From Ovis canadensis (lineage: Eukaryota; Chordata; Mammalia; Artiodactyla; Bovidae), in contig NC_091245.1 in NCBI RefSeq assembly GCF_042477335.2, positions 28,654,501-28,718,500 of the forward strand: a stretch of 64,000 bases of DNA, written 5' to 3'. The number at the start of each line of letters is the position of its first letter. Position 1 is the first letter of the stretch. The notes under the pieces are model-generated. The model was not told the origin of the DNA. It saw only the letters and a list, made by a program, of their open reading frames with translations, and did not search any database. Below are positions 1-64,000 of the stretch, piece by piece. The position numbers and the translations under genes are program-made.

Positions 1-621
1 TTGAGGCCTTTCCCTTCCTTTCTGTGTCACTCCTGGAGTCTTAAATCGTAAGTAACTTTTTATTCAAAACAAATTTATTTCGAAGGCATTGGCCCATTGT
101 CATTTGAGAAACTTTACTCAGAGTGGAGTTGGCAGAGCTGGTCATATCTTCTAGCCACACTCGGGCCTGCAAAGACAGGGTGCCCTGGGTCCCATGGTAT
201 TTTGCTTTTAGAAGGATGACTTTAATGTTCAGGCTCTACCTGACTGTGGTGCCCACTACAGTTATGGATAATTATGATGTCTTGCTGAGAAGTCACTGCG
301 GGATGTGGGTTCTACAGAAGACAAACTGCACACCCATTCCTGCCGGGTGGGTTCAGAATCTAAAGGTAGTTGTGTTTAGAGTTCAGCCATGGCATGAAAC
401 ACAAAGCATTCTCTCATGCTGTGTGTGTGTACACACGCATGCTTGGGGGTGCGGATGTCACCGGAAGTACCTCTAAAGAAAAAAACCCTTTCCCAACAGT
501 GCAAGTGGAGGTAATCTAACCTAAAATCTTTTAGATTACCCAAGGAGGTAAGAAACGAGAGAAAGAAACGACTAAAAATTCAGGACACTTTAAGACTGAA
601 AATGGGGATTTGTTGGTAACA
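1..621. other. Intergenic, nothing recognised
   Basis: The sequence is AT-rich with a short GTGT run near 421. The 117-codon open frame at 123-476 begins with GTG and shows no family resemblance. Confidence 0.5.
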
Positions 622-756
622 TAGCTGCTGCTAAGTCGCTTCAGTCATGGACTCTGTGCAACCTCATAGACGGCAGCCCACCCAGCTCCCCTGTCCCTGG
701 GATTCTCAAGGCAAGAACACTGGATTGGGCTGCCATTTCCTTCTCCAGTAACATAG
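622..756 (-). repeat. Bov-A2-type SINE monomer
   Basis: It opens with GCTGCTGCTAAGTCGCTTCAG, the complement of the AGC-tailed 3' end, and ends at CCATTTCCTTCTCCAG. A single diverged unit. Confidence 0.8.
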
Positions 757-1724
757 AAAACATCACAAAGAGAATGGCAATCTTTCGATAAAGGCTGCAA
801 TTACCACAGTGACAGGCCTCTGGCTCTCATTCCTTAATACAGGAAATATTGATCAAGATTCCAAGGGTGCCAATTTTTAAAAATAATCAAAATCCCTAAA
901 TGTCAAATTCTATTGTTATACAAGTTATAATCATTCACTGATAAGACACATTTTTAAAAAAATTAGGAGGATTAGACTTATAAAAGTTAATATTCTTCTT
1001 TACTCAGTGATTTGGATCCTGAAACAGACCCTCATAAGGACAAACCATTTTTAAATACTGTGGAGGGATTCGGTAGAATTCGTCCTGGCATATTTGATGT
1101 CCTCGTGCACTTCCAGCATGGGCCACATACTCTTTTGAACCATGGTTAAATAAGAGAGGGGTCTTACCTAAACAGATGGGGGTGAGAGCCTGGACAGACA
1201 AGCTGGGCAAGGGAGCAGGTGAGCCTGGAGGCAAAGCAAACACAGGAATGAGAGGAGGTTAGAGGAGTAACCTGGGTGAGCCAGCCAACATGAGAGAGGC
1301 TCATCTTAGGTGAGGTTTACACATAGCTTTTCCAGGGCCTCTGCAGACAGTGACTGACTTCTTCCCAAACCCCACGATTAGGGCCTGTCATGAGGACTCA
1401 GTGAGTTCCTTCATCTAAAGGGCCTGACACCATGGTCAAAAAGTGTTAGCTGTTATTAATCAGAGGAGTGAGTGTATTTTTTCATTGTGTGGCTACCCAG
1501 CAATTAAATGTCTTCCTTTTGTGTGGGTCCTGGTGGGAGGTAGGCCTTACCCTGCATGTGGAAGGTGAAATGTGGCCTGGGGGCAGTCCTGGGATTTTAG
1601 TCCTGAGGGAAAAAGACAAAGGTTTGGGCTATGCTTAGAGACGAGCTGCAGAGCTGGTGGCCGTGAGGAAGGGTTAGCTGGACCATGTGATGGGGCAGCC
1701 AGAGTTTGTCCTAAAGAAAGCCAA
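757..1724. other. Intergenic, nothing recognised
   Basis: Unique-looking AT-rich DNA. Short open frames here are chance. Confidence 0.45.
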
Positions 1725-2000
1725 CCTTGAATATCCACTGAAGGACTGATGCTGAAGCTCCAATACTTTGGCCACCTGGTGCAAACTGCCGATTCACCGA
1801 AAAAGACTCTGCTGCTGGGAAAGATTGAAGGTAAAAGACGAAGGGGGTGGCAGAAGATGAGATGGTTAGACAGCATCAGAGATTCAAGGGACATGCATTT
1901 GAGCAAACTCCAGGAGGCAGTGGAAGACAGAGGAGCCTGGCATGCTGCTCTGGTTCATGGGGTGGCAAAGAATCACACACGACTTAGGGACTGAACAAGT
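1725..2000 (+). repeat. BovB (RTE) LINE 3' end, old copy
   Basis: The frame at 1749-1994 reads the BovB C-terminus ([10 protein letters not shown], then a basic stretch, then WLDSIRDS and GVAKNHTRLRD). It is diverged from the younger copies in this window and severely 5'-truncated. Confidence 0.85.
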
Positions 2001-3549
2001 TGGCATGACCCCGCCTGCCTAGCCTGCCTAGCTCCTGCCTACTGTTCTTCCAATAAATACCTTTTCTGCTGAGTTAGCCAGAGGTCATCCTGTGGTTTGC
2101 AACCTAGAACTCTCTGAGGAGCCACGGTCACCAGTATTGTCAGATACCACTGTCCCTGGAGACTGGGGGAGGGAGCACTGCCCTCTGCCATTGTCTCAGA
2201 CTGGGGAGAGAAAACCAGCCCTCAAATCCACCAAAGAACCCAGGAAGAACCCAGGATGACCTCACAGTTGCCCAGCAAGACCCCAGGGAAGAAATCCGGC
2301 AGAGGGAGATCTTGCCAGACTGCTCTGAAGGGTCCAGAGCATCAGGGCAGAAAGCTTAGGAGGGCAAGACAGGCAGGAACCACACACTGTACCTCTGAAC
2401 TTGGAAATGGCATGGGGCCAAGAGGCCAGAGGTTAGGGGAGATGAGCAGACATTTACTCAGGACCTGAACCGTGGCTTTTTGGTCTCTAAGCCTTTACTA
2501 TTTTTCTGCCAACTGCTTCTTTGCAGGGAACATAAGAATTTTCTGCAAGTGGGGCAAGGATGTGTTTATCAGTTTGTTGCAAATTATATGGTAAACACCA
2601 GCCCCCTGGTTGAGGCTGTTACTGAATCTCTTTGTTAGATTAATAAGATTACAACAATCTGGGCAGAATTTCAAGTGTTTATTTTCAAACCTTATTTCAG
2701 AGAGTGGTAGTAACATAGTACCAGGCCTTTCTGGAACCTGCATATTTCTGCTCTAAGCATCTATTTCTCCACATATGTGGGGAGAGAAGGTCATTAATCT
2801 TCAACCTCTGACAGTTTATTGTCTGTGCTCTATAGCCCATTTTTTTAAATCACAAAATTAATGTTTAACACCTCCATGGTGTCACCCTTGTCCCACAGAC
2901 TTTAAAGGGCAGACTGACTGTCCCTCAGTTTGTAACTATATGCATTTCAACAAAATTGACTCGAAGTGAAATTCTGTAACAAACTCTATTTCCCCCTTGA
3001 CTCATCTTACTACACGATGGATGTTGTAGGACATCCTCGGCAAAAGCACAGCACCTCCACCCTCAGTGCCGTGAGGGAGAGTTCTGGGGGACACACCGGC
3101 ATGGCTAGGCTGGTGGCCGCGGCGACGCTTCTCGCTGCACTGTGGGACCTCTCATCACAACCCGCCCTCCGGGCTCACTGCCTAGCACCGTGACCTGCCT
3201 GCTGCAAGGACTGTGGGGGGAATAAGGAAGGGTTGACTGAAAGCCATCTCTGCCTTCATGGCAGTTCTCTGACACCCTATGGATTCCCATGCTCCCGGCC
3301 CAGGTTAGGCTAGTTCCCTGAACCTGCTACACCTTTCCCTCCTCATCACATCCATCCAGACCCACGCATAGGACTGCTCTTCTGGATCATCCCTAAGCTC
3401 TCAGCCTTCCCGGGCTCCGTATTCATACTGGTCCTGGAGTTCCCCACCTGGTTTTAGATGTGACTTCCTTCCTTCCTGTCTGATTCTCTGTGCTCTTTGG
3501 GAACATTTCAAATTCATCTTTATATCCTCCATGGTGAGCTTGTTATTTG
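2001..3549. other. Intergenic, nothing recognised
   Basis: No coding exon or clear repeat seen. There is a CpG patch at about 3100-3190 but no gene model. Confidence 0.4.
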
Positions 3550-3925
3550 CTTGCTGCTGCTGCTGCTAAGTCGCTTCAGTTGTGTCCAACTCTGTGCGAC
3601 TCCATAGACGGCAGCCTATCAGGCTCCCCCGTCCCTGGGATTCTCCAGGCAGCAACACTGGAGTGGGTTGCCATTTCCTTCTCCAATGCAGGAAAGTGAA
3701 AAGTGAAAGTGAAGTCGCTCAGTCATGTCTGACTCTTCAGGACCCCATGGACTGCAGCCCACCAGGCTCCTCCATCCATGGGATTTTCCAGGCAAGAGTA
3801 CTGGAGCGGGGTGCCATCGCCTTTAGTCAGGTCCAACTCTTTGTGACTCCATGGACTGTAGCCCACCAGGCTCCTCTGAAATTCTCCAGGCCAGAATACT
3901 GGAGTGGGTTGCCATTTCCTTATAA
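3550..3925 (-). repeat. Bov-A2 SINE, three-monomer arrangement
   Basis: A GCTGCTGCTGCTGCTAAG start is followed by two A-type monomers joined by the AAAGTGAAAGTGAAG linker. A third, slightly shorter monomer begins near 3825 (GTCCAACTCTTTGTGAC). Bov-A2 is normally a dimer. Confidence 0.8.
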
Positions 3926-4089
3926 TGTACCAAAATTAGGAATTTAGTAAATGGATGAATGAATGATAAAATGAATGAGTTTGTAAATGGAGATACAAAT
4001 TTACAAACAGGAGATAAATAGTAATTAGCTTTATCTAAGGGCTTTTCAGTTGATGAATTTCAGAAATTTCATACTCATCAGTTTATATG

Positions 4090-4302
4090 AAATGAAGTGA
4101 AGAGAATTGACTCAGTCATGTCCGACTCTTTGTGACCCCATGGACTGTAGCCTACTAGCCTCCTCCGTCCATGGGATTCTCCAGGCAAGAGTACTGGAGT
4201 GGGTTGCCATTTCCTTCTCCAGGAGATCTTCCCAACCCAGGGATCAAACCTGGGTCTCCCGCATTGCGGGCAGATTACCGTCTGAGCCACCAGGGGAAGA
4301 CA
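4090..4302 (-). repeat. Bov-tA SINE
   Basis: It ends with the complement of the tRNA-Glu-like head (GTCTGAGCCACCAGGGGAAG) after the A-monomer. It covers a full-length unit. Confidence 0.88.
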
Positions 4303-4364
4303 TGGCAAATTAGAAAGGTAGTTCCAATTGTTTGAATTTTGCAAAGAGGTTAAATCATAACAAT

Positions 4365-4540
4365 AATAACAGTTTTAATGTTTGAGGACTGACATCCTCT
4401 GTTAATCCTAATTTGCTTTACTGTACAAAGTAAACTGTCACCTTTTACACTTGGGGAAACTGAGTCTCAGAAGCTTGTCTAAAGCCATAGCCAGGATTGA
4501 AACTCACATTTTGGGACTCCAAAACCTATTTAGTACCTGA
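4365..4540 (-). repeat. MIR SINE
   Basis: GGGGAAACTGAGTCTCAGAAG and the following segment match the complement of the MIR core. Confidence 0.7.
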
Positions 4541-6770
4541 CACAATATTGGCAGAGAGAGGATGGAGCCAATCCCAGCCAGATCAAGTGTCCCTGAGCTA
4601 ACCCTTGAAGAACTGAAGTGAAGGTCAGTGAGGGATGGACAGCCTGGTCAGTGGGACTGACATGGGCAAAGGAAGGGAGGTGGAAGCACACAGGTCCAGC
4701 TTGGAGCCTGGGGCCTAAGGGACAGTGAGAGAGGTGGGCAGTGGCCTGGGAACCGTCCGTGTCAGGGGACAGGAGGGACGCGCCATAACCAGCCTCAGAT
4801 CCTCGGGGGTAAGGAGCTTGGGCTTTCTGTTCTGCCCAGTAGAACCACAGTGAGTGGGGTGAGTTCTGCAAGGCCTTTGAAGTATTCTGTTCTGTACCTG
4901 GGGGGAGGAAGCTGAAGGCAGTGAGACCAGTTTCAGGCTCTGGCAATAATCTCGACAAACCATAAAGTGACCTTGCGAGGGTAGGGGAGTGGGAATGAAA
5001 AGGAGGAAACAGATGCAGGAGATGTTGAGAACGCTTCCTTACCTCTCCCTTCTGCGTTCTTAAGCCAAAAAAGGTCTCTGATGAAGAACTTGCCCATGTT
5101 TTGCTGGTTCAGGCCTCTGTGCTTCATACTTACTAATCCCTCTGCCTCAAGTTCTCTTGCTCCTCCACACCCTCACTCACCTGAAGAATATCTGTTTATT
5201 CTTGGAAGTCTTGCTCAGATGTACACTCCTCCAAAAACTGTTTCCTTACAGGTGTGTATGACGTTTGTGTCATCTTTGTAGTTTGTACACAATTCTGTAG
5301 GGGAATAGATGCCAATGTAGTCTGTTTACACGTCTGTCTTCCCTGGCAGACAGTGAACCCAATGGTTGGGACCATTTTCACCTTTGTGTTCCTACGCTTC
5401 GGGCAATGCCTGACATGCTCCAAGTACAATGCCGAATGAACAAATGCATGCATGCTTGAATGTGCGAATGAGTAAATGAAGAGTGAAGAAATCATCTCCT
5501 TCCTCTTTTCCAGCCATTCGTGATGGAATAAGTAGTCAGCTACACTTGTCATTCTCTGTCTGATGAGGTACTTTGCTTTGAAAAATGCCTTTAATTTAAG
5601 CTTTGATTTTATAAAATTAATGAACATCTCATTTGGCAAGTTTGAAACACTCAGAACAAGCGAAAAATAATTAGAGGGTAGGGAAAGGAAAGAAGAGGAG
5701 AGAGGGAAGCCCAGTGGGGCCCACTGGCCTGCAGCTGCTGTTCTCCTTGGGCACGATCAGGAAAAACAAAGCACCCAGCCCTGGGGTGTCTGTTACAAGT
5801 GACCTCAGGCAAAGCAAAGGCTTTGCTTCACCTCCTTCCATTAGCTCACAAGAGGGTCCCAAAGGAAAAGACCTTGAACGTGGAGAAAAACGCCGTGAAA
5901 GAAACATATTATTATTCTGCGTGGACGCTAAAATGTGGCATTGTGAATGAAGTGCTGGCTTCCCATGCACACTCAAAGAAAAAGCTGATTTTAAGGTTAA
6001 ATGTAATCCTTTCACTTACTAAGACATATATTAATTAGGGAGAAAGCATCTTCCAAAATATAAACTTAAATCTGTTAATAAGCACAAATCTTCACAGAAA
6101 ACTGGGAAGTACATGGGGACTAGCAGACTAACCTCAGACAGAAGCCATCTGTGACTTTAGAACAAGTATTTTTACTACCCGGAGGTGGCTCGCTGTTGGG
6201 AAATGCTAAATTAAATACCACTAAACATTATTATGCCTTCAAAAAGTAGTTACAAGCTTCAATAAGCACACTTTTATCACAAGAACACACAATCTAAAGC
6301 CAAAATAGTTCAGTTTAACGTGCCAAAAATATGCTCACCCCATACATTGTTAGAAAGAGCAGTAGGAAAAGAAATCTAAAATTTGCGGCTAATTCATTTG
6401 ACGGCAGCCAGTGTCTCCTATCTTCCTTGGCAAGAGGGCCATTTTTCTATGTTGTATTTTGCACACAGAAGTCTGCATAGAGTGATTTGCATACCAAAAA
6501 CACACTTGTGAAAGAAACTGTTTGCCTAGGAGCCAAGGAGGGATGGGGTTTCGACTGTTGGCTTCTATATACACAACACCCCCAGGCTACTTGCTTTTCA
6601 TCTCCCTACATGCTGCATGCAATTCCCACAGTGTTATACACTTCATGACGCATTAAAAATTAAAGCAAATAAATCCTATACATAACCAAGAACAACCATA
6701 ACAACAATCCAGCGCAACACAGAGTAAATGTTTCCTAACAGCCTTCAACTCTTTACTAAGGAGCTGGGAA
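4541..6770. other. Intergenic, nothing recognised
   Basis: Open frames on both strands here (up to 147 codons) have no recognisable domains or splice context. Confidence 0.4.
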
Positions 6771-6774
6771 TAAT

Positions 6775-6990
6775 AAGCGCCATCATACACTGAGCTTCTG
6801 TTTTACATCAGGTGTTTTACATGAATTACTGCTAATTCTCACAATCAGTCTTCAAGGTAGGTGCTGCGGTTCCCGTTTTCTTTATGAGGTAACTGTGGCT
6901 TGGGGAGGTAAGCTAACTTGTCAAAGCCAAGAAAAGGCAGTGGTGAAGCCAGGTTTGGAAAACCTGGTCTGACGGCTCAGCCCTTCCCTG
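6775..6990 (-). repeat. MIR SINE
   Basis: TTTATGAGGTAACTGTGGCTTGG and AGCCAAGAAAAGGCAGTGG are diverged MIR core in complement. Confidence 0.65.
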
Positions 6991-7919
6991 CCACTCCTGC
7001 CCTCCACTGCCCCTCTCCCCATCCCCAGTTTTGCCGCAGACCATCATTGTTCCATTTCCAAGGGTTGAGTCCAGCAGGCTGGCGTGGTGGGGACACACAC
7101 TGAAAAAGGTGTAGGTATCACTTTGGCTTCCTGCCCCGGTTTGAGACCAGAGCGTGAAAGCAGGACAGCCAGTGTCAAGTCTCAGCAAAGGTGCCCGATG
7201 AACAGTTCAGTGACAGACACCGGGTGAATGGGCAATGGCCTGTGAGTCAGAGGATGGGGGGAGGGGCGGCGAGCCAGATTGGTTGCTGCACAAAGAAGGT
7301 ACATGGTAGTTGAGATGCAATGGAAACCTCCCACTCGGTGCCCATGCGCTATCACCAATTCAGTGCCAGCCCAGCTGTATTCTTGGAAACAGAAAATGGT
7401 TTTGTGTGTGCTTAATTATAATGCTACTTACAGAGAATTTATTAGCAGCAAATTAGGTGCTTGGTGTATTTCTTAAGGAAAAAAAAATTGGTAGTGGCAC
7501 TTTGAAATCTGTTCATCTGATGAATCCTTTGCAAATTTTCCCCACATGCAGCATTTGAAAGAAAATCAGCCATTTCTGGAAAGTCAATGGGGGAAAAGTG
7601 CAGAATGAAACAACTGAGGATGACTGTAAAAAAGGTTTACAAACATTTGCTTTCTTTTAAGTTGTTTCTGTGTGTTTCTGTGTTTTTCTCACCTGGTTTC
7701 TCTTTTTCTGGCCATGATAGCAGATTTTAGATCTGATCATATTTCGTTATCCATGGACTGCCATTGTCCAGACTCCTGGCTTTGAGACTTCATTAGGGAT
7801 TAGTCACTGTTAGAAAGCGGTTTTACCGACACTTTCAGTAATAAATCCCATGTGATACGATCTAGAGCAGCTCTGTCTCATAGCAAATTCCAGGCTGAAG
7901 CAAAAATGTGATAGCAAAC

Positions 7920-8045
7920 TGTTTTGGAGGCAGACAAATCTGGTCTGAATCCAGGTTTTGTCAACTATGGCTTTACCATACTTATTTAATCTGAGACGGT
8001 TTCCTCATTTGTTCAAATAAAAAGGAAAAGAATATAAAGGCCAAC
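7920..8045 (+). repeat. MIR SINE fragment
   Basis: GGCAGACAAATCTGGTCTGAATCC through GAGACGGTTTCCTCATTTG fits the MIR forward core. Confidence 0.6.
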
Positions 8046-8237
8046 CCTGGTTGCCTACTGACAACCATTTACCTCGTCCTTGCTAATGACGACAACAGAA
8101 AATCTTGGGTTTGTTCAGATCCCATGTGCCTAACTCCGAAGATTTATCGCATTGGTCTAAGCCATCTGTTCTTGTCAGTGATTGGTTTATAGGTTCTACA
8201 GGAAAACATGTGACTTAATTCTTGCCTATAAGATCAA

Positions 8238-8452
8238 GAGTTGACTCATTGGAAAAGACTCTGATGCTGGGAGGGATTGGGGGCAGGAGAAGAAGGGGAC
8301 GACAGAGGATGAGATGGCTGGATGGCATCACTAACTCAATGGACATGAGTCTGAGTGAACTCCGGGAGTTGGTGATGGACAGGGAGGCCTGGCGTGCTGC
8401 TATTCATGGGGTCGCAAAGAGTCGGACAAGACTGGGCAACTGAACTGAACTG
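8238..8452 (+). repeat. BovB 3' end with 10-bp target-site duplication
   Basis: About 215 bp of the BovB 3' end, finishing in AACTGAACTGA. It is flanked by the direct repeat ATAAGATCAA at 8228-8237 and 8453-8462, so this is a complete but severely 5'-truncated insertion. The young sequence keeps an open frame. Confidence 0.92.
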
Positions 8453-8462
8453 ATAAGATCAA

Positions 8463-9433
8463 AGGGGAAATAAGCCAGAAGCTTTTGAGAAAGATTTTCT
8501 TCTCTGATAAGAGAGACACGTGAAGAGAAAGCCCATCTGCTTTTGCCTGCCTTGCTTCCTGATCCTGATGCTGTTGCTGAGACGTGCTGTTTGATGTTGT
8601 GGCAACCATCTCTTGAACACAAGGGGAAACAAAAAGACACACAACAGATGGCAGAGAAGAAGGACCAACTGGAAGAGCCTAAGGCCCTGGGGACAACACT
8701 GATATGCTGAACCAACCTTGGTCCACTTGTCTCCAGATTTCTTGTTAAAAATCAGTGTCTTTACGGTTTACCCTGTTGTGTAATAGATTTTGTGTTACTT
8801 GCAGCCAAAAACAAAAACAAAAAATCCTTAATTTATTTAACTAAGAAACTCACAAAGTGATTCTAAATGATACATTGTATGTACTTAGCACAATGCTTGG
8901 TACACTAAGTGGTTGCTAAAAACATTGGTAACAGCATTTATCAGACATAGGTAATGACCTGAAAAAGCAAAACTTTCAAAACACCACACAGATAAATAAG
9001 ATGAATGATACTGATTTAGCACAACCAAAAAGCTTCATATTCTTGGTAAGGGTCAGGGGAGACATCAAGGTATGAAACAATGATTACACCAACAACTCCT
9101 CATATCTGGGAGTAAGATGTAACTACAGCCAGAATTCAAGCACTATTAAAGATGAAAGGACCATGGTTCTTTGCCAGGTTTCCACCCATCCTCTTAAAAA
9201 TGGACAATCACCCTGTCAGCAGCTCACAATTCATATCTGAAGACTAACAATTATGTGTATGTGAATTACCAGCCTTGCAAAGGGGCAGAGTTCTTTCAAT
9301 TCACATAATCTCTTTCAGAAGACCAAATTTTACCATTATTTTCTGAAAACGTTATATTTCTTTATGGCAGGAAAGCTAGACATACAATACACATATAATA
9401 AAAACATAATTTAGAAATATCATTTCCTTAGAA
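8463..9433. other. Intergenic, nothing recognised
   Basis: AT-rich, no supported feature. Confidence 0.4.
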
Positions 9434-9520
9434 ATGTTGTTGTTGTTTAGTTGCTAAGTCATGTCTGACTCTTGCAATCCCATGGACTGTAACCTGCCAG
9501 GCTCCTCTGTGCATCTCATG
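9434..9520 (-). repeat. Bov-tA/BovB-tail fragment
   Basis: GTTGTTGTTTAGTTGCTAAG then GACTCTTGCAATCCCATGG is the tail and part of the A-monomer in complement. Confidence 0.75.
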
Positions 9521-9584
9521 ATAGCTATTTTTAAATGAGATTCAATTCATTTAACACACAATTAACCATCTATTTTAATTTTAC

Positions 9585-9708
9585 TTATTTATTTATTTAT
9601 TTTGACCATACCTTGTGGCATGTGGGATCTTAGTTCCCCAGTCAGGGATCAATGTCCCCTACATTAGGAAGATGGAATCTTAACCATTGGACTGCCAGGG
9701 AAATCCAA
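9585..9708 (-). repeat. CHR-type tRNA-derived SINE
   Basis: A TTTA-repeat tail, GTGGCATGTGGGATCTTAG and CATTGGACTGCCAGGGAAA are the complement of an older cetartiodactyl tRNA-Glu SINE. Confidence 0.75.
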
Positions 9709-10139
9709 ACGATTAACCATTTAAAATTATACAATTAAGTGGCATTTAGTGTACTCACAATATTCACAATGTTCGTCTCACTCCAGTTTCAAAACTCTTT
9801 TACCACACTCCTGGGAAAAATACTTCACGTCCATTACATAAGCAGTTTCCATTCCCTTTATCCCAACCTCAGTTAATCATTAATCCCCTTTCTGTCTCTA
9901 TGGATTTGCCTATTTTGATATACTACGTAAAAGGATTGTATGTTACAGTCATACAATATGTGACCTTTTGTGCCTGGCTTCTTTCTCATCCAAGTAACAG
10001 CATGCATCAGTATTGTTCCTTTTTTATGGTTGAATAATATTCCATTGCATGTGTATATCACAGGCTGTTTATCCCTTCACCCCATACACTGATAGACATT
10101 TGAGTTGCTTCCACCTTTTGGCTTCTCATGGTATTTTAA

Positions 10140-10870
10140 CATCCCACTTGTCATCATCCTAGTCCAGGCTACCATTCTCTCACCTGGATTACAGCAACAT
10201 TTTAACTAACCTCTCTTCTCCACTCTGTTTCTTTCCACACAGCAACTTGAAGGCCATTCCACGCCTGTAGTCCTTCAGAGGTTTTCTAGTTGCTCAAAGA
10301 ATGCTCTGGGTTCAAATCTTCAACAAGAACTCCAGAGCCTGCAGTGAATGTTTACCTTTCTTGTCTACCTTTTTTTCCTATTTCATTTCACATCACCCTC
10401 TCTGCAACTGAATGGTTCCAGCTAAAGTGAACTTCTCTCAGTTTCTCAAAACCATCAATACTCCTCTTTCTTCAAGAGAAGTGCACCTACTGTGCTGTGT
10501 ATCTTCTCTTTGCTGGACTGACTCCTACTTATCCTCTAGGTATCATCTCAAACACCACTTAGATGTGGATGAGATGGTCAGATAGCATCATGACTCAATG
10601 AACATGCATTTGAGCAAACTCCAGGAGATAGAGAAGGACAGGGAAGCCTGGTGTGGTGCAGTCCATGCGGTCAGAGAGTCAGAAACAACTTAGCGACTGA
10701 AAAACAACATACAATACCCTATACTTCTTTGCAGCATTTGCCCAACTGTAGATTATTTTTCCTACTAGACTGTAAGCTCCCTAAGGGCAGAAACCACATG
10801 TTGTGCTCCTCATGAGAACCCTTCTGCCTAGCACAATGCTTGGCACATGGTAGACATTGATCAATAGTGT
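10140..10870 (+). repeat. L2 LINE 3' region, split by a BovB insertion
   Basis: The right half (10720-10870) carries the L2 tail: ACTGTAAGCTCCCTAAGGGC and GCCTAGCACAATGCTTGGCA. The left half reads as diverged L2. The BovB piece at about 10563-10712 interrupts it. Confidence 0.65.
10563..10712 (+). repeat. BovB 3' end fragment nested in L2
   Basis: GATGAGATGGTCAGATAGCA, GAGCAAACTCCAGGAGATAG and AACAACTTAGCGACTGAAAA match the BovB 3' end. An old, diverged copy. Confidence 0.75.
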
Positions 10871-10879
10871 TATAGACTA

Positions 10880-12564
10880 GGGCATGGGGAGAATTAACAA
10901 ACTGCCTCTAAAATTTTGGATACTTTCTGAAGGTCTCAAAGTATGTCAACTAAAATGGACACACATACAAACAAATCTTAGTTATAATTACATTGTTCAT
11001 ACCCTCTCTGCTTACCTACCCATCTAAATGGTAGAATTCAGGAAAACAAGACAAAGTTTTATAAATATAGAAATATCCTTTCAAACAGTTCTTTGCTTGT
11101 GATTTAAAAAATAACATATTTAAGACTACCTAAAACAAACATATGCTAATTGAATAGTTGCCTATCAAAATGTGATTGTCTGACTTCAGTGATTATTCTT
11201 GCCTTTGAAAGGATCTAAAGGAAAATGTTCTAAAGACACACTTGTACAACAACAAAAAATTCTCCTAACATTAATACTTTCATTTTTTCCAGTCTTTATC
11301 AGTGTGGTTTAACATGTAAATACAGCTTTTGTTTTTCAAGATTTTACCTAGTCTCTTTATTCACTTCTCAAAAAACAGATCAATGGATGAGATTACAGCT
11401 CCCTATCATGAAATTAATTTTAGATACTTGAAAAAGCTACTTTTAATCACTACCTGGGGGAAAAGATAAATAGCCCAAGCCAGCTTTTTTAGCTGTAGGT
11501 ACTAAAGATTAGAGGGAAAAATTAGAGAATGTGATAGAATAAAACCTCTTGCTGAAACTGCAGTACCACAATTTTTTTAAAAAGCACTGTTTTCATGATT
11601 GTCAATCCTTTTAGGTTAAGAGCTCAGGCACTGAGTTGGTGCAGAAAATAATTTAAATATTAATTTAAATGTATTTAAGTATTTTGCAATTTGATTACCT
11701 GTAAGTAATTACACCATAGGTTTTTCACAACTGAGACCATTACAAACTTTTCATTAGCACAAAATTAGGAATGTTTTGTAGTACATACAAATAAAAGATT
11801 TTTTAAAAATATTTTTGAGGTACTATAAAAGCAATTTATGAAAAGGAGAGTCATTGGTTTTGTTAAGGTGCTGAGGTAAAGCAATGAAGAACACGCGGAC
11901 TCTGGTTCAAACTGCATCAATTATTAGCTGTATGAGCAAGTTACGTAGCTTCTGAATCTGTTTATGCATAAAATTGACTACTTCAAAGATTGAGATTATG
12001 TGAAAAATGAATATAACATGTCTAACAATGCCAGATATACACTAAGGCTTTTCTACCAGCCATGCACGATTTCACAGGGTGGTAATTACAGGCAAGCTAA
12101 AACAGTGAATAGAAGTTTAAACAGTTCCAAAGGAATAGTAACTAGGAAAAAATAATGCCTAATGACTCTGAACTCACATTATCTTTCTCAGTTTGGGTTT
12201 TATTCTTTATTGTGTGCTACCATGGCCTCTATTTAGTAAGACGTTTGTAAGCTACCACAAACAACCACAAAAAGGCAAATAGAAATCCAGGGAAGGAATA
12301 TGAAACCTGCTGACCCAAACTAAGTAAACCCATCCTCTTGACCATGTCCATGACATTAAGATTCGTGCCAAACAGCTCTCCATAGATTATACTTGTCTAA
12401 ACATGCACATTGTATATTACAGAAATCATCTGGCATTGTCAACAGAACAACCATCAAATACCACAGACCAGAACAAACGAGTGGTCTCTTATTATCTTGA
12501 GACTCCATAGATTTTGCAGCAATTTCTTAAATTATATTACCTTAGAAAGCAATTTATTTAATAA
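10880..12564. other. AT-rich intergenic with one diverged MIR
   Basis: A weak MIR-like segment lies at about 11870-12050 (GGACTCTGGTTCAAACTGCA). Otherwise nothing recognised. Confidence 0.4.
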
Positions 12565-12569
12565 ATTAA

Positions 12570-12722
12570 AAAAATTACTTGGCTATGTTGGGTCTTGGTT
12601 GCAGCATGTGGGATCTTTGACCTTTCATTGTGGTATGTGGGATCCAGTTCCTTGACCAGGGATCTAAACCCTGCCCCCTGCATTGGAAGTGCTGTCGTAG
12701 CCACTGGACCACCAGGAAAGTC
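12570..12722 (-). repeat. CHR-type tRNA-derived SINE
   Basis: GGGTCTTGGTTGCAGCATGT through GGACCACCAGGAAAGTC fits the complement of the element seen at 9585. Confidence 0.75.
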
Positions 12723-12804
12723 ACGGCAATTTACTTAAAAAACGCTTGACCAAAGAAACTTCCCATAAGCATTTTGCAACACTAGCCAAAAATATGCTGT
12801 TTCT

Positions 12805-12995
12805 ATGCAACTCTTTGTGACCCTATGGACTGTAGCCCACCAGGCTTCTCTGTCCATGGGATTTTCCAGACAAGAATACTGGAGTGGGTTGCCATTTCCT
12901 TCTTCAGGGGATCTTCCTGACCCAGGGATTGAACCTGCATCTCCTGCAGTATGAGCAGGCTGATTCTTTACCACTGAGCAACCCGAGAAGCCCAA
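12805..12995 (-). repeat. Bov-tA SINE
   Basis: The A-monomer (GACCCTATGGACTGTAGCCC) is joined to a diverged tRNA-like head ending CTGAGCAACCCGAGAAGCCC. Confidence 0.85.
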
Positions 12996-13190
12996 ACCAA
13001 AAATATATTTGTTTTAAAATTTTGCAGAAATGAACCTGCACAATTTGGTTCCTCAAAATTTATTATTTCCCTTCCTTGAGAACTTTTCTTTTCCACAAAC
13101 CTGGAAACTAACTTCCTAGGAAGTCAAAGAGTCTTTAAAATACATTATGATCCTTCCTCTGCATCCTCCCTAACAAAATAGAAACACTAA

Positions 13191-13278
13191 ATTTCACTGC
13201 ATCTCATTCACAAGTTCTGATTTTTTAAATATAAATTTCATTGCATCTCATTCACAAGTTCTGATTTTTTTTTCCAAG
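13191..13278. repeat. 44-bp tandem duplication
   Basis: ATTTCACTGCATCTCATTCA begins at 13191 and returns with one change at 13235. The unit is followed both times by CAAGTTCTGA and a T-run. Confidence 0.85.
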
Positions 13279-13279
13279 T

Positions 13280-14573
13280 TCTTTATTATCCAATCAAGAC
13301 AGTTCAAATGTTTTTAGGCACTTTTTAACTTCAGTTAACCACTAAGCAGTTTACCATTACATAGTTAAAACATTAACATATCTTTAAGTTTGTGTTTTTT
13401 AATACAAGGTGTTAGGGCAATTGTGCAACATTTGGTTAATCACATAAAATATTATAGTGGAGTTTCTTATTCACATTCTATAAGCATCTCTAATTCACAG
13501 AATTTCACATATAGTTTCCTCAATCAGAGATGTGAAGGCTACCAAAAACCGAAAATGTTCTTTATAACTTCAATAAATTTTATGAACCTCAACCATTGCA
13601 AAGATCAATGAAATATCTACCAAGGTAAATGAATGACATACCAAGTTAAATGAATGACATTTGTTACATTAAAAATGAGATTTTCCTTTTAAAGTCGCCA
13701 AAACCATTAATATTCAACCAAAAATTGTTGGAATTTGCAAGGTTTCATGTGTGTATGTGTTTAAATGTCAGGGTGGTATGACCTTCTTTGGATGTAAAGC
13801 TGCTGAAAGCTGAACTGTACAAAAGAAATCTTTAGAGAACAGAGACTTTTCTTTACATATTTATTCCGAGCCTGCCCTTCATCTTGTCTTGGCTTTCCAC
13901 ATTGATCCAATTGTAGCACTTCCTGGAGCGAGCTATGTTCTAATCAGCAACATCAGGAAGAGAAAATGCAGATCTCATGTCACGCTCTTTGAAAAGAGTG
14001 AATGCATTCTAAGCTATCAGGAAATGTAAGTCACGATTTAACTTTCAATAATTTTTATCTGCAATGGACATGAACAAGAAATATGGAACGAATCCTTCAT
14101 CTATTCAATAGGTGCACGATTTCTATTGAGATGAGCACCATGTAGCAGAATTTTACTTTGTTCTCTGTCCCATATAGTTGGGCTGACCTTGAAACCTTAT
14201 CAGTAGGCTCTTTTGTAGTGATGCCTGGATAATCTCCACTGAATGGTGAATCAAAGGAGATACAACCTAGAGGCACTAAATCACCTAACATTACTTCCTG
14301 TTAAGAATTTTTTCCCCTTATAATTGCTGAAAAGCTATGGAGTTAAAGCAACCACGCTGACTCCCCAAAGACAATGGTCCAAACTCCCAAATGAAACGGT
14401 TGCAATTCTCTTGGATTGCCAAAAAGCAGGAATGGATCACTTAAAAGAAAACTAGGTCTGCACGTTGTCACCTCTCCACAAACGTTAACATCCTACAGAC
14501 TAATATTTGAACATTCCCCCCACGGAATCGAAATACTGGCCAACGGTGGCCACAGGAGTCTTCCAATCCGTGC
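13280..14573. other. AT-rich intergenic downstream of the carrier retrogene
   Basis: A short duplicated AAATGAATGACAT unit lies near 13620-13662. No poly(A) tract belonging to the retrocopy survives next to 14573. Confidence 0.4.
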
Positions 14574-15566
14574 CTACTTTCGGGATTTGGGCGCTTGAGG
14601 GACTGGAGGGCGAGGCAATTTGAAATAGACCTTGACCGAGTCGTAGATGAACCACTGCAGAGCAGTCAGGGTGCCAATCATGATGATCCGGGCGAACAGG
14701 CCTTTCCACACGCCCTTGAACCCCAGTCTGCGGAGAACGTCGAAGGCCGTGCTGCCTTTCTCCTTGTTCAAAACGGACACGACAGAATCCGCAGGGTGGG
14801 ACACCACGGCACAGAAGACGCCAGCGATGTAGCCAGCCACAAAGGTCACGGCCAGCTGCTCACTTTTGGTGCAATGGCTCTGCGGCTTGGGCACCACGTA
14901 CTTGTAGAGTGCCTCGACCGTGCGCTCGAAGCAGGCGAACTTCATCATGGTGTAGGGGATCTGGCGCATCCAGAGCGGCGCCACGCCTTTGTAGAAGGCC
15001 CACAGGCCCTCCTCGCCGTACATCTTGGGGGCCGCGGCCCGGAGCGTGCGGGCATAGCCCTGCTGCGTCTGCATGCGAACCTTCACCGCTTCCATCGGGG
15101 CCAGGGCCACGTCGGCGAAGAACTCGGCGCTGGCTGAGGCAGCCAGGTACAGCCCGGTTCTCCATTCGTAGGCCTTCTCCTGGCTCAGGAGCTCCGCGTA
15201 GCGGATTTTGAAGACCTCGTAGAGGCCAAACTTGAAGAGGCCCTGCATGGAGTAGCCTAGAAAGGTCGGGGCCCAGCCTCGGGCCAGGCCGCGCAGCCCG
15301 TCGTCCCGCAGTGTCACGCCAAAGCCGCTCAGGATGCCCTTGTACTTGCTGGGGTCCACCTGCATGCGACATTTGACCAGGTCCAGAGGCACGATGGCCG
15401 TGTGCGTCAGCCCGCAACTCAGCATCCCGCCCAGGCCGCAAAGCAGTAGGTACTTCGTGGAGCCGTACTCGTAGCTGGACTCCTCCAAGGCTGCTGCCCA
15501 GGGCCTGCCCTTGAGTTGGCCTGTGCTTCTCCCCCGCAGGGCTCGGTAACCGCCAGCATCACACAT
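14574..15566 (-). CDS. SLC25A3-like mitochondrial phosphate carrier, intact intronless retrocopy
   Basis: The uninterrupted frame encodes 330 aa closely similar to SLC25A3, the inner-membrane carrier that imports phosphate with protons for ATP synthesis. The three mitochondrial-carrier signatures are visible: PLDLVK at about residues 60-65, PMEAVK at 157-162 and PADSVV at 258-263, each opening a two-helix repeat. The parental gene is multi-exonic, whereas this copy runs without introns, so it arose by retrotransposition. No poly(A) tract or target duplication remains, so it is old. The open frame reaches a GTG at 15587, but the first ATG is at 15566 (GCGGCC before it, G at -3), so I start there. 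The N-terminal leader is shorter than the parental presequence but still arginine-rich (R8, R11, R13, K19, R21). The C-terminus ends about ten residues early. Coding DNA is GC- and CpG-rich in an AT-rich setting. The SCGLTHTA segment resembles, from memory, the muscle exon-3A form of SLC25A3. An intact frame suggests selection but does not prove expression. Confidence 0.88.
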   Translation of the reverse strand: MCDAGGYRALRGRSTGQLKGRPWAAALEESSYEYGSTKYLLLCGLGGMLSCGLTHTAIVPLDLVKCRMQVDPSKYKGILSGFGVTLRDDGLRGLARGWAPTFLGYSMQGLFKFGLYEVFKIRYAELLSQEKAYEWRTGLYLAASASAEFFADVALAPMEAVKVRMQTQQGYARTLRAAAPKMYGEEGLWAFYKGVAPLWMRQIPYTMMKFACFERTVEALYKYVVPKPQSHCTKSEQLAVTFVAGYIAGVFCAVVSHPADSVVSVLNKEKGSTAFDVLRRLGFKGVWKGLFARIIMIGTLTALQWFIYDSVKVYFKLPRPPVPQAPKSRK

Positions 15567-15660
15567 GGCCGCGCTGGGTCTAGGCACACGCTTCCCTCAG
15601 CCTGAGCTCTTTCCTCCCTCAGGGGCCCCAGGGCACTGCGCATGCGGCTGAACTCCCCCC
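15567..15660 (-). promoter_or_regulatory. GC-rich upstream region of the carrier retrogene with an NRF1-like site
   Basis: TGCGCATGCGG at 15637-15647 matches 10 of 12 positions of the NRF1 consensus (YGCGCAYGCGCR) and lies about 70 bp before the ATG. NRF1 drives many nuclear genes for mitochondrial proteins. There is no TATA box. Whether transcription starts here is inferred. Confidence 0.4.
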
Positions 15661-16685
15661 TCCCCCACCCACCAACGTGAGCTTGCTAACCCAACGGTCT
15701 GGTCTGAGCGAGGGACAGGTCGTGCCAGAGCCCAAAGATCTTCGACCGCTCTCTACCGACGCCTGCACACCCGCTACCGGCTTGGCTGCCTTTGGATCTC
15801 AACTGGCTCTTGAAATTTTAAGTAGGGGCATCGCCTCACCCCTCACCTCCAGGACCGCCCTTCAGCCTGCCCTCAAGCTTTTGGGCAAATAGGCTTCTGG
15901 TAACGACAGGAACCCCGCCCCTCAACCCTCCTCAGCTTCCTCCTCAGTGGTCCCTAGGTCTCACCTTCCGTGGTAAGGCCTTCCATGCCTAGTGTGTCAA
16001 GTGGCTTCTGTCCAGCTCAGCAGCTTAGTCTTCTACAAAGATGCTAAAAAAATAAATCAACAAGTACAAGCATGAGTAAACACATGAATAGGCAAGTAAG
16101 TAGATGAGGAGATGAGTGACAGGGTGAAGAGTCGCCATGCACTCTTTCAGGAAGAGTTGCCTGCCTGAAAGGCCTTTCTGGAGTCCTCACTTAAACAGCC
16201 CGCTTATGGTAATGGTCATCTCCATGGCCACAGAATGTTCTATGGAGGGAATGCACAGAGAGAACCAGGAACCTGGCATTAGAGGACCAGTCCCTGAGCT
16301 TCCAGCCTTATCTAACATTCTTACAGTGCAGACTGGGAGGATACATCTCCCCAAAACCCACACTCCACTCCTTTCCCTCCAAGAGTTATTGTGGGGTCTT
16401 AGGAAGGATGGAGGTTCTCCCTAGATTGAAAGAGAGATGCTGATTATTTTCATTCATTCAATGTTGTTTCGTTGACTACTGAATCCCTGCCATGATTTTG
16501 GAGATTAGGAAAGTAAAAAATCATCTTTCCTTTTAAGGGAGCTTGTAGTCTCATTGGCCTGGAAAATGAGAACGAAATGATTCTACTTGTAAAAAAGTAG
16601 CATGTATTCATACATTCACTCACTGTGTGCTGGGCCCTATGCAGGGTTAGGGATTTAGCAAAGAGTCAGGCATATTCTTCAAGTG
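15661..16685. other. Intergenic, nothing recognised
   Basis: Moderately GC-rich to about 15970, then AT-rich. No exon seen. Confidence 0.4.
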
Positions 16686-16686
16686 T

Positions 16687-16892
16687 GAAGTATTAGTCAC
16701 ACAGTCGTATCTGACTGTTTGTGACCCCCATGGATTGTAGCCTGCCAGGCTCCTCTGTCCATTCAATTCTCCAGGCGAGAATACTGGAGTGGGTAGCCAT
16801 TCCCTTCTCCAGGGAATCTTCCCCACCCAGGGATCAAACTAGGCCTCTTGCACTGCAGACAGATCTTTGCCATCTGAGCCACCAGGGAAGAA
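16687..16892 (-). repeat. Bov-tA SINE
   Basis: GACTGTTTGTGACCCCCATG to TCTGAGCCACCAGGGAAG, full-length and mildly diverged. Confidence 0.86.
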
Positions 16893-17234
16893 ATATTCTT
16901 GCTGACATCTAAATGAGGAGATTAAAAAATCAGTATTGTGTGATAAGTATTATAACAGGAGTTTGAATAAAGTTCTGGATGAACAATGAGGGTCAACTAA
17001 TTCTGCCTGATGAATTTAAGAAGACTTCTCAGAGGTCTTGAAGGATGAGTAGGAGTCAGTTACGTAAAGAATGAAAGGTAATTCCAGGTTAGGGGAAACA
17101 GGAGTGCATGACCTATTGAGGAGAGGTGAGTAATTTGGCATGGTAGAAACCAGCAAGGGTTCAGTCTGAAAAATAGAATTGGGTCAAATTAAGGAAAGCC
17201 TAAATACCTGTTCAGGACTTTGACTTTTACACTA

Positions 17235-17430
17235 CAAGGAGGCCAGTATTTCTCAGAGGTGTGATCCATAGACCACCTGCATCAGAATCACCTGGAGAGC
17301 TGTATTTAAAATCCCTGATCACACCCTAGATCCTCTGAATGAGAATCTGAGGGAAGGACTATGCAGTTTTAATAAGCTCCCTTGGGTGAATTCTTCATTA
17401 AACTTTACTAAAGTTTGAAAAACACAAAAT
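17235..17430 (+). repeat. MER5A-like hAT-Charlie DNA transposon
   Basis: TCAGAATCACCTGGAGAGCT, CTCTGAATGAGAATCTGAGG and TTTAATAAGCTCCCTTGGGTG follow the MER5A order. Ancient, non-coding. Confidence 0.7.
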
Positions 17431-17578
17431 GTGGATGATGGAAGGTCAAGAATTTTTTTAAGGCTCTTTGATTAGAATTCAATACTTATATCCTAAACTG
17501 AATGAATGTGTATAGAACTCTGGAAATTCATCAAGTTGCATACTGGTAATTAATGTTCATCATATACTTTACATGTTA

Positions 17579-17643
17579 TGTGCTCAGTTGCTAAGTCATG
17601 TCTGACTCTTTACGACCCCATGGACTGTCACCCACCAGGCTCA
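17579..17643 (-). repeat. Bov-tA fragment
   Basis: Only the tail-proximal part, GTGCTCAGTTGCTAAG to CACCCACCAGGCTCA. Confidence 0.75.
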
Positions 17644-17812
17644 GACTTTGTTACATGTTATATACCATAATTTTAAAAAATTGCCTGGTATAAAATTCTA
17701 ACCACAAACTAGGGAAAAACAAATACAAGACTTCTCAATCAAGAAGTCTTATTGAACTCCATTTCTTATTGTAATCTTATACCAATGTTAATTAAACAAG
17801 GCTATTAGACTG

Positions 17813-18040
17813 TGGGGCTTCCCAGGTGGCGCTAAAGAACCCCACCAGACAATGCAGGAGACAGACATAAGAGATGTGGGTTCTGTCCCTGGGTCTGGAA
17901 GATCCCCTGGAGAAGGGAATGGCAACCCACTCCAGATTACTTGCCTGGAGAATCCCATGGACAGAGGAGCCTGGAAGGCTACAGTCCATAGGATCACAAA
18001 GAGTCAGACGCGACTGAAGCAACTTAGCATGCATGCACAC
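17813..18040 (+). repeat. Bov-tA SINE with 9-bp target-site duplication
   Basis: The head GGGCTTCCCAGGTGGCGC is in + orientation and the A-monomer follows. ATTAGACTG flanks it at 17804-17812 and 18041-18049. Confidence 0.92.
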
Positions 18041-18049
18041 ATTAGACTG

Positions 18050-19060
18050 AGACGGCTTTAATGCCTTGGCAACTTGTATAATGAAACCAACCAACTAGGC
18101 TATTTGTGATTGGTTTTGACTTACCAATTAAAGGGAATGCTTAAGTTATAACCAATCAAATAATTTTCTGGCTTTGCTTCAGAATCTCTATAAAATTCTT
18201 TCCCCTAGCTACTGTTCTACTGTCATTGGAACGCTTCTAACTACTTCCTGTTTGGTGTTGCCAAATGATGCTGATTAGAATCCATTTTTGCTCAAATAAA
18301 CTCTTAAAATATTTAACATGCCTTAATGTATCTTTTAACACCAGGAATTTCAGAGAGGAGTCTCTCCTCAAATCATAGAGAACAATGAAGCATTAAAATA
18401 TCCCATGATGATGAAATCAGGGCTTCCTAAATTATGTCCCTGGGAATATTGGTCCACTTGAAAAAGGTCAGTGGTCCAACAAGTTTGAGGGACATTTCAT
18501 ACTAGAGTATTCATTCTCAACTGAGGTAATATCATCCCCCAGGAGGTGAAAATTGGATCTCAGAGGCCAAAAAATCTTAGTACAGTGGTTTGTGACCTTC
18601 CAAAACTCAACTCTACACAACAAAATTATATTCCTCGTTATTTAATTTCCAGGTTGGGAGAGGAGCTCAGGGAGGATCAGGGAGATAGAAAAAAGCCATT
18701 AGAGGAAAACAGTCTAAAAAGGATCATGGGGAAGAAAGGCCAGTAATGAATGAAAGGTTAAGGAACACTAGAGCCTCTTCCTGGAGATTTCCTTATTAAA
18801 GAGAAGTTCCATAGTATGAACTGTGCTTCATTAACTTAGTGTTCTTTAACCTTACTGGATCTTAGAACCCCTTTTTTATATTACTCCTATTTACATTGCA
18901 CAGACGTAGTCTACCATGGAGCCAATTTTGGGAAATGCTGGACTCTATAACGAAGTTTAGAGAAAACAAGGGGTAAAGAGGACCAGAGTAATAATAGCAG
19001 CTACCATTTAATTAGGCCTCCATTTCCTAAAGGTACAACATGTGTGTTTTGCTAACATGT
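18050..19060. other. Intergenic, nothing recognised
   Basis: AT-rich with no supported gene. Possible very old repeat debris. Confidence 0.4.
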
Positions 19061-19073
19061 AACACAGGTCACC

Positions 19074-19346
19074 CGGAGAAGGCAATGGCACCCCACTCCA
19101 ATAATCTTGCCTGGAAAATCCCATGGACTGAGGAGCCTGGTAGGCTGCAGTCCATGGGGTCGCAAAGAGTCGGACACGACTGAGCTTCACTTTTCACTTT
19201 CCTGCATTGGAGAAGGAAATGGCAATCCACTCCAGTGTTGTTGCCTGGAGAATCCCAGGGACGGGGGAGCCTGGTGGGCTGCCGTCTATGGGGTCGCACA
19301 GAGTCGGACACGACTGAAGCATCTTAGCAGCAGCAGCAGCAGCAGC
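19074..19346 (+). repeat. Bov-A2 SINE dimer with 13-bp target-site duplication
   Basis: Two A-monomers and an AGC-repeat tail. AACACAGGTCACC flanks it at 19061-19073 and 19347-19359. A young copy. Confidence 0.94.
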
Positions 19347-19954
19347 AACACAGGTCACCAGTTATTTTATGAAAGCTGAGGTTAAATCAATTTATCTCAT
19401 TTGTATGAGATGCTTTTTCTTTACCATTAAAATACTGTGAAAGAAAATGTACAAGTTGAAGAAATCAATCTAGAAATCCTCAGGGCCAGAATTTTCTTAG
19501 ACAATTCTCAGTTCAATAACTAAGCCATAAAGTCAGAAACAACTGGAAGTAGACTGTAAAAATATTTTGACATTATAGAGCATACAACCACTATGAAGTT
19601 GATCTCCTTGGTACTTTTGTAATCCAAGCCAACATTTCTGTCTTGAAATCATTATTACACTTTTGCTGTGTTCTCCCTGCTAACTTGAGTTGAACAGTAG
19701 GTCTTTCCACAGGGCCAGGTTTAGACTTTTATGTTCTCTTATTTGTTATACTTTAAAAAAGTTAAAATGTATTCATTCATCCAGATTGAATGAATGCAAA
19801 TTGAATAGAACCTATGTAGATTTTTACATAGGTTCTGTTACGTGTCAGGGCACATTTTGAATTAATATACCAAAGCAGAGCAATGACCCACATTGTCCCC
19901 AAACAGAATTTTCATAAGCTCTAAAACAGAGTCGCAGAGTGCCCAGATAAAACA

Positions 19955-20056
19955 GGAAACACTTCTTGAATACCAGCTCTTTGCCAAGTGATTTAAATAT
20001 CTCTAATCCTTACAATGACGGTACAAGATATTCTTCCTATTTTACAGGTGTCAGTG
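19955..20056 (-). repeat. MIR fragment
   Basis: ATCTCTAATCCTTACAATGACG through TTCCTATTTTACAGGTG. It is cut by the following Bov-tA. Confidence 0.6.
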
Positions 20057-20067
20057 GCAGACAGTGT

Positions 20068-20274
20068 GAAGAAAGTGAAAGTGAAAGTTGCTCAGTCATT
20101 TCCAACTCTTTGCGACCCCGTGGACTGTAGCATGCCAGGCTCCTTTGCCCATGGAATTCTCCAGGCAAGAATATTGGAGTGGAGCCGTTCCCTTCTCCAG
20201 GGGATCTTCCCAACCCAGGGATTGAACCCGTTTTCTGCATTGCAGGCAGATTCTTTACCATCTGAGTCACCAGG
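20068..20274 (-). repeat. Bov-tA SINE
   Basis: The GTGAAAGTGAAAG tail comes first and the head complement ATCTGAGTCACCAGGG last. Near-identical 11-bp flanks (GCAGACAGTGT and GCAGACACTGT) are the probable target-site duplication. Confidence 0.9.
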
Positions 20275-21055
20275 GCAGACACTGTAGTCTACTCAGAAGT
20301 CGACAGCTTATTTATTTCTCTTTGCTACAGAACTCTGTTCAGGTATGTGGCAAACATCCTTTGAATTCTACATCATATTTGCTCACTCATGACATTTCTC
20401 ATGATATTTTAACTTGCATTAGGGTATTTGATTTTTGGCCATAAATACTTTGGTCCATTGATGGTTTCTCTACTCCAGTTACACAAATATATATCTGAGC
20501 ATGATGTCCTTACCCCTGTGTCCATGTCTTTATGTATGTCTTTCCACTTTCCTCTTTCACTTCATGTCATTTTTCAGAATCAGGGGCAAAGTATGTATGC
20601 CAGAAAACTTTCCTTTATTAACCCACCTTCTTTGTGTTTTTCTAGTAATTACTGTTTTAAGTAGTTTGCCAGATATTCATTTGTATTTAATCTGGACTGA
20701 TGAATTGCCATTTTTAAAAACTATAGGAAATACTTCAGACAAGACTGTAAGAACACTGCTTCCCTTGTTTAGGTATCAGGTCATGGTTCAGTGTCCTATC
20801 CAGTCTCCGTGGGTGTTGGCCAACTCGATTATCAGTGAGAGTGAACTGGAGTAGCTGCTTGAATCATTTTCTTAGCTTTAACACATATGGTGAACTTAAG
20901 CAGGTAACTTCATCTCCCATCATGAATCTCTATATCCATCATAAACATTTAGAGAATATAGTTTTGGGTATGTCATTTTTTTAAAAAAGCACATGAAGGA
21001 CACTGAAATTAACAAATTTAAGTTCTTAGAAACTGAATGGGAAAAGCAATTGAAT

Positions 21056-22161
21056 GAAGTCCTTCTGCTTTACTGACTTTGCCAAAGCCCTTGACTGTGT
21101 GGGTCACAATAAACTGTGGAAAATTCTGAAAGAGATGGGAATACCAGACCACCTGACCTGCCTCTTGAGAAACCTATATGCAGGTCAGGAAGCAACAGTT
21201 AAAACTGGACATGGAACAACAGACTGGTTCCAGATAGGAAAAGGAGTACGTCAAGGCTGTATATTGTCACCCTGCTTGTTTAACTTATATGCAGAGTCCA
21301 TCATGAGAAACGCTGGACTGGAAGAAGCACAAGCTGGAATCAGGATTGCCAGGAGAAATATCAATAACCTCGGATATGCAGATGACACCACCCTTATGGC
21401 AGAAAGTGAAGAGGAACTAAAAAGCTTCTTGATGAAAGTGAAAGAGGAGAGTGAAAAAGTTGGCTTCAAGCTCAACATTCAGAAAACGAAGATCATGGCA
21501 TCCGGTTCCATCACTTCATGGGAAATAGATGGGGAAACAGTGGAAACAGTGTCAGACTTTATTTTTGGGGGCTCCAAAATCACTGCAGATGGTGACTGCA
21601 GCCATGAAATTAAAAGACGCTTACTCCTTGGAAGGAAAGTTATGACCAACCTAGATAGCATATTCAAAAGCAGAGACATTACTTTGCCGACTAAGGTCCG
21701 TCTAGTCAAGACTATGGTTTTTCCAGTGGTCATGTATGGATGTGAGAGTTGGACTGTGAGGAAGGCTGAGTGCCGAAGAACTGATGCTTTTCAACTGTGG
21801 TGTTGGAGAAGACTCTTGAGAGTCCCTTGGACTGCAAGGAGATCCAGCCAGTCCATTCTGAAGGAGATCAGCCCTGGGATTTCTTTGGAAGGAATGATGC
21901 TAAAGCTGAAATTCCAGTACTTTGGCCACCTCATGTGAAGGGTTGACTCATTGAAAAAGACTCTGATGCTGGGAGGGATTGGGGGCAGGAGGAGAAGGGG
22001 ACGACAGAGGATGAGATGGCTGGATGGCATCGCTGACTCGATGGACGTGAGTCTGAGTGAACTCTGGGAGTTGGTGATGGATAGGGAGGCCTGGCGTGCT
22101 GCGATTCATGGGGTCGCAAAGAGTTGGACACGACTGAGTGACTGAACTGAACTGAACTGAA
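21056..22161 (+). mobile_element. BovB (RTE) LINE, 5'-truncated, reverse-transcriptase frame with one stop
   Basis: The frame at 21054-21938 covers the BovB reverse transcriptase from the DFAKALD motif through QGCILSP and the catalytic YADD (about 21375-21386) to FGHLM. There TGA (21936-21938) interrupts, and the same frame continues after it to 22145. The stop sits where other copies here read CGA or a related codon, consistent with CpG decay. The 3' end is the usual ACTGA repeat. The endonuclease part is missing, so the copy is inactive. It is a retrotransposon and not a host gene. Confidence 0.94.
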
Positions 22162-22163
22162 AT

Positions 22164-22387
22164 AAGTAAGTGAAATCGCTCAGTTGTATCCGACTCGTTG
22201 CAACCCCATGGACATGCGGGGACTCTGCAACCCCTTCCAGGCTTCTCTGTCCATGGGATTTTCCAGGCAATAGTACTGGAGTGGATTGCCGTTTCCTTCT
22301 CCAGCAGATCTTCCCAACCCAGGGATTGAACCCAGGTCTCCCGCATTGTAGGCAGATGCTTTACCGTCTGAGCCACCAGGGAAGTCC
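22164..22387 (-). repeat. Bov-tA SINE abutting the BovB tail
   Basis: AAGTGAAATCGCTCAGTTG to CGTCTGAGCCACCAGGGAAG, with an internal 20-odd-bp partial duplication around the GACTC/GCAACCCC segment. Confidence 0.88.
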
Positions 22388-25179
22388 TTTATTAAGCACT
22401 ACTATGCGTAAGACATGTATAAGGGGGGAAAGTCACATGCTTTGGGCAGAAATAAATTCTGAGTTAAACTTTTTTTCTAGATATCTGAACTTAGACAAGT
22501 TATTTAGCCCTTTTCTGAGCTCCACTTCTTTATTTATTTTAAACACCTATAATTAGGACTAATTATAACCTTTTAGAATTATTATAAGAGATAATGCACA
22601 CAAAACAACTAGCCCAGCGCCCTGTGAATTAATGAGCATCCCTTGAATGTCAATTCTGTTACTCCCCCTTGGTTTTCTGGCTCTCCTTGATCCTCTCAGA
22701 ATCCATGTTTCTGTGAGGTCATGGACTCTGCTCTTTCCCCTCCACTTGAGTGGATGATTTATTCATTTAACTATAATGAATTCCAACTGACTTAGATGGT
22801 TTAGGACAGGAACTGAAGAAATCCTGAGTGGCAGAAATGTGAACTCCTTTGACAATGCCCCAGGATGTGTGAGGCCATAAGACAAGTAGGACAGAGACTG
22901 CTCTCCTGTGGCTCAGCAGGTTGGGCCACAGAGAGGAACAGAAAACTGGGCAGCCTTTCTCCTCTTCCAAATTGATTCTTCCAGCCTAGGGCCTTATTCA
23001 GTTGAACTCTAGCTAAGGCTACCAATTCACCCCAGTTTGTCCCAGACTTTCCTGGTTGCAGCACTCAAAGCCCAGTGTCCCCAAAACCCTCTCAGTCCCA
23101 GGCAAATCAGGACAGCTGGTCAGTGTACTTAGAGCAGTCTAAGTTGTGCCTGTGGCTTCCAGCCACTGCCAGTGTGCTCCAGTATAAGAATCATTGGCCT
23201 TGGAGCCAGGCAGCCCTGGGCCCAAATCCTGGCTCATTCTACTTCCAGCTATGAATCTTGTAAAAGTTATCTTTCTTGAACCTTAGTTTCTGTATCTATA
23301 AACTTCATTCTCTTCTTTTCTGAATGTGTAATGAACTTCATATTCTTATTAAATTAAATGATAACACAGCGCTTGCAATGTTATAGGCCCTCAATGAATG
23401 TTAGGTCTTTCCTTCCTGACTTCCATATACTTAAGGTTTCATTATCCCCTGGGGTACCATGTCTCTCAAAATCCCTGATTAAAGGAAGGGGTTGACCATT
23501 GGACAGTAGGGGGCACTGTTGCCACTATTCCTCTCTTTCTACCCGCTTCTCTGCATCCCTCCATCCTCATACCAAAGCAAGGAAGTTTTAGTAAACCATT
23601 GATCAAAGACGGCCAAGCTCTGAATCCACACTTGGTTTTAACTTATCTAAATGTGTCCCACATGCCTGCAATAATGTTCAGAGTGTATCTGGACCATTTT
23701 AAATCTTGTACATTTAATTTATAATCCTTTTCACTCCAGGAGGTTTGTGACATGCCAGGGGGTCAAATGTTTATTCTTACACAATTATTTAACCCCAATC
23801 AACTAATTATTCTGATGAATTGTGTACTTTTCCCCCTTTTTTGCTTGACCAGATTGGAAACAATGACAGGCATTTAACTGAGATTTATTTGTAAAACTCC
23901 GACAGATTGGGAATTACGAAGTTCTTTAAACTGTCTCTTAAAATAAATATTTCTGATTTATCTGGTGAGTTAAAGGGGGAAAAGCAATAATCTCCAAACT
24001 CATTAAACCAAGTAAGTCTAACCATGTTTAAAGAAAGTGTTGTAGGAGGTAATAATCCCTATATGTTTGGATGAAAATTGTTCATAACAAATCTTCATCC
24101 TTTTCTTGTTTTTGGTTTGTGCAAAGCACAAACTAGAACTGACATATCTAGACATCTAGTCCCAGTCCTCAGTTTTTCTTCAGAAAGTAGAACAATAAGT
24201 AACTAGGACTCATATAGGTATTGCAAGATTGAAGTAGAATTGAGTGAGCTTTTCTTTGGGAAAGTTGTTCCAGCTGGGGCACACACTGGAGGCCAGTCAT
24301 GGCCCTGGACTAGTACTGTGCTGGACAGGGCTGTTCCTCCTAACCCTGGGTCCCCGGCTGATTCATATCTCCTAGGACGCTTAAACAGATGAGGCACAAA
24401 GCAGCAGCAATGGAAGACAAAGGAACAAGAGAAAAGAGACGAAGTCAAACAGCAGTTGAAGAGGTTGTGTAGATAAAGACCACAACAAACAATTCTATGG
24501 AGCAGGTGAGAAGTACAACATCTGAGCAAAGAGGGCATGCTCACAGGGGCATTGGTAGCTGAGTTAGACCCAATAGTACTAATATTTGTTTTGTTTTTAC
24601 TTGCTAATTTGATGGGGAAAAGTATTTTTACATGCAGAGAAATTTTCATGGTATATATAACTGATTACATGTAGTTTTGATAGTCCTATCAAATTTCCAT
24701 GAATTTTGGGAAATCTTTTGTCTTAAAAGATGACATGTCCCTATAAATACAGCATTTAAAGGGGCTAGTAGTTTTAATATCTCTGTCCTTTGTTAAAATG
24801 CAAATTTGGTTTAACACAAAATGCATGAATTAATGCCAACAGATGCATGGTTTCCTAGTAAAATCAGAGTAAAAAGAAACAAAGGACACACTAATATGAC
24901 ATTGTAAATCAACTATACTTCAATTTTTAAAAAGAGAAAAGAAGAACAAAGCAAAGAAAGACTTAATCTTCCTTTATGTATGTTCCCTGTCTAGTTTCTT
25001 AGAACAGTAATTCCTGTTTATCCAAAAAACAAAAACACACCCAGAATTTCCCCCTGTATTCTATTTCTGTGAGAATGGCTAGCAAATATCAGGAATTTAT
25101 CTTCCAAAGGACCTTTTCATTTTATGTACAGCATCAGTACAAATTTAGCCCATATTATAACTGTGAACAGATGGCAAGA
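22388..25179. other. Intergenic with one MIR and a CTCF-like motif
   Basis: A MIR in + orientation lies at about 23180-23400 (TGGAGCCAGGCAGCCCTGGG). The 148-codon minus frame at 24203-24649 shows no family signature. Confidence 0.45.
23503..23518 (+). promoter_or_regulatory. CTCF-like motif
   Basis: ACAGTAGGGGGCACTG matches the CTCF core at 13 of 14 positions in + orientation, in repeat-poor DNA. Confidence 0.4.
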
Positions 25180-25330
25180 AATACTGCTCCAGAGATAGGC
25201 AAATTGGGTTGAGAACCTGATCACTACCTATTAGCTGTGTTACCTTGGCTGTCTTTTAACTTCTTGGCACCTCAGCAGTAGTAGCAGTAGTAATAATATT
25301 TGTGTAATCGCTGTAAATTCCAAAGTGTCC
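25180..25330 (+). repeat. MIR fragment
   Basis: ATTAGCTGTGTTACCTTGGC and the flanking text fit the MIR core. Confidence 0.55.
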
Positions 25331-25359
25331 CATGTTTTTCCCATTTAGTGATATTAAGA

Positions 25360-25930
25360 TTTAATGATGAAGTAAGTCAGAAAGAAAAAATATCAAATAA
25401 AAACTCACATATATGGAATCTAGAAAAATGGTATTGATGAACCTATTTGCAGTATAGAAGCAGAGACACAGATGTGGAGAATGAACTTGTGGACACAGTG
25501 GGGGAAGGAGAGGATGGGATGAATTGAGAGAGTAGCATTAAAATATATACATTACCCTGTGTAAAACAGAGAGCTAGTGGGAAGCTGATGTATAATATAG
25601 GGAGCTCAGCCTCGTGCTCTGTGATGACCTAGAGGGGTGGGATGGGGGAGGGGTGGGAGGGAGGCTCACAAGGAAGGGGATTTATGTATACTTATGGCTG
25701 ATCCCCTGGAGAAGGAAATGGCAATCCACTCCAGTACTATTGCCTGGAAAATCCCATGGACAGAGGAGCCTGGTAGGCTACAGTCCATGGGGTCTCGAAG
25801 AGTCGGACACGACTGAGCGACTTCACTTTCACTTTCACGGCTGATTCACATTGTTATAAGGGAGAAACCAACAAAACATTGTAAAGCAATTATCCTCCAT
25901 TTAAAAATAAGTTTAAAAAATAATTTACAT
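25360..25930 (+). mobile_element. L1-BT 3' end, split by a SINE
   Basis: GTAAGTCAGAAAGAAAAAAT, ATATATGGAATCTAGAAAAA and ATGTATAATATAGGGAGCTC are typical of the bovine L1 3' end. It finishes beyond the inserted SINE with AACAAAACATTGTAAAGCAA. Confidence 0.85.
25703..25838 (+). repeat. Single Bov-A monomer nested in L1-BT
   Basis: CCCCTGGAGAAGGAAATGG to ACTTTCACTTTCAC, flanked by GGCTGAT at 25696-25702 and 25839-25845. Confidence 0.88.
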
Positions 25931-25984
25931 CTTTAAAAGCATTTAAAAAAAAAAAGGAATGAAAAGGACCAAGAAAAAAAGATT

Positions 25985-26152
25985 TAACGAATACCTGAAA
26001 CTTTGCAGGCAATGCAAAGTGTGGTCTCATTTAAACCACACAACAACATTTTTAAGGGAGGTACTTTTATTTTCTTCATTTGACAAATGACAAACTGAAG
26101 CTTAGAGAAATTAAGAAATTTCTTACCCAAGGTATACATACAGGAAGTGTCA
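25985..26152 (-). repeat. MIR fragment, left part
   Basis: TTGACAAATGACAAACTGAAG and the segment before it fit the MIR complement. Bov-A2 interrupts it at 26165. Confidence 0.65.
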
Positions 26153-26164
26153 GAAACATGTATG

Positions 26165-26439
26165 CCGCTGCTGCTGCTGCTGTCGCTTCAGTCGTGTCCG
26201 ACTCTGTGCGACCCCATAGACGGCAGCCCACCAGGCTCCCCCATCCCTGGGATTCTCCAGGCAAGAACACTGGAGTGGGTTGCCATTTCCTTCTCCAATG
26301 CATGAAAGTGAAAAGTGAAAGTGAAGTCACTCCGTCGTGTCCAGCTCTTAGCAACCCCATGGACTGCAGCCCACCAGGCTCCTCCATCCATGGGATTTAC
26401 CAGGCAAGAGTACTGGAGTGGGGTGCCACTGCCTTCTCC
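26165..26439 (-). repeat. Bov-A2 SINE dimer with 12-bp target-site duplication
   Basis: It starts CCGCTGCTGCTGCTGCTG and has two monomers. GAAACATGTATG flanks at 26153-26164 and 26440-26451. Confidence 0.94.
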
Positions 26440-27144
26440 GAAACATGTATGAATGGCCTCCAAGTCCATATCTTAATCACTGCACTATACTAACATCACT
26501 TAGTTATTTCATTTACTCTAACTATCAAGTAAGATCTCTGATTCTTGCAGGATTAATGAGATAATGAATATCCAGCATAGTGTCCAGTGTCTGGCCGATG
26601 GTAAGCATGCATAATGTGATGTCAAGGAAGAGGAAAGGGGGTGAGGCAATGGAGAATGAGGAGAAAGTAGTATATCTGACTTACCCAAGGCCACCTCCAA
26701 CTAGAAGATTCAACCTTTGCATGAAAAAGAGAATATAAATATCTTGATAATTTTTGTAGACTATGTATTGAAATAATGATTTTTTTGATGTATTGAGTTA
26801 ATGTTATTTTTTAATGTGTGTGTTTTTTAAACATTTTAAAATGTAGCTACCAGAAAATTACATGTATATCTCACATTATATTTATATCGGACAGCTCTGA
26901 AAGATTTGTCTGCTCGGTCCAACCTCTGCTTCTGAAGACTAGGTTTTCAACAGCAGCTCAAAGTCAAGCTGTTTTGCCACTGTCATGGGGTGCACACCAG
27001 TTTCATAACATCCCTTCCTCACTCGGGCTGCATTACCTTCACTAATTTGAATGTACTCCTGTCCTTTAGGGCCATTCTCATAGGATCAAAACACTCATGC
27101 TTTAGAATTAGAAGTATTTATCTGACTAATAGAATATGTTAGCT

Positions 27145-28179
27145 TCTGTTGTTGTTCAGTCACTAAGTCATGCCCGACTCTGCGACCTCACGAACTGAGC
27201 ACACCAGGCTCCTCTGTCCTCCACTATCTCCCAGAATTTGCTCAGATTCATGTCCATTGAGTCAGTGATACTATCTAACCATCTTATCCCCTGCTGCCCC
27301 TTTCTCCTTTTGCTTTTAATCTTTCCCAGCATCAGGATCTTTTCCAATGAGTCAGCTCTTTGCATCAGGTGGCCAAAGTATTGGAGCTTCAGCTCCAGCA
27401 ACAGTCTTTCCAATGACTATTAAGGGTTGATTTCCTTTAGGATTGAATAGTTTGCTCCTTGCAGTCCAAGGGACCCTAAAGAGTCTTCTCCAGTACCACA
27501 GTTTGAAAGCATTAATTCTTCGATGCTCAGTCTTCTTTATGGTCCAACTCTCACATCAGTGCATGACTTACTGGAAAAACCATAGCTTTGACTATATGGA
27601 CCTTTGTCGGCAAAGCAATGTCTCTGCTTTTTAATGTGCTCTCTAGGTTTGTCATAGCTCTCTTCCCAAGGAACAAGCATCTTTTAATTTCATGGCTGAA
27701 GTCACCATCCTCAGTGGTTTTGGAGCCCAAGAAAATAAAATCTGCCACTGCTTCCACTTTTTTCCCCTTCAATTTGCCGTGATGAAGTGATAGGGCCGGA
27801 TGCCATGATCTTAGCTTTTTAAATGCTGAGTTTCAAGCCAGCTCTTTCACTCTCCTTTTTCATCTTCATCAAGAGGCTTTTTAGTTCCTCTTTTGCTTTC
27901 TGCCATTAGAGTGGTATCATCTGCATATCTGCATGTCTCCTGGCACTCTTGATTCCAGCTTGTGATTCTTACAGCCTGGCATTTCACACAATATTACCAT
28001 TTATGGGGTTCTCCAGGCAAGATTACTAATGTCGGTTGCCATTTCCTCTTCCGGTGGACCACGTTTTGTGGAACACTTCACTATGACTCATCTGTCTTGG
28101 TGGTCCTGCATGATGTGGCTCATAGCTTCACTGAGTTATGCAAGCCCCTTTGCCACGACAAGGCTGTGATCCATGAAGG
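27145..28179 (-). mobile_element. BovB LINE, older copy with 13-bp target-site duplication
   Basis: A complement BovB with its 3' end near 27150 and its truncated 5' end near 28179. The frame is broken by many changes; short pieces still translate to BovB ([24 protein letters not shown]). GAATATGTTAGCT flanks it at 27132-27144 and 28180-28192, so the whole insertion is defined. Confidence 0.94.
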
Positions 28180-28610
28180 GAATATGTTAGCTAGAAGAGT
28201 CTAATAAAATTCTAGTTTGCATTTTGAATCTTCAAATGCCTTGATATTATTCTCAAAGGAATATTTTCATATTAGCTTGTTAGGTTAAATTACCAGCAAA
28301 CTGCTGTGTAAACTAGGAAAGAAAGAAGGGTGTTGTTATATACTACGGTAACACCATTACTGTGATACATAGTCCATCAGATTCTCATAAGATTCCAATC
28401 AGAGGGCTTACGGTGGATTATTTACATGCTACTTGATCAGTAGAGTCCTTTAGACATTTAATATTGCTAAGAACGCTGGAAACTTAATTAAAAAGCATAT
28501 GATGTATGTATTTCTCCTCCCCAGAACCCACGACAGGTGAAGAATTATTACTACTAGGAGCACTAACGTTGCTTCACATAAATAACCGACCTTGGTCTGC
28601 TTGCCTGCTG

Positions 28611-28935
28611 CACAGCAAAGACAGTTTACTAGTCAAGGAAAATAGTGTTTATTTGTAGGGCCCCAAGCAAGGAGTATAGGCAGCTCATGGTCAAAATACC
28701 TGATCTCCCAACAGCTTTCAGGGAAGGGCTTTTAAAGGAAACGTTTGAAGTGATGGTTGCAGGGGGATGGCTTTCCTCTCATTGGTTGGTGGTGAGGTGA
28801 CAGGGTGGTGTTTCAGAATCTTATTTATTAACTTTCTGGTTCCAACCAGTCTGGATCTAGTGCTCCTGCTCAGCATGAGGTTGCCATCTTCTACCTGGGT
28901 GAGGGTCTGTTTCAGTTCCTACAGAACAACTCAAA
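28611..28935 (-). mobile_element. LTR-like segment of an endogenous retroelement
   Basis: Read on the - strand it has a CCAAT box (near 28785) upstream of an AATAAA-type signal (near 28652), in the order expected of an LTR. No coding remnant is adjacent. The family is not assigned with certainty. Confidence 0.4.
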
Positions 28936-28954
28936 GATACGCGTCAGATTGTTT

Positions 28955-28956
<2 letters not shown>

Positions 28957-29012
<56 letters not shown>
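28957..29012. repeat. TA/TG microsatellite
   Basis: A short TA run passes into about 22 TG units. Likely length-polymorphic. Confidence 0.95.
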
Positions 29013-29013
<1 letters not shown>

Positions 29014-29299
29014 CCCTTGAGGAAGAACTAATACTCTTTTATTGCTGAACTATCATTTCTTGACTGCTTGCTTTTCCTTTGTTTCTGCATTCCCTCCCTT
29101 TCCTAATTAATAACTGATTGAATCTGTTCTTCGGAACACAGTGAAGGCCTAGGAGGCTAAAGATTTTTTTCTTTAAAAGAAAAGGGAGAAACAGAGGGCT
29201 TCTGTACCCAGGAGGGCCCTGCAGAGTCATGCTCCATTTCAATAGTGGCTACTACAGTTTACTTTAAAGGACCCCCTTCACATGGCTACTGCTTAACCT

Positions 29300-29640
29300 T
29301 TCCAGTCTCCTGGCCTCACTGTCCTACAGCCATGCTTCAGCCTTAAACATGATATTCTGTTTGGGATACACCTCTCCTGCACCTGGCTAATTCCTACACA
29401 TCCTTTAGGACTACTTCAGGAATCAGCCCCTCAAGGAAGTCTCCCTTGATTTCTTGATCCACATTAGGACTCATAACATCCTACCCACCACTCCTCAGCT
29501 TTCTTCTGGAATTGTTTGTTTACTGTCTATTTGTCAGCTAGAATGTATGCCTAAAAGTAAGGATCCTGTGTTTTTATTTACTTCTGTGTCCCTTATGCTT
29601 AGCACATAGTTGACACTGAATGAATACTGGCTATGGGCAG
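29300..29640 (+). repeat. L2 LINE 3' end
   Basis: CTCAAGGAAGTCTCCCTTGA, and later CTTAGCACATAGTTGACACTG and GAATGAATACTGG, match the L2 tail. Confidence 0.7.
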
Positions 29641-29829
29641 AGAAAAGCAAATTAGCAGGGCATCCTAGGAAATTTCCCCAGGTTGCTACCACCTTTATTT
29701 ACCCTCCTTTGCCCCAACTGTAATAGGATATGTAACAAGACAAGCATTTCTATTAATCACCAATGCTTTCTTGGGGACAGCACTGCATTTGCTTAGAAGA
29801 AATACTGAGTTAGTAGATATATGGTTAAG

Positions 29830-30390
29830 AACATAGACTCTGAGGATAGATTTACTGGCTCTGAATCATGGCTCTGCCACTCAATGGCAGAAAGCCTTGG
29901 GCAAGTTGCCTAACTTCTCTAGGTACTGGTTTCATCATGTGTAAAATGTGCGGTGGAGGTGGGGGGAATAATAATACCTACCTTAGAGGGTTGATTTGAG
30001 GATTATATGAATTAACACACATAGAGGAGTTTATCGGAGAAGGAAATGGCAACCCAGTCCAGCACTCTTGCCTGGAAAATCCCATGGACGGAGGAGCCTG
30101 GTAGGCTGCAGCCTATGGGGTCGCAAAGAGTCGGACACAACTGAGCAACTTCACTTTCACTTTTCACTTTCATGCATTGGAGAAGGAAATGGCAACCCAC
30201 TCCAGTGTTCTTGCCTGGAGAATCCAAGGGACAGAGGCCTAGTGGGCTGCCATCTATGGGGTCACATAGAGTCAGCCACGACTGAAGTGATGCAGCAGCA
30301 GCAGCAGCAGCAGAGGAGTTTATAATTACTGGCACATACAAACACTTAGTAAGTGCTAGTTGGCATTACTACCGTTATTATACCATTGGG
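29830..30390 (+). repeat. MIR SINE, split by Bov-A2
   Basis: The left part 29830-30034 has GGCTCTGCCACTCAATGGCA and GGGCAAGTTGCCTAACTTC. The right part resumes at 30324 with TACTGGCACATACAAACAC. Confidence 0.82.
30035..30311 (+). repeat. Bov-A2 SINE dimer with 12-bp target-site duplication
   Basis: Two monomers and an AGC tail, flanked by AGAGGAGTTTAT at 30023-30034 and 30312-30323. Confidence 0.94.
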
Positions 30391-30464
30391 GGTAAGAGGT
30401 AATCTCGAGGAAGCAAAGTTGATCCTCAAATTCCGCTTGTTGGGAGAGTGGTCCTATTTACTCT

Positions 30465-30612
30465 TCTTGTTGTTCAGTCACTCAGTCTTGTCTGACTCTT
30501 TGGGACCCCATGGACTGTAGCACGCCACACTTCCCTGTCCTTCACTATCTCCCAGAGTTTGCTCACACTCATGTCCATTCAGTTGATGATGCCATCCAAC
30601 CGTCTCTGTTGG
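30465..30612 (-). repeat. BovB 3' end fragment
   Basis: TTGTTGTTCAGTCACTCAGT through CACTCATGTCCATTCAG. Old and diverged. Confidence 0.78.
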
Positions 30613-30614
30613 AT

Positions 30615-32695
30615 CTTATTCACTCTGGGCTTTCTGTTTTGTATGATATTGGAGAAAGTTGCTGGATCCAAGTTAATTTACTGTGTCAGTGAGAAATGAG
30701 ATGCTTTTGATATTGGCAGGAGAGGGAGGCAAGATTCATTTGTACATTCAACAAATATTTACTGAATGTCTATATTGTGCTAGATATAAAGGGAAGTAAG
30801 ATAGTCACAGCCATTACAGAACTCTCAAAAATCAAGAAGAGAAAAGCTAGAGAGCCTGGGCAGTGAGATGAGGATGGGGAGGGTGGGCAAGGTGGAGGGG
30901 GACCAGATCAGTTCCTCTCCAGTGTGTGTGGCACAGCAGAGGAGGATCTTGAGAGAAGAGAAACACTAACACAGGATTTTAAAGCATCTGCTATAGGATA
31001 TGTCATGTAAATCCTCCCCTCTACCACCTACAAAATCTTCAGTCACATTCTCATTGCTCATGAGAGACAGCCTGAAGAAGGCAGCAGATATCTGTGTTAT
31101 AGCTACTGCGGGGAAGATGCTATAGGCAAAAAAGCCCTTCCTTACTCTTGCATGCTACCAGTGAGGAAACATTACAGTGCACACAATATTTAATGATTAC
31201 AAGTGATACCCCCATGCACAGCATAATACAAGACTCTTTAAAATAAACAGTATCAATTACAATCATGTTAACTGAAGAGAAGAGCCATTATAGAAGGTAG
31301 GAAATTCAGGACTTTGTGGAAGAAGCAGCCGTATCTAAAGCTGGGACTAGATATGACTATCTACCAGCCCCTTTGTGGTTAGTCAAACTGGTGATTCCTC
31401 AGCACTTTAACTTTTTTATAAACTTCCGCTTATGATGATGCAGACCTTCTTAAACATAAACATCCAAATGTTTCAGTGTAGGGAAGGAAGGGGTCTACTC
31501 TGTATTTACTGCTCTCATCCTTCTTTGACTTCCAGCTTTTCAGTTTTACATCTTACTATCTTTTAAAATAACAATTTAAATAAATTTGACACACATATAT
31601 GTATATATTCAGCAGCCTAAGAAGTAATCAGTCATCAATCCAAATAAAACAAACCTATCAATTTGCCTGAATTTCCAAGCATGAAATAAATAAGGCTCTG
31701 TTGGAATTTACCTACACAAATTGAGACTTTGAGGGGAAGAGAGAAATAAACTAATCTTTTTCTCTTATTTGTTTACTGCATAAACCCTAGAGTTTCTGCA
31801 TCTTATAAGATGACTATGGATTTAAAAGATTTATGGTTATTAACATTCTCAAAGCAGTATGCAAATTCACATCACCTTGAGTATACTTTGCCCCAAAGTT
31901 ACGAGTAAAAATGGAAGCATTTTGCCATTAAAAAGGCTAAAATAAATGAATTCAAATGGTTGTCTTTGAGTAGGATTTTCCTTTAAACCATTAATAGGAA
32001 AATGAAGAGATCCTGAGTGGTCAAGCATGAAATGTAAACGAGAGTAGTTTTCATGTTTAGGCCTTATCAGCTGATGTCACCTGATGTAAAAATTTAAATT
32101 TGATAATGCAGAAAATGACCTTATAATTTGCAGTATCATGAAAGAATGCAGTTTGTGCCCAGATTTTTTGACAGTAGTATTGAAACTATGATTTTTAAGT
32201 AACATCTTCAAATGACAAAGTCAGTGAAAAAAATTAGACATTCTGAATTAAGTGAAGTCAGAAAAAGAACTTGTCTGTGCTTTCATTTATGGGACCATAT
32301 TTTTTAAATAAAAAATTAAGATACAGGCTGTTAGAGCAAAGCAGAGACAAACCTAGATCTCTTTAAACGGATTGAAATAACAGTGACATTCTTAAAGGGT
32401 CAAATAATACAGGAAACATATACTTCTGCCCTCTTAAGATGAGTAATATATTTCTTCAAAGCAGGAAAAAAACTTTACAAACATCTTTTCAGCTTTCCAG
32501 TATATAATCAGCCTCAGAATGGCAACCATTTCCTATTGTCAGGTAGTTGATGAGAAATGCAAAGTACACCTGCAACCAGCGGCTCAGGAAGATCAAGGTG
32601 AACACCAGGCCTTGGCTCTCACTTCTACCATTCTGTTACCAGGTACAGAAAACTTCAGCGAAAGGACAATTAAAAAATACACATTTTAGCCAGGT
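30615..32695. other. AT-rich intergenic, nothing coding
   Basis: TTCAACAAATATTTACTGAATG near 30750 is a fragment of an ancient MIR/L2-type repeat. Nothing else supported. Confidence 0.45.
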
Positions 32696-32696
32696 A

Positions 32697-33127
32697 TTTG
32701 TATGGATGTGAGAGTTGGACTGTGAAGAAGGCTGAGCGCCAAAGAATTGATGCGTTTGAACTGTGGTGTTGGAGAAGACTCTTGAGAGTCCCTTGGACTG
32801 CAAGGAGATCCAGCCAGTCCATTCTGAAGGAGATCAGCCCTGGGATTTCTTTGGAAGGAATGATGCTAAAGCTGAAATTCCAGTACTTTGGCCACCTCAT
32901 GTGAAGGGTTGACTCATTGGAAAAGACTCTGATGCTGGGAGGGATTGGGGGCAGGAGGAGAAGGGGACGACAGAGGATGAGATGGCTGGATGGCATCACT
33001 GACTCGATGGACATGAGTCTGAGTGAACTCCGGGAGTTGGTGATGGACAGGGAGGCCTGGCATACTGTGATTCATGGGGTCGCAAAGAGTCGGGCACGAC
33101 TGAGCGACTAAACTGAACTGAACTGAA
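32697..33127 (+). mobile_element. BovB LINE 3' end carrying the same internal stop as the 21-kb copy
   Basis: It reads YGCESWTVKKAE to FGHLM, then TGA (32902-32904), then the same frame to 33111, ending in ACTGAACTGAACTGA. Sequence around the stop is nearly identical to 21730-22140. Confidence 0.93.
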
Positions 33128-33889
33128 CCCCCTTAAAGGTAATGATTAATCCTATGATGACGTTTGTTTGTTTGTTTTTTCCTTTCTTTCTTTTTGGGAC
33201 CTAAGCGGGGGAGTGGGGGGGGGGGGACATCAGGGTGTCACAAATTTCTATCAAACAAGAAAATGAATTAGCTTAGCCGTCTTGGGAAAACTATGAAGTT
33301 ATGGCAGCTTTGCAGGTGTCCCAAGATTTGGGTTGCTTTACAGGAATAACTGAATTCATGGCACAATTAAGTACTGGTTCAAGCTCATGCTAAAATATCC
33401 TAAGTCCCTTTTACTTTAAATCATTCTAAGTATGCTTTTCTTTGGAAGGCATCAACTGCAATATGCCACTTCCAGAGATGCATTCCTATACCAACTAGAC
33501 TTTAAAAATGGTAATTACTCTAAAGGCACACCCTTGAGCAACCATCACACCGCACTGAGCTCCTGAGAATATTCTGGAAGCATCACTGTGAACAGTTGCT
33601 TCTCTGTAGGGGAAAAAAGTGAAATTAAACAGAAGCAGCAGCTTCTGTATGGAGAAACACGGTTTGACACTTGGAATCCTTTTCTACTGCAACAGGTTTA
33701 CCAACAGCTGCGTTCCTCTGGAGTTTTGAATCTGTGAATCCTTGAGTATCACTCCGCCTTTTTTTTTTTTTTTAAATCATGAAATACCTTCTGTATACCG
33801 TACGGCAGGAAGAGAAAGTTTGGAAATTACATGCGTAAGACTCAGCTAACCCAGATGACATACATGCAATAGCATTACTTGAAGAACTT
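33128..33889. other. Upstream flank of DMRTB1
   Basis: Contains a GTTT run (about 33163), a G-rich tract (about 33206-33227) and a T-run (about 33759). No exon recognised. Confidence 0.4.
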
Positions 33890-34109
33890 ATTCAACCCAA
33901 TCCTTTGCATCTTGTTAACCAAGGGACAGAACCTCTCCAAATTTTGCACCAAAGAAAAGAGAGAATGCAAGGGTCTTGCTGCAGCTCCTGGGACGCACTG
34001 AACACCACCTTGTTACAAGTGTATCCAAAGCTCCCAGCACCAGGGACTTGGGCGGACTGCTTCTCTCTGTTTCACTGTCCCTGAAGCTTTCAGAGGAGAC
34101 GGTTGTGCT
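33890..34109 (+). promoter_or_regulatory. Probable DMRTB1 5'UTR and proximal promoter
   Basis: This is the sequence directly before the DMRTB1 ATG. CCAAT at 33897-33901 is followed by the octamer-like CTTTGCAT at 33903-33910. No TATA box is evident. The transcription start cannot be placed from sequence alone. Confidence 0.35.
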
Positions 34110-34695
34110 ATGAATGCAGACCTTACAAAGCAGGCCAAGAAGATGCTTCGTACCCCCAAGTGCTCGCGGTGCCGGAACCATGGCTTCCTGGTACCAGTCA
34201 AGGGCCACGCGGGCAAGTGCCGCTGGAAGCAGTGCACCTGCGAGAAGTGCTACTTGATCACCGAGCGCCAGAAGATCGTGGCTGCACAAAAGATGCTCAA
34301 GAAGCAGGCCTCTGGAGAGGAGCAGGAGGTGGCCCTGTGCGCACAGGGACCCCAGCTGGCCCCCGGGGGCGCGGCCGCCACCCCAGGCCCAAGCTTCTGC
34401 CCGCTGCTTCCGCTTGCCCCTTTGGGAGACGCGCAGCCGGGCCCTTCGGGCCAAGCGGCCACCTGCCTCCCTGAGAGGCCCCCGCGGGGCCAGAGCCCCA
34501 GCCCGAGTGCCTTCCAGCCGGTTCTGGGCGGCCACAACCGCGGCCACGTGGGCCTGAGCGAACAAGCAGCCAGGGCCAGGCCCAGCTCTCTGGAGCCCCA
34601 GCTGACGGCGGAGGCCGCCGGCCGGGGCTACCCCGGCTGCCTGGAGCTGCGCAGGCTGCCGCGGCCTGTGCCGAGCCCGCCGTTCACCGACTTCG
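34110..34695 (+). CDS. DMRTB1: DMRTB1 coding exon 1
   Basis: This exon encodes residues 1-195 plus one base and includes the whole DM domain. The donor is TTCG|GTAAGA. The ATG has G at -3. The exon is very GC- and CpG-rich, which also creates long open antisense frames that are not genes. Confidence 0.95.
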
Positions 34696-37600
34696 GTAAG
34701 ATTCCCGGTGCCCTGAGCCTTTGTCCCGCTGTTGGTTCCTCCCCGGGCTGCTGCCTCCCCACCTCCCTCACTCTGGCGTCCCAGGCCAGCCGCGGGTATG
34801 GGCCCTTGGGGTGGGGGTGGGAAGATGCTTTCTAGAGGGAATCTTGCTTCGGGATACCTTTTTCTGAGTAGGCATTTGGGTTTGGTGCCTTTTTGCAAGA
34901 AGGTAAAAAGAGAGAAAGGAATGGGTGGTTCTGAGGGGTTAATTTTAAAAAACATTTAGCTATAGTCTCTGCTTTTCCATTCCGGGAGAAAAAAAAAATG
35001 GCCGCACAAAAAAAAAAATGGCCCCCCAGTCCGCTTAGCTGAGGCTCCTCCTCCCAACAGAGAGGATCGCGGGAGAGTGGCCATATTGCGCTTGCGCAAC
35101 TCTTCCCACCCTTTTCTGGTGCTGGAGGCTCCTCCCCCAGAACGTCCTCGTGGGTGGGCCAGCGCCTTATGACTGCACCTGCGTCCCTCCGCCCACCCCT
35201 CCCCCATCTTCTGTGCCCTAGTCAGCTTGCTCCTCAGCCGTGCTCTGGCCCAATGGCTGTGTATGGGCGTTCTTCCCACCTGTTTCCCAGGCATGGATGG
35301 GAATGAGACCTCTTCTCTGCTCCCTACAAGAGAACAGTCTATTGAGACGTGGTTGCTGTTTTTCTCTCCTCCCTCCACATGCATAAATTACATTGTTCCC
35401 TAGGTATTGTAACTTTCACTATTATAATTTCAAGTCACATGTAAGTTTGAGACTTTTAAAAAGGGGCTCATTTTGGGTGCAGACACGTTTTTTCTGGTTT
35501 TCTCTATGGGAGTGTGGTAGAAAGAGCGCAAGTCTGAGTCAGGACGCTGAGGGGCTGCTCACTTGGTAATCTTAAGCAAGCTCCTTCCTTCTGTGACAGC
35601 CTCGCCCCTCTGTAGGCTAAGGGGATTGGCCTGATGCTCTCCGAAGGCCAGTTCTGCCTTCTGGGACGTTCTAGGAAAATATAGGTCCCTAGAGAACTAG
35701 ATGAGGAAGACAGATCTGAAAAGCAGTTCTAGGAGAAGGATACCTTTCTACGGATATGGAGCCTTTCTTTGTTCCATCAACTGAGCACTGTGTGCCCAGC
35801 ACTAGTGATGAAAAGGTGAAGGGGGGTGAGTCAGATTCCTTGCCCTCAAGGATCTTGTCCTTGTGAAAGAAAAGGACATCACAGAGAACTCTAATAACCA
35901 GTGGTTTAGCTGTGGTCTGAAGGAAGATCAGGAGCTGAGCACTGAGGATTCAAGAAGGCAAAGTGGGGTTAGGAAAAAAAGCCTTCCAAGCAGAGAGGAT
36001 AGCATCTGCAGAGGCCCTGAGGTGGAGAAAGAAGGCGCTACTAGTGATCAGACAGTGAGGCTGGAGTGAAGGCAGGAATGCAGTCTGCGTGGGCTTCATG
36101 GCTGGGCCAAGGACTTTTGCTGAGGGCAACAGAACATGGTTGAAGGGTTTAAAAAGCAGGGAGGATCAAAAGCATAATGGATGTGGGAGTTGTCTGTGAA
36201 TGGATATGAGTGTTTATTTATACTGCTACCTTCAGACGATAATATGGTGCCCTTTTTTCTAGCTCCATGTGTTTTTAACACTTCCCTCGTTGCATGTCTT
36301 TTCAGGGCTCCCTCTGAGCATCAACTCAGATTCTGTGGTGGGGTCTGAGTGCCTGGAGAGAGAACCTCCCAAGCTGTACCCCAGCTGCTCCAGCATGCAC
36401 CCCTACCGCCCTTTTCCTCTGGGCTACCAGGATGCATCCCCAAGTGTGGGGATCCCTCTGCAGCAGAGTTTCCAGCACCTGTCCTATAGCCACTACTATG
36501 GAGGAGGCTTGGTGAGTCCCATTCCTGATATTTTCGAAGTTCCTCCCTATTTCAGCTGCCCTGGCTGCTTTAACAGACTTTCTCCCAGGCAGCCAGCCAT
36601 TGTGCTCACTCTATACCAGGACATGGGCAGTGGGTGGAAGGATACAGCATTGGCCTTGTATGCTGTGCACCTCTGGGAATGCACATGTGAACAAGTTGGC
36701 CTGGGCTGTGGCGTGGGCTAAGAGACTCTGGGAGCTCAGGCAAAAAGGAATGCAGACACATCTCAGATAAACCTGGGGAACAGCCACACGGGAACCTGAA
36801 TGACCACCAGCCTTGATCCATGGAATGCCAGTCAATACTAGGTACCAGATAGGAAATAGCGCTTTCCTCGAGCCACACATTTGAGGGCAGAGTCAGGAGC
36901 AGACAAAGGTCCCCTGCTGCAAAAGAATGGCCCACTTGAGATGGCAGAGGGCTTTCAAGAGGATAGGGCACTTAAGCTTAGTCATGAAAAATATGGAGAC
37001 TTCCCCCAAACACTGGTCACCTTAGGAGATACTTGTTGAAAAAAAAAAAGGGTAAATTTAATCATTTTATAAGGTCAGTGATCAGTTACTAACTGGTGCG
37101 CTCTTTGAGCCTAGAGTTTTGAGTTCTGGAAGTTCTGGATATATAAGAGTTGTGTGAGATGTGGGTCAGGTGACCAGCTTTTGCAGCAGCGGTTGCCAGC
37201 TCCTTCCATCTTTCTCCCTTTTGGCAACCCCAGAGGGCCATCAGAACTGCAGAATAGCGAGAGGCCTGGGTGACCAGTCCTGACTTTGGCTCGTAAGGCT
37301 GGACCTGTGAGGGAGTTGACTGAGATGCAGCTCACATTCAGGGAAGTGTGGACCACTGTTACTTTTACTTTCTTCCTAAGCTACAAGCCCAACCCTGTGT
37401 GTTACAGAGATGCTGCCTTGGGTGGAGGGTAGAGAAGAGTGAGTAGAGAGCAGGCTGCTTTGGTCTAATGTGGAAAGTAAGAGAAGGGACCACAGTTTGA
37501 TGTTAACGTAGTGTAGTCATGCACTGCTCCTGCTTCACTGCAGCAGCATCTTCTCTGATCCAGATATTCTAAAGTTTTATTCAGAAATCATTTTCCATTC

Positions 37601-40600
37601 ATTCAAGGGGGAAAAGTTTGAACACCACTGGTCTTGATCATTTCCAGGGTGCCTACTGGCCCTTATGTAAGCCTCCGAGGTACATGTTATTTTCTCATTG
37701 TAGGGCAGAGGAAAAAGGCTCAGAGGAGTAACAGATTTGTCCAGGGTCACGGAAGTGGGGAACAAGGGACTGGGATTCAGATTACACAACTGGTCAGTGA
37801 CAGAGTCAGGACAGAGGCTAGGACAGACATGACCCTGACTCTCACCGTCCCGCTGCCCTGCCTGAAACTGAGGGTGGGGTGCTGGCCACCCCACTGCAGC
37901 CCAGGGAGAACACGGCATCTCTAGCCTCCACACAAAGAGAGGGGTCTTGGCCAAATGGAGCACACACCCACCGTCTGCTCGCACAGAAGCCTGAGGCCTG
38001 GCGTCCAGGGCAGGGCTCTGATTGACAGGCCTGCCAGACGGCCTTTGTTAGGAGTGTGATCTCAGTTGGTTTATCTGGGCCTGAGCTGCCACCACCAGCC
38101 CCAGGCAGGAGCTGTGATCCAGGGAGAAACTTGGCTGAGCAGCTTGGAATGAAAGACTAATAATCCCCCTTCCTGCCCCCTTCACGTCTGGATAGGGGAT
38201 CACCCATTCATTTGTGAAGCTGTTTCAAACCCAAGAGCCTGTGAGTTGCTTCATCCTTGCCCTGCTGCCCCTGCCCAGCCTCCCAAATACTCCCTGAGCC
38301 GCCTTCTCTTCCTGCCCTGTCCCACCTGCTGCTTCTGTGCTTCCTCTTTTCTCTTCCCACAAAAGAGCACAGGCCTGGAGTCAGACAGACCTAGAGACCA
38401 ACCCTGCCTTTGCTGCCTGCTCTCCACGTCGCCTGGGCATGCCGCCGAACTCCTGAGGGCCTTGCTCAGGTTCTTAGTCTCTAGCATGGGGGCATCCTCA
38501 GGCTGTTGATAGATTCTGGGTACACAAAAGCGGGCTTTCTTCCCTTCCTTGTGGTCACATTAAATTAGGAAGTGCTGGGTTCAGGTAAGCAGATTTAATA
38601 GGCTCATGTGTAAGCCATCGATGTGGGGGCAGTTTTCAGGGCTTCTCAAACTCCTTGGGCAAAGAGCACTTCTAAGAACACGGAAAAATATCTTGTGGGA
38701 CACTGAATTTCTTTGGCACACAGCCTGTGAAGTGCTGCTCTGGAGTACCTGGATGGAGGAGTAAATAATAATGGCTTGCCCTGAAATTTATGATTTTCTA
38801 TTACATTCATGTCTTTCTCAGTTAAGCTGAGCTGTGTGGTCATCACCCCTCCACATCCCGTTATTCCAGCCTTGGGGTCCTGTGGTATGGAGTTAGCTTT
38901 CACCTTCTGAAGAAGGAACATAAACACAGAAGGGCTGAAGCCACTTTTCCTGAGGTCACCTAGCTCCCCTTGCCTCAGTTACAGCTGCACTATACTGTCT
39001 GGTTAGAATGAGGGGCCCACAGGCCCAGTGATGCCGGAGTCTTAAGTCATCACATGTGCCAGAGGTGGGACCCCAAGTAGGTGGATGCTTTCAGACCCTT
39101 CTCCGGTGCAGAGCAGTGGAGTCAGGCCGACTTGGGATTCTCTTCTGCCTCTGCTGCCCCCCAGCTCTGGCCTGGGCCTGTACCGTCTCTCACTGATGCT
39201 GGTTTTTGCTGCAGTGACGATGGTTAATGGACCCTCCCTCCTAGGGTCGTCAGGATAGAATGAGGCTGTAGACATACTCAAATGCAGCTGCTCCCCAGGC
39301 TTCTCTGCGTTGTGCTTGTGTCCGTCCTTGCCTTCAGTCAGCTGGCAGGGGTTTGCTGAACACCCTGTTCTGAGTATCCTGTGCTCCACTGTCTGGGCTG
39401 CAGAGATGAATCGCCTCAACAGGGAGCCCCCATTCAGGGGCCTGAATGTGGGATCGGCCCCCTGGCTCACCCTCTGCCCTCTGACTGCCTGCTGTGTGTG
39501 CCCTGCAGGTGGCGGAACCTGTGGGAGACTTCCAGCCAAGCTACTACCAGCCGCTGGGGCAGCCGCCACTGGGGCAGCCGCCGCAGCCTCAGTTCCTCCC
39601 GCCGGGCTTGCTGTCTGCGCTCCACTTCCTCCTGCCGCCGCTGCCCCCACCGCCTCCAGCAACCTTCTCGCTGACCGTCCTATCTGACACGGACAAGGAG
39701 AACACCGGTGAGTGAGGCCCCGTCTTCCAGCTGCCGAGGGACACAGGAAGACTCTGGAGGATGGGGGTCCTACTATGACGTGGGCGTGGAGGGCAGGGAA
39801 ATGGAGAATAGGATTTTCAATGTCCTGGGCCCTGGGGAAACTCTTTCCTGGCACCGCTCTCTTAAATTCCATACATAAACTTCTAGGGGAGGTGAGTCCC
39901 CATTCTCAGGTGAGGAAACTGTGATAGAACCCTGAGAGGGTCTCACATATGTACATGGTGCAGCTCGGGTTCCAACAGAAGTCTCTGTCTGGCTCCAGCT
40001 TCAACGCTAATTTCCTCACCTTAACAGTTCCTGTGGGCAAAATGTGGAGGATGGCACGCGCGTGGTGCCGAAGGACCAGAGGTGCCAGGCCTCTCTGGCT
40101 GGGGAAGCAGCACGTGCTGAGCCTGCCTGGGGCTGGTGGGGATGATTCCTCTGGCTCGGGCCACTCTGGCCTTCACAGTTCGGTCACTGGTGCACCGGGT
40201 GATCTTGGGCACTCACACCCTCCTCTGGGCCTCAGTCTTCTCACCTGTAAAGTGGGCCCTGTCACAGGGTTACTGTGCGGGTTTTCTTTTGAGGGCCCTT
40301 GAAGCTTTAAAAGTTGTAGGATTTTTTCTTCCCTCTTTCAGTCCTCCCCTGAGGCTCCTTAAGAAAAGAAACCGAGGCCTGTTGTATGTCCGATGCCTAG
40401 ATCTGTTAACTGGGGAAGTGGTACAGTGTGACTTGAAGTACGATGGCCCTGGTGCCGCACAGCCTGGGTGTAAGTCCTGGCTCCAGCACTTGCCCACGGT
40501 GTGACCTCGGGCAAGTTAATTCACTCCTCGGTGCTTCAGTTTCGGTATCTGTAAGAGCAAACTAATGAAGGGTCCCTTCCCTCATGAGCTCATCCTGAGG

Positions 40601-41046
40601 ATTAAACAAAACCTAAAATGACGAAGGCATTGGTAAAGATTGTTCTCACTGTTGTCCCTAATCCCCATGCCAACCATGATGCTGCATAGTAAGCACCTTC
40701 TAATGGACAGAAGGAGACGCTGAGGTTCAGAGCTGAGAGTAGCTCGCTTCCTGCCACCCAGCTTGTGACAAGCAGAGCTGGAGTCTGAACTTGAGTCTAT
40801 ATCCTCTGGCCAGGGCTAGAATCCCAGTTTCCTGACTCCTAGCAAATTAAAAGTAGGAATGGGAATAACTAATTCTCTGTAGGGACTGGCAATGATGGTG
40901 ATGCCTTGTAGAAAACTTATGTGTGAAAACAGGTGATTTCCCCTCTTTCTCAATCCAGCCCCTCTTCTCTGTCCTTCACAGATGACCAGGATGTGGAAGG
41001 GCCGAGCGAGCCCAGCCAGCCATCGTCCCAGGAGCAGTCCGACTAG
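34110..41046 (+). CDS. DMRTB1: DMRTB1 (DMRT6), DM-domain transcription factor, four coding exons
   Basis: Join 34110-34695, 36306-36511, 39509-39707 and 40982-41046 gives 1056 nt, or 351 aa plus TAG. Introns are GT/AG with phases 1, 0 and 1. The DM domain (about residues 14-67) shows the two interleaved zinc sites: C18, C21, H33, C37 and H24, C42, C44, C47, followed by the basic recognition tail ERQKIVAAQK. The middle is low-complexity and Ala/Pro/Gly-rich. Exon 2 carries the family segment SSMHPYRPFPLGY, exon 3 a proline-rich stretch and the DTDKENT motif, and exon 4 ends SQPSSQEQSD as I recall for human DMRTB1 (about 342 aa). In mouse, DMRT6 is a nuclear DNA-binding protein of late spermatogonia that helps shut the mitotic programme before meiosis. 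The N-terminus starts 11 residues before the MLRTPKCSR segment. Met12 (34143) is an alternative start. The human start codon position reads CAG here. Confidence 0.96.
34985..35130. promoter_or_regulatory. Promoter-like block in DMRTB1 intron 1
   Basis: Two 20-bp tandem units, each an A-run followed by ATGGCC, start at about 34989 and 35008. AAAATGGCCGC resembles a YY1 site. TGCGCTTGCGCA at 35087-35098 matches NRF1 at 11 of 12 positions. CT-rich and CACCC-like boxes follow. An alternative or antisense promoter is inferred. Confidence 0.35.
35510..35650 (+). repeat. MIR in DMRTB1 intron 1
   Basis: GTGGTAGAAAGAGCGCAAGT through GGCTAAGGGGATTGGCCTGA fits the MIR forward core. Confidence 0.6.
36306..36511 (+). 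CDS. DMRTB1: DMRTB1 coding exon 2
   Basis: A polypyrimidine tract and CAG acceptor end at 36305, and the donor is CTTG|GTGAGT. The exon is 206 nt; with the carried G it encodes 69 codons, from GLPLSINSD to HYYGGGL. The frame stays open past the donor to 36721, so intron retention would give a different C-terminus. Confidence 0.94.
37685..37830 (-). repeat. MIR in DMRTB1 intron 2
   Basis: AAGGCTCAGAGGAGTAACAG and TTGTCCAGGGTCACGGAAG are MIR complement. Confidence 0.65.
39509..39707 (+). CDS. DMRTB1: DMRTB1 coding exon 3
   Basis: The acceptor is CCCTGCAG and the donor ACCG|GTGAGT. It encodes VAEPVGDFQPSYYQP, a proline-rich segment, then LTVLSDTDKENT. A 15-bp unit coding LGQPP is tandemly doubled at 39554-39583. 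Confidence 0.94.
40460..40830. repeat. Two adjacent MIRs in opposite orientation, DMRTB1 intron 3
   Basis: A forward core lies at 40465-40640 (GTGTGACCTCGGGCAAGTTA). A complement core follows at 40660-40830 (GACGCTGAGGTTCAGAGC). Confidence 0.65.
40982..41046 (+). CDS. DMRTB1: DMRTB1 coding exon 4 (terminal)
   Basis: The acceptor is TCCTTCACAG. The split codon completes GAT. The exon encodes DDQDVEGPSEPSQPSSQEQSD and ends at TAG 41044-41046. The match to the recalled human C-terminus confirms the gene model. Confidence 0.94.
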
Positions 41047-41082
41047 GCCCAGGCCCTCAGGCCAGCAGCGTGGGGCCTTGGT

Positions 41083-41101
41083 GGGGGGGCGGGGGGGGGT
41101 G
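41083..41101 (+). other. G-rich tract in the DMRTB1 3'UTR
   Basis: Runs of seven and nine G separated by one C lie about 40 nt after the stop codon on the sense strand. It could fold as a G-quadruplex. Confidence 0.5.
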
Positions 41102-41713
41102 CTTGCAGCAATGATTTTCTTGTCTCTATTCAGTGATATGTAGGGAGGAAGGGTAGTGATAAGCTAAGGTGGCTGTGAATTCCCATTTCAAGATAGGAGG
41201 AAGAGTGTGGTTGCTAAGGTTCTCTCAAGCCTGAGACACGGGGCTTGAAAAGGAACTCAGAGGATGAAGTCACCAGGGCTCGGCCAGAGCTCTGAGATGT
41301 GGGAGGCTGGTGAGAGCTCACATTTCAGAATGAATTTAGCCAGCTCTGTGTTGGTTGCTGTTAGTCAGATTCACCCCAGAGGCGGCCTTTGACTTCCTCA
41401 GGTCCTGCTGCAGGGCGGAGGCACGGTCTACCTCAGCCTCTGCTTCTGCTGCCTCTGTCTGGTCCCCAGCAGGAGGCAGCACAGATATCAGGCGGCCAGC
41501 ACATCCAAGTGGATGGCAGGAGCAGCCAGGACCAGGGTGCTGAGCAGGTTCTGCTACACCCTTCTTACTGCTCTGTCCCCCGGGGTCAGCCTGGGCCCCT
41601 TCTCTAGGGGCTTTACTATCAAATATAAGCATTTTAGCCTCTGAGGTTCCTTTACTTTTTCCCCATGAAGTTTAAGCCATTATGGCATCATTTCTGGTTT
41701 TAAAAAAAAAACT

Positions 41714-41719
41714 ATTAAA
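41714..41719 (+). terminator. Candidate DMRTB1 poly(A) signal ATTAAA
   Basis: ATTAAA lies about 670 nt after the DMRTB1 stop, following an A-run, with T-rich sequence downstream. It is one of two plausible signals. Confidence 0.4.
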
Positions 41720-41864
41720 GTTTGACTATTTCATGTTTTTATAGTGATTGCTAGCTTTAAAAATTAGGCTTTTTGTAAGTTCTCATGCAGTTCTCAGAGA
41801 ATAGGATGGTGCTTCCAGATTACCTGTGGCATCAGTTTCTTCTCTGGGGACGGTTGACATTTGA

Positions 41865-41870
41865 AATAAA
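41865..41870 (+). terminator. Candidate DMRTB1 poly(A) signal AATAAA
   Basis: This canonical AATAAA is about 820 nt after the stop. GT-rich sequence follows within 40 nt (TTGTGGAGGGTGTATG). It is the stronger candidate for the 3'UTR end. Confidence 0.45.
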
Positions 41871-42084
41871 ATGAACAGTGGAAATCCTTGTGGAGGGTGT
41901 ATGCTCTCTTTAACTTTCTGTGGAATGCAACCTTGGGAAGGGGAGGCGGTGGCTGGGATTCATGGCCTGTCAGCCTGCTCTTTCTATGCACTTAGGTAAG
42001 ACTTTCCCTTTATCTCAGTTATCAACTGAGAGGCTTGGGCAAGGCTGGTAGCTTTTTTACTATCAGTATTATTGTTGTTATTTT

Positions 42085-42232
42085 TTTCTATGGTTTTAAA
42101 AATTTCTTATTCATTTTTAATTGAAGGATAATTACAGTATTGTGTTGTTTCTGCTATACATCAACATGGATTAGCCATAGGTGTACATATGTCCCCTCCC
42201 TCTTGAGCCTCCCTCCCACCTCCCTGTTATTA
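42085..42232 (-). repeat. L1-BT 3'UTR fragment
   Basis: TTTTTAATTGAAGGATAATT and CAACATGGATTAGCCATAGG are typical of the bovine L1 3'UTR in complement. Confidence 0.65.
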
Positions 42233-42234
42233 TT

Positions 42235-44099
42235 TTAAGCAGTAGAGACGTTTTAAGGAAATCTGATGCAGACACATGAAATGTAAAGATTTTCTCAAGT
42301 TTCTCTTCCCCAGCTCCTTGCATAGTCCCTGCAGAGTAACATGGTTTTAAAAAACCAGAACTTGATCCCATTTTGTTGCTTTAGAGTCCTGGTTCTCTTC
42401 CCTTGTTTTCACTTTCTCTGTTGTTTAAAACACATCCTGCATCTCTGCTGGACTCAGAGCCTGGCACTCAGCTCTGCCCATGAGAAGCATGGAATCTGGT
42501 GTGGCAAATCGTCCACTGGGATTGCAATGGGACAGAGAGAGGTAGAGGGGCTGTGGGTGGGGGAAAGGGTCAGAGAAAGCCTTCTGGAGAAGTTTGGGTT
42601 TTGACTGCATCTTCAAGGGAAGAATGAGTTAGATTAAGGTAGGCATCCCCAGCAGCAGGGTGAGAAAGGGTAAGAGACCTGGAGTGAAGGATTCAAGGGT
42701 GAGGGACAGTGTTCTGTTTTGTCTGGAAAGGACTGGCACCCAGGAGAATAGGCTGAGCTGCCTCCTGCCTTGCCTGTGGGCCCAGCATCTTAGGACAGAT
42801 GGCGGGAAGAAAACTGAGAAGTGATAGTCTAACTATTCTCTCAAAATCATTGTGGTGACTGGGGGGTTGAAGGCCTGGGCCTGCCCTGTTGGAAGGTATT
42901 GGAGCAGATACAGTCATAGGAATTTTTCAGTTCCTGCTTTACGCACAGTGCTTCAGCAGAGCAGAGCCTGGCATACTGAGGCCTGCAGGTGTCAGCACTG
43001 GTCTTAGTCTGGACCTGAGGATGCAGTGATTTTGGACTAGCCTGGCTTTGAGGCTGAAGTTATCAGCCATCCCACTGCTGGTCCTGCCCCTGGGTCCACA
43101 GGGCCTCAGGAATCCCAGGAGCATGGGAGAAGACACAGTGTCTGATTCCGCTTGGCCTTGTTCACGGTGCCCTCACTGGATCCTGACCTTCTGAGGGTAT
43201 GGCCAGATGGGGCTGGATCAATGACCCTAATTTTTCATCATTCTCCTTTATCTTAGAGCCCATGCTTTGAAAGGTTTTTCAAGCAAACTTCATTCATCTG
43301 TAAAGCTGTTTTCCCATTTCTGATCAACACATGTAAGCATGAGGCCAGTCTGTGATCACATGGACTTCACAGCATTCCAGACCATGTTTAATGAGCCTGA
43401 TGAGGTGGGAAACTCCGTCCTGTGGAGAACAGCAGTGTCCCCGTGTCCTGAAGGGATGCATGTCCACAGGACTCCTGGAAGGGGAGGGTTGCTCAGTTCT
43501 TCTGTAGGCCTGTGAACCGATGAATCTCAGAGACCAGTCAGCATCTTTTACTGCAGCCTTGAGGCTACCTGTTGGGGTGAAAAGACCAACCATAGGGTAG
43601 GGTGGGCCCTGCCAAACTCCCTTCCCCTTAAGTGAACCCCAGGTGCTGAGAGCCTGTCTTTTCCTGTATACTCTCACCATAGTTACTTACCCTGGTGGGC
43701 TCCATGGACCCCTGCTCCCTGTAGCCTTTCCAGTCAGTTTAATCCATGCTCCCTCAGTGCCCTGCTCCTCCAGGCAGTCCTCCAGCAGCTTCAACATGAG
43801 CATTTAAACACCAGATCTGCCTATGTTGCTGCCGTGCTCACATATCTTACATGGCTCCCTACTGCTCTGAAGATCAACATTCTCAGCACAGCCTGTCTGC
43901 CCACCTCTCCAGCTTCTCCTCCAATGGCTGGCCCAGCCTAGCTAGCCCCTGTAGGGGTGGAGTCAGCCAGGCCCATGCAGAAAAAGACTGGAAGCAGAGA
44001 GACCGTCGGCCAGGGACAGCATTGCTCAATCTAAGTGACCAAGACTTGGTTATGAGTTGGGAGAACACGGTGCAGCTGGCAGCATTCCATGAAGCCGGG
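42235..44099. other. Intergenic between DMRTB1 and the promoter-like block
   Basis: L2-like debris at about 43740-43880. Open frames up to 118 codons have no domain signal. Confidence 0.4.
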
Positions 44100-44260
44100 T
44101 GCACCGGCAGGGAGCCGCCTGTAGATGGCGCGTGGAGGCCAGACCACCGCGGGGCGGGGCCTGTTGCTTAGCGACCAACCTTCGCAGGAGCAGGAGTGTC
44201 CATCGCTGCGCTTCTGCAAGCGCGGCTGGAGGAACAGGCTTAAAGCGCTCCCCAGAGACC
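44100..44260. promoter_or_regulatory. Isolated CpG-rich promoter-like block with CTCF-, Sp1- and RFX-like motifs
   Basis: CCTGTAGATGGCGC (44118-44131) matches the CTCF core at 13 of 14. GGGGCGGGGCC follows at about 44151, then GTTGCTTAGCGAC, whose complement GTCGCTAAGCAAC fits an RFX X-box (one mismatch). CpGs are dense to about 44225. No coding exon is recognisable nearby. Confidence 0.45.
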
Positions 44261-44869
44261 TAGGATCTCTCTGGAAAATCAAAGCGATGAGTTTCTAGAC
44301 TGGGCTGTAATCATCAACCTCTCAGCCATCACCTCTGCACTACCCTGCTGGTCAAACAGATGCTCTACTATCTTTGTCTTCATACAGTAGCTCCAAGCAC
44401 CATGTTCCACATTCTCCCACCCTTTCTCTCCTTTCTGTGCCTTGGCTCACGCTGAGCGTTCTTCGTAGACTCTTTCCAGCTTCACCCACTCATCTTTTAC
44501 TTACCCCTTTCAGACAGTCCAGGCGACCCCTCCTCCAGGGTCTCAGCCTGTTGAAACTGACCATGCCCTCGGCTGCCCGCTGTCACACTAATCCCACTGA
44601 GTAGGTGTCCCTCCCACAAGCCCTGAGCTTCCCGGGGGACAGTGACAAGGTTTCATGTGTCTGTCTGTCCCCACTCCCAGCATGGGCTCAGCATTGGTTA
44701 GGACTGCAGTTATCCAGGGCTGGTTGCAGAATTTCAGGGCCAGTTTGTGCATTATTAGGTGGAGGGCTGAGTGGCCCTGCCTCTGGTCACTCGCTCAACT
44801 TTGCACATGTGCTGTGCTCTGGCATCACAGAGTGGGCAGGAGAACAGGGAGTCAGCCTTCCCTGAAACC

Positions 44870-45010
44870 CTGCCAAACACTGCACCCCTCCCCTTATTTA
44901 ATCCTCGCAATGACCCAGGGAAGAGGTATGGTTTCATTTCCTATTTTATAAAGGAAAATAAGGCATATAGCAAATAGTGATTTGACCAAAGTCACATAGC
45001 TTATAAAAGG
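44870..45010 (-). repeat. MIR fragment
   Basis: CTTATTTAATCCTCGCAATGA and GATTTGACCAAAGTCACATAG are MIR complement. Confidence 0.65.
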
Positions 45011-45049
45011 CTGAGGGCATGCAGAGGGCAACATACATCCCTGGGCACC

Positions 45050-45610
45050 AGTTCAGTTCAGTTCAGTCAGTCGTGTCCGACTCTTTGCAACCCCATGAAC
45101 CACAGCACGGCAGGCCTCCCTGTCCATCACCAACTCCCGGAGTCCACCCAAACCCACGTCCATTGAGTCGGTGATGCCATCCAACCATCTCATCCTCTGT
45201 CGTCCCCTTCTCCTCCTGCCCTCAGTCTTTCCCAGCGTCAGGGTCTTTTCAAATGAGTCAGCTCTTCGCATCAGGTGGCCAGAGTATTGGAGTTTCAGCT
45301 TCAACATCAGTCCTTCCAATGAACACCCAGGACTGATCTCCTTTAGGATGGACTGGTTGGATCTCCTTGCAGTCCAAGGGACTCTCAAGAGTCTTCTCCA
45401 TCACTACAGTTCAAAAGCATATATTCTGTGCTCAGCTTTCTTTATAGTCCAACTCTCACATCCATACACAACCACTGGAAAAACCATAGCCTTGACTAGA
45501 TGGACCTTTGTCGGCAAGATAATGTCTCTGTTTTTTAATATGCTATCTAGGTTGGTCATAATTTTCCTTCCAAGGAGTAAGTGTCTTTTAATTTTGTTGT
45601 TAATTTCCAT
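45050..45610 (-). mobile_element. BovB LINE 3' portion
   Basis: The complement of the ACTGA-repeat tail is at 45052-45066. Minus frames read [20 protein letters not shown] and VYGCESWTIKKAEH with one break between them. It keeps arginine codons (HLMRRADS) where the 21-kb and 32-kb copies have a stop. Confidence 0.92.
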
Positions 45611-46499
45611 TATGCCATCAATTACCATCTCGAGGTTTTTTTTTTTCTTTTAACACGAACCACCTGAATGTACCCCTGTTTCTGGGCAGATTCTAGCACA
45701 GCCCGGGAAGAGCAGCCTGAGGATGTTTGCCTCCTGAAACCGCTGCCCACTCTATTCACTGACCTCCAGGAAGCTAAACCTCCAGAGAGAATGCTGAAAT
45801 AGGCTTTGTGATGACCATCGTGGAAAGGGCCCTAGTGGTCTTTGGGTTGGAAGGCTGTCAACACGCACTGTTACCCAAGCCCCAGCTGTGGCCTGGGCCT
45901 CACCTCAAGCCCCATGGTGAGAGCTGGGACTCTCACCATGCTTGTTCTTGTGGCCAAAGTGGAGTGTCTTCTAAGGCTCCACCTCTAGGTTTGGGCCCCC
46001 CACATCCTACTGGAGAGAAGCCCTCCCATCATGACATACTGGTTTTCCTGGAGGGTGGGATGGGGATGCTGTGCAGATAGAACGTGCCCCTCTGTGGCTA
46101 GGACAGGGGACCAAGTCCTCTCCTTGCCATTTTGAGAATTCCCAGAGCCCCTTCCACTCCTGGATGCTGTGGCCTTGATAGGCCTGGACCTCAGCTCCTC
46201 TTATTGGAGAGCTGTTCAGGGGCCCCAGGATGAGCCCTGGCCTCTTCTCCTTGGCCATGGCCCAGAGCCTTGGGGCCCTGCTCTTTCTCCTTGCCCCTTC
46301 CTGGCTGTGTGCACTTGGGCACATCACGTAACCTCTCAAGCCTCCCTTTGCCCCGTAGCACTGGCTCAAATGTGCTGAGGATGCAGGGAGTGCTCGTGAG
46401 AAACACACCTCCGATGCCGCCTCTCAGTGCACAGCGTGTAGTCAGACGATCGAAGGCAGCCTTCTCTGTCAGGAGGCTGAGAATCACACAGGCTGACCA

Positions 46500-46725
46500 C
46501 TGTGGTCTCCATGTGCTCGGCGCTGTCTAAGTGCTTTCCACAGATTCTCCCTCTGAATTCTCACAGCAACCCCTTCAGCCAGGCACCGTAATACCCCCAT
46601 CTTACAGATGGCGAAACTGAGATCCACAGAGGTAAGGTTCTTTCTCTTCATTGCACAGTCTGTCAGTGGCAAGCCAGGATCAAATCTGAGCTCCACCTGA
46701 GTCCAGAGTTAAGTTCCTAACTGCA
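46500..46725 (-). repeat. MIR SINE
   Basis: CTTACAGATGGCGAAACTGA and flanks give a nearly full-length MIR complement. Confidence 0.75.
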
Positions 46726-46929
46726 TTGGCCTGTCCTGCTTCTCAGCAAAGGAGAGTTGTGAGTCTTGGGGAAGTCGTGGTCCCCCCAAGACTTACTGCC
46801 CAGCTGTAGTCCACCCAGCCCTGCTGCTCTCAAGCCATGTCAACAGTCTGAACACAAAGAACAGCCTTGCTCAGATCTTATACAAGGACTAAAATTATTT
46901 AAAATAAAGACCTTTTATTTTCATTTTGG

Positions 46930-47135
46930 AAATGAACCCTGGTGGCTCAGATGGTAAAAAAATCCTCCTGCGATGCAGGAGACCTGAGTTCAGTCCCTGG
47001 GTTGGGAAAATCCCTTGGTGAAGGAAATGGCTACCCACTCCAATATTTTTGCCTGAACAGTTTCAGGGACAGAGGAGCCTGGTGGGCTATAGTCCACGGG
47101 CTCGCAAAAGAGTCAAACATGACTGAGTGACTAAT
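46930..47135 (+). repeat. Bov-tA SINE
   Basis: CCCTGGTGGCTCAGATGGTA to GACTGAGTGACTAATATGCA. Possible diverged 15-bp flanking repeats. Confidence 0.88.
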
Positions 47136-47779
47136 ATGCATTTTCTTTTTGAAAATGAGCAAAGAAGCATGAAGTTGATTTTTTTAATGCATAATAAAAG
47201 TTTACTAAAATTTAAATATACACCCTTCTACAAGGTAGAGGGGAAATTTATCAATAATGGTGCTGTTAATTCAAACGTAATCTAGGAACAGTTTGATTTT
47301 CACCAGAATGATTTCTCTTCATACTCATTTCTTCATCTTTCTCCAGACTTTATTTGTTTTTTTGTTTTAAAATAATTAAAGAATTGTGAATATAAGTAAT
47401 TCATGAAAACGGTTAACAACTTAAAAGTAGAAACCAGAAACAGATTTTTTTATTCCCCTACCTCTGTTACCCATTCTCATTTCTTTCCTCGAAGACGTCT
47501 CCTCTTTTTGCTGTCTCCTTCCAGAGATGATTTGCACATGCCTTTTGTTTGTTTAACTAAACTTTGATTTTGAGAAAATTATAGATTCACATGCACTTCT
47601 AAGAAGTAACACAGAAATCTCACGTAATGTTTACCCAATTTTCCCCAATTACGCACTAATCATAAGCAGCAAATTGATACAGCCCACTCAGATTTTTCAG
47701 ATTTAGTGTTACCTTTTAAATTTGAGTTCATTTTTGTTTGAGGTGTGAGGTTGAGATTCATTTTTTAGCCTGTAAGCTG

Positions 47780-47970
47780 TGTGTTAGTAGCTCAGTTGTG
47801 TCTGACTCTTGGAAACCCCATGGACTGTAGCCCGCCAGGCTCCTCTGTCTATGGAATTCTCCAAGCAAGAATACTGGAGTGGTTAGCCATTCCCTTCTCC
47901 AGGGGATCTTACTGATCTAGGGATCGAACCTGAGTCTCCCGCGTTGCAGGCAGATTCTTTACTATGGGCC
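47780..47970 (-). repeat. Bov-tA SINE, head truncated
   Basis: GTAGCTCAGTTGTGTCTGAC to GGCAGATTCTTTACTATGG. Old L1-like sequence follows (ATGTCCAATTGTTCTAGTAC). Confidence 0.85.
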
Positions 47971-50705
47971 TGTGGATGTCCAATTGTTCTAGTACCATGT
48001 GTATAGAGGCTATGTTTCCTTCATTTAATTGTTTTTGCACCTTTGTCAAAGATAAGACCTATTTGTGTGGGTCTGTTTCTGAATTCTCAGATCTGTTCCA
48101 TTGATAGGTTTTTGTTGTTGTTGTTGTTTTTAAACACACACACAGGGGAGCACGTGATTCACACTGTTCTGCACACTTCTCTTCATTAACACCAGATCAG
48201 GATTTCTGAGCCTTTTTTGAGCCATGGACTCCTTTGTCAACCAGGCAAAACCTAAGATCCCTTCTCAGATCAGTGCTTTAAATGGAAAAAAATAAAGCAC
48301 ATAAGGTTACAGAGGAAAAAAATTATGTTTAAGGTACTTGTCAAAATAGAGAAATACATTTGTGGTTGTAAAACACATACTTCTTTACTAACACATTAAA
48401 AAACAAAATCTATTGCGGGATCTAATCGCTATTAACAGTTTCTAAGTAGTGACGTAATTAATATTTTGAGTTATTTGCAACCACTGTAAAGTGACATAAG
48501 AAAATCTGTGGTTTCTGTTGGTGACCAAGTCACTGCCACTTCTACTGGAATGGGTGGCCTGCACTTGTAATTGGTAGAAATGTGGAAATCAGGATGTGAT
48601 TTTCCCCCAGCCGAGTGCACAGAGCCGTTAGAGCTCTTGAGGACCCCAGTTATGAACTCCTGCATCAGAGCTTGGAAACCCTCCTGGCCTCACTCTTGTT
48701 AGCAGCTGAGCAGCACTTCACTGCATAGTGTCCTGCTATGAGGCTTTTAGGTTCTTTCCAATCTTTTGCTGTTAATGCTATCTTAAATGTTTAAAGGTTT
48801 CTCTGGCTATGATTTTATTCTCAAGAAGGGCTACTAAGCTGACCCCTCCACATTCAGAGAGACCCTTGGCTGGGCACACACACACAGCCGATCTGCAGGG
48901 AGCATCTGGGTGAGCAGGCCCCAGCCCACCTCTCCCTCCTTCTGGGCTGTCCACCCTCCACACCATCAAGTCCTTTGCCCCTGCCCTCCAGCCCAGGCTG
49001 GGGTTCCACGCCATCCCCCATAAGGGAGTGTGTAGGCAGGCTGGGGAGGGTTCCCCCAGCCGAGTCGCATCCTGTGAGCAGATGTACAGCTCCACTATGC
49101 CTTTGTGCTACGTTTAATTAACAGCAGATCACGAGATGCTAACATTCTATCATGTCAGCTCTTGCATTTGAGCTAACACAGGCATTAGCCTGTCAGTAAT
49201 TAGCTGCTGGGTGGTGTCTTTTCTTCATCTTTTTTCTTTTTTCAATTGAAATCAGAGCATCTTTTTTCTTTCTTTCTCTCTTTCTTCTTCTTGGTAGTAG
49301 ATGGAGTCTATGGAACACTGTGTGTGGACTTGGCTGTTTTTCCACATTCATAGACAATTAATTCCTAGCTCTAATCCAGTTACCCAGCAAACACTGAGTT
49401 GCCTCCCAATGTTGTCAGCAATTTGCTGGAACAGTTGCTCCCCCTATCCCTACCACTTGGGGAAGTAAGAGGCAATAACACCTTATTCTGAAATGTGTGA
49501 AACCTATCTGAATTGGAATCCCTGACCATTTCCCTGTCAGTCTTTAATTAAGTTGGTGTTTTTCAACATATGGCTTTTGTTCGTTTTTTTTTTTCAATTT
49601 GGAGTGAATTTTTTTGCTAACACCGTATATTAGCCTCAGTTGTAGGATGATGTCAACCACCATCTTCAACATCAGCAGTGGCTCATATTCTGTCCACGGA
49701 GTTAAAAACATCAGGTGCCAATGATGGACCACACCTTGTGCTGGGCTCCTAGGATTAGGAGGCCATTTCCCCTCCACATCCCAACCCAGGCACTCTAATA
49801 CCCTGACCCGAGCCCCGCTCCATATGGAACACTGCTCTGGCTCCCCACCACTCCAAGTCCCAACTCTCCAGGCTGGCCTGCACGCCTTTCACAGCCCACA
49901 GTCTGGCTGGCCATTCCAGAGACTCCTATGCCTCTTTATCCCTGTTGTACTGGAATTTCCCAAAATACCTCATTCATGCAGCATCCTCTGTCTGGGCCAC
50001 CCCGGGCCTGGGCCTCCTCAGCACCTCCACAGAGCTGCTCCAAGTCTCCCCATGCTATTTGCCCTACGCGTCTCCCTCCAAAACCTTACTGCACTCACTG
50101 GCCTCTTCTGTTGAGCTTGTCGCAGGTAAGGATGACATCCAACTCACCCATCGAGGTGACCAGTGATGGCCTCATGACCAAATCCAGCAGTCGGTTCTCT
50201 GACCTCTGTTCCCTCGACCTCCTGACACACCTCACACACATTTCTCTAGACTTCCGGGATGCTGGTCTCTCCTGGTTCCTGCCCTGCCCCTGCTTCTTCA
50301 TCCACTGCACTCTTCCCCGATCTCTGCCTGCTTTCTGGATGTTGGAACGCCTCAGGCACGTCCTGAACCCTCTTTTCTTCTTGACAATGCTGTTTCTCCG
50401 GATTTGGCTTGTCTGAGTCCACATCCTTACCCTCAGGCCCGTGTGCTGTAAGGGCTGGCCTGGGCTCTGTGTGTTAGCTTTATCTATGCAACCTCTCTCC
50501 CTGCATGTCTACAAGGTGTGCTGGCAGGAAACAGAAGTTGACTTGAAGGTTCAAAGTTAGATTAGAAAACAGCGCTCCCAGAGCAAGCTGGATCCTGTGG
50601 AGGTTGCTGTCTTCAGACAGACCACAGCTGTCTTCAACTGTGGTCATGGAGGGATGTAACTTTAGCTTGAAAAAAAATAGCTCAGACCGTAGAGGGAACT
50701 GGGTT
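47971..50705. other. Intergenic with old L1 and L2 debris
   Basis: An L1-like segment lies at 47970-48070, a CT-rich run at 49255-49290 and an L2-like stretch at about 49800-50120. The 162-codon frame at 49928 falls in that L2 stretch. Confidence 0.45.
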
Positions 50706-50710
50706 GAAAC

Positions 50711-50985
50711 AGCCCTGCTGCTGCTGCTGCTGCTAAGTCACATCAGTCGTGTCCGACTCTGTGCGACCCCATAGACGGCAGCCCACCAGGCTCCCCGGTC
50801 CCTGGGATTCTCCAGGCAAGAACACTGGAGTGGGTTGCCGTTTCCTTCTCCAATGCATGAAAGTGAAAGTGAAGTCGCTCAGTCGTGTCCAACTCTTAGC
50901 GACCCCATGGACTGCACCCTACCAGGCTCCTCCATCCATGGGATTTTCCAGGCAAGAGGACTGGAGTGGGGTGCCATTGCCCTAC
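50711..50985 (-). repeat. Bov-A2 SINE dimer
   Basis: It starts with five to six GCT units, has two monomers and ends GGAGTGGGGTGCCATT. GCCCT on both sides may be a short target-site duplication. Confidence 0.92.
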
Positions 50986-53900
50986 CTTGCTCTTTTCCCA
51001 CCTTCTGATCTCCTGCTGGTGCCTTCCATTGGCCAAACCCAACCAGAAGCCACAGGACAGAAGAGCCAGGGGCAGGGGTGGGGTTGGGGGTCGAGGGGAT
51101 GCAGTTCACAGTGCTCTAACTCCGCCCCTTGGGCTCAGAGGGCAGAGAATAGTTGGGGCGGTGGGCAGACAGTCACTGTCACCGTTCGCCCTGTGCAGCT
51201 CATCTTCAGAACGGAAAGAGGGACACAAGCCACCAGCCGCCGTATCGCCCTGTAAGGATGCTCACTTCAGTCATGCTCTCGCCTGAAGCCTGAACTAGAG
51301 CATCAGCTACATGGCAGGAATGGGGAAAGAAACTGACCAGTCAGCGTGAGACTCAGACCGTGGCTGCAGGCCCCAGGTCTGTAGCTGGTTGAGAGGCAGA
51401 GGCGGATCATCATTACTGCTTCTTTCTAGCACTCCTCTGTTCCCCTCACATGTTGTCAGCCCCTCTGCTGGTGGGAGTTCTGTGCTTGGGAGGGTGACCC
51501 AGGTCTTCTTCCGTATAGGGCTCCAGTCCCTGGTCAGCCCATCACTGTCATTTGCTGCAGACTCCCGCCGCCGGTTTTAGAAGCTATGGAAGCATCTCTC
51601 CCTGACCTCAGTGGCTCTGCAGGTTCCAGGCCCAATTTGCTTTTCCCTCTTGTGCAGCAGAACCCAGTTGCCGCTTAGTAATCAAGGTCACCCGCTCAGA
51701 CCAGCTCGACCACTCTTTGCCTGTCAGTTCAATACCATGAGGAGCTCAAAGTAGCCAAGAAGAAGCCCAGCTTCTAATTTAGTGGAACTATGGCAGCATT
51801 TCCTGGTGGAAGCCTTGAGAACTAGCACCCCCAAGCTAGCTGAACCCATGGCCGCTGTTATAGTTTGGATCCTCCAAAAGTAGGCCCCATGGTGAGCTTA
51901 GGTATAGATGTGATTTGTGAAGGAGATGCTCCTGGGGGAGACCAGCTAGGAAGCAGGGGAGCAGGATAGGGAAGGGGGAGCATCAAGAAGGGATGTCGTT
52001 TCAGGCTAGCTCAGCCTCAGCCCGGCATGTGAACTCTGGCGTGCACATGCTGCCTCCCACTTCCCTGGGTGTGAGGCCAGAGAACTGGTCTCTCACGCTC
52101 CTTCCCCCCTAGTCAATGGTGAAGGGCCACCCTGGGGTGATGTCAGTGCCCAGGCACCTCTGGCTGGCTGAACCTGTGTGCCAGGCAGGCTCTGAAACCC
52201 CAAGTGATGTTCTTTGAAAAGGCCTCAGTTGTGTCTGTTGGGAGCAAAAGCACTCTGAACCCAGGAGGGGCCAAACATGGAAAAGAGGAATCTGAGGGAA
52301 TCTGGGCAGAGATCCAACACGATCTGCTATGTTTCAGAGACACGAAGCAAAAATTCCATAAGTGGGTTATGAAGGTGTCGCCATGAGTAGACTGTGGGTA
52401 ATGGTTGCACTGCTGTGAATATACTCAAAACCATTGAATTAGACACTTTAAATAAGCGAATGACATGGCATGTGCAATAAAGCTGCTATTTTTTGGAAGA
52501 GTGAGTGGGGATGCTTCTGGTGGGAGATAGCATTGTACCCTGGTCACTGGTTCTGATGCATGCCCCATTCTAAGAGGTGGACCCTCTACATCATCACGGG
52601 GGGCTGCCTGCCAGCTGGTGCTGTAACTGAGCCTCCAGCAGGCCATCCCACCATCTGCAAGCCCCTTGCCACAGTGCTTTCCCTATTAATTGCATTTCTG
52701 GGTTTGAGGCACACCATGGCGATGGATAAAGCCTTCTGTAAGACCACAGATGGTGGTGCTGGCAGAAGTATCCAGCAGAGAAGGCAAGTCTATACCTAGA
52801 TTCCATCAGGATTAATTGATGCATGATGGAAGACATCCAAGGTAATCAACTTGCCATCCTTGTGGTTTCCTGGGGAGCAGGGCAACACTGGCCCGTGTTA
52901 TTAGCAGACCAGCCACTCTGCCGCGGCAGCACTCATCTCCGCTTTGGTCAGGGAAATTCATGCTGTTGAGCCTGTGAAAACCCTTCCTCCCTGCTGTTGC
53001 AGATCAGTGTTTGTGTCTTCCCCAAATTCATATGTTGAAGCCCTCACCCCAGTGTGGCCATTTTCGGAGATGGGACTTCTAAAGAAGTAATTAAGTTTAA
53101 GTGAGGTCATATGTCTGGGGCCCTGATCCTATAGGAATAGTCTTTATAAGAAGAGATGCCAGAGAATATTAAATCATAAAATATTAAAGATGAATGTAGG
53201 AAAGATGTTTTATAGCCTTGCAGGGAAGACCTTTCTAATTATAACAAAAAATTCAGAGTACATAAAAGTAAGAATTGATAAATGTAATTACATAAAAATA
53301 AGAAAAACTCTTTATGGCACTAAGAAGATAAAAAGTCAAAACAAGTGACCAGCTGGAACAAAAAAAGAGCTTGTGACACCTATCACAAAGGGCTATTTTC
53401 TCTCTAATATGTAGAGACCACCTACAAATCATTGAGGAAAAGGCTTTCCATACATGCACAGAAGAGGTCAGGTGAGCACAAGGCAAGATGATGCTGTTTA
53501 CAAGCCAAGAGAATAGGTCTCAGAATGAAACCTACCTTGATGGCGCCTTGATCTTGGACTCCCCACCCTCCAGAACCGAGTAGTAGATTCTCTTGTTTAA
53601 GCCACCCGGTCTGTTGTGGCAACCCGAGCAGACGAATCCACCAGCTGCCACACTTGCTTTGCTCATGAGCCCACTGAACTGGGGAAAGAGATTAATTGAT
53701 GTCTGCAAGATGTATCCTTGTGTTCCGCTAGTTACTGAGAGCCTCACCGGCAGTGGTTGCCCTCTGGTGCACACTTCCTGAGAGGTGAATATTTCACACA
53801 CTGCCTATTTTGAGAGGTCCAGCCACATACTCATCTCCTTTTCACCAGTTTTCCAATCTTGCTGTTTCCAAAACTTTGAGCAGCCCACTAACCTGTCCAC

Positions 53901-53989
53901 CTCTGCCCATGAATCACTATAGATCCATATCTCAGGCCATCCCTCCTTCCTCTGAAGTGGATGTCAGGTAGCAGTTATCTTTTTCTATC
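50986..53989. other. Intergenic, ancient repeat debris only
   Basis: CAAATTCATATGTTGAAGCCC at 53025 begins an old interspersed repeat running to about 53160. No coding exon recognised. Confidence 0.4.
53757..53770 (-). promoter_or_regulatory. CTCF-like motif, reverse orientation
   Basis: TTGCCCTCTGGTGC is the reverse complement of a 12-of-14 CTCF core match, facing the + motif at 44118. Confidence 0.35.
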
Positions 53990-55195
53990 TTTTTTGATCT
54001 GTCTCCTGGAATAAAGGAAATAAAAACAAAAATAAACAAATAGGACCTACTTAAAAGCTTTTGCATAGCAAAGAAACAATAAACAAAATGAAAAGACAAC
54101 CCACAGATTGGAAGAAAACATTTGCAAATGATGTGATCAACAAGGGATTAGTCTCCAAAATTTATAAACAGCTCATGACGCTTAACGTCATCAGAACAAA
54201 CAACCCAGTCAAAAAATGAGCAGAAGATCTAAATAGATATTTCTTCAAAGAAGACATACAAATGGTCAAGAGGCACATAAAAAGATGTTCAGCATTGCTA
54301 ATTATTAGAGAAATGCACGTCAAAACTACAATGAGATATCACCTCACACCAATCAAAATTACTACTATCCAAAACTCCATGGACAATAAGTGCTAGGGAG
54401 GGTGCAGAGAGAAGGGGACCCTCCTACAGTGTTGATGGGAATGAAAATTGGTGCAGTTTACGTTGGAGACTCATATAGTTCTCTCACTATGGAGAACTAT
54501 ATAGAGATTCCTTAAAACCTAAAAACTGAGCTACCATATGACCCTGCAATCCCACTCCTGGGAATATATCCAGAGAAAAGCATGGTCCAAAAGGACACCA
54601 GCACCCAAATGTTCACTGAATCACTATTTACAACAGCCAGGACAGGGAAGCAGCCTAGCTGTCCATCAACAGAGGAATGGGTAAGAAGACGTAGGACATT
54701 TATACAACGGAATATTACTCCACCATTAAAAAGAATGGATTAATACCATTTGCAGTAACACGGACAGTCCTAGAGAGTGTCGTACTGAGTGAAGTAAGCC
54801 AGACAGAGAAGAAGAAATATCATATGACATCCCTTATATGCAGACTCTAAAAAGAGATGATAAGAATGTACTTGTTGACAAAACAGAAACAGACCCACAA
54901 ACTTAGAGAACACACTTATGGTTGCCAGAGGGGAAGGATGAGGGGAAGGGATCGTTAGGGAGTTTGGGACTGACGTGTACACACTGTTATATTTAAAATG
55001 GGTAACCAACCAGAACCTCCTGTGTAGCACAGGGAACTCTGCTCAGTGTTATTTGGCAACCAGGAAGGGAGGAGGGTTTGGGGGAAAATGCATACTTATA
55101 TGTGTAAGGCTGAGTCCCTTTGTTGTCCACCCAAAACTATCACAACATTGTTAATTGGCTTAACTCCAATATAAAATTGAAAGTTCAAAAAAAAG
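53990..55195 (+). mobile_element. L1-BT LINE, ORF2 end plus 3'UTR
   Basis: GGACCTACTTAAAAGCTTTTG, CACTCCTGGGAATATATCCA and AACGGAATATTACTCCACCA belong to the end of L1 ORF2. The bovine 3'UTR follows with GTGTAGCACAGGGAACTCTG and an A-rich end. Frame is broken; inactive. Confidence 0.92.
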
Positions 55196-58100
55196 TTGCC
55201 CTCTGAAAGCCCCTTTCCCCCAAAAGATATTGCTGTGGTTTACGTCAGAGAGCGTTCTGCCCGTGTTTCTCTCTAGGAGTTTTATAGTGTACCCATAGAA
55301 GAAACTCCTTTCACCCCTGTTTCTCCATGCATCCCCTGGATGGGGTTATGATGCAGCCCCATCCACTCTGGCTGGCGGTGACGCACCAAGCACGCTGCCT
55401 GTAAATCGGGCTCCCTGTGGCTTCTCTTCTGGGAATTCTCCAAAGGAGAGGGCAGAGCCCAGCAGTGAGTTCCATGGGCATCTAAGCCAAGTATTCACAC
55501 GATGGACTTACACCTCCGGACCAGCTGCGGTGCTTGTGCGTACATCTGTGCCGAGTGTGGGAACGCTGCTCCCCACACTCAACTCTGTGGTTTGGAAATG
55601 TGGATAAAATCCAATGCGCTTGTTTCCTGTGACTGCATAACAAATCAGTACAAACTCAGTGGCTTTGAACCACGCCCATTTATTACCTTGCAGTTTCTGT
55701 AGGTCGGAAGCTTGCTAAGTGCATAACTGGATTCTCTGCTCAGAGCCTCATCAGGCTGAAACCCAGGTGCTGGCCAGGGCTGTGCTGTCGCCTGAGGCTC
55801 AGGGCCCTCCTACAAGCTCAGTCAGGTTGTTGGCAGATTTTGTTTCCTAGTCAGTGTTGGACTGGGGTCCCCATCTTCTCGCTGGCTGTGGTTGGGAATT
55901 ATTCTCAGCTCTGAGAGACCACTCTCTGGTCCTAGGCATGTGGGCCTCTTACAGCATGGCAGCCTACTTCTTCTTAGCCAGCAGGAGAATCTCTTTGCAG
56001 GCTGCTATGATTGGGTTGTAAATAATATCGTCACAGGACTGTCCCATCATATTTAGACAAAAGGGGAGAGGATTCTACAGGGCATGGACTCCTGGAGTCA
56101 TTTTAGAATTCTGCCTACACACCTATCATACAGGGTCCCCACAAGAAACAGCATGCTCCAATTAAGATAATTTAAGGAGGTCTAGTAAAGGAATTAATAA
56201 ACAGCTCTGGCAAGGAGTAGGAAACCGCAAGGACAGTGTGGTACCTAGAGAGCTTGGTTAGCATCCCTGAGTGGCTGAGTGGGGAGGGCACAGAGCAGCT
56301 AGTGGCATGTGCGAGGAGAGAAGAGGAGAGAGAAGTCTGCTATGAAAGAGCAGGGGCCTCCCCCATGGACACTCCACTCCGACTCCCTCCTCTCCTCCCT
56401 CTGGTCTCTTGCTGGGAGCTCTGCGATGCTGAGCCCAGTCAGGAGCCAGAGGGCCAGGGCGCCCCTTGATGCACTGCACAGGTCAGCCTCCAGAGCACAC
56501 AGCAGGGGAGAAGACGGGCACTGGGAGGGGAGGCAGCAGGAGGACACCCAGGCTGCAGCAGCTTGGGTCACCAAGTCCTTCAGTGTCCCCCCTGGCCATG
56601 GGGTCCATTCTCTCCTGGAGCCTGCAAGAGCTGCCAAGGGAGGAGAGCAAGATGGGTTCCCAAATCTTAGTGCTCTGGCTCTGTGGGGGCCATGCCCAGG
56701 GTCACACTTCACGCCAATCTGCATCAGTTACCCCAAGTCCTGCTGGCTCCACTTGGTCATAAGCCTCGAGTGGCAAGACGGCTTGTACTGTAGCCTGGAC
56801 CAAATACAGAGCTGCTGCTACTATGGCCCCATTTAAAACTGGCAGGCATAGCACTTCCTCAGTGAATGGTCAGAGCTGCACTCCCAGTATATGCAACCTC
56901 CAAAACCCTGAGGCCCCTTCAGCACCATGCCTCTTCTTTGGGGGTAGTTGGTACCAGATGTAACCACATGTCTTTCATTTTAGAGGAGCAAACCTGAATT
57001 ATATCTCTTCCCACCCTCTGGTCTACTGGAAGCCAGAGAGCAAAGGAGTCCAGGAGACACTGTCCACAGAGGTCATCCCTGCTGAACACACGGTGCAGAC
57101 GGGATCTGTGTGAGATGCAAGCGTAGAGTAACTGACCCCACATCTCAAACTGGAGGTGGCAAAACAGCTCTCTCCGCTTTCTCAGGCCACCTCTAACCCC
57201 TGTCCCCACCACCACCTCCTGCCTGGCGGAGGGCAGTAGCCACCTAACTGGACACTCTGCCTCCCTTTTCTCCCCACGCCATTACCTGTAACCAACTAGA
57301 GTGACCTCTATATATGAATCGAGTCAAGTCCCTCCTGCAGTGGCTCTCATTGCTCTTCCAATAAAGCCCCATCTCCTTGGCCTGGTTTCTGAGGCTCTGA
57401 ATCAAACGGCCACCACCCAGGCTGGTACACGAGACAAATTCATTGTTGGTCCGTGCACAACCTACTTTGATGTGCTCGTTTGTCTTTAATAACGTGATCA
57501 GCACCCATGATTCCATTGCTCCAGACAAAAGCCAGGTCCTTGCCAGCATCCATCCAACCATCTGGTACCCAGTTCAACCATCACCTCCCCCACCCCCTGT
57601 AACCAGCATCCTGGTGTCTCATCCACTAGCTTTCCTTTTTTATTTCATCACATCCATATGTTTTCTTAAATGGTCTTTAAGTTATTTTAGGCTGTCGTCT
57701 TTGGGGCTCCTTTCATACTCATCTGCATTGTTGCGGGCTGCTGCAGCCTGTTGGTTTTACCTGCTGTGTGGTATTTCTGTGCGGCATCCCCAGTTTCTCT
57801 CATTGTCCCTCTTGCTGGCACTTGGTGTGTAGGTTGGGCTGTGGGGGACAGCGCTGCTGTGGATATCACTGGCCAGGCCCCTGTTGCCCCACCTGCTGCT
57901 GCTCTTCCTCTCACCCACCTCGCGCCAGCCACCGTGACCCGTTAGTTCATACTCCAAATCCATCCCTGCCCCAGGGCCTTTGCACCTGCTGTTTCCTCTT
58001 CCTGGAATGCTGGTTTGGGGTCTGACCTCACGTAGTGTCACATTTCACGGGGCGCTTGTTTGATTATTTTATTTTGAAGGGCCAAGTTCTGGTTGAGGAA

Positions 58101-59700
58101 TGCTTGTGATATGAAAACAACCTCCATTGTTTTGGACACTTCTGAGGGTTACCTATAGAACTGGTAGAAAAGAGAGGGGGAGCATCTTATCACTGTCAGA
58201 GTCAGCATTCAGGAAGTGGGACCTGCCAGCTGTGAGGACTGCCTGAGGCCACACAGCTGTGCTATTTCCTTGGAAGTATGAGAATCTGCAGAGCTCAGTG
58301 GGTCCAAACCCCTTGTTGTTCAGAAGAAGAATCTGAGGCCTGAGGAGATGGGTGACTTCCCAAGGCACAGAGCCAGGCCTCGATGGCAACACCCCTGCTT
58401 CCTAGAGCATGAGGCTTTTCTGGGACATCATTCATGGAGGACAGTGGGCCAGGTAAAGGGACACAAAATCTTTCTGCTTTTCTGCCTTGAAGGCAGGAAT
58501 GATGCTGTTGGTGGAGCACCAACTTTGGAGCCAGAAAACCTGTTCTGGCTCCAAAGTTCTAATTCTTGACTTCACCACTGAGCAACTGTGTGACCTTGGG
58601 TAAGATACCTCCCCTCTCTGAACCTTGGTTTCCTTCCCTGCTGAGTGGAGATGACAGCGGTACCTTCACCTCTCCTAGGATGCTTTGAGGCTCCAGCTGC
58701 TGCAGAGTGGGCAGGGGCATTCCTTGGCGTGTAGAACAACTCGAGAGAACAAGGACAGAAAAAGCTGAGATGGCTGCTCTCACAGCCCTCTGCCCAGCAG
58801 GTCTGATGACTCTCACTACGGGAACATGTGTTTGCCACTGCAGGCCTTGAATGTCTTATAAAACTCACAATTTGTTCAAAAGAATAAACAGCATGAAAGG
58901 GGATGCGGAGCCTTCATCCAGGGCTGGCGGGGGCGGGGAGCTGCTCAGGGGCTGGTTTCCATTTAAACCAGATTCGGAGGCGTCGGTCCTCAGCTCTGGA
59001 TCTGGGAAGCCCTGTCGGTGCCCATTGTGTGCTTGACTCTGGCCTTGGGTGAGGGACCCAGGGCCTCGTTTTCTTTACCTGTGAAACAGGGGTAATGACA
59101 GAATTATTCTATGCGGTATAAGATTAATATACGCAAAGTGCTTAGAACAGTACCCAGGAATGATAAACCATTATGCTTACAGAAGGCAGGCAGGCGTGCA
59201 TTCTGTGACACCCAGAGGGGTCAGCACTGTGACAGAGGAAGCCTGTGTCCCTGGGAACCCAGGGAGGTCTCTAAAGAGGCAGAGGGGGCTTCCTGGAGCA
59301 GGAGACACCAGTTTTCCAGGTATAAATTGGGGACAGGATAGACAGATATTGGAACCTGGCAGAAAAGCAGCACATGTAAAGGTTATGAGATAGGAATAGG
59401 TTTTCATATTCAAGAAACTAAGAGAAATTCCCTGGGGTTGAGAGCACCAGGGGCTGGGTCCAGGAATTACGGGCTGCCTTTAGAGGATATGCCAGACCAG
59501 CCTGCAGCATCGGAGAAGGCTTCCCGAAGGAAGTGACGCTCAGGCTTGGTGCTGAAGAACAGGTGGGTGTTAGTACTCTGAGGAAGGCAGGGAAAGGCAT
59601 TCCAGGCACAGGGAACAGCACATGCAGAGGCCTGGAGGCCCGAGAGAGCAGACAGTGTGTGGGCCTGTGTCAGCTGGTGGAGCTGAATGGGTCAAGAGTG
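55196..59700. other. Intergenic with ancient repeats (unresolved LTR/DNA type, L2, MIR)
   Basis: An old interspersed repeat lies at about 55625-56110 (CATAACAAATCAGTACAAAC). L2-like stretches are at 57300-57420 and 57900-58030. MIRs are at about 58310-58400, 58560-58690 and 59030-59170. Several GC-rich open frames overlap these. Confidence 0.45.
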
Positions 59701-59701
59701 G

Positions 59702-59917
59702 ACTGAGTGGACTAGTGGTAAAGAACCTGCCTGCCAACGCAGGAGACACAGGAGAGTCAGGTTCCATCTCTGGGTTGGGTAGACCCCCTGGAGGAGGGCT
59801 TGGCAACCCACTCCAGTACTCTTGCCTGGAGAATCCCATGGGCAGAAGAGTCTGGCGGGCTACAGTCCATAGGATCGCAAAGAGTTGGACATGACTGAAG
59901 TGACTTAGAACACACGT
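59702..59917 (+). repeat. Bov-tA SINE
   Basis: GACTAGTGGTAAAGAACCTGC through GACATGACTGAAGTGACTTAG, with a diverged head. Confidence 0.88.
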
Positions 59918-62900
59918 GAAAGTCAAGGGGATTTACGAACAAGAGGGCTGTGGAGTGATGGTGAGGCAGGAAGGGAAAGACAATAAATGAGTGTGAACTG
60001 TTGTTTTGAAAACTGAGCTCTGAAGGGTCGGACAGAAATAAGAAGTAGTTGATGGGGGAAGGGGCTCTGTGGGTGTATGTGTCAAGATGAGCTGAGGACC
60101 TTAAGTGCTGATGAGAAAAGAGCAAAGAGGCTGCAAATGGAGGAGGCAGAGGACGAGAGTTGTTTGTGGGTTTGGAGGCCAGCTGTCGGAGAGGGTCATG
60201 TGATTGTCACAGAGGGCCATCAGCATGCCCTTCTCTGGGGGAACCGGAGGGGGGCTGTGGCTGGGGGGTCTGAGAGGAAGGAGAGAAAGAGGTTTGCTGT
60301 CAGCTCCGGGAGAGTCTGTCCCCAGCGCCTGGACAAGACTGGCCGCGGGGTCTTCAGTGTGAGCACTGAATGGGCGGAGGGGTGTGGGGCTGGGAAGGGG
60401 CCCCAGGGGCAAGGCTGGGGCAGTGCTAATTCTGGACATGAACTCCAACTGGGCCCCAGGTGCCCAGTGACCATCCTGGCCACGTTGGGGGATCTGGGGC
60501 AATAGGAGTAACCAGGAGTCAGGCCTTGGGGAGGGAGGACAGTGACGACAGCAGGGGGAGGAAGGCCCTGGGCCCTGGGCTGCGGGTGAGAGGTTGGGAG
60601 GGCAGGTTCTCCTGGCTTTGGAAGCCCTCTTCTCCAGAGCCAGACTCCTCTCTAGAGGGTGCCAGGATGGCGCACCCTCCCCAGCACTTCCCTGGGCCCC
60701 TGCCGCACCTGCTCAGCATCTCTAGGCCTCCTTGCTCCCTGGTGAGATAAGCAGGAGGAAGTTAGACATCTCCAGGATGACCTGTTCTAATCTCTCCAGG
60801 CAATTTGGTTTGGCTGTGGTCAGGAGCTTGTCCAAGGTTGCATGGTGAATCCAAGGGGCATTCAGGCCTCTCGCCCCTTCCTCCACCCGGAATAGCCCTC
60901 TGCCATCGGTTGGGACCCCAGGTCTTCTCCAACCACCAATTCAGGCAGCAGGACTGCAAAGTGCTGCTGGGGAAAGCTGAAGGAATGACCACAAGGGGGC
61001 GCCAGGACCCAAGCCAACCAGATGCTCCAGCAGAGACCGCTCCCCTGTGCCTATTTAATATATTTCAAAGGGGCGATTAGCCGCAATGAGAATTTGAAGG
61101 TTTTTCATGGGGTAGGGCTTCTCCCATCCTGGAGAGGAGGCGGGAGGCCCAGCTCAGTGCCCAGTTCTTCCCGACGCCTCAGGCAAGTCCCTGCTCGCGC
61201 TGTCCGGGCCTGTTTCCTATTGGTCAATGGTGGTACCTTCTCCACGGGGTGGGAGAAGTGGAAGGTTGGAGGTGGGCCCACCAGGAGAGGGCCCAGCAGT
61301 GCCCGTGTCTCCCCAGCTCCATCCTGCAGTGATCTGTGCCCGGCCCCGCCCACCCCCTGCCCATGGAGTCCTTCATGAGCATTCCTGGTCAGGAGGATGT
61401 GTCCACACTGGCCTAACCCCACACCCTTCTAGGAAGTCAGAGCCCTGACTGCTGGTGTGGAAACCGAGGGACAAGAAGCTGAATGCTTTCGAAACCACCT
61501 GCCTGGAAATGCCCACAGCAGGGGCAGTTGGGCCAGGGCCTTGGGCTCTATTTGTTTCCAGGCTCTATGAGTAGCCAGGAGCTGGAATCCCTCGGGGTCC
61601 AGGATTGGGGGCAGCAAATAGACTCATCAGCTTGTATAAGGCTGCACATGGGACAAAGAATGCTGAGCCCTGGGGCGAGGGTTGCAAAGTTAAGAAATCC
61701 CAAGAAGGGGCCAGCAATCTGCCTTTGTTGCAGTGGCCCCAAGTGGTTCTAAACCAGAGCCCTCTGAACCAAAGCCCTGTGAGGCCCCACTCTGCAGGTG
61801 AAGGCAGCTTGTCCAGGGCACCAGGCCGGATGTGTCCCTGAGCCCGGCACTCCCATGTCCATTGCTTTCCTCCTTCCAGCAACACTAATTGCCTCCCACT
61901 CCCAGCGGGGCCACTATGCCCACGGTGCTCAGAGAGCAACCACACCCCGTCCAGCCTCTGAGGGACTCAGAGCCTACAGTCAGGCTCCCACCTAGAGAAG
62001 ACAGTGCCGTGCGGAGTGTGACCAGAGCCATGACCTGGGAAGCTCAAAGGAAGAGTGTTCCAGACAGAGGGAACAGCGCCTACAAAGGAAGCAAGACGCA
62101 GCACTGGAGAGGATGCGGCCTGGCAGGAGGGGAGGCTGCGATGGGAGGAGGGCCCGGGCTCTTACTGGAGGGGCCTGAGGCCTCACCAAGACTTTCAGAT
62201 TTTAACATCTCACACACCCATTCTACAGCTGTCTCTTTGCTCCGAAGTCTTCCTCTGGCCTGGGGGCTCCCATGGCTGATCAACTTTGTGAGCCGAGCCC
62301 TGGCAGGGGCCTTGACACCCCCAAACCCACACCTACTGTTGAGCTGCCCTCATTTGGAATGCAGGTTGAGAGGCGCGGGGGTGAGTCTGCAGTGGGGTGG
62401 AGGGGGTTCGGTAGTGGGAAGGGGTGGCTGGGAACAGTTGATTTGTTTCAGAGTAAGAGGCTCTGGGCTGCTTTCTAAACTGCGGCATCAAAGGCTGCTT
62501 AGAAACGTGTACAGAATAAGGTGGAATGTTATGGAAATTGTCTCCTCTGCTTTGTGGCCTGGAAATTCACGGTTATTGAGAGGAATTTCCTCTGGTCCCA
62601 TATTTTCCCCCTTCCAAAGTAAAGCTTTTGGATCAAATAAATACAAATTATGGTCATACGTTTCTCCTGAACCCAACTGGCTCCACCAGCCATAGCATAA
62701 ATGGATTGAACTTTTTTCAAACGGTCCTTCCAGCGTTAGAGGGTTGAGATTCAACATGGTAACGTTCCAGTTTTCATCTTTCCTGTGACCGTGGTTTATA
62801 GTCATTGGTACCTGAGAGCTGCCTGGCTCCTGTCCTCAGCTGGCCATGCTGGGTCTCGGGCACGCCCCTTAGACTTAGCATCAGTATCTTCACCTACCAA

Positions 62901-64000
62901 GAGGATTAATTATATCTACTGCTCCTTCATTTTCATTTTTCTCAAGGTAATATAAACACATTAAGAAAAAAATCAAGGAGTATGCAATGGACTGGAAACA
63001 AAAATCAACCATCCTCAAATTATCCTAGTCTCAAGAAGCCTCAATTCCAGTTCCACTTTCCAGAAGCAGCTGCAGTCAGATCCTTGAAGCTGTTTTCTCT
63101 GGATTCACTCTCACACTTGAGTACAAGATGCTAACTGCTATTTCTCGCCTCTTCACTTTGAGATATCTTCCGTCGGCTTCCTGGGGGGCAGTGACGACCT
63201 GGTTTTCTTCTGATCCTCTCACCACTCCCCACTTCCCCAAACTTCCAGTAATTATAGCACATAAATTTTCATTAAGTAGATATTCTGGATTTTTGTTATC
63301 ATGACTATGTAAATATTTACTGATGCTAGTACTATGCTCCGTTTAGTTTCTTTTTCTCATACGTCTACTGTTTTCTGGAACTAATAACTGGGTTGTTTTC
63401 TCATTTGTCTGGTTTTCTGTGTTCCTATTGCTCATTCTTCCCAAATCCTCTGATAGCCATGTACACCACCTCTCCGTAGCACTGTTCAAACTGCCAAATG
63501 CGTCAGAGGCCCCGGCTCAGCCCCGGGCTCCCTCTAGCCCCGCTGCGCAGCTGTCCACTTGGCCGTGGCTTTGACCTCTCCTGCAGTGGCTTCCTTGTTT
63601 GCAAGATCCAAATCCTTCCTCATTCTTGATTTATTTCCTTAGTTTAGTGGAGCTTGTCCTCGGTAGCTTTTTGGAAAATGGTGCCTAGAAAATACTTTTT
63701 TCGTAGTTCCCAGAAAATATCTTTATTCCACACTCACCTTTGATTATTAGCTTAGCTGGGCATAGAATTCTAGGTTGAAAACTGTTTCCATTCAGAGTTT
63801 CTGAGACTTGTCTCTACAGTTGTCTGTCTTCCAGTGTTGCTCCAAGAAATTCGGTGATGTTCTGAGCCCCTATCTTTGTATGGGGCTTCCTTGCTCCTTT
63901 TAGTCTCCACTTCCTCCTCCTCTTTTTAGCACCCTTCCTGCAGAAATTTTCAAATGATGTGCCTCAGTGAGGCTCTTGTTTCTCCCTCATCCTGGGCTCT
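59918..64000. other. GC-rich intergenic to 62.4 kb, then AT-rich with old L1-like end
   Basis: No GLIS1-type zinc-finger exon is visible. From about 63650 (TTAGCTGGGCATAGAATTCT) the text resembles an ancient L1 segment that runs off the window. Confidence 0.4.
60989..61005 (+). promoter_or_regulatory. Strong CTCF-like motif
   Basis: CCACAAGGGGGCGCCAG fits the CTCF core consensus almost perfectly in + orientation. No promoter features are seen beside it. Confidence 0.5.

Follow-up and report, generated by a model that had tools for sequence, protein, structure and literature searches.

An intact, old SLC25A3 retrogene under purifying selection in Ovis canadensis, a probable mitochondrial phosphate carrier gene

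The analysis of a 64,000-nucleotide stretch of the Ovis canadensis genome (GCF_042477335.2, contig NC_091245.1, positions 28,654,501 to 28,718,500 of the forward strand; hereafter the window) revealed an intact, intronless copy of SLC25A3 whose protein is under strong purifying selection and whose silent sites are near saturation. Judging from its sequence, we consider it probable that the copy is an old, functional SLC25A3 retrogene encoding a phosphate/copper carrier that is probably expressed in the germline. The entry of phosphate into mitochondria is required for ATP synthesis, and SLC25A3 also delivers copper for cytochrome oxidase; mammals are treated as having a single gene for mitochondrial phosphate entry, SLC25A3. 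Functional retrogenes of mitochondrial proteins are of a known kind, and a second mammalian phosphate carrier gene would be moderately surprising. In the available portions of the open-licence literature, no description of a functional SLC25A3 copy was found among the matches listed, and databases may already list the copy as an unnamed SLC25A3-like locus.

The open reading frame and its parent gene

The following features were recorded, with positions given in the window unless another sequence is named.

14574..15566, minus strand: SLC25A3-like mitochondrial carrier open reading frame (ORF), 330 amino acids, single exon, from Pfam and the parent comparison
15480..15566, minus strand: first 29 codons, candidate new N-terminus, with no detectable homology to parent exon 2
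15372..15389, minus strand: carrier signature 1, PLDLVK, residues 60-65
15081..15098, minus strand: carrier signature 2, PMEAVK, residues 157-162
14778..14795, minus strand: degenerate signature 3, PADSVV, residues 258-263, identical in the parent
14531..15920, no strand: CpG island that spans the ORF and extends about 350 bp upstream of it, GC 0.62, CpG observed/expected (o/e) 0.715
15638..15920, minus strand: promoter-like words upstream of the ATG, consensus matches only
34110..34835, plus strand: DM-domain ORF, a synteny marker and not part of the copy gene, beginning 18.5 kb to the right of the copy
About 2985-3856 of L018 (G000:C23:49757500-49763500): decayed SLC25A3 processed copy, from a DNA search

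The single-exon frame starts with ATG, contains no internal stop codon and matches the Pfam family PF00153 (Mito_carr) in three stretches (E 6.8e-50). The first-pass annotation had described it as an intact 330-codon SLC25A3 retrogene with three carrier signatures and without a poly(A) tail or target-site duplication. The intact frame and the origin from SLC25A3 by retroposition were confirmed, and the motif PX[DE]XXK is present at residues 60 and 157; the third signature, in contrast, is degenerate (PADSVV at 258), which is normal for an SLC25A3-type carrier and is found likewise in the parent. Regarding the hallmarks of retroposition, no poly(A) tail was detectable in the 1000 nt downstream of the stop codon, where A runs reach 6 at most, and the flanks 15567-16000 and 14100-14573 share no repeat of at least 9 nt, with three common 8-nt words against 2.64 in shuffles, in agreement with the loss described earlier. 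Both hallmarks are expected to vanish with age and are therefore not required of an old copy. Homology of the flanks to the 5' or 3' flank of the parent was not detectable either (57/200 and 24/200 shuffles scored at least as high as the real sequences), and the only repeat family returned by a repeat search was located within the ORF.

A protein search of the assembly hit the window copy, two distant carriers and a group of five matches of exon size on C3 (174,023,921-174,026,478). The C3 locus (L009) is the parent SLC25A3, its exons having splice-like boundaries; the one TAA flagged in the exon-5 match is situated at the start of the intron, right after the exon. The copy was compared with the parent in five readable in-frame pieces comprising 240 codons, and 226 of these entered the statistics after removal of 14 from the C-terminal tail. 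Parent exons 4/5, 7/8 and 8/9, which lie apart in the C3 locus, are contiguous in the copy, with no intron at any of these three readable junctions, and 184 of the 226 amino acids (81%) are identical between the two. With respect to the alternative exons 3A and 3B, the copy agrees with 3B at 31 of 40 residues and with 3A at 28 of 40, and at the 12 sites that differ between them it follows 3B at five and 3A at two; we lean towards a parent transcript isoform with exon 3B. Leu 103 and Lys 284 of the copy, located in the pieces from exons 4 and 8, correspond to Ile and Arg in the parent; human SLC25A3 likewise has Leu and Lys, and the copy may keep older states at these positions. A comparison with the human SLC25A3 coding sequence (41/30/170 differences by codon position in 287 codons) led to the same conclusion as the comparison with the parent, on which we rely instead; its longest identical run was matched by 325 of 10,000 shuffles, a weak result on which we do not build.

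The two distant carriers correspond to L007 (G000:C5:65065947-65066765), with a frame open for 337 codons and 32% identity, and L008 (G000:C2:42239391-42239888), with a frame open for 290 codons and 26% identity; they may be SLC25A2 and SLC25A51, two carriers whose genes lack introns. A sequence search of the PDB with the copy gave eight distinct sequences, all belonging to other carriers and none named as a phosphate carrier. The AlphaFold2 model computed from the single sequence had a mean pLDDT of 37.7. No relatives of the copy were found in one scan each of collections of genome contigs and viral contigs. A 170-codon open frame (14860-15372, minus strand) overlaps the carrier ORF in a different reading frame and is probably a by-product of its G+C-rich codons.

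Selection, a decayed second copy and base composition

The copy and the parent differ at 33, 25 and 132 sites at codon positions 1, 2 and 3 of the 226 codons, a skew towards position 3 that was reached in none of 20,000 random placements, with pN of 0.123, pS of 0.793 and no indels in the compared pieces. The maximum-likelihood codon model gave a dN of 0.117 and no finite estimate of dS, and it rejected both an omega of 1 (2dlnL 272.9) and an omega of 0.5 (2dlnL 174.8), the latter being approximately the value expected if the copy evolved without constraint and the parent did not change; as a pairwise test, it averages over the branches of the copy and the parent. Fourfold sites differ in 59 of 96 cases; at 43 of them the parent has A/T where the copy has G/C, and at three the reverse holds. 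This drift towards G+C violates the stationarity of the model, so that dS and any date derived from it are unusable and the likelihoods serve the comparison of omega values alone. When neutral copies were simulated under an assumed mutation bias and with indels left out, 24 of 500 runs were stop-free at half of the third-position differences, and the best amino acid identity was 0.615, compared to 0.814 for the real copy.

An internal control is available within the assembly. When its DNA was searched with the 3' UTR and last exon of the parent, a second processed SLC25A3 copy was found on C23 (~49.76 Mb), which differs from the parent at 64/211, 52/210 and 70/207 sites at codon positions 1, 2 and 3 (30/25/34%), contains stops within both matched stretches when read in single frames, and has a CpG o/e of 0.07 and a GC of 0.416. 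Pairwise alignments in chosen sub-ranges gave 26 indels, including 18 whose length is not divisible by three, a count that varies with the scoring. One block, which extends from the last exon over some 210 nt of 3' UTR, aligns at 65.7%; the window copy has no detectable UTR similarity and is therefore probably at least as old as the C23 copy. A DNA search with parent exon 5 recovered the parent only and missed the window copy, so the number of SLC25A3 retrocopies in the assembly is at least two. Both copies are intronless and derive from the same parent, and the C23 copy differs from the window copy in its indels, its stops, the even distribution of its changes over codon positions, its depletion of CpG and its partly alignable 3' UTR. 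The contrast between the indel-free window copy and the decayed C23 copy is the clearest single argument for past gene status. Because of the codon-position test and this control, the open frame goes beyond chance, and evidence besides the frame itself now backs the reading of the copy as an old, intact SLC25A3 retrogene maintained by selection. The first-pass proposal that selection had kept an old copy is upheld by the codon-position skew, the rejection of both omega values and the decayed control; in that proposal the copy would also be restricted to ruminants and lost in human.

The base composition of the copy also departs from that of the parent, with GC4 of 0.877 (107/122) against 0.413 (45/109). 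In a survey of retrocopies, functional copies kept in human and mouse showed a GC4 gain (median 11.5%, 49 human-mouse pairs) and pseudogenic copies a loss (2.9%), while 31 human-macaque pairs showed no significant difference (PMC7181179). Over the same 678 nt, the parent contains 11 CpGs and the copy 51, six of them at shared places. The CpG o/e of the copy is about 0.77-0.78, compared to 0.715 for the island and 0.265 for the whole window, and the surroundings are AT-rich. This gain of CpG suggests that the island is unmethylated in the germ line, as would be the case for a promoter active there. Upstream of the ATG, GGGCGG starts at 15920 and 15860, TTAAAA is located at 15821, and GCATGCGC, which we take to be an NRF1-like motif, is found at 15638-15645, its only occurrence in the window against 0.51 expected in shuffles. 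These words are at chance level, and chance can give them. A sigma-70/terminator scan upstream of the ORF, designed for other kinds of genome, gave no match.

Genomic position and the human counterpart

The DM-domain ORF to the right of the copy is presumably DMRTB1, and past it GLIS1-type zinc-finger exons were located with a GLIS1 bait at about C1:28.753-28.759 Mb on the minus strand (4917-9999 of L013, minus strand). The window further contains a 294-codon open fragment of a reverse transcriptase (21054-21938, plus strand; PF00078), which we take to be BovB-like. The gene order of the copy, DMRTB1 and GLIS1 equals that of the human cluster in print, SLC25A3P1/DMRTB1/GLIS1 (PMC11641332), and it agrees with the first-pass statement that the copy occupies the same interval as human SLC25A3P1 beside DMRTB1. 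Since the same neighbours occur in the same order, it is very likely that the copy and SLC25A3P1 descend from one insertion that predates the split of the two lineages.

In one study, human SLC25A3P1 is called a pseudogene and assumed not to be translated, and it is listed among nine genes that are at least 20-fold up in ovarian cancer compared to healthy non-reproductive tissues; the 20-fold figure is relative to non-reproductive tissues, and the study gives no level for reproductive tissues or healthy germ cells (PMC10070997). A differentially methylated region has been reported at or near SLC25A3P1 (chr1:53,904,769-53,904,934), with a table value of 15 in what we take to be the column of CpG counts (PMC10351111). 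The human locus shares with the window copy its designation as an SLC25A3 copy and its DMRTB1/GLIS1 neighbours (PMC11641332) and differs in being called a pseudogene (PMC10070997), the comparison made here being one of gene order alone.

The status given to the human locus (PMC10070997), together with an N-terminus unlike that of the parent, would suit a gene that was functional through most of its history and recently lost its expression or function here, leaving the intact frame as a relic. We regard such a loss as unlikely, as the frame has neither a stop nor an indel, the CpG o/e over the ORF is still 0.77, and at neutral divergences of 0.05 and 0.10 substitutions per site only 1/400 and 0/400 copies, respectively, simulated under assumed rates remained free of stops and frameshifts.

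The predicted carrier and its significance

Mutagenesis of PIC2 and SLC25A3 has tied a number of residues to phosphate or copper transport or to stability (PMC7924939). Fourteen of these were placed in the copy by motif and spacing, without alignment to the PIC2 sequence, and all 14 are kept: PIC2 C21, C29, H33, C44, Q47, V48, D124 and L127 correspond to C43, C51, H55, C66, Q69, V70, D152 and L155 of the copy, and Q86, K90, Q176, C225, G268 and M275 to Q108, K112, Q202, C252, G289 and M296. The placement did not extend to six further PIC2 positions, at which exchange for the MIR1 residue had no effect on silver transport (PMC7924939). The spacing is consistent with this placement, as H55 and L155 of the copy are separated by 100 residues, equal to the published mouse H75 and L175 (PMC7924939). 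Exon 9, as far as compared, has the fewest replacements, with 30 of 31 residues kept, and exon 4 has the most, with 42 of 60 kept. The latter region, and the 42 of 226 compared positions that differ, including C111F, which immediately precedes the Lys assigned to PIC2 K90, could point to a retrogene with a changed role, for example one mainly in the import of copper or of another substrate with reduced phosphate transport. This possibility overlaps with the explanation that we prefer and is improbable in our judgement, given that the residues of the phosphate-specific mutants (the equivalents of K90, L127 and M275) are kept (PMC7924939).

Residues 1-29 of the copy contain five K/R against three D/E and have no detectable similarity to parent exon 2, with 888/2000 protein shuffles and 1952/2000 DNA shuffles scoring equally well. 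Since an in-frame stop is also present 33 nt 5' of the ATG, the parental presequence is absent or unrecognisable, and the insertion site may have supplied the N-terminus. Import of mitochondrial carriers can proceed through internal signals, so the missing presequence is no argument against a mitochondrial location. The copy thus resembles its parent in the carrier motifs, the placed transport residues and most of the compared amino acids, and differs from it in the absence of introns, the higher GC4, the first 29 residues and a C-terminus that is seven residues shorter.

Descent from an older vertebrate paralogue through intron loss, with no retroposition in mammals, would be compatible with silent sites so near saturation that they set no upper bound on age; the 81% amino acid identity to the parent across the compared core makes this origin very unlikely, and the available running text of PMC7924939, gene lists aside, mentions no second mammalian gene. 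An ordinary processed pseudogene left open by chance is scarcely credible even though a dead SLC25A3 retrocopy does exist in the genome on C23, as the codon-position skew, the protein conservation, the lack of indels and the rise in GC4 contradict neutrality, the codon-position test doing so for most of the history of the copy.

As a functional retrogene, the copy would have a promoter of its own in the CpG island and be transcribed from it, germ cells being the most likely place, and its protein, with a replaced N-terminus and no parental presequence, would enter the mitochondrial inner membrane through internal carrier signals. There it would act as a proton/phosphate carrier and probably also as a copper importer, supplementing or replacing SLC25A3 wherever it is expressed. 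The parent is situated on C3, which we take to be an autosome from the chromosome naming; escape from X inactivation would therefore not explain such a gene, unlike in the case of SLC25A31 and PDHA2. The likeness to SLC25A31 (ANT4) and PDHA2 is one of idea, namely that germ cells have a mitochondrial gene of their own (PMC12377818), and by this analogy a testis role like that of SLC25A31 is plausible.

We tentatively entertain a broader scenario, which we hold to be somewhat less probable than its negation, in which placental mammals have had a second germline phosphate/copper carrier with a new N-terminus that still works in ruminants, human SLC25A3P1 being the same gene, either recently lost or misnamed. 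If the functional reading is true, a conserved intronless second carrier would be a candidate for the energy supply of germ cells and for fertility, and human SLC25A3P1, treated as a pseudogene in methylation and cancer studies, would be worth re-examination.
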